64,000 nt of DNA from Yarrowia lipolytica (Eukaryota > Ascomycota > Dipodascomycetes > Dipodascales). The notes under the pieces are model-generated. The model did no database searches, was not told the origin of the DNA, and saw nothing but the letters and a program-made list of their open reading frames with translations. Of this stretch, positions 1 to 64,000 are shown one piece after another. The DNA is taken from positions 620,001 to 684,000 of the forward strand of contig NC_090775.1 in assembly GCF_001761485.1 (NCBI RefSeq), written 5' to 3'. The position numbers and the translations under genes were made by a program. Every line of letters begins with the position of its first letter. Within the stretch, counting starts at the first letter, position 1.

Positions 1-599
1 CCGGCTCGGAGCCGATACTCCACACGAGCCGTCATTCAAACCTACCAAATCACGCCGCACCTCTCCACAGATGACAAATCAGTGTGTACCAAACTTGGTG
101 CTCCAACGTCTTTGCTGGACATTGGGAGACACAACATGCACTGTGTGACACGGTGAATATGAGACGCAGGAATTGACACAGTGACGGGAGAGGAGTTCCG
201 AGAGACGCCGGTGGGTGACTAATCAGACATTGGCTAATCAGATGGTGACTAATCTGCGGGGAAGCAGCACAGATTATGCCATTGAAACTGGATTATTAAC
301 CACGCTGACTGGACCCCAATTGGTGCTCGCTCCTGGGCCACTAAAAAGGCCCCTTTTTCGGGTTTATTTTTTCTTGCGGATCACTCGGTCAAACTGTGCG
401 TCTTACAGGTCGGAGCTGCATCCTAACATGCACCAATAACCGGAGTCTAGAGGTCCATCGGGACAGACGCGGAGCTCCCGAACAATGACGACAGCGAAGA
501 AATAATCAAGAAAATGGGGCGCAGTAGGCCAATTTCATCGGCAAATATCGTTTTTTCGCCAAAATTCGGTCGGAAATTGTCCAAGTAACGACATTGCGA

Positions 600-735
600 A
601 TGTTGTGCCCATCACGCTGCCAAAGTCGTGCCCATCACATAACAAAGTCGTGCCCATTACACTGCCAAAGTCGTGCCCATCATGTAGGCCAAATCGCACC
701 ACTTTGTCCCTGTCGTGCCCATCACACGACTCGTG
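600..735. repeat. Degenerate minisatellite, about 23-nt unit
   Basis: About five imperfect copies of a roughly 23-nt unit with core GTCGTGCCCATCAC (GTGATGGGCACGAC on the other strand). The same core recurs in the COX8 intron and near 23.5 kb, so this is one member of a dispersed family in the window. Confidence 0.75.
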
Positions 736-1399
736 TCACCCCACAACATTGCCTATCCTATGTCACTCCACAACAGTGTTTCTTGTCATGGGTAAAATTG
801 AACTCGAATCGCATTCAAATAACATGATACAAACAGTCCCTTCTCATCCACTCACAGCTCCAGCTGCGCTGTCGCTGTGCATTCATACTCACGGTCTGAA
901 ATTTTCGTAGTCACACAAGAATATCGCCTAGCAATATTCGGATCCGATGTGGAGAAAGCCTAAGGACACACCCTCTATATATACCTGCTGTCTAGCGTCG
1001 GTGACAAGTGTAATGTAATATAGGCTTGGTTGGGAGGAAGGGAGGCGCACAACCTTATTTGGCGAGAGCGAGCAATACCACGACAGAGCAAGTATCGTGA
1101 GGGCGGCCTTGGGATGGGGTCACGTGACCGTACCCGACGGCTTCGGTGCCTCGTAATTGCGGCTAAGCCATTCTCTTCTCTTTCGTTGCTTACTAATCTG
1201 TTCTGATCCCTGGCCACGCTTCTGAATCAGCTACTCATAACTCATAACACTCCAGAAATTAAACTTTGGCGGAACTTTTCGGATAACCCGAGCGCCGGGG
1301 TGCAGGGTGACGCCAGTCCACAGAGCGCCCACAGACACGTACAGCGGTCGAGCGCGGTTATCTGATGACATTTGAGGCGTGAGTCATCCATGGTTCGAA

Positions 1400-1661
1400 A
1401 TTTCTAGGTTAGGGCTGTATTTTGGAGAGATGTTAGGGCTGTGGGGGAGCGACGGGTTAGGGGCATTATCCGGAGTTTTCCGTTATTCCGATTAGAGTTG
1501 GACTAGCACAAAGACAAATTATCCGTGTCAGACACACGGCGCCCTAACCTGGGCGAAATATAGACCCTAACCCTGAAACAGGAACCCCCCACATTAGCGG
1601 AGTTAACGAGCCCGCTCCACAGCTTATGGGGAGACGTGAAGGTGGAAAATTGGCCGGGTAA
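1400..1661. promoter_or_regulatory. TTAGGG cluster with a Reb1-type site
   Basis: TTAGGG or its complement occurs about six times between about 1409 and 1575. CCGGGTAA, the complement of the Reb1 consensus TTACCCGG, lies at 1654-1661. Words of this kind bind Tbf1/Tay1-type and Reb1 factors in yeasts. No gene start can be tied to the cluster, so a promoter or nucleosome-free role is an inference. Confidence 0.35.
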
Positions 1662-3587
1662 AATTGAGGCTTAGAATAGCTAGAGGACAATTGGCTAGGG
1701 GTTAAGTCCAGGGCAAGTGGTTTGGGCTTGGGGGATCCCCTGTTCAATTCATTTCTGCTACCCTTCCAGACCCGGATCTGCAATTATGCTTTTTGTTGGG
1801 ATTTTGCCTTTCCAGGCATGTATATACGAACCCCAAATATAAGCAGGATGATTGGCAGCTGGGAGAGTTCGGGTTTAGCAGTTATCGATTATGTAAGTGC
1901 AACGTGAAGAGATTGCGTAATACTTATGTAATGCAATTGAGGTCGGGTGATTATCCATGTCCATCCGCTTTTGCCGTTTATGGTGGGGTCATCCTTCCCG
2001 CAGTTATACACTACAGTATTTGTACTACTTGTAGCTCAAAGCATCGCGCTAGATTCAACAGACTAATCACGACATGGGTATTACTTTGGTAGTGTTGTTT
2101 GCATTACATTGGTGGTGTTGGGGAATCACTTCGGTGGTGTGGTGGCATTACATTGGTGATGTAGTGGCATCACAATGGTCTTAGGAGTAACACCATGGTT
2201 GTGGTCTCCCCATTAGCCATGTCGCGCCCATCATTAACCATGTCACTCGTATGTAAAAAATGTCCAATGCTAATCCGTATTTTCTGCAGATCACATGACA
2301 ATCGTTTGCCGTTAGGTACAGTACTTCATAAAACCAATTTTCCGACAGGGCCGAGTCGGAGCCGACACCGACACTTCCTCTCACCCGGCTTATCTGACAC
2401 TATCTCTCATGCCATCACATCATCTGTGTAATCCGACGGATACATCCGGAACGAGGAAAGTTTCATTTTTCAAAATTGAGTTTGGGCGCATTGCTGTGAA
2501 TGAGAAAATGATGACGAACGTAGAGAAGTCGTCATTCACGTGATTGAATTACGTAATCACGTATATGCCCCAGTCAGATATAACTGTTGTTGCATTCAGC
2601 AGCTTTCCCAATTTACTAACTCTCTCCGTATTTTCTCGAATTTCCTCCACCTACTCAGCCGGATAAATCGGGTTAATTCTGAATCAATGAGCAACATACC
2701 TTAGGTAAGAGTTGCTCGGGATTAACGAACAGTCCCCCCACCCTCCATTATATAGATCAATTGCTCAATAGCCACGTGACTTCACGTGACTGGATTGCTC
2801 ACTCCATGCGTGCTCTGAAACATCGATAGAGTTCTTAAAAGTAGTAACATGTGCGGCTTGAACACTAAATGTGCGGTTTACCTAAATGGACCCGGATTGG
2901 CTACATCGTGCTTAGTAATGGATTATTAAGCGCAAAATTTTTGTGGCGGTGTAAATGTGGCTGGTGTGGCGTGTTGCGGGATATTTATACGGGGGTGGAG
3001 TGATTGTGGAAAAAGAAAAGGAGGTGATAATTGAAATTTTGAGTTGATTGGTGGGTCGTTTTAGGGGAAATAAGAGCGGATTGGTGAGAAATTGTGTGTT
3101 TATGTTTTTGAGAAGAAGTTGAGAAGTTCGTAGAGTGGGGAATGGTCGGGGTAGGAACTAAATGACGGGACCGTTGTACTCACAAGACTCTGGAGAGTCC
3201 ATTGATGGTATTATTTTTTTCCGGGAGATTGCTTTTTCGACTATTTAGTCGTACTCCATTATACCAGCCGTTCCTTCATATCAGTCATAACATGTTAATG
3301 TGATGCCTGCGACATGCTAAAAGTACAAGTATCGGTACAAGTACAATAGTGTGATGTCGATAGTGATAGTGTAATGCCATTACATGGTGGATGCCGTGAC
3401 CGTGACACCCGCGACGTGGCCGGTGTAATGACCTTACATGGTGGATGAAGTGGTCATGTCGCGTGCCGATGACTTCGCTCATGTCGTAGGCGCTCTCTAC
3501 ATTGCTGAACTACAGTCTCTCAATTCATACAATAGGTCGAGCAGAACTCTTTCATCGTCAGGTTAAATTTACATGCAATCAATGCGA

Positions 3588-4245
3588 CTAGCCTCGGGCT
3601 CGCTTGTTGTGGACGTACACAATGCCGAAGGGGGCAAGGAATCCAGCAACTGGGTTAGTATAGTACGGAGCAAAAGGTCTGAGCTGATATATCGGACTGT
3701 GCACGGCCATGGGGTATCACACCAGCCATTTCGTGGGTTACTTGGACCATGTCATGCTCTTTACATTCACCATCCAGATCATGACTGGGAAAATGAATGT
3801 CGTGGGCATTACCTTCCGAATAGTGGTGGCCCCATCCGTCTCGTCGTGGGCACAAAAACTCGGTGTGGTGGGCACATGCATCTCGTCGCGGGCCCCGTGT
3901 GGTCATCACATACACCTCGTCGTGGGTACGACATTGGCCATGTGGTGACCACATTGGGTTTTCAATTTGGCACGAAATCATCTAGAATTGTCGTCCAGAG
4001 ACCGTTGAAGCGGCGCAACGCAGCTATGTCGCCGTCTCACGCATCTCCGACACCTGCGGTGCCGGCTGGATGTAGTACTCACGGAAGAAACCAAAATGCA
4101 GGAAGGCGTAGGGGATCTTTCGGTTGTGGACCTTGAAGGGCAGGTTATGGTAAGGGCCCTCGGGGTAGTGGACAGATCGCACCTTGGTGGTGGAGAAGTT
4201 TCGCTTGGCCACGGTGTTGGCGGATCGGACGGTAGCTCGGAACAT
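3588..4245 (-). CDS. COX8: Cytochrome c oxidase subunit VIII (COX8)
   Basis: Small inner-membrane subunit of mitochondrial complex IV, 74 residues after splicing. Exon 1 is 4245-4083 and exon 2 is 3649-3588. The intron (4082-3650, 433 nt) starts GTGAGT and ends TACTAACCCAG. A basic, Ser/Thr-rich N-terminus (FRATVRSANTVAKRNFSTTK) fits a mitochondrial presequence. The mature part VHYPEGPYHNLPFKV then RKIPYAF and HFGFF matches yeast Cox8 (VHFKDGVYENIPFKV, HFGFF). The second exon supplies LAGFLAPFGIVYVHNKRARG, completing the single membrane helix and the basic tail. The junction codon CTT is split after its first base. The Met at 4245 is chosen because the open frame upstream of it has no family match and runs into the shared promoter. 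Divergent from COX9. The intron carries the dispersed GTGGTGGGCAC-type repeats. Confidence 0.93.
3700..3965. repeat. GTGGTGGGCAC-type repeats in the COX8 intron
   Basis: Imperfect copies of a GTGGTGGGCACA/TCGTCGTGGGCA motif spaced about 20-35 nt apart fill the middle of the COX8 intron. The core matches the minisatellite at 600-735 and the copies near 23.5 kb. Confidence 0.6.
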
Positions 4246-4481
4246 GATTGCAAGGGTCGTGTCGTGAGGTGTAATGGAGTGCGTTGTGAGCGACACAGAA
4301 AGGGTGGTGGGAGGTTTGAAAAATAAAGTTATGGCATGACTTGTCTTTGCTGCAAAATGATTGGCCGTGGCAAGGCAGAAAACCTTAATATCGGGGGTTA
4401 CCCGGCCCACCAACAGCCAATCCACCACCCCATTTTTACATCACCACTGTTGCTTCTACACCCTACACAAAACCACACAAA
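4246..4481. promoter_or_regulatory. Shared COX8/COX9 divergent promoter
   Basis: The 236 bp between two divergent complex IV genes must hold both promoters. It contains an exact Reb1-type site TTACCCGG at 4398-4405. CCAAT boxes flank it in opposite orientation: ATTGG at 4360-4364 and CCAAT at 4417-4421. CCAAT is the target of the HAP2/3/4/5 complex, which activates respiratory genes in yeasts. The sites are seen in the sequence; joint control of the two genes is an inference. Confidence 0.75.
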
Positions 4482-5376
4482 ATGGCTGCCCCTATTGCTC
4501 CTATTGTCGGCTCTCTCAAGCGACGAATCTTTTTCGATATTACCACTGGTGAGTAACGCGATGCGGATATGACGACCTTCAATGTGGTCGAGACACACCC
4601 GAGATGGTCAGAACACACTCGGTGTGATTCCACGGCAAGAGTCGTGTAACGGCGATAATACCCGATGTGGTGGCCGCGATCAGGGCCATGTGGTGCATTA
4701 CAAGAGCCGTGTGACGCTCGTGTAATACACTCTACACTGCCTTTCCACCAACATACTAACCCAGGTCTGAGTAAGTACTTACACGATATCCGAGTGAATG
4801 AACGACAGAGAACGACAGATGAATGGTAGATGGACGACGGAAGGAACGAGATTATGCGACAGATTTTGGACATGGCTGAGGTGACAGTGCGTGCCTTTGG
4901 ATGACTGGATGCTTTGGACACTCTGGAGGTGAGGACGACAGTAGCCTAGTATGGGACAACATGTGCCCAGCAATGGTACGACAGGCGGCTAGTAATCGGA
5001 CGACACGTGTACCATGTCTTGGGAGGAGAAGAGATTTTTGATCTGCGTCATCCGATCTGTCAGCAATGGTAGATCTGTGATTGGTCAAGTCCCAGAACCC
5101 GACAGTGGATTGCTAGAGAAGTCATTGAGTCGTCAGACGCGTTCATTCGAATTTTCAGAGTCGTCATAGAGTCGTCACAGGCGCCATTTCGTCACAGGCC
5201 AGTTCGAATCATCATCTCACTCATCACCAAGCAAAGCGAGGTGATAAGTACGAAATACTAACACAGCCCTTGGATTCTCCGCCGGTGCCCTCTGGTGGTT
5301 TGGTTACCACAAGCCCACCGTTGCTGCCAAGGATGCTTGGTACGCCGCCCGTGAGCAGGAGAAGAACAACCAGTAG
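4482..5376 (+). CDS. COX9: Cytochrome c oxidase subunit VIIa (COX9) with a 6-nt microexon
   Basis: Small complex IV subunit with one membrane helix. Proposed exons are 4482-4548, 4765-4770 and 5267-5376, giving 60 residues. Intron 1 (4549-4764) runs GTGAGT to TACTAACCCAG; intron 2 (4771-5266) runs GTAAGT to TACTAACACAG. The N-terminus MAAPIAPIVGSLKRRIFFD matches yeast Cox9 (TIAPITGTIKRRVIMD). Exon 3 encodes LGFSAGALWWFGYHKP and a charged matrix tail. The microexon GTCTGA turns the junction ITTA-LGF into ITTGLT-LGF without changing frame. With it, the distance from the Asp after KRR to the His after WWxGY is 21 residues, equal to yeast Cox9 as I recall it; without it the distance is 19. Skipping the microexon would still give a readable 58-residue protein, so both forms could exist. 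Divergent from COX8. Confidence 0.9.
4765..4770 (+). other. COX9: Putative COX9 microexon (6 nt)
   Basis: GTCTGA lies between a perfect branch/acceptor (TACTAACCCAG ending at 4764) and a perfect donor (GTAAGT from 4771). It keeps the reading frame and contributes to Gly-Leu-Thr in the helix. Support is the splice signals plus conserved family spacing; no transcript data were available. Confidence 0.75.
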
Positions 5377-6289
5377 ACTGCATAATATATGACATATTGA
5401 TAAGAAACGACGAGCGTAATCTTAGTAATCTTAGTAATCTTAGTAATCTTAGTAATCTTAGAGTGTACGTCAGTAGAAGCGCGAAATGAGGAGATTTGTG
5501 AATGGAAATGGGTTCATTCGATAACCAGGGAGTGGACTAGTTATTTCTGATTTTCCACAGCTTCTTTCTAGTCCAAGTTGTGTGCATGTTTTAATGTTCA
5601 CTAAAATGTTTGTTTTTGTTGACGAATTTTGTCGAACTTAGTTAACATTGATTGGAGCGTTAATGGCAACCCCAAAACTACTCCAAACAAATAATGTGGG
5701 ATTAAAAATGATGCCCGAATCAAACTAAATCCGATCCCATTGTCCAAATTTTCTCTCCAATTCCCTGTCAAAAGATCTTGGTAATTTTCGGCAATCTTTA
5801 TTTTTTTTAAAAAAAAAAAGAAAAAAAAAGTCATCATAATCCAACTACTCCTCCAGTTTTGGTCATATTTATATAAATACTATACCATTGTGTAGCCCCT
5901 AAAGAAATCAACCAATAGTACTTCTCAATTTCATCCAAAGTTATTTTCAAGAATTATTTTTAATTTTTTAATTTTTTAAATAAAAACCTCCCTTTTTTAT
6001 TATTATTCTAATGATTCCTCAAATTAAACTTTCCACATGCATATACTCACCTCCTCAACCATGGTAATGTACACATCACCACTCCCACATTTCCACAAAC
6101 CAAACGGCTCCAATCAGCCAGGTCCTTTGCATATATCTCTTCTGCTGACGTAAACGACATCTCTGTGGTCGGCTTATTAAGCAATTGACGTCTTACTAAT
6201 CTCAAACGACCAAAATCCGTCGTCAAGACCGCCCTCAAAATCACCATCAATATCACCATCAAAACCGCCGTCAAAACTGCCGCCCCATC
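5377..6289. other. COX9-VPS33 intergenic region
   Basis: AT-rich DNA with no supported gene. It contains the COX9 3' flank with a perfect 9-nt tandem repeat (5416-5460), an A-rich tract around 5800-5830 and the VPS33 promoter. Just upstream of the VPS33 start, short ATCACCATCAA-type repeats appear at 6240-6290. Confidence 0.6.
5416..5460. repeat. 9-nt tandem repeat, five exact copies
   Basis: Five perfect copies of GTAATCTTA lie about 40 nt after the COX9 stop, so probably in its 3' untranslated region or terminator. Exact identity of the copies implies recent expansion. Confidence 0.95.
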
Positions 6290-8215
6290 ATGTCCTCGCT
6301 ATCGACTCTCCTAGATATTCTGGACTCGGTCCGCGGCAAAAAATACCTCATTCTGGACCGGTGTTTGGCGACGCAGATTTCGCTTTTGTGTCCGTTCTCA
6401 GTGCTGACTGAGCACGGCGTGGACAAAATATTCTGGCTGCAGGACGAGGAGTCGCTGCCAAGCAACGACGTGGCGGTTCTGAACGGCGCCAAGATCGCCT
6501 ACATTGTTGCGTCACGTGACCCGCGCAGCGGGGCGATGTTGGCCAAGCACCAGCGGTCGGTGGCGGCCAATGTGGAGACCCACGTGATCAGCGTTCCGCG
6601 GTCGCTTTCGTTGGAGGCTCTTCACCTCGATGTGTTCTATCATTCGTGGGACATTCCATATGTGGCATTGGATCCTGATCTGTATACGTTGGGGCTGGGA
6701 GTTGTGGATCACGTGCCGCTGCTGACGCGGGAGGCGAAGCAGACGTTTCCGGGCGCGACTCCCGATTATGTCAGCGTGGAGCTGGCATCGCGGGCTCTGT
6801 TTGCACTCCAGCAGCAGTTTGGGTTTGCGGGGCGGCTGTTAGCCCGCGGCAACGAGTCGTCGATGAGTCAACAGATCATTCGGCAGCTGCAGCGGCTCAA
6901 GGACGATTTCGAGGTCGAGGCCGCTACTTCCGGGTCACGTGAGGCGCAGTTTCTGCTGACCAACGACGCGCTGTTGGTTGGCGAAAAGGTGGAGCAGATC
7001 ATTCTCATTGATCGCCAAGACGATCCTCTGACGCCGCTTTTGAGTCAATTGACCTATTCTGGCCTTATTGACGAGTTCTGGGGGCTTTCCGAGAACGGAA
7101 AAGTTGAAATTGAAGAGTTGATCCCATCCCAGGTTACCGCATCCTCGTCTTCTTCGGCCCCGGTGTCTCAAATGTTTCTCAACGATACCCTATATCGGGA
7201 TTTGCGAGACATCAACTTTTCCTCGGTGGGGTCTCGTTTGAACGCCTGCGCCACCTCTTTGCAGTCCGACTATGGCGAGAGACACAAGGCCAAGACGGTG
7301 AGTGAGATCAAGTCGTTTGTGGGGCGTCTTTCCGGACTCACAGATCTCCACACCAACCTCAAGCTCCACACCCATCTGTCAGAGCTCATTATGAAACGGC
7401 TTCAGAAACCAGAGTTCAACCGGGTGTTGGAGATCCAGCAGAACCTGGTCGCCGACTCAATGGACTTGACCAAGTTGCACAACATGTTGCAGGACTTGAT
7501 TGGAGGCAACGCCGAGCTCGACACGGTGCTCCGACTGCTCTCGATCGAGTCTCTGGTGAACGGCGGTATCAAGGAAAAGACCCTGACGTCCATCAAGAAG
7601 GAAATCTGCCAGACGTATGGATACCAACATTTTCTCACATTCCAGAATCTCCAGAAAATGGGACTGGTGGTCCCCAAACAAAACACCTCTTACTTTGGCT
7701 ACAATGCCAAATCCCAGGACTTTGCGCTCTCCACCTTCTCGGCAAACTTCTCCGCGCTCTCCAAATCTCTGGGCGTCATCTCGGACCAACAACAGGAGGT
7801 GGATGAGACCGATATCGCCTCCAGCTACTCGGGATACGCGCCCATTTCTGTTCGCACCGTCCAGTGCGTTGTAGACAAGAAAAGCGTAATTTCCAGAGCA
7901 ACAAAACAACAACTGGAGACGTACGAAAAGACGGGGGGCTGGGCAGGCGCGACGGAACTATTGCCAGGACTGCCGCTCATCGATTACAGCTACACCGATA
8001 CCGCCAAGGACGGGAAAGAGGAAAACGAAAAGAAGGTGAAAAACTTTCTGTCCCGTGACTTTGTCAAGAAGAAGACGTTTGTGTTTTTTATTGGCGGGGT
8101 CACGTGGGCCGAGATTAGCGCTCTGAGACTGTTGGGCAAGAGTGTCAAGACGGAATTGGTGGTGGTGGCCACGGGCGTGATCAATGGTAATGACTTGGTC
8201 AAGCCGGCTTATTAA
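6290..8215 (+). CDS. VPS33: Vacuolar sorting SM protein VPS33
   Basis: Sec1/Munc18-family subunit of the HOPS and CORVET tethering complexes, which chaperone SNARE assembly at the vacuole and endosome. The 641-residue frame is intronless and close to the usual family length. Seen in it: the N-terminal LDILDSVRGKKYLILD segment; IILIDRQDDPLTPLLSQLTY near residue 240, the Vps33 form of the SM signature; and the C-terminal FVFFIGGVTWAEISALR, which is typical of Vps33 rather than Sec1, Sly1 or Vps45. The ATG at 6290 starts a plausible N-terminus and has no in-frame competitor upstream. The next annotated gene, UBA3, converges on it. Other SM proteins are the only serious alternative, and the C-terminal motif argues against them. 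Confidence 0.93.
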   Translation: MSSLSTLLDILDSVRGKKYLILDRCLATQISLLCPFSVLTEHGVDKIFWLQDEESLPSNDVAVLNGAKIAYIVASRDPRSGAMLAKHQRSVAANVETHVISVPRSLSLEALHLDVFYHSWDIPYVALDPDLYTLGLGVVDHVPLLTREAKQTFPGATPDYVSVELASRALFALQQQFGFAGRLLARGNESSMSQQIIRQLQRLKDDFEVEAATSGSREAQFLLTNDALLVGEKVEQIILIDRQDDPLTPLLSQLTYSGLIDEFWGLSENGKVEIEELIPSQVTASSSSSAPVSQMFLNDTLYRDLRDINFSSVGSRLNACATSLQSDYGERHKAKTVSEIKSFVGRLSGLTDLHTNLKLHTHLSELIMKRLQKPEFNRVLEIQQNLVADSMDLTKLHNMLQDLIGGNAELDTVLRLLSIESLVNGGIKEKTLTSIKKEICQTYGYQHFLTFQNLQKMGLVVPKQNTSYFGYNAKSQDFALSTFSANFSALSKSLGVISDQQQEVDETDIASSYSGYAPISVRTVQCVVDKKSVISRATKQQLETYEKTGGWAGATELLPGLPLIDYSYTDTAKDGKEENEKKVKNFLSRDFVKKKTFVFFIGGVTWAEISALRLLGKSVKTELVVVATGVINGNDLVKPAY

Positions 8216-10044
8216 TGGCGTGGCAAAACCGGATGTTGCGAGTCATACACCAACTGGTGTGAGCCCTTCACCTCCTCCCCATCCGTCCTCCTCCCCCCTC
8301 TCTCTCTCTCTCACCACCTACAGCCTATCTGTATAATGTCTAAATAATGAATAATGAATCACGATTTTACCATCACGTGAAATCCCAAAAATGGCGTCAA
8401 CTCATCATACTTTGCATTTTACTGGTATTTTTCGGGTCACGTGACTAGTAACTCACAATCACGTGACGAGTAATTCGCAATCTCGTGACTCGTCCGCGGT
8501 TGCACGGGCGAAAAAAGTACTTAGACTCTTACACCACTCTTTATTGCGAATCGGAAAAGACACAAAACTGTCGCAGAGATACCAACTGACACAAAAGATA
8601 ACCAGCTGACTCAGCAGATATGAGAGCTGACTCAGACTGATGACTACACGGTGTGTATGTGTTGCGGGAATTGTTCTGGAGCAATTGCTGACAAGGGGTC
8701 TACCAGGTGTGACAGAGATGGTATATTTGGATGTACCGAGACGCCACGTCACCTGAGACTGACTGAATGTCACCAGATACTGACTTGATATCACCAGATA
8801 CTGACTTGATATCACCAGATACTGACTTGATGTCTCCAGACACTGACTTGTTGCCACCAATGGTGGTTCCGTGGTATTGCCACTACTGTTGTGGTATTGC
8901 GGCAGATGATTCCGTTCATAATTAGGCATGTTCTCCGTGTCCACGATGCTTGGATATCTCCCCTGTTACTCACCTCATGATACTTGCCGCACCACTCGAC
9001 TCATCACACTCCTCCCAGCCGTTGGCCATAGGTTCAAAGAGCCTCCTTCGTTTGGTATATATGAGTGTCTCCAAGACATACTAGATATACCTGACTTCAT
9101 CAACTCTTCTTCACCTGCCACTTTTCTCCCATGTTCCTCGTGCCACCAGGCACTAAGTATCATCCATTGAAATCACCATTCACCCACTTGGGCACTCGCT
9201 CTCTATGGTTTCGAAATCACTCCCAGAAACACGCTGATGGACTCCGTACGGTCTCCAGAACAAGCATTGATGTGGATCGATAGAAAACTAATGCTTGAGG
9301 GCAGCAGCGAAGGCGTGAGGGAGTTATAGATGGCTTTCTTTGGGAGGCTCTCAGTGTGATGTTGATTACAGTACTGACTGCGATACTGACTATGGTGCTG
9401 GAAGGAAGCTTGAGCTCTCGTCAGGTGCTACTGTCAGACAGTCCACGACCTCGCATTTCTCCTCCACACTGCCGGTGGGCTTGCCATTATCACCGCGCAC
9501 TTGGTGCTGCCCATTGGCGACGCTTCCCGGAGAGCCGACTTGATCTTCCGGGCGTTAGTGTGGCCGACATTCTTCGCAGCTCACTCCTCTGAAGCTGCTC
9601 TTGTGAGTCTCTGTGCACAGCTCCATGAGGAGGATGCTATCCGCGGCTCGTGTATTCTCCTCATGGACACCATGGATGCGGTCAATGTCTGTCTCGATTG
9701 TTTGTTGCAGCCCTGCTAAAAACCTCAGTCTACAATACGCACACACATGTGTCCCACGCGCACGACTGGTTTCTGACTACAAGTGCGTTCACACATTGCT
9801 ACGGAAGATGATCCTATTAAATAAGTGATGCGGTTGGCGGAGTCAATTGGCGATACAACTGACGTATCGCCACCACCGACGGGGGTAATGCATTTGACGG
9901 TTGTATATCACCACTACCGACGACAGCTCGGGCATCTCGCAGAGCACCTCCAGCTCATTTCGTGTTTCGTTCGCACGACAGTACTAATATGCTTTCTCAA
10001 CACCCATTAAAAAAGTTGAGCGGCTCGCGCTGCTCACCAACTCT
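8216..10044. other. VPS33-UBA3 convergent intergenic region
   Basis: About 1.8 kb without a recognisable gene. A minus-strand frame (8944-8459, 161 codons) contains a 7-residue repeat produced by the tandem repeat at 8771-8854 and resembles no known protein. A TATATA near 9057 and a GTGAGT donor near 8970 on the same strand could mark the start of an unrecognised minus-strand transcript, but I found no CTAAC-type acceptor. CACGTG boxes occur at about 8374, 8437 and 8459. Confidence 0.45.
8771..8854. repeat. 21-nt tandem repeat, four copies
   Basis: Four near-identical copies of a 21-nt unit beginning CACCAGATACTGACTTG; the first three differ by one base and the fourth is more divergent. The unit length is a multiple of three, so the overlapping minus-strand frame reads a SSQYLVI repeat. 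Confidence 0.9.
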
Positions 10045-11747
10045 TTATTCGACATCCACAACCAACCTTAGGCTAAACGGCAATGCCTCGTCAGTCACCG
10101 TCACCTCTTCCTCACCCACCAACTCTCCAACCAGCTTGACGAGATTCCCCCTGGTCATCTCCTCCAGCTCCTTGGGCGACGCCATGTATAGACTCTTGGA
10201 GGCCGTTCGCAGCGACGGGTTCTTGACCTTGGTGGCGGGATTCTCCTTGAGGCGCTCGATGAGGTTCTCCAGCGTCGTGCTCTTGGGCACGGCCAGCCGC
10301 AGCACCTGCACGCCACACACCGGGCAATCGGGCCGCTTCTGGTGCTGAAATGTGTACGTGTACACGGAGTTGTTGCCCGAGTACATCATGTAGTTGTTGA
10401 GGAACGGTACGCACGTGGTGGCGACCTTGAACGCCTCGTTGCAGCTGGAGGCCGCAATGATGGCGTTGGTGGATGCAATGGCCGGAATGATGTTTTTGAT
10501 CACGCCCTGGGTGAGCTGGTAGGTGACTCCTTCGATGCCAAATTGCTCCGCCCGCGCGCGCGCCTGCTCGAAGATCCACGTCACGTCCTCGACGTCATCG
10601 TTGTCGGCCTTGCGGTCAAAGTGTTTAGGCCACTCGAGCACGCTGGCCCATTCGATGCAGTGCTCCGGGAGCCTGGGGGTGTTTGCGATGGTGCACATGG
10701 GAAACGTGGTTTGGGGCGTCAGCATGTCCAGCGAGCACTCGTAGCAGGAGGTGATGGTGGGCAGAATGACTCGCGACTGGCCCTTGAAGCCTTCGGTACC
10801 ACCGTCGATCAGCGGCTTGAGGGTCTCAGGAGAGTCGCCCACCAGCCCCACGAGCGTGGCGTTGATCCAGCGCCGCGCCTCGATGGAGTCCAGGCCGCAG
10901 ACAACGAGGGTGAACTGCATGTAGAAGTCGTTGTCAAAGTCCTGGATTTTGCCAAAGTGCGGCGTCACGTGCACGCCGGCGACTCGGCGGTTGATGAACT
11001 CTGCGGCGACCTCCGACTTTGGCTTGCCCACGTCCGACGGCCGGAACAGGAACTGCCGGTTCAGATTGCTGATGTCGATGGTGTCCATGTCGATCACGTG
11101 GATCTTTTTAAACCCAGAGAGGGCGAGGTTTTTGAGAATCTCGCAGCCGAGACCGCCAGCGCCAATCACGAGGATGGACATGTCTGCCAGCGCGGTGATC
11201 ACGTCCGGCGACGGCGCAAACTCCTCGTCCGAGAACGGGCCGGACGTTGTGAGAACGGGAGAGATGGAGTATGGGCTGTGTTAGCAAGGGAGTCAGGGTA
11301 CAGACAACGAGGCGAGCAACATAGGTCTGGGAATGGTGCACAACATGCCAAGTCATACGTCGTCACGACTAGCACAGACAATATGATAACGTCATGCCCC
11401 ACATCGCCACCCCAAGCCGTAACTATGGAAATGACAGAGCACCAGCGATACCATTGTCACGTGACCAGATATATCGCCGTGGACGTGTGTGTATGTGTGT
11501 GTGTGTGTGTGTGTGACAATTGCTCGCTGTTTGTGGCACACAATACACTTGGGTCCTGGATCCTGGCTGGCTTCCGGTCTGTCAAAGTCGTGGGGTCGCG
11601 GGGCCGCGGAGTCGCGGGAGTTTCTGGACCACGGGACTTGCTGGATCACGTGACCTTGTCATGTCGCACATGTTTGTGTATCATTCGCGGTTACATGACC
11701 TCGTCTCAGTGTGTCTTTGCTCATACTCACTTTCTCACGGCAGTCAT
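10045..11747 (-). CDS. UBA3: NEDD8-activating enzyme E1 catalytic subunit (UBA3)
   Basis: Adenylates Rub1/NEDD8 and passes it as a thioester to Ubc12, with the Ula1/APP-BP1 partner, for cullin modification. Exon 1 is 11747-11731 (17 nt, ATG in CAACAATG context) and exon 2 is 11275-10045. The 455-nt intron runs GTGAGT to CTAACACAG. The product is 415 residues, starting MTAVRN-PYSISPVLTTSG. Visible features: nucleotide-binding GAGGLGCE at 44-51, DTIDISNLNRQFLF, DVGKPK and DGGTEGFKGQ; the catalytic Cys in FPMCTIANTP at about residue 200; zinc-type pairs CYEC and CPVC; and the start of the adenylation-domain helix HCIEWA. The C-terminal ubiquitin-fold domain is present. Without exon 1 the frame has no ATG at a sensible place, which supports the splice. 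The intron contains a GT microsatellite. Confidence 0.93.
11485..11515. repeat. GT microsatellite in the UBA3 intron
   Basis: About 14 GT dinucleotides with a single interruption, inside the UBA3 intron. Confidence 0.9.
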
Positions 11748-12471
11748 TGTTGAGAATAAGTTAGGGAGACTGGTCCAGATCTGATCATGCAGCTCATGCA
11801 TTCTACATGTGGGGTTGTGGGGGATGTGTGTTCGATTCTGGGTTGTGTATTAGGGAATTAAAATATTAGAAAAATGATAAGAAATATAGAAATATAAATA
11901 TAGAAATATAGAAATATAAATATAGAAAAATAATAAAATAAAAATAGAAATATAAAAATATTAAAAAAATAGAAATATAAAAATATAGAAATATAGAAAT
12001 ATAGAAATAAAATAAAAAATAGAAATAGAAAAAATAGAAATAGAAAAAATAGAAATATAAAAAATAGAAATATAAAAAAAAACAGAAATATAAAAAAAGA
12101 GAAATGTAAAAAAATAGAAATATAAAAAAAAAAACAAAAAAAAAGATTGAAAGAAAAAAAGGGTATTGATAGCTTGTAGATACGGACTCGAGGAAAATGT
12201 CTATCAGTTTTAGTCACACAAAAATCACGTGACACGCTAATTAAATAGATCTTGTCATCGTTCGTGGTTACATGATTCCTGTTGCACTACCGACTTATCG
12301 TGTCGTCCCCATTACCGCCAACATGTGTCGAAAATACGTCCATGTGGTGCCAACTACAAAGGCCACATCCCAATGCCATGCCTCTACAAAGACCCAACAA
12401 TGTCGCCAATGTCATTTCCCCCGACGCTGGTCATACACAAATAATCAATCACATACATAATCCTTCGCTCG
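11748..12471. other. UBA3-GPH1 intergenic region with an A-rich low-complexity tract
   Basis: Contains the UBA3 promoter and the GPH1 3' flank. From about 11860 to 12145 the plus strand is almost only A and short AT/G words (AGAAATATA-type), a purine-rich low-complexity block of nearly 300 nt. No gene is supported. Confidence 0.8.
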
Positions 12472-15138
12472 CTACTCTTCCACAGGAGAAGGCTCCACGT
12501 TCCAAATTCCCTCGGCATAGTCTCGAATGGCTCGGTCGGAGCTGAAGAAACCCATTCGAGACACGCTGACAATGCTCTTTCGAGCCCACTCCTTGGTGTC
12601 CTTAAAGTCGTGGTTGATGGTATGTTGGGCCTCGAGATAGGCGTCAAAGTCGTCAGAAACCAGGTAGTAGTCCCCACCGTACTTGATGGAATGGAGCAAT
12701 GAGGTGTAGATCTCGGGGTCGCCCAGAGCGCCGGACTGGATGAAATCAAACACCTGCTGCAACTTCTTGCCCACCTGGACTCCGCCATATTTGTGCTTGT
12801 GACGAATGTCCTCGACCTCGTCGGCGAGATGACCAAACAGGTAAATGTTGTCTTCACCAATCTCCCGGGTGATTTCGACGTTGGCGCCGTCGACCGTGCC
12901 GATGATGAGTCCACCATTGAGCACAAACTTCATGTTGGAGGTGCCGGAGGCCTCGGTACCGGCAGTGGAAATGTGCTCCGAAATGTCTGACGCCGGAATG
13001 ATAATTTCGGCCTTGGACACGTTGTAGTCCTCGACAAACACCACCTTGAGCGAGTCGAACATGTCGGGGTCATTGTTGACCACCTTGCCCACGTCGTTGA
13101 TGAGCTTGATGATGGTTTTGGCCATGTAGTAACCGGGCGCGGACTTACCGCCGAAGAGAGAAACTCGGGGAGTCATCTTGCGTCTTTCTTCGGGCGACAT
13201 TTGCTTGAGCTCCACGTACCGGTGGATCACACCGAGGATGTTGAGTTGCTGGCGCTTGTACTCGTGGATTCGCTTGACCTGGATGTCAAACAGATGGTCC
13301 GGGTTGAGAACCACGCCGGACTGGCTCTTGACCAGCGCCGCAAGCTTCTCCTTGCGCTTGTGCTTCACCAGCATCCACTGACGCTGGAAATCCTCGTCGT
13401 CAGCAAACTTCTCCAGATGTCGCAATTCCGACAGGTCCTTGACAAACCCGGAGCCAATCTTGGAGGCAATGAGATCCGACAGCTCGGGGTTGGCCTGGTG
13501 CAGCCATCGTCGGGGAGTGATTCCGTTAGTGACGTTGATGAACTTGTCGCCGCCGTAAACAGCCACAAAGTCCTTGAAAATCGTCTTCTTGATGAGATCG
13601 GAATGCAGCTCGGCCACGCCGTTGACCTTGTGCGAGCCAATGATGGCGAGGTAGGCCATTCGTGCCTGCTGGGGCTGTGACTCCTCGATAATCGACACCC
13701 TGGACAGAAGCTCCCGGTCGTTGGGGAACTTGGCCTCGACCTCTTGGAGGAAATACAAGTTGATGTCGTAGATAATTTCCAGGTGACGGGGAAGCAGGTT
13801 CTCCAGCATGGGAACAGGCCACTTTTCCAGCGCCTCGGGGAGAACTGTGTGGTTGGTGTAGCCAAACGTCTCAACCACCAGGTCCCACGCCTCCTTCCAC
13901 GGCAGCTGCTCGAGATCCACAAAGATTCGCTGCAGCTCCACAATCGCCAGAGTGGGGTGGGTGTCGTTGAGCTGGATGGCAATCTGCTCGGGGAACTCAC
14001 GCCAAGGCCGCTTGCTCTTCTTGAACCGACGCACAATGTCGTTCAGTGACGCCGCCACCCACAGATACTGCTGCTTGAGCCGCAACTCCTTGCCGGAGTC
14101 AAAGTTGTCGTTGGGATACAGCACGGCGGAAATCGTCTCGGCACGCTGCTGCTCGGATACGGAGTTGATGTAGTCTCCGGCGTTGAACTTGGCGAAATCA
14201 AACTCCTGGGCGGGCTTGGAGCTCCACAGCCGCAGGTTGTTGACGTTGGCGGTGCCGTAGCCGGGCACAGGGAAGTCGCTTGCCACCGCTCGCACCACGT
14301 CGCCGCCCTCCCAGCACCGTCGGTGAACGCCCTCGTCATCGGTGTAGTGCCGAACATAGCCGTAGAACATAATGTCGACGGAGATTTCGTTTCGGGGGAT
14401 CTCCCACGACGAGCCGTAGGTCAACCAGTAGTCGGGTTGCTCCACTTGGTAGCCGTCGATGATCTTCTGCTTGAAAATGCCGTACTCGTATCGTAGACCG
14501 TAGCCCCATCCGGGGTAGTTTTCCGACGCCAGCGAGTCGACAAAACAGGCGGCCAGACGGCCCAGGCCGCCGTTGCCGAGAGCAGCGTCGGGCTCCTGTT
14601 CAATCAGATCCTCGAGCCGGAAACCAAAGTCCTTGACACCCTCTCGGGCATATTGCTTGGTCCGGGTGTTGAGCATGGCATTGTCCAGAGCCCGGCCCAT
14701 GAGAAACTCCAGAGAAAGATAGTAGACCCGCTTGGTGTCGGTCAGAGTGTGCTTCTGCTGGGTTCTGTTCCAAGCCACCACCAGACGGTCTCGGACGGCT
14801 TGAGAGGCGGCCTGGTAAGCGGCCAGATCGTCACAATTGTAGAGAGATCGGGCCAGGGACGTCTCCACATGACGAACAAACTCCTGTTGGAACTCTTGCT
14901 TGTCGCCGAATTCACCTAGCGAGAACTTTTTCCAGATCTGACGGCTCTCCAGCGGAATGGTGTTGTCAATGTGCTCAATCTGTCGCTGTGTGAACCCAGT
15001 GAAGGTTCGTCGGTGACGGTTGAGCGGCTGGATGGGCGATTCCTGGCCCATCATTCGCTCGTGCGAGGGCGAACGCGACCGCAGAAACGGGTCCGAGCCG
15101 GCTCCAGCTCGGTACGAGGTTCGTTGGTCTTGGGACAT
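12472..15138 (-). CDS. GPH1: Glycogen phosphorylase (GPH1)
   Basis: Releases glucose 1-phosphate from glycogen by phosphorolysis, using pyridoxal phosphate, in the cytosol. The 888-residue frame matches the length of fungal phosphorylases. Visible motifs: YYLSLEFLMGRALDNAMLN near the start of the catalytic core; DAALGNGGLGRLAACFVDS; the substrate and cofactor region TNGITPRRWL and VKRIHEYKRQQLN; and the PLP-lysine segment TEASGTSNMKFVLNGG near residue 710. The N-terminal 50 residues are Ser/Arg-rich (SRSPSHER) and could be regulatory, as in yeast where PKA acts on Gph1; that part is inference. The ATG at 15138 is the first ATG in a leader that otherwise lacks ATG for over 200 nt. The leader carries tandem repeats and a possible 42-nt intron. 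Confidence 0.97.
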   Translation of the reverse strand: MSQDQRTSYRAGAGSDPFLRSRSPSHERMMGQESPIQPLNRHRRTFTGFTQRQIEHIDNTIPLESRQIWKKFSLGEFGDKQEFQQEFVRHVETSLARSLYNCDDLAAYQAASQAVRDRLVVAWNRTQQKHTLTDTKRVYYLSLEFLMGRALDNAMLNTRTKQYAREGVKDFGFRLEDLIEQEPDAALGNGGLGRLAACFVDSLASENYPGWGYGLRYEYGIFKQKIIDGYQVEQPDYWLTYGSSWEIPRNEISVDIMFYGYVRHYTDDEGVHRRCWEGGDVVRAVASDFPVPGYGTANVNNLRLWSSKPAQEFDFAKFNAGDYINSVSEQQRAETISAVLYPNDNFDSGKELRLKQQYLWVAASLNDIVRRFKKSKRPWREFPEQIAIQLNDTHPTLAIVELQRIFVDLEQLPWKEAWDLVVETFGYTNHTVLPEALEKWPVPMLENLLPRHLEIIYDINLYFLQEVEAKFPNDRELLSRVSIIEESQPQQARMAYLAIIGSHKVNGVAELHSDLIKKTIFKDFVAVYGGDKFINVTNGITPRRWLHQANPELSDLIASKIGSGFVKDLSELRHLEKFADDEDFQRQWMLVKHKRKEKLAALVKSQSGVVLNPDHLFDIQVKRIHEYKRQQLNILGVIHRYVELKQMSPEERRKMTPRVSLFGGKSAPGYYMAKTIIKLINDVGKVVNNDPDMFDSLKVVFVEDYNVSKAEIIIPASDISEHISTAGTEASGTSNMKFVLNGGLIIGTVDGANVEITREIGEDNIYLFGHLADEVEDIRHKHKYGGVQVGKKLQQVFDFIQSGALGDPEIYTSLLHSIKYGGDYYLVSDDFDAYLEAQHTINHDFKDTKEWARKSIVSVSRMGFFSSDRAIRDYAEGIWNVEPSPVEE

Positions 15139-15144
15139 AATAGG

Positions 15145-15290
15145 GTCACAAGAGCTATGTCAGAGTCACAGAACCTATGTCGGGGGTCACAGATGTTGTG
15201 CTGGGGTCACGGAACTTGTGTCGGGGATTACGGAACCAATGTCGGGGGTCACGGAATCAATGTCGGGGGGTCACAAGGAAAATGTCGTGA
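15145..15290. repeat. Tandem repeats in the GPH1 5' leader
   Basis: About six imperfect copies of a 21-22-nt unit with core TGTCGGGGGTCACGGAA lie directly upstream of the GPH1 start codon, on the presumed transcribed leader. None contains an ATG on the GPH1 strand. Confidence 0.75.
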
Positions 15291-15323
15291 CTCAAATTAA
15301 CAGTAGAATTTAACTGTTCCTGT

Positions 15324-15331
15324 CACTATCA

Positions 15332-15364
<33 letters not shown>

Positions 15365-15366
15365 TC
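15324..15366. repeat. CTGTCG hexamer repeat
   Basis: About seven hexamers of CTGTCG type, the central ones exact, in the GPH1 upstream region. On the GPH1 strand they read CGACAG and would lie in the leader. Confidence 0.85.
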
Positions 15367-15407
15367 TGTGTTAGTGGTGGTCGTTCTGTTGCCCATCCAA
15401 TACTCAC
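15366..15407 (-). other. Possible 42-nt intron in the GPH1 leader
   Basis: On the GPH1 strand a GTGAGT donor (15407) and a CTAACACAG acceptor (ending 15366) are separated by 42 nt, near the lower limit for yeast introns. Both signals match those of the coding introns in this window. Whether it is spliced is unknown. Confidence 0.45.
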
Positions 15408-16670
15408 TTTTTCTGTTTTTTTGTTGTTGTTTTTTATGTAACAGCCTTCTGATTGCTGTCGTGTTGAAGCTGTCGAGTTGAAGTGGTGTTTTTTACAAAT
15501 ATCCAGACACCTTCCCCTCTTATATGTCCTTTCCCACTAACCACAAGGTCGTTGAGGTGGTGCAAAAATAAGGTTTCTAGTTGCTATCTTGCATAAAAGA
15601 AGTAAGCATTGAACCTAGACTATCTCAACCGATTCAAGAGCAATTGGAAAGATAAACGCACAGTGGGACTCTCCTCAATCACGTGATCACATTCATATAA
15701 TAATATTCCACAATATATCTCTACAACCTCGATTTTCGCACTGCCGTCGGATTTGACACCCCCTCAGATGGGCCCAGAATTGGTCTGAACTTTATTATTT
15801 AGAAACTCAATTGTAAACCTTATTTTACCCTTTTTGTAAAAAGCCTAAAACTTCTCGAGTATTAAGGTTCGGAGCCACGCTAGACCAGAGCATCCTCAAT
15901 TCTCTCAAACGTCCTGAAAAAACCTCAAACTAAACGCCAAACTAGTCTTAATCTCTCATTTTTTGACCCGGAAACCCCCTCAGGTATTTTTAAGCTATTG
16001 TCAACCCACAATGTCTGTTTTCCGTCTTTATGCACGCGGCCAGAATCAGCTGAGCCCAATGACGTAGGTTCAGACAAGGAACAATGCTAGAGACGGAAAA
16101 CGCACACTCGATAGAACTGCCATTTTGGGAACAATGCCATTGTCAGACCGGCCCCGCCTGGGTCCGGAGACCTTGGTCCTGATGGGGGGGCGGGTTTCGG
16201 TCCCGTGACTTGACTTGACGGGGCGTCCCGCGGGGCGCCCAATTCGCAGTTTCGAAGACGTGTGCTGATCCAGTCTCGCTCCTCGCGGGGCTCTCTTTAA
16301 AGTGCTCGTATTCTGTCGTACCTCGGCTCGACGAGATGAGTCTTTAAAATTGAGGCTAACTTGGCGCTGAGTAAGCAGATTCAAATGCTGAAACTACAGA
16401 CATGTTCATGGGATCGCGACGAACGCAGGCATGTGCTTTTTTTGCCAATATATCTAGTATTCACCCAATTGTCTTGACTCTTCCTCATTCAACAACTTCC
16501 GGGTAACAAATTCAAAAGCAAGCATATTGCAACCCAGTTCTGGTAATCGGAACAGAATCGGGCTTCCTAAAGCGGCAGAGAGCAGCCGAGCGAAGATGCC
16601 GAATACGGTCATGATTTAGGCACAAGTATCGGCGGTTGGTCCTCATAACCTCGCTCATAACCTCTCGTAA

Positions 16671-16724
16671 CCGTACTCAGAACCGTACTCAGAACTGTAC
16701 TCATAACCGTACTCAGAACCGTAC
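16671..16724. repeat. 12-nt tandem repeat, about 4.5 copies
   Basis: Unit CCGTACTCAGAA, with one diverged copy in the middle, preceded by related CATAACC words. Confidence 0.85.
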
Positions 16725-18644
16725 AGTGCTGTACTCATAACCTTCCCGCAACCTTTTCCATAACCTTACTCGTACTAATAACGCACTCTTAACCTGTGGT
16801 GGAAGCAGCCGGCTCGGAAATTCAGTGGCAGAAAAAGCACCGACTCTCCGACCCATGTGGCCCTTCGGTGCATATCGGCCCACATGCTCTTCCATCAGAT
16901 AACTTTACGGCCGGCATGCGGCTCAAAACCAGGTTGGGCCGCCAGGTGTGACACGTGACAAGTCACGTGATTACCTATCTAAGCGTTATTATCTCTGGGA
17001 ATGGAATGTGTGTCTCACTTGAGAGCATAGTTTCCGTGGACCCGCACGTATAGAGGAGAGTTTCCGGTCACGTGATGCATGGGTGGATGGATGGCGTATA
17101 TTACGGGTGTCACGTGGCCATACGTAGTATGAGTGTCACGTGATCTTGCGGATGACATGATGTCTCATCGGCTTTTTTCTTGTTTTCTGCCAAACAAGAG
17201 AGAAAGCATATATCGGTCAAAAATACATCGAGAAGTCTCGCGATTGGTATTGCCGTATTTGTCTCTGTTACACCATCCTTCTGGCACTACCCACAAGCTC
17301 ATATCTCTCACCGTTCGTAAACTATGAGGAGATTTTCAAATCACCCCATACCGACCGTCAGAATTAGGCCAATGGCACTAATTGGTGTCTCAGAAAACAA
17401 CCCAGGGCAAGATTAGCGCTGGACCGGCCGAGCCTTGTGATCCATTTCTGTATGATGAGGCCCGATACGATGAGGTGATGGTACTGTGTATACTTGTAGA
17501 AAGAGTTGTGGACTGATAAGCAGCAGAAATGTGATGGAAAATGGTTTCTTTTTGCGACAATTGTTAGCCGAGAAGATTATTGGGTAGACAGGGAACAATT
17601 TGGAGGTATTTCTGAGTCTCTGGAAGGTGATTTGGGGCATATTGTCCATCTATTTTTTATCCGGTCTACAGAATTATAGAAGTGGTTCGCATTAGTAATT
17701 AAAGATGACCATTTAGTAATCAAAGATGGAAATTCGATTCCCTCGAGTCGCGTGAATACAGCAGTGTGATTTATATGATTGGGGAATCCTCAGAACTGAA
17801 ACTATTAAAAAATCATGTAAAAATCCATAAAATACCCAACTCACTCAGTTTTCATTCTAGGTGGATTTTGAAAAAAACAAATGGTTTCAGAGGAGCCATT
17901 TTATCTTTTTTAGCAACTTTTCAGGTCTCTCTAGCTTTTATTTGAGTCCCTGACGTGGTCATTTTTTTGTGATATGAAAAAATGTTTGAAGATTAAACCG
18001 AGAATGCAGCAGAAAGGAAGTTGTACAATGGAGATCATAATCTGAATCGTTGTGGGTCAAATATTCCGTGTGACTTTTTTCATCTCATTCAGATATCTCT
18101 GGGGGATTCTGAGTGGCATCGAATACTACGGTATTCTTCAACATCTTTGAGAAGACCAAGAGATGTTAAACAATTACCAAAAGATGTTCATCCTGGTATA
18201 TCAGCCACGGGGGTTTGATTTCCATCTGTTTCAAGCAAATATGTTTGATATTTGGATAATTATATTAAATATATTATATATATATATAATTTTCCACAAC
18301 TTCAATCAATGGTCACAAAAAAAAAAAAGAAAAAAAAAAGAAAAAACAAGATCAAATTCGAAATTTGAAAAGGGAAAAATACATTTCAAATTAAGATTAT
18401 CTTTTTGGCACCAAAAATCAGCAAATTTTGCTTCAAATTCGTCGTTTTGGCACCTTTTTTCAACCACTTCCATTTCTCCGTTTTTCATCCCCAAATTTAA
18501 CCTCGGCCCCTATTCTTGGTCCAAGCTAATGCAGAACAGAACCGGGGAACAGCCGCGCAACCACGACTTGCGTCACGTGATGGGACCAGAAGTGACTAGC
18601 TTCCATTTTCTGAGACAGTCACATGCCAAGAATCTCCATCTGAC

Positions 18645-18703
18645 CAGTCACTCCGACCAGTAACTCTGACCAGTCACTCCGAGCAGTCACTCCGAGCAGT
18701 CAG
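18645..18703. repeat. 13-nt tandem repeat, about 4.5 copies
   Basis: Unit CAGTCACTCCGAC with small differences between copies. Confidence 0.85.
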
Positions 18704-19353
18704 TTTCGACCGGTCGAACAACCCGATATATATAACCCTAACCCTTAATATGCATACATTAGCCACATTTGCTGTTGAAGTGGGGCGGAAACCGTCAATG
18801 TTGAAAACTTGATTTTATGTGGTTATAAGGGTATAAAAATGGAGCCATTGATGCGCTCTATCCAATGGTGTTAATTATATTTCAATATCTCGACTTTGTC
18901 ACATTCTAGAGTGATTCTAAAGTTTGGTCGGATTTAGCGTTTTTTAAAAAAGTATTCACAGATTTTGAAAACAAAATACCAAATATACAAACATAATATT
19001 GTTACATTCGCCCGATCCTACTGATTCCAAAGACATCAATATCATAATTGTCATACCATTTTTTCAACCACAAGAAAAGATTTATTCCTCAAATCACAAG
19101 CGAATCAAACTTTAAAATCCACAAAGATAAACCCATCACAAATCCGCCAAAAATGAAGATATCTGAAATCTGAGAAATCAACGCCGTTCGCAGCCGTCGC
19201 TTGCCAGTGGATTTCTTTTTTTCGAAATTCCCCGAGCTCAATTGAACCTTTTCCACTCATCTGAAATAAAGTTAACCTTTCTGACAAGTTTGAAAACCCA
19301 CAATCTTATCTATCTCATCTTCTTCATCTGTCATTCACAACCGGCTGCAAAAA

Positions 19354-20760
19354 ATGCGTTGGACCAACATGCTGCTGCTGGCCTCGGCGGCTGTGGCGGA
19401 AAGCACGTTCTGGGTGTCTCCGTCGGCCGAGCAAAACTGTGTCGGCATCTACGCCGGCTCAGAAGAGTCCCCCGCCTCCATCTCCGTCTACACCCCCAAA
19501 TTGGACAACTCGTCGGTCATAAACTTCATGGGCCACGAGGGCTGGATGGCACTGGCCATCTACAAGTATGAAGATCTGCCCTTCATCGGTGACATGGGCC
19601 GCAAGGAGTGGGGCTACAAGTACCACTGCAACAGTATGAACGTGCAGTACAAGCTGTGCACCCACGACGAGATTGGGCAGTATATCGTGAAGCAGAACTA
19701 CACCGGCAACACGATTTTCACCACCAAAGTCGACCTGCTGGAAGATACCACCTTCAATTATACCGTCAACGAGACGGGGCTGTACTGCGTGACGGCCCAT
19801 CCCAATAATGAGATGAACAAGTTCATGAGCACCGTCACGGTAAAGGATGGCAACGGGCAACTGTCAGGTTATGACTACAACAAGTTGGCGTACCACGGAG
19901 TCATGAGTGGGCTGTGGGCGGCGACTCTGATTGGATACTTGGTGCTGTGTTTCTTGCGAAAGAATCTTCTGCCGGTCCACAAACGCCTCCTGGCCCTGAT
20001 TGCCGTCAATCTCGCCGTCTCCCTGCTCTGGACCATCTACAACGCCATCTACAACGCCCAGGGACCCACATCGTTCGTCAAGACCCTCGTTGTCATCTCC
20101 GCGGTCATCTCCGCCCTCAGATGGGCCCTGTCAATGTGGCTGGCGCTGTATGTGGCCCACGGAATGCACTACTTTTCCACGCCGCTGATCCAGAGCGCGA
20201 AAAAGAAGGCGGTGGCGGTAACTGCGACCTTCTGGGTGTTTGAATCCATCGTCGCCTCCATGTTCTATCTCATCGGCATGGTCCAGGGCACCTATGTCCG
20301 AATGGCCATTGGCGCCTGCCTGTGTTTTGTGCTCTACTCCACCCTCTACATTTTCTACAATATCTACTCCTGGATGAACCACACCCAAAAGAGCTATATT
20401 GACGAAAACATGAGCGTGCAGATTGACCAGATTTCCAAGCTGCGGGCCGTCTACCTGGCCTTCTTGCTCCTCTTTGCCTTCATGGTCCTGTTCAACATCA
20501 TGGTCCTCCTGCGAGGAAGCATTGTCGGTAGTACTCTCAACCTCATTCAGACGACCAATATCGCCTGGGTCAATGAGTGGAAGTACCGGTGGTTTTTTGT
20601 GCACGACTGGATCGAGCTCGCCAACTTGCTCGTCGTCCTAGCGGCCCTGTGGGTCCTGAGACCATCTCGATACTTTAACCAGATGATGGACGGCAGTGGC
20701 CAGATTAGCCAGAAGGACTACGACGAGTTTGAGCTCGACGAATATGACGAGGGTGTTTGA
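19354..20760 (+). CDS. PTM1-like seven-span membrane protein (Lu7TM/GPR107 family)
   Basis: Intronless, 468 residues. A signal peptide (about residues 1-15, LLLASAAVA) is followed by a lumenal or extracellular domain of about 160 residues with several Cys and N-glycosylation sites such as NYT and NET. From about residue 180 there are seven hydrophobic helices, including GVMSGLWAATLIGYLVL, LLALIAVNLAVSLLW and RAVYLAFLLLFAFMVLF. The last is followed by an acidic cytosolic tail (DYDEFELDEYDEGV). This layout is that of the Ptm1/YKL039W, TMEM87 and GPR107 family of Golgi/endosomal membrane proteins, whose biochemical role is not settled. The assignment rests on architecture and general similarity rather than on one diagnostic motif. 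Gene-free DNA of several kilobases lies on both sides. Confidence 0.75.
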   Translation: MRWTNMLLLASAAVAESTFWVSPSAEQNCVGIYAGSEESPASISVYTPKLDNSSVINFMGHEGWMALAIYKYEDLPFIGDMGRKEWGYKYHCNSMNVQYKLCTHDEIGQYIVKQNYTGNTIFTTKVDLLEDTTFNYTVNETGLYCVTAHPNNEMNKFMSTVTVKDGNGQLSGYDYNKLAYHGVMSGLWAATLIGYLVLCFLRKNLLPVHKRLLALIAVNLAVSLLWTIYNAIYNAQGPTSFVKTLVVISAVISALRWALSMWLALYVAHGMHYFSTPLIQSAKKKAVAVTATFWVFESIVASMFYLIGMVQGTYVRMAIGACLCFVLYSTLYIFYNIYSWMNHTQKSYIDENMSVQIDQISKLRAVYLAFLLLFAFMVLFNIMVLLRGSIVGSTLNLIQTTNIAWVNEWKYRWFFVHDWIELANLLVVLAALWVLRPSRYFNQMMDGSGQISQKDYDEFELDEYDEGV

Positions 20761-21340
20761 GTGGCATACCCAGTGATTCACTGATGAACGAAAAGTAAAT
20801 AATAGATTATTAGCAGCGCGTGGGCGAGGGAAGGAGCGGAGCGATTGTCAGACACTGTGAGTGACAAGAGCGAGAGCAAAAGCAGCAACTTCCCGGCATT
20901 GTAGACAGGCAAGAGCAGCAAGCCCGACGCCGTAGGTTCCCTCTCCCCTGACTCCGAGAACACTGAGATCGACTCCAGAGACTGTGAGGCCACGCCAGTC
21001 TCGTTAGCTAGACACAGACAACGTGTGTACAGACTGCTTGTACGGTCAGCAGGCAGTTTCCGGTTCAACTACAGCACGGCATCGTGACGTACAGTGCAGG
21101 GCAACGAGAGATTGAGCAGCTGAAAATCCGGAGGCTGAATGTCTGCATACAGAATTGGACCCATCCATAGGTGGTGAGAGGGCAAGACTGTCACAAACCA
21201 TTGAAGACACGAGAATGGTGTTCTCATATCAGCACCCTCGCCGCTGCCCTAGGACTCCGATGCAGCATTGGACTCGTAGACGTACCAGATACCAGTCTTC
21301 GACTTTGCATCTGCGTCGCAAATCGAAATCTACTGCACAA

Positions 21341-21343
<3 letters not shown>

Positions 21344-21386
<43 letters not shown>
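21344..21386. repeat. 43-base poly(T) tract
   Basis: Uninterrupted run of T. It may be a slippage product or the poly(A) end of an old minus-strand retrotransposed copy; no element body is recognisable next to it. Confidence 0.95.
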
Positions 21387-21387
<1 letters not shown>

Positions 21388-22734
21388 TCTGTGCGCCTTA
21401 AGCTGGGTCTCGCATGAACGATTCAGAAGTGACTCCGAACTGTAGGCTGAGTGGTCGCCGTGGAAGTGTTGTAATTACGACGGCTTTGAATGATCTACAC
21501 AACTTGTGGTGTTCTGTGGCATTGCATCAAGCCAACCAGAGAACTTGCTGACTGTGTAAGAATCAACGGTATCTGTGATTTTGCATCCTTTGTCAGCGCC
21601 GATAAGACGGGGCCACGAGCAAGTCACAACGACGCAGGCGGGCGAAAGGTATACCTGCGGCTCGATGCCACTGTCTAAATGGAGTGACTGTGGTGGCTCC
21701 AGTTGTAGTGACACATGTGCGCGGAGCTCAATCGTGTGGAACTCTTGTTCTGTAGCACTTGTGGACCAATAATGGCTTTCTCTCTTTTCAGATAATCAAA
21801 GATTCTCCTCTTGGCGGTAAGAAGCGGGCTGGATGCCCTTTAAGACGATTTTTGCCGTCAGATCGCTTCTGATGGTTATGACTCCTGCCTAGAGTTTCAG
21901 CTCCCTCTCAGCCGCCTCAGCCGCTCCCATCCCCCCTCTGCCTCGGTAGCTGTCGCTGGAAGGCCATAACAGTGGCCAAAACAGTCGACTGATAATTTGT
22001 AAGAAACAAGGGCTCTGGGCTACCGGAATGGTTTCTCCCGGACACTCGAACTCACTCACGATGTTCACGGCGACCCGTCCACCCGCAGCATCAGCAGAAA
22101 GTTGAGTCTTGGCCGATTTGGCCAGTCGTTGCTCCTTTAACATTGTCGGCTCTTTGGTGGTCCTTTTTAGAGAACGAGGAAGGGCAGTGGTGGCACGCCA
22201 TGTCGTTGGGTGTCCGGAAACAACGGCTGAGACTCGGTGACGATACTGTGTCTGGAAGTGGGAGATCTTTGTCTGTGTCACCGTCTGACTCTTTCCGATC
22301 TTGATCAGGTCTTAATCTGATCTCCGTCACTATAATACTCACGTTGCGTCAGCGAGAGTGTCTGTCTGTGTGCATTCATTATGTGTCCTTGTAGCTGACT
22401 TGGTGACACTGTTTGCGTCTCTCGGTATTCCGTGTCTGTATCTGTTTTGTTCCCTCTGTTGGTATCTCTGTCTGTGGCAACATCTAAATCTGGGTCACGG
22501 TCGATAGGATGTCAAAGATGGTACATCTGATTCCCTGAAAGACGAGCACCGATGGAGAAGAGCTGGCAGACATGCGTATCTGTCTGTGTCATTGTCAGGG
22601 GGTATCAGGGATGATGACTGACAACTGTATCTCACTTTTTGTGTCTCTTTTCTGTCTATTTTCAGGGTCTGTTCGTGTCACAAACATTTTGGAGTGATGT
22701 GGAAGAAGAGAGGTGGAGGACCCGGTGCCCTCAA

Positions 22735-22835
22735 GTAGGTGACGACAGAATGGACGTGGTGGCCACGACTTGGTACAAGTGGTGACGACAGAAAGGATGT
22801 GGTGGCCACAACTTGGAACATGTGGTGACGACACG
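22735..22835. repeat. Degenerate GTGGTGACGAC repeats
   Basis: Four imperfect copies alternate between GTGGTGGCCACGAC-type and GTGGTGACGACA-type forms with about 20-nt spacing. They belong to the family seen at 600-735 and in the COX8 and COX9 introns. Confidence 0.65.
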
Positions 22836-23504
22836 GCGGATGTAATGAGAACCGTCTTGACGCGCGAAATACCCACTGACGTCAATTACAGTACAATACC
22901 ATGGTTACAGTACATACAACAGAGACTACCCCATCATAGCATCTCACGAAAACTACTCCATTGCGGGATGTCGGAAATATTTTCCATAAATCTAAAAAAA
23001 ATCCAATAGTTAATAAAAGTCACAGATTAATTGTTTCTGAATTTTACCCAAATTATTTCAGTCATTTTCCATGTTCGGTTTTTTAAATACCAAAGAAAGA
23101 AATTCAATCCTACCCAACTCCTTCAAAAATGAATATTATGGAGAAATTTGTTTTTCAGTGGATACATCGACCCCTCCTGAACGGTTCAATATCTTTTTCT
23201 TTCTCCCTTTTAATTTATTCGAATTTCCCTGTTTTTAATACAATTCTCCGAAATTCACACTACCCATGATTCACACAACCTGTAATTCACATGACCGAAA
23301 TTCCCCCGTCCGAAAATACCCACATCCCACCGCCATCGTATTGCCAATTATTCTTTCGTATCTTGCCATCAGGCTTCAGTCTGTTTTTGTCATTCCACTC
23401 AACCCCTCTGCTTATGTAATCGCATATAGTTCAAGACATTGCCTGGTATTCCGGTGCACACCCCGATTGGAATGTATAGTGGCCCAGTTGTCTCACGACA
23501 CTGC

Positions 23505-23600
23505 TCGTATGGTGGGCACGACAAAACAGGACGACACAACCAATGTGGTGGGGGTGACCCTGCCGATGTGGTGGGGACAGCACGCCTCACGTGGTGCCCA
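23505..23600. repeat. Degenerate GTGGTGGGCACGACA repeats
   Basis: Three to four copies, including GGTGGGCACGACA, which shares its core with the repeats at 600-735. Confidence 0.65.
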
Positions 23601-26600
23601 CCTACGTAAAAGTACCGTACTGTACAGTACTCGCCAATGTGGTATTCCCACCTGCATCGTTTGTTTACATTCGGCGAGCTGGGGAATGATATCTACCTGA
23701 TAGAACGATATCCGGCTTAACGTAAAAAGCCAGTCGCGCTCGTAGCCAGACTCGTGTGGTTGGCGCGACAAGGTGCATGTGGTGCTTACAGTGTCAGTGT
23801 CGGGGCTCATCCTGGCTGTGTGGTGGCCATGACAAAGACGACTGAGACGGTGTCGTGCGTATGCACTCTCTTGTAGCGCTGCGTAGTGTTTTTGTTTTTT
23901 GTTGGGTTTTTTTTTTGGATGGTTTTTGTTGGATGGCTTTTGTTAAAGCCGAAGCCGGCACGCGCAACTCCAAAACTCTCGTCACGTGACCGTTGGCTGA
24001 CACAGAGGAGGCAACAAAAAAAACGCGCACATATTTCCCATGCGTGGTTGCACGTGGCGCGGTTGCTGGGTTGTTTGGGACTCACGTGACCGTCGGCTGA
24101 CTACTCATACTCATGTTTGTTTTTTTGCTATGCTGTTCCCAATTATGTTGCACAAGTCAGGCAGCGGATGCAGCAAGGGGGCATGGAACAATGTACCAAT
24201 TGAGTGGCGGGGTGTTTTTGACAACCGAGTTACATAAGTACAAGTGCAAGTACGAAGGAGAGTAGCAACAAGGAGGCTGAAACGGACAAAAACCGTCGTG
24301 GGAAATTACGCCAATTTACAGTGGTTATGTCGGGTTAACCAGGTGCATCAACAATAGCATTGGTGCATGAACACAGGCACTGGGGCATAGAGGCATAGTG
24401 CCATAGCGACATATCAGTATATAAGTATAATCCGATAGGGGCATACAGATATATTCAATAGACTGTTGTCATGCCTTTCCGACTTTGACAGCTTGTGTGT
24501 TCGCACTCGCACTTTCACTCACTCTCTCACTCACTCACTCAGTCGCTCACAATCTGTGCAATGCAGAGACGGTTTCGGCTGCATCATGCACATGCGGGTC
24601 ACATAGGGTTTAAGTCAAAAGCTAATAAGCGCATGGGGCGATGATGCAGTGGACCAACCAGGGTGCCAGACTAGTAGCAGAGGGAGGTGTGGAGATGAAG
24701 GCGACTGGGGACTAGCTGACTTAAACGCGGAGAAGGGCGCAATTGAGGGATGTTATTAGCAAGCACACACCTGGTCTCCAGCCACCCGTGCCATCATTCC
24801 AGCCGTGTTTACAAATCTAATGCACCTCAGCCTTGCGCAGTGCGGATGACACGCACAAGAAGAATGTATGGTACTGTACTTGTAGTAAACAATGCGGATT
24901 ACGTCAGCACAATGCAGGGAGGGCGCCAGACAATGGGAGGGGGGTTTGGTGGCCGGGAAAAAGCGCCGAGAAAAGGCCAATTGGTGGGGGCGCTAGGAGG
25001 GAAAGAGCTGTCCGCTTATGTATAATATATATATAAATATATAATATATATTTTATTCTTTCCCCCCGCCAAATTCCCGCGGCTCCCAAATCGATCCATT
25101 TTTAGCAGTTTTGCAGATAATCTCCCAATATTTGCTATTTTTAACAGGTCGAAATTAGTTGCCCTGACTACTAATTGCTGCAACAGGGGCTGTGTTCCCC
25201 GACCCTCCAGCCATCAAGGTCGAAATAATGCGTCGGATTAGGCAGGGATGGAGGAGATATCCACGTAGCTGCATCAACTGCATCCAGAGATACAAGAGAT
25301 ATGTTGCTGTTGCTGTTGCTAGTCCAAGGCGACAGGCAGCCAAGCAGGCACAACACGTGTAACCTTGGAGTCATAAGGGAGTATAAGGGGGAAGGGAAAT
25401 GGTCATAAGTCGTAGAGGTGATGTGGCATTATGGGGTCGTGGGGTCGTCTGCTCAACAGCGTCATAGCGCCTTCACACCATCGCACCATCGCACCAGAGC
25501 ACCATAATGTTCAGATGCATGTCTCAATGGACTCGGCCTTCTGGTAAAAATAACCCCTAACCTCCGATTTTTCTGATACACGAGCTGCAGTGGGTATTAT
25601 TAGACACTTGTCAGGCGACACTACGGCAAGGCGACGTCATTGGGGCCGAAAATAATGGGCGATAGTGCCTGTTTCATGGTGACAGCTGTCAGGGGAGCTA
25701 CCCGTGGCGGGTCTGGCAGAGAACATTCTCCGGTGGGTCGCGGCAGAATATTCAAGTATTTTTATTTTATTTTATTTTCATAATTTTCATAATTTTTTCA
25801 TAATTTTCACAATTATTTAGCGGAATAATTAATGGCGGTGATAGGGCGAGCGCGGTTGACTTGGTGATAGCGGTGATTGGTGATAACGGTGATTGATGAT
25901 AATACGGTAAGACGAGAGTAGCAATGAGCCTCAATCAACAACAAAAAGACATGGTCACACCCCCCACAACCTGCAAAACTAAACCGCCATCCATTTCGCC
26001 CCGTTTCGCCCCGTTTGGCCTCGTTTGGCCTCGTTTCGCCCGTTTCTCCACTCCATGGTCTCTACAGTCAATTCCAGCTAATCTGCGCGCCCAACTTGTT
26101 TGGGAACCTGGTAAATACTCAACTCCCGCCACGACAAGATGAAATACAGCCAACCACTCGCACTCGCGGGCCCCGTTGCGCGAGCTCTTGTTCAACAGAC
26201 GTACAACTGATACACGTCTGTTTGTATTTCAGTCTCGGTTTTGCCTTCCCTTGTTTGAACCTAAAGTAAATGCCTCCGAGGCTAACTTTATGCTAAAACC
26301 TTATTATAGGAAATGTAAACCCAAAGCTTATTTTCCCACCTCCATCACACAACACCTCTGACGAGATTGTGTCTTCTTCACTAGGGACGGTGTTTTGGAG
26401 GAAAGCGATTTTACGGAGATTTCACGGCCACAAACAGACTACCAACGGCCCCCCAGCGATACAGCCAAGCCAGCGCTACACACACACGCCCCCGAATCGA
26501 CCTTTTCCGTCGCCGTTACATCGACTTTCGGACGACCAACCCACCTCTCCGTCCTTGTGACCCCCTCGACATTGACACTGTGCTCTCCCCCCGCGATATT

Positions 26601-26619
26601 GCCAGTGTAATTTGCCACC

Positions 26620-27502
26620 ATGATCATATTCAAGAACGCCCTCCTGCTGGCGACGTCGGCCGGCGCCGCGCTGACGTACTGTTCGTCGCAGAACTCGGGC
26701 GAGTCGTTCGACTCTGTTTTCGGGCAGTTTCAGAGCAACGGAGCGTGTAGTGACACGTGCTCCGGGTACGCGTTTGCCATTTTGCAGGGCCAAAAGTGCT
26801 GGTGTTCCAACATGGCGCCGTCAGACACCACCTCCGTCGGCTCTTGCGACGAGGCCTGTGCCGGCTATCCCTCCGACAAGTGCGGCAACATGTTCCAGGG
26901 CCTTTTTGGGTACATTCAGTTGGCCCAGGCGTCCGGGACTCTTGCTGTTTCGAGTTCGACGACGAGCACAAGCTCAAGCACGAGTTCGACGAGTACTACA
27001 AGTTCCAGCACCAGCACCAGCAGCACCAGCACTAGCTCGAGTACCAGCAGCACCAGCTCGAGTACCAGCAGCACCAGCACTACAGAGAGCACCAGCAGCA
27101 CCAGCAGCACCAGCAGCACCAACAGCACTTCTACTTCCTCCACAACGTCGTCAAGTACGACGTCTTCCAGCTCTTCCACCACGTCCACCACGTCAAGTAC
27201 GACGTCTTCCAGCTCTTCCACCACGTCCACCTCGTCACCATCCATTTCCGTGCTCACAGTGGTGGGCGGAGAAAAGACGGTGACAGTGTCCAACTCGGAC
27301 AGCACGTCCACGCCCGCCCCGGCGTCGACAACGTCGTCCGAGTCGCCGGTAGCCACGTTAGACCCCCAGTCGAAACACAAGGACGGCTTCTTCGACCACA
27401 AGGGCAAGGTGGCCGGTGTGTTCACGGTGGTGGGCATCGTCGGCGCGGCGTTAATCGCCGGACTCATCTTCTTTCTGTGGCGACGCAACAAGAAGAGCCG
27501 CT

Positions 27503-27533
<31 letters not shown>

Positions 27534-28005
27534 CACCGTGGGCTCCGGCGGGTCGCCCACAGGATCGCCCTGGCGGTCCAAGGCCGCGGCGGTCGGCGTG
27601 GTGGGCCGAAGCCAGTCGACCCGAACCACACTGGGCGGCAGCGACCGCGGACCCAACGGAGGGCTCGCCACGTCGCCGTCGCTGGCAACCTCAGGTAAGC
27701 TGCGCATCGACGAGTCGTCCGAAACTGGCTCTCATCACATGATGCGCGAGCAGTCCGAGTCGTCGATTCTGGGCTCCATGGGAATGGCGCAGCATGACGT
27801 GCCCGACCCATCTGCGGCGCCGGGACGGTCCATGGCCGCCAACATGTCCCAGGTCCACGAGGTGCCCGTCGTTGACCAGCGGCTAGACCCATCGCAGATG
27901 GTGCTGCGCTACGACGGCGTCGACGAGTCGCGTCATAGTCTACAGGACGACGCTGACTACAGCAGGCGAATTCTAAGGGTCACCAACCCGGATTACTTTG
28001 GCTAG
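26620..28005 (+). CDS. WSC-type cell-wall integrity sensor
   Basis: Plasma-membrane mechanosensor of the Wsc/Slg1 type that signals wall stress to Rom2-Rho1-Pkc1. 461 residues: signal peptide (about 1-17); WSC domain (about 18-105) with the expected paired cysteines, including YCSSQN, CSDTCSGYAFAI, CWCSN, SCDEACAGYPSDKCG and FGYIQL; a rod of nearly pure Ser/Thr (about 107-205) that would be O-mannosylated; a single membrane helix (about 264-287, ending FFLWRR); then a basic patch, a run of eight Asp, and a cytosolic tail. The tail ends in RRILRVTNPDYFG, resembling the conserved C-terminal end of Wsc proteins. The ATG lies in a GCCACC context. The Ser/Thr region is built of AGC/ACC triplet repeats and is likely to vary in length between strains. 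Which Wsc paralogue it represents cannot be told. Confidence 0.9.
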
Positions 28006-29179
28006 CGAGCGAGCCGCGAGCGAGCTGATAGCGTGCCATCCGGCTGAGCGCAGCTGAGAAGAAGTTTCAACTATCGCCAGGTCGATTCGCCAATTAATTT
28101 AACCATTCGATTCGCCAGTTTCACCAATTCAATCAACGCTCGCTTGCCTTCCGTTACACAACCCCTTCTTCCCACCATCTCTGATGCGTTCCGGCCCTTC
28201 ATGGCCTTTTACACACCGCTCGGTGTCCCGTCACCCCCACCGGGTACTCCCCCTCGTACATGCAGCTTGGTACGCCGCCTTCTCAGAGACGCTTGCACGT
28301 GATCGCCCCTTGGCCGCCACCGCGTCTCCTTGTGGTGCCTTCCGCACCCTATTTATTCTGCATTCTTCACCCTAATTCGCATTCCTTCCCGCGGCATGTA
28401 TGAGAAAAATAGATTGTTTATCCAAATCTTTGTATGTACTGTAATAGTTTGCGATAGTTTGCGAGAGGTTATGAGCTTCTAAGTGAAGATTTCTACTGAG
28501 AATTATTTCCGTGCCGCCGACACCAAGTGATGTCGTTGTCGTAGCGTTTTTGTGGGCTCACGTGACGGAATTATTAAATAAACAGAACGGAATCTCATCG
28601 CTCTCTCAAAGGGTTTGGTCACGTGACCCCCTTTGTCATAATCTCTTTTTTTGGTGAGGTACTTTTTTATTATATATATATAATATATTATATATATATA
28701 TTTCTGCATATAATTTTTAAGTAACATTTTTGTTATGTTTAAGTAATATATCCAAAGAAAGTTTGTCTGAGAGTCAAGTGATATCAAGTAATTGTAGTTA
28801 GTGCTGATACTACTGATAAAACAACAACAACAACAACCAGAAAGCATCCAAAAAAAAGAATAAGAGCACCAGGAGTATCGTTGGACCAGATTATTCCAAA
28901 AAAAATATCCCTCCATTTGCCAACCAGCCAGATATATAGCCATTTCTCCAAAACGCGCCATTGACAGTTTCGGGCAAGTCACTCAAATGGCACTTTGATC
29001 GACTTCTCAGAAACACTCGCAATCTCTCACATACGCTCTCACGTGACACCCACGTCCCAGACACGTCCACAACCCCACGTCCCACGTCTCACGTCCCATA
29101 GCTTCAGACGAACACTTGTTAACTTCGAGACGCAGATCTAAACATGCCAATGGTGGTACGAAGGAATTCTAACTATGTG

Positions 29180-29218
29180 TTTTTTCTTCTTTTTCTTCTT
29201 TTTCTTCTTTTTCTTCTT
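29180..29218. repeat. 9-nt pyrimidine tandem repeat
   Basis: Four copies of a TTTTTCTTC unit. Confidence 0.85.
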
Positions 29219-29510
29219 TGCTCATTTATTGCTTCTAAAAATACAGAAAAATTCTCAGGGCACCATTTACCACGTGATATATATACAGCTGATTTCGTTT
29301 ATTTTTCTCGTCGTTTCTTCTTCCATCTTTTCTGTCTTGTCTCTGTTTGAGAGTTCCCTTTGCGTATTTAGGGTTTTGTGAAAATGCTTATCCCCAATTA
29401 TAAAGTTTGCTACACCATAAATAGACTTTGTCTCATCTTCATTGCTGTTGCATGGATGGATTGGTCGAGTGAAAAATATAATTTGAATTTTTCAGAATTT
29501 TTCAGAAAAT

Positions 29511-29573
29511 GGAAAATCTGGAAAATCTGGAAAATATGGAAAATCTGGATAAAATCTGGATAAAATTTGGAAA
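29511..29573. repeat. 12-nt GGAAAATCT-type tandem repeat
   Basis: Five to six imperfect copies of an AAAATCTGG-containing unit. Confidence 0.8.
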
Positions 29574-30021
29574 AGTCACTGAAGTTATTGAATCATGCTG
29601 GCTCTTTTATCCTATTTTGCAATTTTCTTTTCAATTTTTTTTCACATTTTTTCCACATTTTTTCTACATTTTTTCCACATTTTTCGTTTTCCCACCTTTT
29701 CCCTAGTTTATTGCCATTTCCCAAAAACACCAAACTCTACTCTGTTTGGATCTCCAGCCGATCTAAGGTACAGGAAAAATGTACACAAAAAGAGTAGCGC
29801 GCTTTCTGGGGTTTTTTTAACAGCCACTTTGAGTGACACAAAGAGCCGCCGATCGAAAACAGGGCCAAAAAAGACCTTTTTCAGGTTGTGGAAAAGATTT
29901 GCTACTTGTCAAAAATTACAAGTGTGTTCCATCTGCCCTCAATCGTGTTGACCGCTTTGGGAGGTGGAAAAGTTTATTTCTGGATTGGGACTCGCACAAA
30001 AAAAAGAAAAGAAATTAAAGT

Positions 30022-30027
30022 AAAAAA
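30022..30027 (-). terminator. Pol III terminator of tRNA-Ala
   Basis: Six T on the minus strand immediately after the tRNA 3' end. Confidence 0.8.
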
Positions 30028-30100
30028 TGGACCAGTCCGGAGTCGAACCGGAGACCTTCCGTATGCGAAACGGACGCGATAGCCACTACACTACAAGCCC
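30028..30100 (-). tRNA. tRNA-Ala, anticodon CGC
   Basis: A 73-nt gene without intron. On the minus strand it folds as a normal cloverleaf: acceptor GGGCTTG/CTGGTCC with discriminator A, D-arm, 5-bp anticodon stem TCCGT/ACGGA with loop TTCGCAT, and T-arm TCCGG-TTCGACT-CCGGA (a B-box match). The loop places CGC at positions 34-36, reading the Ala codon GCG. The G3-U70 wobble pair, the main identity element for alanyl-tRNA synthetase, is present. Position 6-67 is a T-T mismatch, which is unusual. A run of T directly after the gene (30022-30027 on this strand) fits a Pol III terminator. Confidence 0.95.
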
Positions 30101-32150
30101 AAGATCTGTTGTAAAAGATGTGATAATACTAGCAATGGTGAAAAGTGCGAATTTTCAAAAAAATGCCAATATCGACCGAATCACATTATATTTCGGGCTG
30201 AAAATCCGACCGAATAATATCCCGACATTAGCAGAGAATATGAGTGACTTACAAAAACACTCAAACCAAAATTGAGTCCGCTAATGGATATTTGCGGGGA
30301 TGGATCGTGCGATTGCGGGAAGAGCGATATCTGGTGATATTGACGGCGGGGGAAAGAAATGTCAAATGAGAGGCTAAAGGGGAACTATTAGAAGTTATCT
30401 GATCAATCTTAGTCGGGATGGGACCTATATTGCGGTTTTTGTGTGGGGACTGATGCCAAGGTAGTTGGGTGCAGTGATAATGGAGGGGGTGTAGTAACAG
30501 AAGACAAATTGGAAGACAAGAACATGATAACATGTGTGCCACAACTAGTACGACTAGTATCGTATTCTTTTACAAGTGTCCACCTCTTTTGAAAGGTCTG
30601 TTTGTGTGCCATATCCCGTTATGAACGGTAAATGACGTCGGGTTGTCCTCAGAAGCCCGCATCTCGTCAGTGACAATCCAAGTTTGGTGGTCGTCATATC
30701 AGGAATCTGACAATGCATGTTTCAAGTTTCAGTTTCGTTTGTCTCGATAGTTGATACCAATTGGAAAGACTCGCGGTGCACATCAGCAGAAAGGGGCTGA
30801 TGCGCAAATGAAACCTGTTGTAAGGTCTGTCTACATGATATCAACCAGGAGGTTCTTCAAGTACATACAGTATGTACTGTACAGTGCAGTACATGTACAG
30901 TACCAGTAGACCGCCATTCCTGTGACGCTCTAGAGTCTGTCGGAACTGTCGCCTTTCAGCCAGAGCATCTTCTAACCAGGTGCTTCTCCATACGTGAACA
31001 TACGCAATTGTAGAACCAAATAGATAAATTGCCAAGCGAACGCGACAATGAGAGAGTGGGGCACGCCATTAGAAGTAGTAATAGCAAGTCCCACGCGTTG
31101 TCTATGCCTGCTGTGTCAGAGTCATTTGACCGCCAGAGACCTTCAGACGGTCCACGACTGTATATTTGGTGATATTCACGTGGAGGGGTCCCGCCCGATG
31201 GCGAAAATCAGTATCTCAGCAGCTCAACGACTGTGGGACCCAACAACCGGCATAGAATACCCCGGGAGATTAGAGCCACCTGAGGGCCCGCAAGTGATGA
31301 AAGGTGCATTGAGACAGGTGGGAAAGTGGGAAAAGTGGATAGCGGCAACGACTATTTGCACATTTTCGGGACCAACAGGATATCTGGGACGCCAGCGATA
31401 TGGATACACGACATAGGAACTTGGTTAGAGCCTCGGCTGGTGTGTCAGGTCCTGTGGATAATACTCCAAACGTACGTATGACCATACACTTGATCAGAAC
31501 CGATACAAACCACCAGAGGCGATAACAGATGACCACAACTGAACCCATTCGAACCCACCAGAACCCTCTTGCTACCTCGTCCACCCACATTCCTACTCTA
31601 TCAAACCCGGCTCTGGCCACCGTACCGAGACCATCGGCTGGGGGTTGAACTTGGAGAAGGGACAAAAATAGAACGTAGCGAAAGATCCTGGAAAGGCGCC
31701 AAGTGACAAGACCATGGTCACAGGCGGAGTCCGGCAGAGTCCGATAGAGTAGAGTCAGCTGAAATCTGTGAGTGTCCGAGATTGGGTGGCGTGGTAGTGT
31801 TTGTGTCAAATCGAGTATCGTGTGATTCGAGTGTCTGTGCCAATATCTGTCAGTGTCATATCGAGTGTCAGATCAGTCAGTGCCGGTATCTGTTTGTGTC
31901 AGTATCTTTCTGTGTCGTATCAAGTATCTGTTTGTGTCAATCAGTGATCACTATCGATGGTATCGGTTGTGTCAGTTTGTGACCAATGTGTGACCATCTC
32001 GAGCGATGGTATGAGGAAAGGATAGATTTTTCCTTCTTTCTTTATCCACTTTAATGAGTAGCGTGGACGTGGAGATAATTAAATAAAAAAAAAAAAAGAA
32101 AAATAAAGAAAAAAGAATAAAAAATACATAATGGAAACAATGAAAAAAAT

Positions 32151-32195
32151 GAAAATAAATGAAAATAAATGAAAATAAATGAAAATAAATGAAAT
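32151..32195. repeat. 10-nt A-rich tandem repeat
   Basis: Four exact copies of GAAAATAAAT plus a partial copy, inside a longer A-rich stretch (32080-32245). Confidence 0.9.
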
Positions 32196-32590
32196 AAATG
32201 AAATAAAAAATGAAAATAAAACGAACAAACAATAATAAATAAAAACAACTATTAATCGTCACGTGAAAAATATCTCTCCCCCCCCAACCATCTACCCATA
32301 TACCGTACTACACAAGCAACAAAACATCAGTCGAGTTTGCTCAAACATAAATTGCAAATAATCTAGAGGATCGATGGCTGACTCACCCAACGACTAAATG
32401 ACTAAAAACTGGTCACGCAGTAGACTCTAGCCATTTCCGTCAGTCACCAGCCTTTTCCTCGCTCAAACTCAGCGCAGTACTTAACAAGTCTAGTACTGAT
32501 TAAGAACGTGTTACAAGTAACAACTCGCTCCTACCCAAACCGACGCCATCTCACGAACTGCATCAGTGAAATGGCAGCGGGTGCGCCGGG

Positions 32591-32645
32591 TTCATTCCTT
32601 AATTCGTTCATTCCTTAATTCGTTCATTCCTTAATTCATTCATTC
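32591..32645. repeat. 16-nt tandem repeat, about 3.5 copies
   Basis: Unit TTCATTCCTTAATTCG, exact in the first three copies, about 60 nt past the stop of the CRP1-like gene. Confidence 0.9.
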
Positions 32646-32707
32646 CCTCGCGCTCGTCGAAATATCCAATGAACTCGCTGCGCTCATTCATCTCGTTCTC
32701 TCGTTTG

Positions 32708-35402
32708 TTAAAACATCTTATCCTTAAACCTTCTGAAAATGGATCGTCGTTTCTCCTTCTTGGAGGACCCCGCGGTAATAGTGACATCGGCAGCGGTGGC
32801 GGGCGCCGAGGCCACCGAGGCATGGGTCGACGCGGTCGCCGGAGCAGCCACTACGTCGGCGGTTGGAGCAACCGGAGCAGAAGCCACTGGAGTAGCTGGA
32901 GCAGCAGAAGCAGCAGTTGTACCTGCGGCAATCGGAGCAGCTCCACCTACAGACGAATCTGTAGTTGCACCCTCCGAACCCCCAACAGGGACATTGAGAT
33001 TCAGAGCGGTGCTGGAAGGCGTACCGGGTGCCACACTCTTGGTGGCGGCGGCAGAATGCACACTAGATGCGGTGGAGGGGTCCAGAGTAGAAGCTGTAGG
33101 AATAGAAGCCCCAGCCCCAGCCCCACCACCAACACCAACACCTCCTTTGGTAGAGGCGGCGGGCGAGCCGAACGAAGGAGAAGCAGAGGCAGAAACGCCC
33201 GCGGAGTCGCCCTCCAGAGGAATGCCCTCTCGTTGAGCCAACGACGCCAAATGGGGACTCATGGGCGTCGGAGAAGACGGAGCTGTCTCGTTCTCGTGGA
33301 ACCGAGAGCCCCCAACCTCACTCACCTCTCCAAACGCCACATCCTTCTTCTTGGGCTTGACCTCGTCGAATCCAGACCCAATGCCGGGACTGGGGGGTAC
33401 CACAGAGGGAGCAGTGGGATTACCCTCGGCACGTGCCTTGCCCTTGTCACGAGACTGCTGCGTGTGCGCGTCGCCTTTGTCTGAATACGCCTCGTCGCGC
33501 AGCTCCGTCACATGGTCGTATTCAGAGTCGTGTCGGCCACGAGTCGGGGTCGACGGCACTGCACGTGACTGGCCCGTGGAGTCGACCGGCGAAATCGCGC
33601 CCGACTCGACCGCGGAGTACTTGGTCGAGATGGTTTGGTCCAGCGTCGCTGCGGCGTGCGGGTCCAATGCCGACGGTTGTAGATCGTGCATCGTCAATGC
33701 GTGTGCCGCTGCTGCTGCCGGGATGGATGCATGGGCTGCCGACGGTCCTGTTTCAGCAGCAGTTTCGGTCTTTTCGGGGAATCCGTAGCTGGCCACGGGA
33801 ATCGCATGTTTGTTGGGTGATTTAGCGGAAGGGGATTTGGGCGATTTGGGGGACTCCATCTTGGACAGGGGATCCACAGAGTCCGTCGGGGAAGTGTCAG
33901 CACCACCAAGGGGGTCAGAAGCGGATGAGTCAACAGGAGCAGTTCCAGGAGCGGAAGAATCAACGAGAACAGCCACAGGAGCCCCCGGAGCTCCATAATC
34001 TTGCCCTCGAACATCCCTGTTAATTCCGGCAATGGGAGCCAACTCGCCGGACTCAACCGCCGCTTGCTTGCTCTCAAGGGCATTCTCAAGCTTGGATTGA
34101 GCAGCAGGGTCCAAATGAGAAGGCTGCAGATCGTGAGAAACACCTTCTGCCGAGTACGGGCCCTCATCACGTGGTCGCACGCCCTCCTCATGGGGAAAGG
34201 CGCCCGGGATGTCCTGGGTGATTTCCTGGATGTCGTCTCCCTCAAGTTGTTCCAGCATCTCGAGCGAGAGCACGTTGTTGATGTTGCCGTGCTCGTCCGT
34301 CTCGGTGGCAAATGACTCGTCCACTTTCCATTCGCCGTCAACCACAAACTTGAACAGCGTTTTTTCCACCGGAATCGCCACAGTGTGCGAGTGGCCGGCG
34401 GAAGAAGGAGAGAGGGTCAGCGACTGGGTCCAGTTGTCGAAAGATCCGGTCACGATGATGTGTGACCCGGAGTGGGGCCTGCGTTAGTATTGACGTCACA
34501 ATTCAGAGCAGGGCATTAGGAGGCAGAAGGGTGATGGAAGGGACAGCAGAGTGACGCCAGGAACAGCAGTCAAGAGAGCTTCTCGGACAAGAAAAGATGC
34601 ATTCTAGAGATTATTCGGAGTGACTGAATCGTTGGAGGTTTCTGAGACGATCCAAAATGACTTTTGAGACTCTAGAGACCCAAGAGTGAACTTCAGAGTG
34701 CTCCAAAGTTGTCTTCTGACACCCCAGAATACTTAAAAAAGACGACTACAGAAATCTCAAAAATGACCCCAAATGATTCCAGAGCCCCAGAATACACCAG
34801 AAAATCTTCTGAGATTGCTAGAGTGGTCGAGAATAACTCCAGAGACTCCAGAGACTCCAGAATGTCAGAATCAGAACACTTTCAAGCCCTCCAGACTCCA
34901 GATCGCCAGATAGACCACCACATGCTCCAAAGCCCATCGTAGTCTCCAAGTCACGTGAACAAGGATACTAATCACGTGGACCACACACCCATCCGGGAGA
35001 CGCCCACCGCAACCGCGTCTCCCCAGCCGCACGTCTTATGGTTATCTGTGCAGTGTGAGATGCGCTGTGTAACATGGAGAACGTAGGAACGGAAGAAACG
35101 GAAGAAACGGGAGAAACAGGAAATAACAAAAGATATCCGCACTCACGTGAGACCATGTCACCCGCAAATCTCCTCTCCGCCAACCTCTGACATTCGCCAT
35201 GTCACAAACCACTCCCTAACATGTCACCGCCCGAATCTCGCTCAAATCGCACCACGCGACTTCCAACTGATTTCACGTGACTCAAACGGACTCCACGTGG
35301 CCCCAACAATCGCTCATAACATCTCCCCGCTCTTCTCCTCCTCGAACCTGGTCTCCTCATCGCCCGGATTCGTACTCACCAAACAAACGTGTATTCAATC
35401 AT
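32708..35402 (-). CDS. CRP1/MDG1-like protein with AMPK-type glycogen-binding domain
   Basis: 597 residues from two exons: 35402-35380 (23 nt) and 34478-32708. The 901-nt intron runs GTGAGT to TACTAACGCAG. Splicing gives MIEYTFVW-PHSGSHIIVTGSFDNWTQSLTLS, restoring the first strands of a CBM48/AMPK-beta glycogen-binding fold, as in yeast Crp1 and Mdg1 (YTFSWP...VILTGTFDDW). The domain continues through KTLFKFVVDGEWKVDESFATETDEHGNINNVL to about residue 90. The remaining 500 residues are low in complexity and rich in Ala, Pro, Ser and Thr. They hold a twice-used HDLQPSxLDP motif (repeated with TxESKxAAVESG-like text) and end in a basic KKEKRRSIFRRFKDKMF. Crp1 binds cruciform DNA and Mdg1 acts in pheromone signalling in S. 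cerevisiae; the function here is unknown. The intron holds a TGACGTCA palindrome near its acceptor. Confidence 0.82.
34479..35379 (-). other. 901-nt intron of the CRP1-like gene
   Basis: Donor GTGAGT at 35379 and acceptor TACTAACGCAG ending at 34479. Inside are imperfect GACTCCAGA-type repeats (about 34620-34870), a 9-nt GGAAGAAAC repeat near 35085-35120 and several CACGTG boxes. A second GTGAGT near 35146 follows an ATG, but would join exon 2 out of frame. Confidence 0.8.
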
Positions 35403-37811
35403 GGTAATTTGGCGGCTATTCGGCGGCGTTGTGTCGGATATCGGAGTTTCTATCGGCTGTAGGCGGCTATCGGCGGCGTTTCGGTCAGCTGACAAAAAAT
35501 CTCGTTGCAACTCGTCGAAAAAATATCGGTCGTCAAATGGTGCACAGGTAGGGAGTAAAGTGATATCGGCACTATTAGAATTGCCGACCAAACTTTATTT
35601 TAGACGAGAATTATCGACTAAAATATTGACTTGAAAATATGACTGTAATGGAAACCAGAAACGGTCGTGTATTATCATGTGTCACGTGATCCTGAAAAAT
35701 TGACTTGAAGCTGGATTTGGTGCAACATTGCCCAACTCTGTCAAAAGTGTCTCAAATAAGACGCAGATAGTACCATTGGAATTAGGAGAAGAAAATAAAC
35801 CTATTAAAAGTTGTTTTATTCTGGTCACATGATTAACAATGAGGTTGTGACTGGAATTGTATATATTTCCAATTCTATTTTTTAACTTAAATATAATTTT
35901 AGGTTGTGCGGCTTTCTCAAGATCACATGATATGTCACGTGCATTACTATAAATAGTATTAGTTGGCCCGCAGTCTGCTGACTAAGAAGTCACCCCACTT
36001 GAGACATTAAGAGCTGAGTTCGCTATCAAGGTTCTGTTGACGATGATTGAAGATCGAAGTTAGAGTCTGTGGTGACTACGTGGACGGTGTAATTTTCCAT
36101 GGCATGGATCATGTGATGACTACGTGGACGATGTGATACCATGACATGGCTGTGTAGTGACTATGTGGACAATGTGGACAATGAAGTGGCATGACAGGAC
36201 TAATGTAACGGTACCGTCACCTTCAGTAGTCGCACAATTGCGTCGTTGTAAGGCACGACATCGACCATGTCACGGGACCACTTCCGACATGTCGGGACAC
36301 AGAAATATACATGTATGAATCGACCAAGTCCTCATGTCTTGGATCCCATTGCATGCGGATGCACGGCGGCTAAATGGACATCTACTTGTAGGTTAAACCA
36401 GGTGCGGCGTATAATTTAATATAAATATAATAACGATTTAATGGGATATTTGAATTGAACTGGAAAATCCAAATAAATTGGGATGTTGAATTAAATCGAA
36501 CAATTTAATCTGAATAATCCTTTAAATCCCAAAATCAATTCAATTGATTTCATCTAATTAAATTATTTTGAAATTCAAGTCAAATCAAAAATCAAATCAA
36601 ACCAAAAAATCAAAAATAAAATAAAATAAAGAAAATCGGGAAAATTGACAAAAAACACCAACAAAAAATCATGGGAACACCTTCAAACACTGTTGAAGCT
36701 ATCAGGGGTGAGCTCAGCTCTAAAGAGACCAATCATACAGACAATAATCTTCAAATAACTGCCGAAACGAGCAGCGGCTAAACGACGGCTATTCTCCACA
36801 GCAGACTCTGCGCCCATCTGAATCATCCGACAGTCTCGACTGAGCCTCGACATAAAACTTGGGAAACCACCTAGAGTGCCGCAGCAAGCCTAAGCGTAGG
36901 CGTAAGCCCCGCAGTTAACCCCCAGATCGCTTATTTCCTGAAACTGCCCTTGTGGTCTCACGGTCAAAAATGGCTCTATGTACCACACTTTATGTGGTCT
37001 TGGATTTCTGATTTTTTGTTTTTCGAGTGATTAGTGCATCCAGTCCATGTACTGAACATACAGTAATTTGCTGTAGGGAAGAGATGGAATATGTCGAAAA
37101 GAAGTGAAAACAGATTTTTTTTTTTATTGGTAACTCGACAGGTCTGCATCGACCAATGATTTCATTATTAGAGCCAGAGAAACCTTGTGACTGTTTGTAC
37201 TTGTATTCTGAGGTCATCTCTTTGGGTGTTTTCGTTTTTTTCTCCCCCTCCCTCATTTTCTTCGGCTTTTCTCTTTTTTGACCTCAGAATAGCCCCTTCC
37301 ACATATCCACCCATCGACGGTAAAGAAGTGACCACTTCTTCCTACCTGAAACCACCACCGCGGCTATGTACCTTTCTTACTCCTTCACAGCCGACCCATC
37401 AGCCCACATGTCTCATATAGGACTTTCATGTAACCACAATTGTAAAAAATACCAAAAACCAACAACATGGTATTTCTCACAATAGTTGTGGCTGCCCTGA
37501 GACTTAAATTCCCTTCCAACAAGACAAGACTCCCATTTCGTTGGTCTTCGCCCACCTTTCCTTACCTTGGCTTTCACTTTCTTTCACTTTCTACCCTCCC
37601 ATCCCCACCCTCGCTTTAGCCGCTGGCGTGCATTGCATTGCATCACACGACATTGCATGAAGATAACCGACGGTGGAAAAAGGTATAAAGGCATGATCAC
37701 CGTCCACCACAACATCCCACCCACAACTCGGCAACTAGAGCTCTAATCGACGAGATCCAACATACCGCGCACCAGCAAACACTCGCTCTTAGAACCAGCA
37801 CCAATCTTTCC
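35403..37811. other. CRP1-like-DmpA divergent intergenic region
   Basis: No gene supported. Degenerate GTGACTACGTGGAC/ATGTGG repeats occur at about 36070-36300, followed by very AT-rich DNA (36400-36670). The right end holds the DmpA-type promoter with TATAAA at 37684-37689. Confidence 0.55.
37684..37689 (+). promoter_or_regulatory. TATA box of the DmpA-type gene
   Basis: TATAAA about 120 nt before the start codon, after a pyrimidine-rich stretch. Confidence 0.6.
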
Positions 37812-38924
37812 ATGCCCCGAGCACGAGACCTGAACATTCCCTTGGACGGAACCCCCGGACCTAACAACGCCATCACAGACGTGCCAGGCGTCGAGGTCGG
37901 ATACACGACCCTCACCTCTGGCGGCGCCAAAACCGGCGTGACGGCCATTCTGCCGCGCGGAAAAACCGGCGTCGGCAAGGCGTGCACCGCCGCTACCTTC
38001 TCCTTCAACGGCAATGGCGAGCTGACGGGCCGGTCCATGATCGACGAGGCAGGCGTTCTGGCGCTTCCAATCCTCATCACCAACTCGCACTCGGTCGGGG
38101 CTGTCCATCGAGCCTGCGATCTGTGGGTCGCCAAACATTTCCCCAAAGTCGCTGCTCAATGGATGCTGCCGGTGGTGGGCGAGACGTGGGACGGATACCT
38201 CAACGAAATCAACGGCGATCACGTTAAAGAAGATCACGTGTTCGACGCACTCAACACCGCATCTTCCGGGCCTTTACAGGAGGGCAATGTCGGCGGTGGC
38301 ACAGGCATGAACTGCTACTCCTTCAAGGGTGGCTCGGGCACCTCGTCCCGGAACGTGCAATTCGGCACCAAATCGTACACAGTGGGCTGTTTGCTGCAGG
38401 CCAATTTCGGGCGCCGAAACGAGTTTAAGGTCGCCGGAAGACCTCTCGGCAAAGACTCGAAGGCCCCGAATCCGATGGGAACTACCGACTGGTTTGAACG
38501 AGAAGCCGAGGGTCTGCCCAAGGTGCCCGAAGGGTCGGGCTCCATTATTGTAGTCATTGCCACCGACGCGCCCCTGCTTCCTGGACAGTTGCAGGCTCTG
38601 TGCAGACGAGTACCTCTGGGACTGGCACGAACAGGTACCTCAGGAGGACACTTTTCTGGCGACATTTTTGTAGCGTTTTCGACTGCCGAGTCCGCGGCGT
38701 CGATTGCATCCAAAATGCCCTATGGTCCGGCCAAGGACGAAGATATCCAGACCATCCAGTTTGTACCCTGGGGGCATATCGACATGTTCTATGAGGCGGT
38801 GGTGCAGTGTGTCGAGGAGGCCGTGTTGAATGCCATGGTTGCCGCAGAGGATATGGAGGGTCGGGACGGCCACAAGAGTTTTGCCTTGCCTCATGGCGAG
38901 GTGAGAGAGGCCTTCTGCACATAG
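37812..38924 (+). CDS. DmpA-type (family S58) aminopeptidase
   Basis: N-terminal-nucleophile hydrolase of the L-aminopeptidase D-Ala-esterase/amidase (DmpA) family. It is made as one chain that cleaves itself so that a Ser becomes the new N-terminal catalytic residue. 370 residues, intronless, close to the 375 of bacterial DmpA. Visible: NAITDVPGVEVGYTTL at the N-terminus; GNVGGGTGMNCYSFKGGSGT at about 159-177; and EGSGSIIVVIATDAPLLP with the expected Gly243|Ser244 cleavage site, matching Gly249|Ser250 of DmpA. It also has IPL-like VPLGLARTG and GHFSGDIFVAFST. The substrate is unknown. The family is mostly bacterial, so with no intron a bacterial origin is plausible, although codon use looks like that of its neighbours. 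The TATA box and pyrimidine-rich promoter suggest it is expressed. Confidence 0.92.
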   Translation: MPRARDLNIPLDGTPGPNNAITDVPGVEVGYTTLTSGGAKTGVTAILPRGKTGVGKACTAATFSFNGNGELTGRSMIDEAGVLALPILITNSHSVGAVHRACDLWVAKHFPKVAAQWMLPVVGETWDGYLNEINGDHVKEDHVFDALNTASSGPLQEGNVGGGTGMNCYSFKGGSGTSSRNVQFGTKSYTVGCLLQANFGRRNEFKVAGRPLGKDSKAPNPMGTTDWFEREAEGLPKVPEGSGSIIVVIATDAPLLPGQLQALCRRVPLGLARTGTSGGHFSGDIFVAFSTAESAASIASKMPYGPAKDEDIQTIQFVPWGHIDMFYEAVVQCVEEAVLNAMVAAEDMEGRDGHKSFALPHGEVREAFCT

Positions 38925-40349
38925 CACGAAGGGCACAGTGACGATGAGCGAACGAATTGTCCAGACCAAGTAGCACAGACCAAGCCAATGGTCGAGCATA
39001 GACACCAAATAACATCGAGTGGAATGTAATTGCAAGAAGCGTAGGATGAGCTGGCTAACAAAATTGTCCATACCCAAATGTAAATGTCTAGATTGCAATT
39101 GATCGTACGTATGCCTATTGTCCAAAGATTGAGACAATAGGTATACGTACCAATGGCGATTTGTACTCCTTCACATCCAATGGCGTGTTCTTGTGCCACG
39201 GCAGATATACAGAGCACGACGGGGCTCACACACTCAATTGGGCTGCGTTGCTATCCCGCATTTTGGTCACACACAATTGGGTGGTGTCGTCATTCTGCGT
39301 ACCGCTGCCTCACTCGATTGGGCTGGAGAAAGACGCCAGATTGAGAGTTGTGGGTGATGCGACGGGTACAGCGTGTCTAACGGCAGATAGTTGCTCAAAG
39401 TGCGACATGATCAGGTTGTTGCATCATGCGTGTTGTGGGCGGACAGCACCAATCAACCCGAATACGCAGCTCCAGCACCGGATCAACACCCGCACTGGAT
39501 CAACACCCGCACTGGATCGACACTCGCACCACTATTCGCTCCGCAGACTCCCGCTCTGCCCGCCTTCCAAACACAAACACAACTCCGAGTTGGAGACAGA
39601 ACATGATTGCGTCCGCGGCTTTGTTGTGTTTGTGTCAGAAGAGGGGCAAGCGAGAGCATGAACGAAGCGAACGCTTGATGCTTGGAGTTGATGCTCGTTG
39701 CTTGGAGTTGATGCTGGTGTGACATGTAAGAAGAAGAGTACAAAAAGAAGAAGAGAACATGATAAGAATAAGACGGGACACAAATAAGGTGGGCGGTTAA
39801 ACGGCGGCTAAATGGACTACGGGGATAAAAAAAAAAAAAAGCGCAAAAAGGGAGAAAAAAGGGCGGTAAGATGGGCCAGAAAAGGCGGTGAAATGGACCC
39901 GAAATTGCGGTAAAATATGCCAGAAAATTAGAGAAAGGGCGGTAAATATCAGTTACTGTGTAATCTGACAAATGGCGATGTTGGACCAAGAAGGTTAGGA
40001 GGTGAGAATTGGCAGGAGAAGATATAGAGCGGTTCTCGAGATTTCTCACAGTAGTTTGTATGCGAAAAGTTATTTGTAATTGCTCAATTAATAGAATGAC
40101 TTTTTTTTCGCCTCGATCGGAGCAAAATTAGCGAAGTTGGAGTTCTGTAGAATCAGGTGGGGGTGGACCCGACCATACCCACAAAAAGAGAATCCATATA
40201 AATTCCGACGTGGAGATTGTGTGAAAAGGTCGAGTAGATATTTGAAATCATCTAGTGATTCTCTTTGATTTGAAGTAAATTAGAGGAAAATATGGTCTTA
40301 ATTAGGTGATGTGGAGTTCTTCCAGATCCCCCCCCCCCCCAAAGTTGGG

Positions 40350-40353
<4 letters not shown>

Positions 40354-40390
<37 letters not shown>
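40354..40390. repeat. 37-base poly(T) tract next to a poly(C) run
   Basis: T37 preceded by C12, AAAGTTGGGG and CCC. It could be slippage or the poly(A) end of an old minus-strand retrotransposed copy. No element body is recognised. Confidence 0.9.
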
Positions 40391-40394
<4 letters not shown>

Positions 40395-41171
40395 ATTAGA
40401 GTAAAAAGTACTTTATGCTCAAGTAATATCAAACTAATACTGAACAATCTCAACTAAATACAACTATTTCCTGTGCTGTATTACAACAAAATGGTAAAAA
40501 CCAAAAAAAGAAGTCCAAAAGGCGGCAGCAAAACGAGAAATATACAAAAACAATCAGAAAAGAGAGAAAAAATACATTGGTACTAGAGTATATACATTTT
40601 TGGGCTTTTTCGGTCGTTTTTGGACCCGGCCAGGAAGCCACCTTGACAGTTAACTATTGACAGAACTATTGACAGATAACTCATTGTCCATTGAGGCTAG
40701 AAGAGTGTCTAGGTCATCGGTAACAGTGTTCAGAGAGCTCTTTCAACAAGTAACAGTTTCAGAGAACCCATTCAAGCGGTAACAGTTTTAGACAGCTCAT
40801 TACGGAGATGTCATTCCACTGTTTTCTTAACTAGATGATGTTGTTAGTAGTTAGTTGAGATTGTTAAATAGAGTCGTAGTTAGTTGAGAATTTGTTAAAT
40901 GAAGCAATAGTTAGTTGGAAGTTAGTTGAATGGAGTCCTCGACACAGGTAGAAACCTACTCGGACTTCAAGTGCACGGGCCATTGTGCCAAAATCCGGAT
41001 TGAACATAGCACAGAACAATCTCCATTCCAACGTATTTCAGACTAGTGGGTTTGATCTTTGATTACATTATACAGACCCACAAGAAACCACTCCTTTGTC
41101 CGCTCGAATCGAAAAGGGGCCCACTACGCCAACCCCCCGCCCACAACTCATCTACACGTCACGTGATAAAA

Positions 41172-41222
41172 ACACATCACGTAATCCAACCCATCACGTA
41201 ATCCAACACATCACGTGATCAA
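41172..41222. repeat. 17-nt repeat with TCACGT core
   Basis: Three copies of ACATCACGTAATCCAAC-type sequence; the outer copy has the full TCACGTGA palindrome. Confidence 0.75.
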
Positions 41223-41435
41223 ACACCTCATCAATTCATTACTATAGAGTCAGGTCGGACAATTGGGCTAGGACGCCAGAAGATCACAAGGCATGTGGGC
41301 AAGAAAGAGTCAGGACCTGAGCTCACCTTTGGTCTTCAGAGTCCGACCAAAGAACCGAGTTCAGCTGTCGATCTTCTAGTTGTAGTCAGAATCCGACCAA
41401 AAGAACTACTCGCTGCGCTCATAGTTCATTTGGTA

Positions 41436-42800
41436 TTACTCATTCCAACTAATCACAAACATAATTCCAATACCAACCAACATGGCGACCAACTGAATGG
41501 CAAAATCCACCAGCTTCTTGCCAATTCCCTGGGCCTGTTCCTCTTCATCCTCCTCTAACAACTCAGGAACAACTCCCACAGTGCCAATATACAGAAAAGA
41601 ACCGGCGGTAAAAGGCAGGGCCAAATCGCCCCAGGTCACTGAGGTGCCCAGCAGCGTGCTCACGTGACCCAGCCCGTCGGCACCGGCTCCCGAGCCCCAT
41701 TCGTTGAGTGCAATGCCCAGAAACGTACCCATGTACGCGCCAACCGCCGTCAGAAACTGCGCCTGCATTGCCCGAGTCTTGGAAAAGCCGCCCTGAATCA
41801 GTAGGGCAAAGTCGCCAACCTCGTGGGGAATTTCGTGGAAAAAGACGGCCAGAAACGTGGTTGCTCCGACGGATTTGGAAATGTAGAAGGACGCAGACAA
41901 CGCAATTCCGTCGGTGATGTTATGGGTAAAGTCTGCAATCATGTTGAGCCATACAGAAGATGAGTAAGCCGGGGAGGAGGAGGAGGAGGAAGAGGAATCG
42001 GCGTCGGCGTCGGCGTCGGCATCGACAGAGGTAGAAGTCACGCGGCCAGTTTCAGCCGTCACGTGACCAGTCTCCGCCGCCTTTTCGCCCCGTTTGACGG
42101 CCGTGGTCTGGGAAGGGGTGGCCGAGGTAGTCTGAGCGCTGCCTGTGGGGACTGGGTCAGTCACGTGGCTGTCACCGTGACTATGGGCATGGTCATGTCC
42201 ACTCCCGTGACTATGGTCATGTCCACCGCCCAACATTCTGATGAATTTGTCCATGACAATAAAACTCATAAAACCCACAAAAATGCCAAACCCGAGCACA
42301 ATGTTGCGTTTCTCGTCAACGGGAACAAACCGCAGCCCCGCGCCGCCCTCCTCTCCGAAAAACACCTGCGGCAATAGATGTAGAAAAACGTCACCCAAGA
42401 GACCGCCAACCGCAAACGCCACCATCACCTTGAGACTGGAGGGCCGAATGTCCGGGGGAATGAGCGCCAGCAGCAGATTGGGGGGTCCCGAAATGTAGGT
42501 GGTGGCCAGAATGGCGTTGTAGGCGGCGGAATCAAACGGGAAGAGAATTTCAAACAGCCGGTGGATCAACGACTCGGTGTCGTCGGCGTGATCGGCGTCG
42601 TGTTGTTGATTCATGTATTGCACCACGGGGCAATCGGCCAACTTGATGTCGACCACCTCTTGGTTGAATCCGGAGCCCAGAAACAGGTCCGAGTCCGAGT
42701 AGCTCATTTCGGCCGCGCTGGGTGCCTTTGGAGCGTGTCCCAGGACACCCGGCAGTGCCAGGAGAAGACCTGAAAGGGTTGAAAGGGTTGAAACTCTCAT
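41436..42800 (-). CDS. YKE4: ZIP-family zinc transporter, YKE4/SLC39A7 type
   Basis: ER or Golgi membrane transporter moving zinc between lumen and cytosol. 454 residues, intronless. A signal peptide (about 1-21, LLLALPGVLG) is followed by a short lumenal part and eight predicted helices. The loop after the third helix is His-rich (GHDHSHGSGHDHAHSHGD, about residues 194-211) and then carries acidic and Ser-rich low complexity encoded by GAC/TCC triplets. The metal-site helices are present as HNITDGIALSASF and HEIPHEVGDFALLIQ, the latter being the LIV-1 subfamily signature. The neighbouring VFLHLLPQVFFG is also typical of YKE4/KE4. The protein ends GIGIMFVISWNE. The upstream region has six CACGTG boxes within 350 nt. 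Confidence 0.92.
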   Translation of the reverse strand: MRVSTLSTLSGLLLALPGVLGHAPKAPSAAEMSYSDSDLFLGSGFNQEVVDIKLADCPVVQYMNQQHDADHADDTESLIHRLFEILFPFDSAAYNAILATTYISGPPNLLLALIPPDIRPSSLKVMVAFAVGGLLGDVFLHLLPQVFFGEEGGAGLRFVPVDEKRNIVLGFGIFVGFMSFIVMDKFIRMLGGGHDHSHGSGHDHAHSHGDSHVTDPVPTGSAQTTSATPSQTTAVKRGEKAAETGHVTAETGRVTSTSVDADADADADSSSSSSSSPAYSSSVWLNMIADFTHNITDGIALSASFYISKSVGATTFLAVFFHEIPHEVGDFALLIQGGFSKTRAMQAQFLTAVGAYMGTFLGIALNEWGSGAGADGLGHVSTLLGTSVTWGDLALPFTAGSFLYIGTVGVVPELLEEDEEEQAQGIGKKLVDFAIQLVAMLVGIGIMFVISWNE

Positions 42801-43245
42801 TAGGCGACTTTAGACGAAAAAAAAAAAAGATCAATTCCGGTTAATTGGACGCCGGAGAATCGATTGAGCGGGTAGGTTTGCCGATCGGAGCGGTATTCGT
42901 CGACTTGTGGCGATATTTCGAACCGGGACAGGGGGGGAAAATGATCTCGACGAACTCAAGGCGAGAATATCACTCGAATCAGGAGAAAAATGTCGTCGTG
43001 GGAACTCGGCGATGAAACTGTCGATAAAAAGGCCTCTGGAAAAAGACCCGCGGTGGTTTTTGGTGTCGCTCTAAAGTCGTTCGCGTGAAGACAAGATTGA
43101 TAACGCGACCGATTACAAGGGCCGTTGCGTTCGACACGTCTTAAGTAAATTGAGTTTATGCACAAGAAGCTTATTAAGCGAGCGACCCGAAACAAGCGAC
43201 CCGAACCGGCGCCGAAAGGTGTAAAGGAAGGAGCAGCCCCCCGGT

Positions 43246-43590
43246 CACGTGACCCAAACTAAAGGTGGTCACGTGATAAGACCTTCCCTTCCCGATTGTT
43301 TCTGGAAGTCACGTGATAAGGCGTTTCCTCCCTCTGACTAGGATCCACATTCAACAACAAGGCCTCCTTTCTCACCTCCATCACCATTGCTCCATATTCC
43401 GATCAACAGATCGGCAACTGCAGCAGCAGCCAAGTCACGTGAAGAAAAGAGGTGACGACGACGCGTAAGGTAGTCACGTGATCAGAATAGGAGACGGGGC
43501 AGCATGTCGAGCCAAGTCGAGGTGGTCTGACAATATGTTTGGGATGATTGAACCGGGGTATTTCAGAACAAGCTGGAAATTTGTCACGTG
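43246..43590. promoter_or_regulatory. Cluster of six TCACGTGA-type boxes
   Basis: CACGTG, mostly as GTCACGTGA, at 43246, 43270, 43310, 43436, 43475 and 43585. CACGTG is bound by Cbf1/Pho4-type basic helix-loop-helix factors. The motif is common across this window, so control of YKE4 in particular is only a suggestion. Confidence 0.5.
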
Positions 43591-44721
43591 AGTAAACATG
43601 GTGTGTTGGATCGATTGGGACTGTCGAGTACTCGACGAGGAAGCGGATTAGCGGGGGGTATTTCGACCATGTGTTGAACACTTGACCTTATGCTACCTTT
43701 GCAAAAATCAACCGTCAATCGGTCGCTCGCTTTAGATCCATTTTACATCTCTACAATTCACCTCTCATTTCTCCACATTGTCGAAACATTAATTGATTTA
43801 AAGACGCTCAAAGTGACAATTTATTTGAGCCGTTTTGGCGTCTTCCGCGGCAGTCTCTCTCTCTCTTCTTGCAGAAGGCCAAGACAGGAGGAAGTCAAGT
43901 TGGCGAATATAGGCGAAAAGGGAAGATAAATATACATGGTTCGAAAGCCCGAGACGAGGAGAGCCCAACAGTGGTCTCAATTTCTCCGCGGTATTTCTAG
44001 AAAAAGAGATATTTTAACATAGTCCTTACTCCAAAGACATGTTTAGAAAAATGCCTTGAATTACGCTGAAACGGAATCACGTGATGCCCCCACATATTCG
44101 CTTGTATTTTACCCCAGTCGTCAAAACGAATGGGAGTTTCTTCACCTGGGCTGATAGGATTGCTGGAGAACATTGAGACATTCAAAAGTCTGACTGAACC
44201 GAATGCCTCAGACCACAGAGCTACGTTTGGGAGCCCAGTTGCCACGTTTGTAGTACCAGAAGATACCTGGTATCTGAGACAATCGAAGAACTGTCAATGT
44301 ATTTTTTCAGAATTTGTGACGGGTCTCGAAGCATTTACATTATACACAATTGTGACTAGATTACGTCAACGTTGAATGGATAAAAAGCACAGATCATAAA
44401 CATATTGTATTGTAGAAATTGCAGTGGAGAATCGGGTCCTTGGTGAATTGACTCTACCTGTTTCATTTCGATCGGATCAAAACTGAACCAGTTGGATTGG
44501 AATATGACTTCGAGTAGAATTGAGACAAGGACCTCATATGACGATGTTTGTAAATTTATTTCCGTTAGGAAACCGTTTCAGTGGCAATCATGAAACCGGC
44601 TGGTCTCATCGATATGAAGCAGCAATATGGTTTCACCCTGATGCGAATGATTCCTTGTAGCTCCTACTTCTGATCCGACTACTTGTAGGCATCTGGATGT
44701 GCGTTTTTCGTCTTTGCGAAG

Positions 44722-44760
44722 CGTATTCGGTAGTCGTATTCGGTAGTCGTATTCGGTAGT
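44722..44760. repeat. 13-nt tandem repeat, three exact copies
   Basis: Unit CGTATTCGGTAGT, three perfect copies. Confidence 0.95.
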
Positions 44761-45238
44761 GTACATTGGGGCGTTGCCAGGTCCAGCCAGGGACCCAGTA
44801 CAGCGGAGTTGTGATGACTAATTACTTAGTAATCCGCAGAAAACTAAACAGCTACTCCTGGGCTTTTGTATGTAAAAAACCGACTACTTCTGGATCTTTT
44901 CAAACTGCTGCTTTTTCAAGTATCTCGTTAGAAAATCATGAATTCTCAATATTGGTCAGATTTCAATAAAAGCAGCACCAATCGAAAGCTGGAGCCTCGC
45001 AAGTTTCAATGACACACTCCATATCCTCATACAAGTAGCATTATCCCGAATTGTCAATTTAGGTAGTCCAAAGTCCATCCAAACCACTCCACGTTGGTGA
45101 TGATTTAATGGGACAAAGAGATCACGACAACCGGCCATGCTGTTGTGGTTACCAATCTATATCCATACTAAGCAATACAATTACAAATACATACATCTCC
45201 GTCTTTGGGTTAGGGTGGTTGTGGGTATGTCGAGCAGG

Positions 45239-45359
45239 CTGTCAATTCCAAGTCGTGTCGAGACGAAAATGCGACGAGGACCGTCCCGACAAGATCACTC
45301 TCGTCAAGACTCTTCCGGACAAGCCTTCTGGACAAGCCCCTAAGGAAATGCCCGTCTAG
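45239..45359 (+). pseudogene. Possible terminal exon or gene remnant
   Basis: A plus-strand frame reading CQFQVVSRRKCDEDRPDKIT then LVKTLPDKPSGQAPKEMPV and a TAG that shares bases with the RSC8 stop. From about codon 12 the codons (GAC AAG ATC ACT CTC GTC AAG) look like those of well-expressed genes in this window, unlike the upstream part of the frame. No acceptor of the local type lies just before it and no family is recognised. It could be a last exon, a decayed duplicate, or chance. Confidence 0.25.
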
Positions 45360-47074
45360 GCACTCCAGAACTTGAACAACTCAGGTCCTCCCAATGACAC
45401 CGGCTTCTTCTCTCGCACCTCGCCCTCATCGCGCTCCTCAACGACGCTCACCTTGGGGTTGCGAGCGGCGATTCGAGCCGCCTCTGCTGCCACCGCCACC
45501 GCCTCGTCGCCCCCAAGCTGGGTCGCCTCCTTGAGCTTGGCCAACACACTGTCGGCCTGCTTCTTCAACGACAAACGGTCCAGGTACAGCTGCTGCCGCA
45601 TCTTTTCAATCTCTTGGCGCTCCAGCCGCACCGTTTCCTCCAGCTGGTCGAACCGGGACATTTTCAGCTCGATTTTGGCTATCTGGGTTTCGGCCAGCGA
45701 CGAAACGAGCGTGGAGGCGTCGGAGACGGCCTGGCCAGCTAGCTCCTCCGCCCGCTTGCTCATTAGCTCTCCGTCTCCTTCCTTGAGAACCTTTTTGATG
45801 GCGGATGCCAGCACCGTGGACTTGTTGGAGTCGGAATGGGCCCGCTTGACGCCCTTTTCTCGCTTCACCAGGTATGCGTCTTCAATGGGCATCTGGATGA
45901 ACTTGATGACGCAGGCGTCACGCTGACGGGTGCCGACATGGTCGCTTATGCTGTCCCAGTCGTCCTCAAACATCTCCACGCCTTCCAGAAGCAAGAGGGT
46001 TTCCTCGTCGGTCCAGGGGCCCTGGGCCGTCGAGTTTTTGATGCGCACAAAGTCAGACGCCTGCTGGGTGGCCGGGAACAGGCCCTGTTCGAACGCGAGT
46101 TGCGCCACCGCCTGCTTGGACCGCAGGTTGTGGTACCGCACCACCGATACGTCACCGCCGGTGGTCTGGCAGTGGTACGCCTTGGACGCGAGCACGTTCT
46201 GCGACTTTGTATTTTCGTCCTGCAGCGACGCGGCGTCGGCGGCCGACGAGTAGATGTTTCGTCGAATCTCCATGTTGATTGAGGGGGGAGTGGAGTCGTC
46301 AAGCTCAGTCGAGGTCGCAACGTAGGTGGAGTCGCCGTCGGTTCCCTTTTCGGGGTCCTCCTGGCCCTCGGAGAGCAGGCTCTTTGCCGGAGGTTCAAAA
46401 GGCTGGAGTCCCCGGGGGCCATCGACCATCACCTTAAAGTGGCCCGTAAACTGGGGGCCCATCAGAGACGGCCGGGTGTCGGGGTCCACCTGGTAGTTGA
46501 TCAGGCCCCACTGTTCCAGAAACGAGTGGACCCGCAGCAGGGTGCCGACGTCGCCGGCGAGGTTGCGTCGGCAGGCGGTGAAGGTCAGGTATTCGACGGG
46601 GTTCAGACGGAACGTGTCGACCATGAAATTGCGGTACTGCGTGTAGATGGCCGGCGACTTTGTGCGCGACACGCCCGAGAAAAACTCCGGCAGCGACTTG
46701 CGTTCAATGTCGTGGATGCCGTTGCGGTCGAACCACGTGGCAAACGACGGAATCACCACCCGTTGTGTTTGTTCCGCCAGATACGCCCGAGCCTTTTCCT
46801 CGAGCTTCGCCTCTTCGGCCGAAATCGCATCTCCCGCGTCGTCCCCGCCGCCCTCCACGGACTCCTCCTTGTCGCTGGGCTTTGTGTCGTCTTTCTTGTC
46901 GGACTTGGTCGCTGTTTGAGCCGTGTCGTTGTGCGCGCCTCCAACCTCACTGCTGTCGGGCTTCAGATCGGCGTCGTTGGCCTCAATCTTGGCGGTCTGG
47001 GCGCCAATCGACCCATCGCCGTTCACGTCGGTCATGGCCGCGTCCGCTCCGGCTTCTACGCTCTTGTCGCTCAT
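45356..47074 (-). CDS. RSC8: RSC8/SWI3-type SWIRM-SANT chromatin remodeller subunit
   Basis: Core scaffold subunit of an RSC or SWI/SNF remodelling complex in the nucleus, normally a dimer. 572 residues, intronless. Order: acidic, disordered N-terminus (1-100); SWIRM domain (about 105-195) with VVIPSFATWFDRNGIHDIE, LPEFFSG and TACRRNLAGDVGTLLRVHSF; a ZZ-less linker; SANT domain with GPWTDEETLLLLEGVEMFED and VGTRQRDACVIKFIQMPIED; then a C-terminal coiled coil (RFDQLEETVRLERQEIEKMR). The length is near yeast Rsc8 (557) and well below Swi3 (825). Many non-Saccharomyces fungi use a single protein for both complexes, so the symbol is the best guess. The start has an AAAATG context with no in-frame ATG upstream. 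A Reb1-type site TTACCCGG lies at 47149-47156, 75 nt upstream. Confidence 0.9.
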   Translation of the reverse strand: MSDKSVEAGADAAMTDVNGDGSIGAQTAKIEANDADLKPDSSEVGGAHNDTAQTATKSDKKDDTKPSDKEESVEGGGDDAGDAISAEEAKLEEKARAYLAEQTQRVVIPSFATWFDRNGIHDIERKSLPEFFSGVSRTKSPAIYTQYRNFMVDTFRLNPVEYLTFTACRRNLAGDVGTLLRVHSFLEQWGLINYQVDPDTRPSLMGPQFTGHFKVMVDGPRGLQPFEPPAKSLLSEGQEDPEKGTDGDSTYVATSTELDDSTPPSINMEIRRNIYSSAADAASLQDENTKSQNVLASKAYHCQTTGGDVSVVRYHNLRSKQAVAQLAFEQGLFPATQQASDFVRIKNSTAQGPWTDEETLLLLEGVEMFEDDWDSISDHVGTRQRDACVIKFIQMPIEDAYLVKREKGVKRAHSDSNKSTVLASAIKKVLKEGDGELMSKRAEELAGQAVSDASTLVSSLAETQIAKIELKMSRFDQLEETVRLERQEIEKMRQQLYLDRLSLKKQADSVLAKLKEATQLGGDEAVAVAAEAARIAARNPKVSVVEERDEGEVREKKPVSLGGPELFKFWSA

Positions 47075-47187
47075 TTTGTACTGTGCTGGAAACGTGCTGT
47101 AGGTGATATCACCAATCTACGGTGTGGGAGGAAGGTGTCAACTAGGTTTTACCCGGGAGTGAAGGGTGAGATGTGGGTGAGGTTGTG

Positions 47188-47198
47188 GGTTCGATTCC
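47188..47198 (+). promoter_or_regulatory. Isolated Pol III B box
   Basis: GGTTCGATTCC, an exact B-box match, without a cloverleaf around it. It could be a TFIIIC-only site or chance. Confidence 0.3.
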
Positions 47199-49770
47199 GG
47201 GATAAATCATTGTGATTTATTGACGATAAGATCACGTGAGAGTACGTAATGGAGTCAGATTATGACTATAGCCACTTGCTTGGACCTTTCGATGAACGGT
47301 TTCAGTCACTCAATTGAGCGATACAAGGAGCGATCCAAGCTGCAGTGTTTTTTCCTCTTTTTCTTCCGAATCGACTAGAGAGCACTGGCGTGACCATGAT
47401 TGACGTGAGGGTATGTGTCTTCAGGCAGATATGTCCCTTCTGATGTCCCTAATGCAACTTCTCGGGCGACGTTCTCCATACTACTCACTCTGATTGAAGA
47501 ATGCATTGATTAATACTGTACTATGAATCATCCGTCTACCAGCGACAGGCAAGCGTTATGGAGCTGGCTAAGAAAACTCGGGCTCAGGAGAGCCGGCAGA
47601 AGGAAGGGAAGGGGTTGTTTCCAGAGCAGGTCCGTCAACGAGGAGACTCGGTCAAAAAGGCGACGATTTGCTGGTCTGGAAATAGCCCCTTGAAGAGAGA
47701 ATGGGTTGCTGCTAGCAGGGTGATTGTTGAAAAGACTGTGTGAAACCGCATCATGAGGGTGGAAATGAGACTCTGGCGCCTCGTGCATGTCTGAGGCCGT
47801 CTAAAACCGTCTAAAACCGTCTCTTTGGAAACGTCACTCGGTCTATTCAAGCATGAGAGTACTTAGAGCAACTGAATACAGCACAGTATAGACACGGTCC
47901 CTATGGGTTGGAAACCATCAACTTGTCCTCCTCAAATGATCGGTGTAACTTCCGCACAGAGCTAACACAGCTGCGTGGGCAACCGAGTTAGTTACAAGCC
48001 AGTTTTGAGCCAGTTTTGAGCCAAATGTATGCTTGTCGCTCATCTTCGCACCGAGATCCACGTCCGAAGACGATATCTTGCCAGGAGACCGAGAGTGCTT
48101 GGGCCTCAGAGTGATGAAAGGTGTCTTGTAAGCATGTATAGCTCTCGACGCAAGTTGCTCTCGACAAGAAGACATCTATGGCCAGTAATCCAGAGCGAGT
48201 GTATCACCCAATGGTAGTCTGATAGAATGGCTGGAAGAGGTTGAAACCGCGTCAACCGAAGAAGAAAGATATGTTTCGTTGATGAACAGCAAGAATACGA
48301 ATGGACAACAGAGTCCACCTGCATGTATTTGAGCACTTGTTCGTTTCGTTTGCAGAATAGAGCCACAATGCCTGGTGATGAAGCTGATACGAATGTACCA
48401 TGGCATCCACACACAGGCATGGACCACGTATTATCCAGTCATGTCCTCAGTTCTTCAGCTGGTCGAACCAATGAGAACAGTGGATTGAGACTTGCGACCA
48501 ATGACCTGAAAACCAGTGATTAACCATGACCTGACCCGACTTGGGCACTGCCTGCAAAGCGACACAAGATGGATATCGTGAACCGGATACAGGTTGTGCT
48601 GAATGGCACTCAACATTCTGTACAAACACTCGACTGTTGCTGGTCTCATCCATCCAACTTGACCTTTCCATAGTCTTGTCAAACCTGAGGTCCCTCAGAC
48701 AGAACGCCGAAAACGAGATCACGAAAGGAAACACGCAAAATGGGTTCAGGATGGCCACTTGCAACTAAAAACGTTTCAGAATCGAAATCGGAAGAAAATC
48801 GGGGTAATAGGAGAAAAAAGTCACACCAGCTCAACCCAGCTCAACGACACCGGTTCATCTACACATGACGAACGATATCACGTGACCCAAACTCTCCCCA
48901 GACCTTCAACACAAAGGAATAAGAACCTATGTACGATTGAAGATTTCGAGTTCGGAGATCGAGTTTGGACGTGTGCCCCCTTTGGTATCCCTCTCAACCA
49001 CGTCATAACCTGAACCGAACCTTTTCATTTCCATGGTGGGTGAATGGCTGGTTACTGTACCAATAGAGATACCGAATCCTGAACCCCGCATCGAGCCGAT
49101 CGCCAGCCATATGTTCTGATCACGTGACTAGCCATTTCTGGCCGAGTCGGGATTTCCGCGGGTCAGGTTGGGGGGTTAATGTGGTTCGGCCGGGTAACTC
49201 ATCCAATTTCGTCCACGTGATATGGTTGGATTGAGAAACTTTATTTTCCGTCACGTGAGCTGAGAGGAGGGATCAGCCGGCTTCCCGTGTGAAGTCCGAG
49301 GAGCGTGGTTGGAAAATGTGAGCAGATCAGCAGCGGGTTTCTTCTCCTTGTTTTCAATAGAGTATCTTTTGGCGCGTTGATTAGGTGGGTTCGAACGCGT
49401 CGCGGTTTGGGGGTGGTAATTAGCTGGAGAGATGAATGGGGGCAAAAAAAAAAAAAAAAAGAAAAACGAAAGAAAAGAAAGTAAAACGGGGAATCGACGG
49501 GTATTTATATTTGATAGGAGATCGGGTTGGGGGTTAAAATATATCGATCAAATGACCCTCCCAAAAAAAAGAAAAAAAAAAGGTAGATAATTAGTTTGTG
49601 TAAAGAGCATTTATGGTGTCTTTTTCCATGCCTTTTTTTATGCCTTTTAATACTACTTTTAATACAGTTTTAATACAGTTTTAATACCACTTTAATACCA
49701 CTTAATCCCACTTTAATACGTGGTTGGCGTTTTTCGCTCAATGCGGCAAGTGACACAAACACAGACCCAC

Positions 49771-49780
49771 AATATATATA
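49771..49780 (+). promoter_or_regulatory. TATA element of IRC5
   Basis: AATATATATA about 280 nt before the exon 1 donor. There is no ATG between this element and the donor, so the first AUG of the spliced message is the one made by splicing. Confidence 0.5.
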
Positions 49781-50057
49781 CGTCTGGATCCGCCCGATTC
49801 CGGGTTGTGTTGGTTGTCGTTTGTTCTGGCAGTCTTCATATCAACATCTTGGCACTGTAGCCACACGTGGAAACTTTACCTTGTCACAGAGTTGAGATTT
49901 TCGTGTTACACCACACGATAGAGCACCGAGCACCGGTCGTCAGCTTCTTGCGCAGTCAGCATTTGCGGTATAACGACATCTCCAGCATCGTCTGCGCCGT
50001 CGGCATCTTAGACAGTACGGAAAAAGGAAAAAAGGCGACAGTGAACGATTTGATAAC

Positions 50058-53000
50058 AGTGAGTAGGGGGATAAGAGATTGAGGAGGTTGATGATGACAC
50101 AGTGACAGTGATGACAGTGGCGACAGCAGTACCGACAGCAGTACCGACAGCGGCGACGGACGACGACTCTCTGATCGACATTCCTCCAAAGGGGGCGATC
50201 GTCGGACGCGGTTTCAAACAGGGTCTTGAAACTGACTGTTTGAACGGCCCTGGCCGCAGCAGAACAGTTCAGTAACTGGTTCGAAACTCGAGCTGCTTCT
50301 GGACAACTTCAGAGGACCATTGTACTGGTGTGTGCTGCTTTTGTACTGTTGTCGTACGGTCGATGGAATGACTTTTTGAGACTGGGCTGAAACTATTGCA
50401 GACGACCTTGCCGCTTAGCGAGACCGATTATAGTCTCCGCAATGAGCATAGCCAAGGCCTTTCCGGCTCTACTGTCAAAAACAATTTCTTCCTTGAGGAT
50501 CAAGGCCAAGTTCATTCCTGAAAACTACTCAGTAGCAACTGTGCCCAGACAGTGGTGGAATTCTGGTGCCGATCTGAGTATTGGACTATGACTGACTGGT
50601 GTCTGACTAGTTTAACTACTGCCGACGGACTTTGCAGCGACTAGATTGGTCTAGGTTTGGTCAGGAGATCATCTGCTCCTCGACTCATCCCCATAATGAG
50701 ATGACTAGACATACTGCCCATAACCGACGTCTGGGTGGCTCGTGGAGTTCTTCAGCGACACAAGTGACTAGAGAACCAGTTGATCGTAGTCACAGTCCAC
50801 AGCTGTCTTACCAAGTCCCTGACGAGTCCCTGACAGAGTTTACAGGCTGTTGCTTGTCCACCTGTTCCACCTTGATGGGTCATGAGGACCTTGACCTTTA
50901 TATCCGACCGATTCAGGACAGCAACTTCATGTACGGCATTCACATGTTGCTACGTTCGACCTTCGGCCTCACTTCAGTACAGCACTAACCCAGTGGACAT
51001 TTCCTCGCTCTCCGAGTCCGACCGGTTCAACCGAATCTCGCATCTCCTGGAACAGTCTAAAGTCTACTCTTCGGTCCTCCAAGACCGGCTGCAGAAAGAG
51101 CGCGAAGCCCGGGAGCTCGCCCGACAAGAGGAGGAAAAGGCACAAGAAGCGTCACGAGACCGCAAAGATCGCCGCGAGGCGCGTGAGCGCGAGAAGCAAA
51201 AGAATCTCGAAAAGCTCGAGGAGAAAAAGAATGCCACCAGGGGCAAGACGCGAGCCAGCCGGCGCAAGGCGGTTCTGTCCAAAACTGAGGTTCAGGAAAT
51301 GGACAAGTCCAAGAAATCCAAAAACTTCAAGAAAATCGGCCAGCCGCGAATCATCACCGGCGCGTCCATGTACGACTACCAGATCCATGGAATCGAGTGG
51401 ATGGCGTCGTTGTACGAGAACGGGCTCAATGGCATTCTGGCCGACGAAATGGGATTGGGCAAGACCCTTCAGACCATTGCATTCCTTTCTTTCTTGATAG
51501 AGAAGCAGGTTGGCGGGCCCTATCTGGTCGTGGTTCCTCTGAGCACGCTCAACAACTGGGAAAATGAGTTTCGTAAGTTTGCACCGAGTATTCCCGTTGT
51601 CAAGTTTTATGGCGACAAAAAGGAGCGGGCGGCACTTTGGAAGGGTGTGCGAGTGGACTATGAGATGAGGGGTCTGAAAAAAAGGGGTGGGAAAGACGGC
51701 GAGTTTGTGGAGACCTTCCCGGTAGTCATCACCACTTACGAGACGGTTGTGATGGAGACCCGACGTCTGCAGATGATGACGTGGAAGTATCTCATTGTGG
51801 ACGAGGGCCATCGCATCAAGAACGTCAACAGTTTGCTTCTGAAGAAACTGAAGCTTCTGGATACGTCGAATCGTCTGCTTTTGACCGGCACTCCTCTGCA
51901 GAACAATTTGACGGAGCTTTGGTCTCTTCTCAACTTTCTGCTTCCCGACGTGTTTTCCGACCTCAGTATGTTCCAATCGTGGTTTGACGAGAAAGAAAAC
52001 GGGTCTGGCGACGGGTTTGGCGGCGAGAATCGATCGGCGGAGTTGGTGGAGACTCTTCATTCGATTCTGAAGCCGTTTTTGCTGCGACGGCTCAAGTCGG
52101 AAGTCTATTCGAATCTGCCCGACAAACGCGAGTACTTGATTTACATCCAGATGGCTCCTCTTCAGGAGGCTCTGGAGCACCGCCTGCGACGTCATGCACG
52201 GACAATCAACACCAAGGCCCAGAAAAAAGACCGGGTCACTCCCGAGATCGTTCCCGAGCCTCTTGGCAAGCGGGTCCGAAAGCAAATCGTGCGGGAAGAC
52301 GTGGTTGACACTTTTGACGCTGATTTGGGGTCCGACGATGATGGATACGACTCGAACGAGAGTGTCGATCGAGACCTGAAGCGCCAGAAGAAGGAGGACT
52401 ATGAAGAAGAAGAGGATTATGAGGACGGAAGTGACGGAGAAGAGGAGGAGGAAGAGGAGGACGATGAAGAGGGGGGTTCTGAGGTCGAAGATGAGGGCAT
52501 CAGAAAAAAGAAGAAGAAGCACGTGAATTCAACTACCTCGTCTTCGTTGCTTCCTCCGGCCGACAAAGCGGCGCCCCTAACCCAACTCCAAAAAGACATT
52601 ATCGAGGGGCGGGTCAAATGGGTTGATAACAAGTGGGTCCCCAAGACGGAGGAGGAACTGGCCAAGATGGAGGCCGATAGAGCGCTGGCCGAGAATTTGA
52701 TGAACGAGCACACCATGAGCGAAACGGCCCAAATGGCTGATCACGTGCCCAAAGACATCCTGGACGTGATTAACGATACGAAAAACGCCTCTACTACCAT
52801 CCCCTCCCTGCAACCCATGCACCCGGACGCGCCCAGGCACGCCATCAAGTCTGATCCTCACCAAATGCCGCCGAAAAACTACTACTCGGCTCCAGATGGC
52901 AACTGGTACCCGCTGTACCTTCATCCGTTGTTCCCAAAAAGGAAACAGACGGTGACAGGGATGACCAATCACGTGATTGGCAGTGACGGGTTTGGGAAAC

Positions 53001-55027
53001 CGCTCAAGGAGTCACATCAAAAGTCTCGTGAGCAAAAGTCTCGTGAGCAAAAGTCTCGTGAGCAAAAGTCTCGTGAGCAAAAGTCTCGTGAGCAGTCGCC
53101 GTCGCAGAAGTTAGGCTCTTGCGTCAGCACTGCCGCCAAAGTCGAGTCCCGTGACCTCACCTCTTCCTTCTCGGTGAAAAAGGAGTTGGATCCTGTTGAT
53201 CAGTACATGCTTCGGTTACAACTGCTCAAAGAGAAGCGCGAGAAAGAGGAGGCTGAGGCGGCAGCTGAGCGGGCGAAAATGGATCCTGTGGATGCCTATG
53301 TCGACAAACTGAGGCAATTGCAGCGTTTGTCGCCTGAGGACGAGGAGGAGACGGATGTGGAGACGAAGATGGAAGAGGAATTGAGACGGTTGAGAGAAGA
53401 GACTCTCAATTCACTAGATTCGGTGGAAGCAGAGACAGAGACCGAGTCCCGTGAAATGAGGGAGTTGAGGGCGGAGTTGTTGGGTTTGAAGAAGCAAGAG
53501 GATGTCAAAAGTGAGTCTGAGACTGTCAAGAAGGGGTCTTTCGGGGAGGACAAGGACTCGATGAAGAAGGAGCAAGTATCTATTTCGTCTTTTGTGAAGA
53601 GTGAATCGGAGGGTGTTACCTCCAAAAATGATTCTGAGTCTTCTGGTGTTTCTGAGCCTTCCGCGGTCACTGTCACATCTGGAATGGCTTTTGAGCCGAT
53701 TTACAGTGCTTCCCAGTCTTCTGAAGTGACTCATAATGCCCCTGAAACGGTTCAGTCGCCTTCTATGGTCTCTGACACGACGCTGAACCCTTCTACGCTC
53801 TCTGACACGGCTCTGAACCCTTCTATCGTCTCTGACACGGCTCCAAAACCTTCCACGAGCCCTTCTGTGACGCCAACAGCCCCTAAAACGGTTGTGAAGC
53901 CTTCTACGACCTCTCAACTCTCTGCTGTCCCTCTCACGACGATCTCAGACTCGGACTCTGACGAGTTTGCCTCTGCCAACGAGGACTTGCAAGAATCCAA
54001 CGGAAAGGTTCCACCAGAAGATCTGGACGAAGAAGTTAGTGAGAAACTCAAGGAGGAGGTCAAGAGCGAGCAGAAGGTGGTGGATTCGGTTGATGAGAAA
54101 GCCGCCGAGGTGGTGCAGGAGCTGTCGACTTCGGTCATGCCTTCACGCGACCTCACTCCCGAGGAGCTGGCTCCGGATATTACGGAGTTCTTGTCTACGA
54201 TTGCGTTTGACAAAATCTCCACTTCACAGACCCTGGCTAATCTCCGAAAAGTGGCCAATTCGCCATACCTCGTCAAGTTCCCCTGGGGCGAGGAAGAACC
54301 TGTTGACGAGCGAATCATTTCTGATTCAGGCAAGATGAGGGTGTTCGATCAGCTGGCGATGGAGCTGGTGAGCAGAAAGCACAAAATGCTAGTGTTTTCG
54401 CAGTTCTCCGGCACCCTGGATCTGCTCACCGAATGGTGCGAGTTCCGTCACTTGCCTTACTGCATGTTGATCGGATCCATGGGTTTGGAGGAGCGTCAGG
54501 AGATGATTGATGCGTTCAACGAGGAAAGTGGCCCGTCCATTTTCTTGATCACTACACGCGCAGGCGGCACCGGCATCAATTTGACCGCTGCGGACTCGGT
54601 GGTCATTTTTGACAGTGATTGGAACCCCCAACAAGACAAGCAGGCGATCGATCGGAGCCATCGAATTGGCCAGAAGAAGCCTTGTGTCATTTACCGGCTC
54701 ATCTCAACCAACACCATGGAAGAAATGCTGGTTAGAGTGGCTAGTGATAAAAAGAGACTGGATGAGATGGTCATTCAGGCCGGAGATTACTCCGGCTTCT
54801 CCAAGGACGCCAACAAAACCGTGGATATCGACAAGACGTTTCTGCGAGAGATTATGACCGGTAAGAGTGATTATGAAGCGCATGAGGGCATCGAGAAGAT
54901 TGATGACGAGCTGATGGAAACCCTGTTGGATCGAAGTGACGAGAGTTACAAGAGACACAGAGATAAGACGGTGGAGCTACCTAAGAGTATCGAGGTGATT
55001 ATTGGCTCGCGAGATGAGCATACGTGA
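50058..55027 (+). CDS. IRC5: SNF2-family ATPase, IRC5/LSH (HELLS) type
   Basis: Nuclear DNA-translocating ATPase. The start codon is split: the A is the last base of exon 1 (50058) and TG opens exon 2 (50994). The 935-nt intron runs GTGAGT to CACTAACCCAG. The protein has 1344 residues, starting MDISSLSESDRFNR. Order: basic coiled coil (about 25-110); QPRIITGASMYDYQIHGIEW; motif I LADEMGLGKT (about 150-160); motif II DEGH (about 269); LLTGTPLQNNLTELWSLLNF. A linker of over 600 residues (about 400-1060), acidic then Ser/Thr-rich, follows, with five tandem KSREQ. The second lobe is at about 1110-1225 with TRAGGTGINLTAADSVVIFD and RSHRIGQKKP. The C-terminal VIQAGDYSGF and LLDRSDESYKRHRDK match Irc5/LSH proteins. 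Yeast Irc5 is 853 residues, so the inter-lobe insert is large. A longer unspliced frame starting at 50882 would read through the branch point and is less likely. Confidence 0.9.
53021..53095 (+). repeat. IRC5: 15-nt coding repeat (KSREQ x5) in IRC5
   Basis: Five almost perfect copies of AAGTCTCGTGAGCAA within the inter-lobe linker. Near-identity at the DNA level, including third positions, implies a recent, probably length-variable repeat. Confidence 0.95.
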
Positions 55028-56510
55028 TGAGCACACATACGCTCACGTGCTGAGCGCAGCGAGTCAGGTGTTTTTACCCTTGGTACCCGTTTCCTGTTCT
55101 GAAGCGGTTCGTGCTGCGTCCATGGATGTATTTTAAATGTATTATTAGGGTGTAATGTGGTGATGTGATATTATGATGTCCACGTGGTATTTTTTTCGTC
55201 GTATTTTTCGAGGTATCTTCACGTGACATATTCACGTGACTCCGCTAGCCGTTTTTGTTGGCTGACTATTTTGTTGAAATTTCTGCAGAGACACGTTGTG
55301 TAGAAAAAATGCCCTCCTCTCTACAAGTAGCTCGAAACACACTCAAAGTTAGTCATATTCGGATTTTAATTCACGTGACTACAGTATTTCCTCAGAATCT
55401 CCGTCATCATCGTCGCTCGGAGCAGATTCAAGTCGATTTTCGGTCAACATTTACACTGTCGTATTCCAAGAAAAACACAGCAATATCGCGAAGTGGAACA
55501 TAGACAAGAAAAGCACATGAAAAGGAAACCAGAGATGATGTGGAGCTTTCAGATCTGAAGTCCTGGTTCTCATAATTCCTCTATTGACGTAGTTGTACTG
55601 TTTCCAAAGTGGTAGAGATAATTTGGTCGGAAAAAGTGAGGGAAAAAATGTTTTAAGCCGCTGAAATGAAATGTTAGAGAGACGGGGAGTTGAAGATTGG
55701 AAAGCGGTTGATGTAAGGATACTTCATTGTTGTTTTTCTGTAACTCTCAGTTCTATATCGACTAATTTATATCGGCCTTGATGTGGTGTTTGATGTGGTG
55801 TGAATCTGAATAATAGTTTGTCATCTGTCAGATTTGAATAGCCATTTGAAGGGCGTTATTTGTGTCTCTCCGAAGAGTATTGTATAGAGACTAGTTAATC
55901 GGTCACATGAAGTGCCCACGAGTTGAATAGCTCTCCTCTGGGTGGAAGTTCATGACTAATCCCGTCTTTAAGAACACTCCAACAGGGTGAATATTGACCA
56001 AATCAGAGTGAACTCAGCTGGAGTAGAGCAAGACAAGTACTTTAAAGATAATATATATATAAATCAGCCTTTCAGGTGTCTGCAACCATCCCAAATACGC
56101 GACCTTCTGTTGAGCCATCTGTCTGTAATTTGTTACATATGGTTAAGGATTTAGTTGGGAGTTAGTTGGGAGTAATTGGATGGGAAACCAGTGAAAACTC
56201 GTCCATTACAAGTACGATTCATCCACATGTTTTACACCACTCTGTGCAATATCATTCCATTAGTTATAATTAAATTTGTAGTTCACACACAACTTATGCC
56301 AGGAAGTTCCTCCAGGAGTAATGGGGTGGTACAGTGCTTAGTTGGTTGGTTGATGAGTGTGGTGATCGATGAATTCGATGGTTGATGACGTACTTCGTGC
56401 TGACTGATTTCGTGTTGACTGATTTCATGCTGGCTGATCTATTGTGAACTATGAGCTCGTGCTGAAGCATCACTCAGTGTCAGACTCGCTGAATGTCAGG
56501 TGCTCAACAC
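55028..56510. other. IRC5-ERG7 convergent intergenic region
   Basis: AT-rich DNA with no supported gene. Several CACGTG boxes lie at 55040-55230, and TGCTGACTGATTTCGTGT-type short repeats at about 56398-56440, near the ERG7 end. Confidence 0.6.
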
Positions 56511-58739
56511 TCACTGGCAATATCCCTTGAAATACAACCCCAAAGCCTTCATGACAAAATAAAACCGGTAGTTGGGATACTCAATGGCACAAGTATGGTT
56601 AAACACCCCCTCCATCTCCTCCTTGAGCCACTCACCGTTGCTCATCTGCTTGCTCATGAGAAACCGGGCCGCAGCATGAATCTTGTCCTCCTGGGGATAC
56701 CGACCACTCATCAAACTCAACAGGGCCATGGCAGTAGGCACGACCAGCGAATGGGGTCCGCGCACGTACATCTGGGTCTCGCACGACTTAAAGTCCTCGG
56801 CCCAGCCTCCATCTGCTTCCTGGTAGCCCGCCAGAAAGTCGCACGCCTTTTGAACCGTGGAACAGTTGTTATAGTTGAGATTCTGCGTCTCCAGAGCCTC
56901 CATGGCAAACATGTGAGCGTAGCAGTAGCACACGCCCCAGGAGCCAAAGAAGCCGCCGTCAGGCTGCTGCTCTCGAATAATGTATCCAATGGCAGCAGAG
57001 ATGGCTCGGTCCACGTCTTCGTTGCGGTAATCGTGGTACTTTCGAAAGTAGGAGAGACCCAGAACAACAGAATCAGTGCATTCCACGTACGGATACTCCA
57101 CCATGATGTTTCCAAACACCTCGGCCGGATTGATCTTCTCCAGCATGGACGACGCCCGGATAGGCTCATAGGAGGCGAAAGAGCCCGGTTCAAACGAGCC
57201 CACGTTCTGCATTCCCAAAAGTAGATCGATGGCAGTGTGTTTCCGCTTGTCAGACACTTGTTTCTTCAGATCCTCGTATCCAGGCGTATTCTGGACCATG
57301 ATGATGGCCTTGAGAGCCTCGGCAGTACAGTCGGAGACCGGATACCCCTGGGTCTTGGTACTAAAGGGCCATCCTCCGACGCGGTCGTCTCGATAGGAAT
57401 TTTCCTCCGTCGGCTCGTTGATCTGGGACCGATCGAGAAAATCAAACGCCGCTCGGATCGTCTTCTGGTACTGGGGAAGTTCGGCAAAGCCACAAACACA
57501 CGCGTATTGCACGGCAAACGCAGTATCCCAGACCTGGAGACCGTTGGTGCCGTTCATAAACATTCCCGACGGATTCAGAGACAGAAATTCGGGCCATCGG
57601 GCCGCAATCTTTTTGTAATTCGCCGAATCGGGCCCCTCATGGAGATACATGACAATGGAGGTCATGGCATTGTTGACGGGAGCGAGACACAAGTGTCGTG
57701 TGTTGGAAACCTCTCGAAGGCACAAGTTGTAAATTTCCTCCTTGACCTTTTCTTTGATCCACTGCGGTCTGAACTTGCGGTATCGTCGGAGAAGCGCGTT
57801 GCCAAACTTCAAAAGGCCGGTGTGGGGATAGTAGAGGTCGACTCCGGAGATGGAGTTGCAATGTTTGGAGAAATCAATCTCCGAGTAGGGCTTTTTGTAG
57901 ATTTCGTCTCGGAGCTCCTCCAGCAACGGAGTGAGTTCGCATTGGGCCTCCGCAGCCTCCAGATAGCCCATGGCAAGGTAGATCCACCGGGTATGGACCC
58001 ACCATCGGCCCGGATGAACAGGAACAAAGTAGGGCAACAGCCAGAGCTCGCCAGGGGCCGGATTCACACCCTCCCATTTGTAGAGATTGAGAATCGACAG
58101 CCAGGTCTTGCCCCAATGGGGGTTGTTGATGGCGCCGCCAAACTTGGTGAGCAGCGTTTTGCGCGCCTTGACGCAGACCGGATGGTCCCGTGACAGGCCC
58201 AGTAGTCGCAGGACCACGTAGTTGATGCTGGTACCGAAGCAGGTGCTCTTGTCTTCTTTGTGAAGGCCCCAGCCTCCGTCAACTGGGTGGGCTGTGTTGA
58301 CAATGTATCTGATCATTTCGGTTTTGACCGGCGTGGGGATCTCGTTGCCGCCAAAGTAGCACGCCGTCACATAGCCGATGCTCATGAACTGCGGTCCGTC
58401 GTATTCGCTCTGCCACGCGCCGGAGTCGGGGTCTTGCAGCGACGCAAACAGATGCCAGTTTTTGAGAGCCGCTTCGTAGGCATTTTTCACGGGCTTGGAG
58501 TCCAGAGTCACGGGCGCGTATCCCGGCAGCTCCAGCGAGTATTTGACGTAGTCGGTAGCCCTCTTTTCCAGCTCTTCCAGCGGTGTGGTATCGTCATACT
58601 TCCACCATTGCGCCCCCAGATCGGACGCGTGGAACGTCCATCGTCGCAGATCCGTCTTAGGTAAGCCGTATCGGTCGCTGCGGTACTTGGAATGTCCGTT
58701 TTTCGCAAACTGTTTCGACACACTTTCGTGGATTCCCAT
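56511..58739 (-). CDS. ERG7: Lanosterol synthase (ERG7)
   Basis: Cyclises 2,3-oxidosqualene to lanosterol, the first sterol of the ergosterol pathway, on ER/lipid-droplet membranes. 742 residues, intronless, close to yeast Erg7 (731). Seen: N-terminal TDLRRWTFHASDLGAQWW; repeated QW-type motifs such as DSGAWQSEYDGPQF, DGGWGLH, QPDGGFFGSWGVCY and EADGGWAEDFKSC; and the catalytic acid in VSDCTAEALKA near residue 468 (Asp456 in yeast). The C-terminus ends YRFYFVMKALGLYFKGYCQ. The start ATG is in a GCCATGG context, with a minus-strand TATATA about 45 nt upstream and a 9-nt GAAGTGGTG repeat between them. Divergent from ERG28, which acts in the same pathway. Confidence 0.97.
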   Translation of the reverse strand: MGIHESVSKQFAKNGHSKYRSDRYGLPKTDLRRWTFHASDLGAQWWKYDDTTPLEELEKRATDYVKYSLELPGYAPVTLDSKPVKNAYEAALKNWHLFASLQDPDSGAWQSEYDGPQFMSIGYVTACYFGGNEIPTPVKTEMIRYIVNTAHPVDGGWGLHKEDKSTCFGTSINYVVLRLLGLSRDHPVCVKARKTLLTKFGGAINNPHWGKTWLSILNLYKWEGVNPAPGELWLLPYFVPVHPGRWWVHTRWIYLAMGYLEAAEAQCELTPLLEELRDEIYKKPYSEIDFSKHCNSISGVDLYYPHTGLLKFGNALLRRYRKFRPQWIKEKVKEEIYNLCLREVSNTRHLCLAPVNNAMTSIVMYLHEGPDSANYKKIAARWPEFLSLNPSGMFMNGTNGLQVWDTAFAVQYACVCGFAELPQYQKTIRAAFDFLDRSQINEPTEENSYRDDRVGGWPFSTKTQGYPVSDCTAEALKAIIMVQNTPGYEDLKKQVSDKRKHTAIDLLLGMQNVGSFEPGSFASYEPIRASSMLEKINPAEVFGNIMVEYPYVECTDSVVLGLSYFRKYHDYRNEDVDRAISAAIGYIIREQQPDGGFFGSWGVCYCYAHMFAMEALETQNLNYNNCSTVQKACDFLAGYQEADGGWAEDFKSCETQMYVRGPHSLVVPTAMALLSLMSGRYPQEDKIHAAARFLMSKQMSNGEWLKEEMEGVFNHTCAIEYPNYRFYFVMKALGLYFKGYCQ

Positions 58740-59785
58740 GGCGGAGTGAAGTGGTGAAGTGGTGAAGTGGTGGAGTGGTGCTATATACTGGGCAACTAAG
58801 CTAATTCACATGAACATTTGAAGTGTGGATAAAAAGACGAATAATGACACCAGAAAGAATCCGAGTAGTGCATTAGATTCATAACAAAAATACGAGTAAA
58901 AAGATATAAAATACTCCCTTAATCGTCCTCTTATTCCTGAAATGACAGACTCTCTACTCCTCGCTCATATCGCATCAAATACGAGACATGCGACAACTAA
59001 GACAGGGTGCGACTTGTCGCTAGTTTAAGTTTCGAAGAGGTGATTTGGTACAAAGATGAATGTGGATTATTGGAGTAAGTACCGAAAAATGGAGCCGGAA
59101 GTCAGGGGAGTCCACAGGTATAGTTGGTTCATCAATGAGATCGCTATAGGGTCTGTTTGGTAGACATTTAGGAGCCTAATCAGTTGACATTGACTCAAGT
59201 AAATGATAGAGTTTGTCAAGTAGTTACTGGAGAGGAGCGTTACTATTTAAATAAATTTCAAAAAAATCAAAAAATCAAAAAATCAAAATATAATATTTTT
59301 AAAAAATAAAAAAAATAAAAAATATATATATAAAAAGAGTGTGTTTTATTCAAATAATGGGCTCAAAAATAATCCAAAATAGTCCAAAAAATGGCAAGAT
59401 CGATTCCTGGTCTCCACCCAATCAAACCATTCAAACACCAACTAAAATCCCCTTGTACAATCCCGTCATATATTTACATATTTTCATGTCAAAATAAACT
59501 CTCGGAACGGCTCCAACCTCCACATTCCGGATTACGTAATCTTACAAAGTAAAAACTCGACCTGCAATCGACCACTAATCAACGACTAATCACCCAATTC
59601 AGCTAAAACTCGGAAAATTAACTACCAGTCACTTGACCATCTTCCTGTCCAAAAATCCGTCCGATTGTGACGATTTTGCCCTTTCTACGATCGTCCCACG
59701 TTCCCTCGCGCATATCATTCACCTCTGACAAGTACTGCTCTCGTACTCGTACTGTTCGACTCTCTAACACCCACAAAACGCCCAC
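58740..59785. promoter_or_regulatory. ERG7/ERG28 divergent intergenic region
   Basis: 1046 bp between two ergosterol genes. Next to ERG7 are GAAGTGGTG repeats (58747-58780) and a TATATA (58782-58787). Two copies of AATACGAG (58889-58896 and 58978-58985) read CTCGTATT on the other strand, one base from the yeast sterol response element TCGTATA bound by Upc2. The middle (59250-59340) is A-rich. Duplicated CTCGTACT words lie at about 59743-59753 near ERG28. Shared sterol control is an inference. Confidence 0.45.
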
Positions 59786-60187
59786 ATGTCGCTCCTGCCC
59801 CAGATCCCTGGTCTCCTGCCCTGGTGGCAGCTCATTGTGTCCATCACAGCCACCCTCAACTCCGCCCAGGCCTACACGGGCACCCATGCGACCGCCAGAG
59901 TATACTCGAACGACACCAACAAGGAGGTGACGCGACTCCAGGCACGGACGTTTGGCACCTGGACCTTTCTGTCGGCTATCATTCGGTTCTATGGCGCCTA
60001 CTATCTGACCGACAAGCACGTCTACGACCTCACTCTGGCCTCTTATCTCGTGGCGTTTGGACACTTCATGTCGGAGTTCCTCATCTTCAAGACCGTCAAG
60101 TTGAGCGGCCCCTCCATTGCTCCCATGATTGTGTCCACCACCAGTATTGTCTGGATGGTCTTGCAGAGAGATTGGTATCTTAGTTGA
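59786..60187 (+). CDS. ERG28: Ergosterol biosynthesis scaffold ERG28
   Basis: ER membrane scaffold that tethers the C-4 demethylation enzymes (Erg25, Erg26, Erg27) and other sterol enzymes. 133 residues, intronless, close to the family's usual length. Four hydrophobic segments are visible: LPWWQLIVSITATLNSAQAY, FGTWTFLSAIIRFYGAYY, LTLASYLVAFGHFMSEFLIF and IAPMIVSTTSIVWMVLQ. The segment LQARTFGTWTFLSAIIR and the nearby YYLTDKHVYDLT match Erg28 proteins. The ATG at 59786 is the first in-frame start and leaves no unexplained N-terminal extension. It lies divergent to ERG7 across about 1 kb. Confidence 0.95.
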   Translation: MSLLPQIPGLLPWWQLIVSITATLNSAQAYTGTHATARVYSNDTNKEVTRLQARTFGTWTFLSAIIRFYGAYYLTDKHVYDLTLASYLVAFGHFMSEFLIFKTVKLSGPSIAPMIVSTTSIVWMVLQRDWYLS

Positions 60188-61846
60188 GAGTCTGGATATG
60201 TTGATCGAGTGCCGCTTGCGCTGTACTGAGGTCACGTTTCGGCCTGAATCATTGGTGCGAACCAGCCAGCAATGGCTCCAGTATCACTTGGACGCGGTCT
60301 CTTTGATCTACACACTCAACGCTCACCGTCTGGTCTATACACTCAACGCCACACCGTAATGAATAAAATCAGCTGTTACTTGATCGTCCGTTACTTTGTC
60401 GACCACCCATCTTCGGCAATGAAGGTCAGATTCGCAAAAAAGATGTACAATTCAACTCCCACGAGTCCCACGAGTGTACCAGATGTACTCTCATTTCTCT
60501 AGCATCAATATTGACCTAGTAGCGACGGTTCAGACCACTTCCAGCTGTGATGGATCACAGAAAAGGTGGAAACCCGTTCAATGCCGGCAGAGATGGGTAC
60601 AGATGAGTACCGCTATGAAGCTAACAAGGCCGCCATTCGAACCATGTTACTCTCGTCGCTCTAGCTCCAGTACTTGGAAAGTTGTGGGAGATGCAAAAGT
60701 GGCACAAGCTACAGTCGTTGGCTTAAACAGGCACAGTTGGATTTTCCGTGTAATTACTTAAGAGTATTATTTTCTCCAAAAAAAACTCATCTAGTTACAC
60801 ACCTAATGACCAAAACAGTCCCGAAACGAGACACCAAACGACGCCAAACGACACCAAACGACGCCAAACGACGCCAAACGACGCCAAAAAGGTAACACCG
60901 ACGTCGAATGATACCATTGGATAACGGAAAGGCCATCCGAGTGTTTTTCAGCGGACAGATCAGAGAGTCAGAGTGAAAGTAGCAGCAATAGTAACAACGA
61001 CAACGACAACGACACCACTCACCCAGAGTCCTTGAACGAGAGAGACCAGCTCACGGCTTTGTGCCTGTCGCATTCAGACAAAGTCCAGAATCAATGCCGT
61101 TGGCTGGGTAGGTGCCTGAAAGCATTGGTCTGGTCCTTTGCCTGAGGATGTGGTTGTGGCCAGACCCATGCTCGAAAGCGAAGCTGGCAAAACGACAAAT
61201 CCTTAGCTCTGGCTCACTCTCTTCGCATGAGAAGTCTGCGTTACCCCAAAGACATTCCTTACCCACGAAAAGATACACCAACTCTGACGAGGAAAGCTCG
61301 AAGGTCCCCTGGAAGCCTACAAATCGGTCTTGACTTATCAGGATGCGATAGGATACCCTGTCGAAGTGTCATGCTCGGTTTCACACTGACCTGGAGACGA
61401 CACGCAACTAACCATGTAGCCAAGTCACCAGATTATGACCAATAAAGCCGGCAGAAAGTGATGCCATGGATGATTGATAGGGACTTGAAACTGGCCGATG
61501 AGAAATGGGACGGTGTTTGAAAGTGTTGTTGTCGATGTGACGCTGACTACTTGGACCCCAACGGAATCGGTTCCGTCTTCCACCAGCATGTACCGGTGAC
61601 GAGTGCGGTTTATCTTGGATATAGCCAGTTTTACACCGTGAGCCGTCCCTACAAGTACCTTACAGTACCGTACTCCAATCAATGTATAACTTACTTATAT
61701 ATCCATCCAAAATACAGACCTTTATGAATCAATAGTCTGGCCAACGGAAGGACTCATCCTACACGCGACAGGCGGTCCATAACAGGTGGTCACAACAGGT
61801 AGACCGTAATAGATGGCCCACAACAGGTGCGGCTCGCACTGTCCCA
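60188..61846. other. ERG28-BCY1 convergent intergenic region
   Basis: No gene supported. Contains a 10-nt tandem repeat at 60831-60889 and a short CAACGACAA repeat near 60996-61014. Short open frames on both strands show no recognisable product. Confidence 0.6.
60831..60889. repeat. 10-nt tandem repeat, six copies
   Basis: Units alternate between ACACCAAACG and ACGCCAAACG. Confidence 0.9.
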
Positions 61847-63686
61847 CTACTTTGTGGGGTCATTTTCCTTCAAATGATCCAAGACAGGACCCAGCAGTCT
61901 CTGAAATCCATCCTTACCAAGAGTAGCGACCTTGAGCTTGGTCTTGGCAGTCACGGTGGCCTGTCGAGGCAGATCGTTCAACAGAGCTACCTCTCCAAAG
62001 TAGTCACCCTGCTTAAGAGTAGCCACCACGCCAGACTCGCCCTTCTTAGTCACCTCAGCCTCTCCGCTCTCCACGAGGTAAAAGGCGTCTCCAGCCTCTC
62101 CCTCGGTGATGACGGCAGTTCCGGGCTCAACCACCTGGGACGTGAGAGCGTCGGCAAGCTTGTTTCGCTCGTACGAACCCAGATCGCTGAGAATGGGTAC
62201 CTCCTTGAGAAAGCCGTCGTACATGGACCGTCGCTGATGGGTGCCATCTAGCAGAATCTTTCGGAAAGTGACTCGGTCCAGCGACCACAGTACACAGGGC
62301 TGAGTGGCCACCACGGTGGCTGCTCGGGGAGCGTTGTACATGAGGGCGAGCTCTCCAAACGAAGAGCCGGGTCCGGAAGAGTTCACCTTGACGCCATCCT
62401 TGATGAACTCGACAGCGCCGCTCTCCACAATGTAAAAGTAGTCTCCTTCGTCGCCCTGGGTGATGATCTTTTCGCCGCTGTCGCACTTCTTTTCTTGCAA
62501 CGACTGCAGAACGGACCGGCATGCTTCCTCGTCAAGATTGCCAAACAGAAAGTTGTGGCTCACAGACTTGTAGAGAGACTCAAGCTGCTCGGCAGAGAGG
62601 TTGTTGGAGGCGACGCCGGAGGCAGCACCGGCAAAGGCACCGGGAGCAATGGACTCGGCAGAAACAGAGGTTCGACGAGTGAAGGGCGCAGCAGGCTCAC
62701 TAGAGGCAGAGCCGGGGCCCTCTGATGACGTGTCGGCAAACGAGGACCGGAACAATGAGCCGTCTGTGCTTCTGGAAGAGGAGCCGAAGCCAGGCTCTCG
62801 GAATCCGCCGCCCAGGGGCTTGGAACGGGGTCCGTCGTCGTCAGCCTCTTCTCGTTTGGCCAGCCGTTCGTTGAAATAGTCCGCGCAGAACCGCAGAATG
62901 TCGGTCGGCTGTTTGGTGGTAACTTCGCGGTTGAGAAGGTTGAGTTCGTCCACGTAAGCGGGGGGTAGGGTCACTGGGTTAGAAAGAATGCGAAAAGAGC
63001 GACGAGGCTGCGAAATGACCATCAACCTCTTTGCCATGAGATAAACGTCTAGATAAGAATAGCTTGGCTCAGGTCACTGAGGCAAAGAATCCTAGGGCCA
63101 GAGTCAATGAGTCACGCTCAGACAATACCAGAAATTCTGGGGAGTGGGAAGAGAGCTATCTGACGGTGTAATAGACCAAGCCATTAATAATGTCATGAGT
63201 GATGGCCGCCACAGACCGTGAAGTCACATGACAGAGACAGAGAGCCGTGAACCTCGAAATAGTAGCATTTCCAGCCAGATAACAGATGAACAAGCTGAAA
63301 ACTGCTCTTTCAGCAGAACCTACGAACCTGCTCATAAGCTGTCCACGACTACCACCACTCTTCACACAACCACACTCCGTCTGGTCATTACCACACATTC
63401 GACCTGGCTGGGGTCATGTGACTATAGCCTAGTCACATGACTTGTGTCTGGTCACATGACCCCAAACAGCTGCCTCATTGGCACGAAACACCACCTTTTC
63501 TCCCCCACAATGTCGCCACCACGTCGAAATGTCGAAATGAGCGCAAATCGTGACAGGGGTCGGGGAAAACGAGCAATGTTTCGCGCCGAATGAGCACGTG
63601 ATTCCCTCCCACAGACCCACTCATAACCTCACGTGCCCTCCATCATGTCGCTCATAACCTCCAAGAACACCCCGGTCATACTCACT
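61847..63686 (-). CDS. BCY1: cAMP-dependent protein kinase regulatory subunit (BCY1)
   Basis: Binds and inhibits the PKA catalytic subunits and releases them on cAMP binding. The preferred model has a split start codon: A at 63686 ends exon 1, and TG at 62973-62972 opens exon 2 across a 712-nt intron (GTGAGT to TTCTAACCCAG). This gives 375 residues beginning MTLPPAYVDELNLLNREVTT, which matches the compact yeast Bcy1 start. Order: dimerisation/docking region with PTDILRFCADYFNERL (about 20-40); Ser/Gly-rich linker; RRTSVSAE inhibitor site (about 120); and two cyclic-nucleotide domains, each with its phosphate-binding cassette (SSFGELALMYNAPRAATVVA and DYFGEVALLNDLPRQATVTA). An unspliced frame from an ATG at 63037 would add 22 residues (MAKRLMVIS...) but reads through the branch point. 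GGGTTAGGG/CCCTAACCC words lie upstream at 63757-63840. Confidence 0.93.
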
Positions 63687-64000
63687 GTTGTGCGTTGTGG
63701 TGATAGTGTTGTTCAAACCATGGGGTGAATTACGTACATACATACATGCGGAGCAACCCTAACCCTGGACCTGAGAGAGGGGGGTTAGGGGGGCCGGTCT
63801 GGGGGTAGCGGCCCAGAACGGGAATGAACAGGGTTAGGGTATTTGTGAGGGCAGTGATATATGTCACGTGATGGAGCGTGGATTTCGCGGTTTCTGCGAG
63901 GCTTTTGGGTCACTTTTGGGTCATTTGGAGCGATCTGTTGTTTCGGATGGAGCATTTTACCGTAGACTGGACAGACGGTTGCAGCATTTCAGCGATAGGG
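63687..64000. promoter_or_regulatory. BCY1 upstream region with TTAGGG words
   Basis: CCCTAACCC near 63758, GGGTTAGGGG near 63782 and AGGGTTAGGG near 63832 lie within 90 nt, 70-150 nt upstream of exon 1. They resemble binding sites for Tbf1/Tay1-type factors. A CACGTG lies near 63866. The window ends here. Confidence 0.45.

Follow-up and report, generated by a model that had tools for sequence, protein, structure and literature searches.

The window analyzed here is the whole 64-kb stretch G000:C6:620001-684000 of Yarrowia lipolytica, and positions are counted within it. Judged by its protein comparisons, the gene at 4482 to 5376 is COX9, which encodes cytochrome c oxidase subunit 9 (fungal subunit VIIa). 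The features that we propose for the gene are the following:

4482 to 4548, plus strand: COX9 exon 1, 67 nt, starting with ATG, 22 codons plus 1 nt (MAAPIAPIVGSLKRRIFFDITT + G); own-genome match and phmmer match to fungal Cox9 chains
4549 to 4764, plus strand: COX9 intron 1, 216 nt, phase 1, GTGAGT...TACTAACCCAG
4754 to 4764, plus strand: branch point/3' splice site unit of COX9 intron 1, TACTAACCCAG
4765 to 4770, plus strand: putative COX9 internal coding exon GTCTGA, 6 nt; from signals and protein comparison
4771 to 5266, plus strand: COX9 intron 2, 496 nt, phase 1, GTAAGT...TACTAACACAG
5256 to 5266, plus strand: branch point/3' splice site unit of COX9 intron 2, TACTAACACAG
5267 to 5376, plus strand: COX9 exon 3, 110 nt including the stop codon TAG; own-genome match

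Head to head with COX9 lies COX8 (subunit VIIc type; 3588-4245, minus strand), the start codons being 237 bases apart. COX8 has exon 1 at 4245-4083, an intron at 4082-3650, and exon 2 at 3649-3588, and its protein was matched. The correspondence of these proteins to the gene names COX8 and COX9 is our assumption. Both genes encode subunits of complex IV, and they may share a promoter region.

The first-pass annotation reported that, within what would be a single 718-nt intron of COX9, an acceptor is followed by GTCTGA and then by the donor GTAAGT, and that the six bases are an in-frame microexon. The coordinates and the 718-nt interval were exact on recheck, and the arrangement is present: TACTAACCCAG-GTCTGA-GTAAGT occupies positions 4754-4776, between two consensus introns, and the interval holds no competing GTRAGT donor or CTAAC..YAG acceptor. 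The two GTRAGT sites there are at 4549 and 4771, with a further match at 4887 for the looser GTRNGT, and CTAAC..YAG is found only in the acceptors ending at 4764 and 5266. Passages of a cDNA study published in 2010 rank GTGAGT first and GTAAGT next among Y. lipolytica donors and put CTAAC, the branch point, roughly one base upstream of the acceptor (PMC2911113); the acceptor and donor around GTCTGA both fit that host consensus, as those of a microexon should. Because both introns are phase 1, the hexamer preserves the reading frame, in agreement with the annotation. The junction would read ATTACCACTG-GTCTGA-CCCTTGGATTC on inclusion and ATTACCACTG-CCCTTGGATTC on skipping. Skipping is also in frame, however, and therefore frame by itself does not decide the matter. 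The interval might instead be one intron, with 4548 joined to 5267, the hexamer and its signals serving as a decoy, and Cox9 being the 58-aa protein published for strain A101. That reading has the published protein and the in-frame skipping in its favor, but it requires a double signal to have arisen by chance at precisely this site in COX9.

How readily chance produces such an arrangement was gauged with 20,000 dinucleotide shuffles of the COX9 interior (4555-5255). With search patterns drawn up post hoc, when the site was already known, 36 shuffles contained a microexon-like arrangement (1-27 nt) and 13 an arrangement that kept the frame; a hexamer having one or two bases ahead of AG turned up once. 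Over both strands of the window, the loose pattern was observed once against an expectation of 0.17, and at least one occurrence was found in 15 of 100 shuffles of the whole window. Thus, the pattern alone is no proof, and it is the position inside COX9 that counts. Moreover, the window contains four TACTAACNCAG sites where 0.04 are expected; two are in COX9, and the remaining two stand at the end of the COX8 intron and at the end of a plausible 901-nt intron. The latter (34479-35379, minus strand) would follow a 23-nt first coding exon, and the 597-residue protein begins MIEYTFVWPHSGSHIIVTGSFDNW.

Inclusion and skipping of the hexamer predict different proteins. Cox9 has 60 aa with the hexamer and 58 aa without it, the helix sequence reading DITTGLTLGFSAGALWWFGYH and DITTALGFSAGALWWFGYH, respectively, and the spacing from Asp to His is 21 in the inclusion form versus 19 in the skip form. 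When the 60-aa form was compared with PDB by phmmer, nine sequences were returned at E values up to 10, seven of them Cox9, and the best match to a solved fungal Cox9 chain had an E value of 5.7e-14 over residues 7-57 of 60. The five alignments listed, from three species by the names given, are ungapped across the hexamer site, and in the best of them GLTLGF is identical to the inclusion form. Cox9 of Komagataella phaffii (P0006), which is identical in sequence to the portion of PDB chain 8ucj_i that was aligned, shares GLTLGF with the inclusion form of Y. lipolytica. Pfam, searched at an E value of 0.001, returned no family for either form.

A broader homologue search, queried with four aligned Cox9 sequences, one of them the inclusion form, returned 43 proteins, three of them Yarrowia-type, and the spacing count and the profile were built on the other 40. 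All 40 of these fungal homologues have the spacing of 21 that the first-pass annotation had claimed for inclusion, with the qualification that the composition of the query implies a mild bias in the set, though the skip form was retrieved by the same search. A stricter count that demanded the basic motif found it in 29 of the 40 proteins, every one of the 29 with a spacing of 21, and the demand was dropped for the full count. Against the profile, the inclusion form scored 73.6 bits and the skip form 62.2 bits; 56 of all 4,096 hexamers (1.4%, GTCTGA among them) score as well as GTCTGA. Together with its flanking bases, the hexamer supplies Gly-Leu-Thr (G/GT CTG A/CC) as residues 23-25. Glycine at the first restored position, the split codon G/GT, is present in 36 of 38 distinct sequences, and a second glycine four residues further on is present in all 38, so that the membrane helix carries a GxxxG pattern. 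Such a pattern serves helix packing, and the skip form is without the first glycine of the pair. Leucine and threonine at the next two restored positions are minority residues (5/38 and 10/38).

We conclude that the 6-nt exon of COX9 very probably exists and is retained in the mRNA, a reading favored by splice signals, protein length, restored residues, and profile score. A single 718-nt intron, by comparison, would leave Cox9 two residues short of every one of the 40 homologues, 11.4 bits worse against the profile, and lacking a nearly invariant glycine, and we consider it very unlikely. The signals, the frame, and the protein fit are observed directly; that the hexamer is part of the main COX9 mRNA is what we infer from them.

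Recursive splicing would account for the same signals differently. GT directly after an acceptor is a feature of recursive sites, and the hexamer begins in just that way (AG/GTCTGA), such that it might act as a ratchet point and be removed in its turn, with two steps leading to the 58-aa end product. GTCTGA, however, is neither GTRAGT nor GTRNGT and makes a poor donor next to the perfect GTAAGT six bases downstream, and the end product would again be the ill-fitting 58-aa protein. Recursive splicing therefore seems to us exceedingly improbable.

How a 6-nt exon could be retained may be explained by intron definition. The coding sequence of COX9 would be split into exons of 67, 6, and 110 nt, and each intron would be recognized via its own strong donor and fused branch point/acceptor. 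Exon length is without effect on splicing efficiency under intron definition, according to passages of a review that also refers to PRP-40 for the inclusion of exons with no room for enhancers (PMC8624252). As the acceptor and donor are six bases apart, U2 and U1 could hardly both be bound at once, and sequential removal is likely. The two introns would then be excised one after the other, leaving GTCTGA in the mRNA, and the product would be a 60-residue Cox9 with ...DITT-GLT-LGF..., a membrane helix of family-normal length, and the GxxxG glycine in place. If so, both members of a pair of consensus introns may be spliced even when just six bases separate them.

Nothing points to regulation of the COX9 hexamer. 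Nonetheless, a regulated cassette, in which 60-aa and 58-aa Cox9 are both made depending on growth state, would overlap with the inclusion that we favor. Skipping is frame neutral, and passages of the cDNA study describe a precedent in the same species, YALI0B15598g, in which a 39-nt exon with weak signals is skipped in 46 of 48 cDNAs (PMC2911113). The COX9 hexamer differs from that exon in that both of its flanking signals are consensus; moreover, conserved helix residues are missing from the 58-aa form. We regard regulated use of the exon as unlikely, and some skipping as noise is possible.

P0001 (YALIA101S02e19944g1_1, Y. lipolytica A101) is the 58-aa skip form letter for letter and was the sole annotated Y. 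lipolytica Cox9 protein found in a database clustered at 90%, and thus a 60-aa record could sit behind it in its cluster of two member sequences (sources ncbi and nr). One published protein therefore does omit the hexamer, in line with the earlier remark that exons so short are easily missed by gene finders, and the 58-aa annotation is probably an error. P0002 and P0003 appear from their sequences to be open reading frames running out of the last part of intron 2 into exon 3 in near relatives; they keep the junction of intron 2 with exon 3 and are uninformative on the hexamer. The 58-aa form had a single match in a collection of prokaryotic contigs, a Massilia record (L053), over residues 15-30 only. 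If inclusion is correct, it amends the probable sequence of one complex IV subunit in a widely used yeast, and use of the 58-aa model would shift the membrane helix by two residues in structural, proteomic, and engineering work. Among the literature matches listed, no COX9 microexon appears in the titles or the beginnings of abstracts. The main text of PMC5014426 mentions neither COX9 nor cytochrome c oxidase, and the available main text of an RNA-seq study of Y. lipolytica under 12 conditions contains neither "microexon" nor "cytochrome c oxidase" (PMC13309789). The COX9 exon may already be listed in the intron tables that accompany PMC2911113 and PMC13309789.

Tiny exons are already known in Y. 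lipolytica, and COX9 is a further example rather than a new kind. Internal exons of its multi-intron genes are mostly short, and the shortest, 4 nt in YALI0E34170g, is validated by two cDNAs, according to passages of the 2010 study (PMC2911113). Like it, the COX9 exon is tiny, lies internally in a gene with more than one intron, and belongs to the same species. Skipping 4 nt shifts the frame, however, whereas the 6 nt of COX9 are frame neutral and for that reason easy to overlook. In the P450 genes of Phanerochaete chrysosporium, the shortest exon reported is also 6 bp (2 aa), but those genes are a white rot gene family with many short introns and are largely gene models, as the consulted portion of the report presents them (PMC1184071). 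Xlr2 of Trichoderma virens, as described in excerpts, is likewise a fungal gene with a microexon, but there the microexon works as a regulated switch within a transcription factor, whereas the COX9 exon shows no sign of regulation; the introduction of the same paper states that fungal microexons have been tested experimentally only in S. pombe (PMC11121469). In the accessible parts of a study of the Yarrowia clade (PMC4651352) and of PMC8022950, micro-exons appear solely as a read-mapping option.

Whether COX9 is one of several such genes was addressed by a survey of the 20.5-Mb, six-contig genome. The loose pattern occurred 74 times versus 127 times for its reversed control, such that there was no enrichment and most loose matches are expected to be chance. 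The tight pattern occurred 21 times versus 5 times reversed, and other controls gave 3 (AG changed to TG) and 10 (last G of the donor changed to C). We assessed the 41 of 74 loose matches with the acceptor CTAAC-N(0-3)-[CT]AG, namely, COX9 and 40 others; the remaining 33 were left out, 18 by a script filter and 15 by eye for reading [AG]AG. Six of the 40 other candidates have support across the exon, either from alignment or from the need to keep frame, and four more make a weaker case:

ARP3 (L051), G000:C5:4052450-4056480, minus strand: 4-nt exon ACAA, needed for frame; 96.6% along contig C5
TVP15-like, COPI-associated gene (L016): 7-nt internal exon; alignment or frame support
SEC14 (L033): 8-nt internal exon; alignment or frame support
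FHIT-type gene (L049): 9-nt internal exon, frame neutral; alignments have a one-residue gap close by
Miro GTPase (L040): 16-nt internal exon with the P-loop; alignment or frame support
Proteasome alpha gene (L008): 20-nt internal exon; alignment or frame support
RUB1/NEDD8-like gene (L043): 18-nt exon; weaker case, further short exons seem near
TPR protein gene (L042): 14-nt exon; weaker case, further short exons seem near
POM33-like gene: 25-nt exon; weaker case, Pfam match below cut-off
Y14-like gene: 21-nt exon; weaker case, exon outside the Pfam match

The names TVP15, RUB1, POM33/PER33, Y14, and GEM1 are our presumed assignments for survey genes. The last 30 of the 40 candidates are ATG bearing (possible first coding exons), are chance-like, or were given no verdict. 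In ARP3, the four bases are needed for the stretch MDNGTGYTKLGFAG, which aligns to solved Arp3 chains. We take this exon to be probably the 4-nt exon of YALI0E34170g, going by its position and by tag numbering, and if the two are the same, ARP3 serves as a positive control for the pattern scan. The passage of PMC2911113 that describes the YALI0E34170g exon does not name ARP3.

The excess of the tight pattern and the supported cases together indicate that short internal exons are recurrent in Y. lipolytica and that COX9 is one more. The earlier statement that internal exons this short are very rare in yeasts needs qualification, as it does not hold for Y. lipolytica, given a cDNA-validated 4-nt exon and supported exons of 4, 7, 8, 9, 16, and 20 nt. 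The supported cases also offer a handful of genes, all within a single small genome, in which to study how exons far below exon-definition size are kept. Perhaps Y. lipolytica maintains a set of 4- to 20-nt internal exons in conserved housekeeping genes, some of them unannotated, and the COX9 exon is measurably skipped, so that complex IV is made with two versions of the helix, one carrying the GxxxG glycine and one lacking it, in proportion to respiratory demand. Taken as a whole, that proposal strikes us as distinctly improbable.

Finally, about 45 bases past the COX9 stop codon, CTTAGTAAT is present in four exact tandem copies and a partial fifth (5421-5461).
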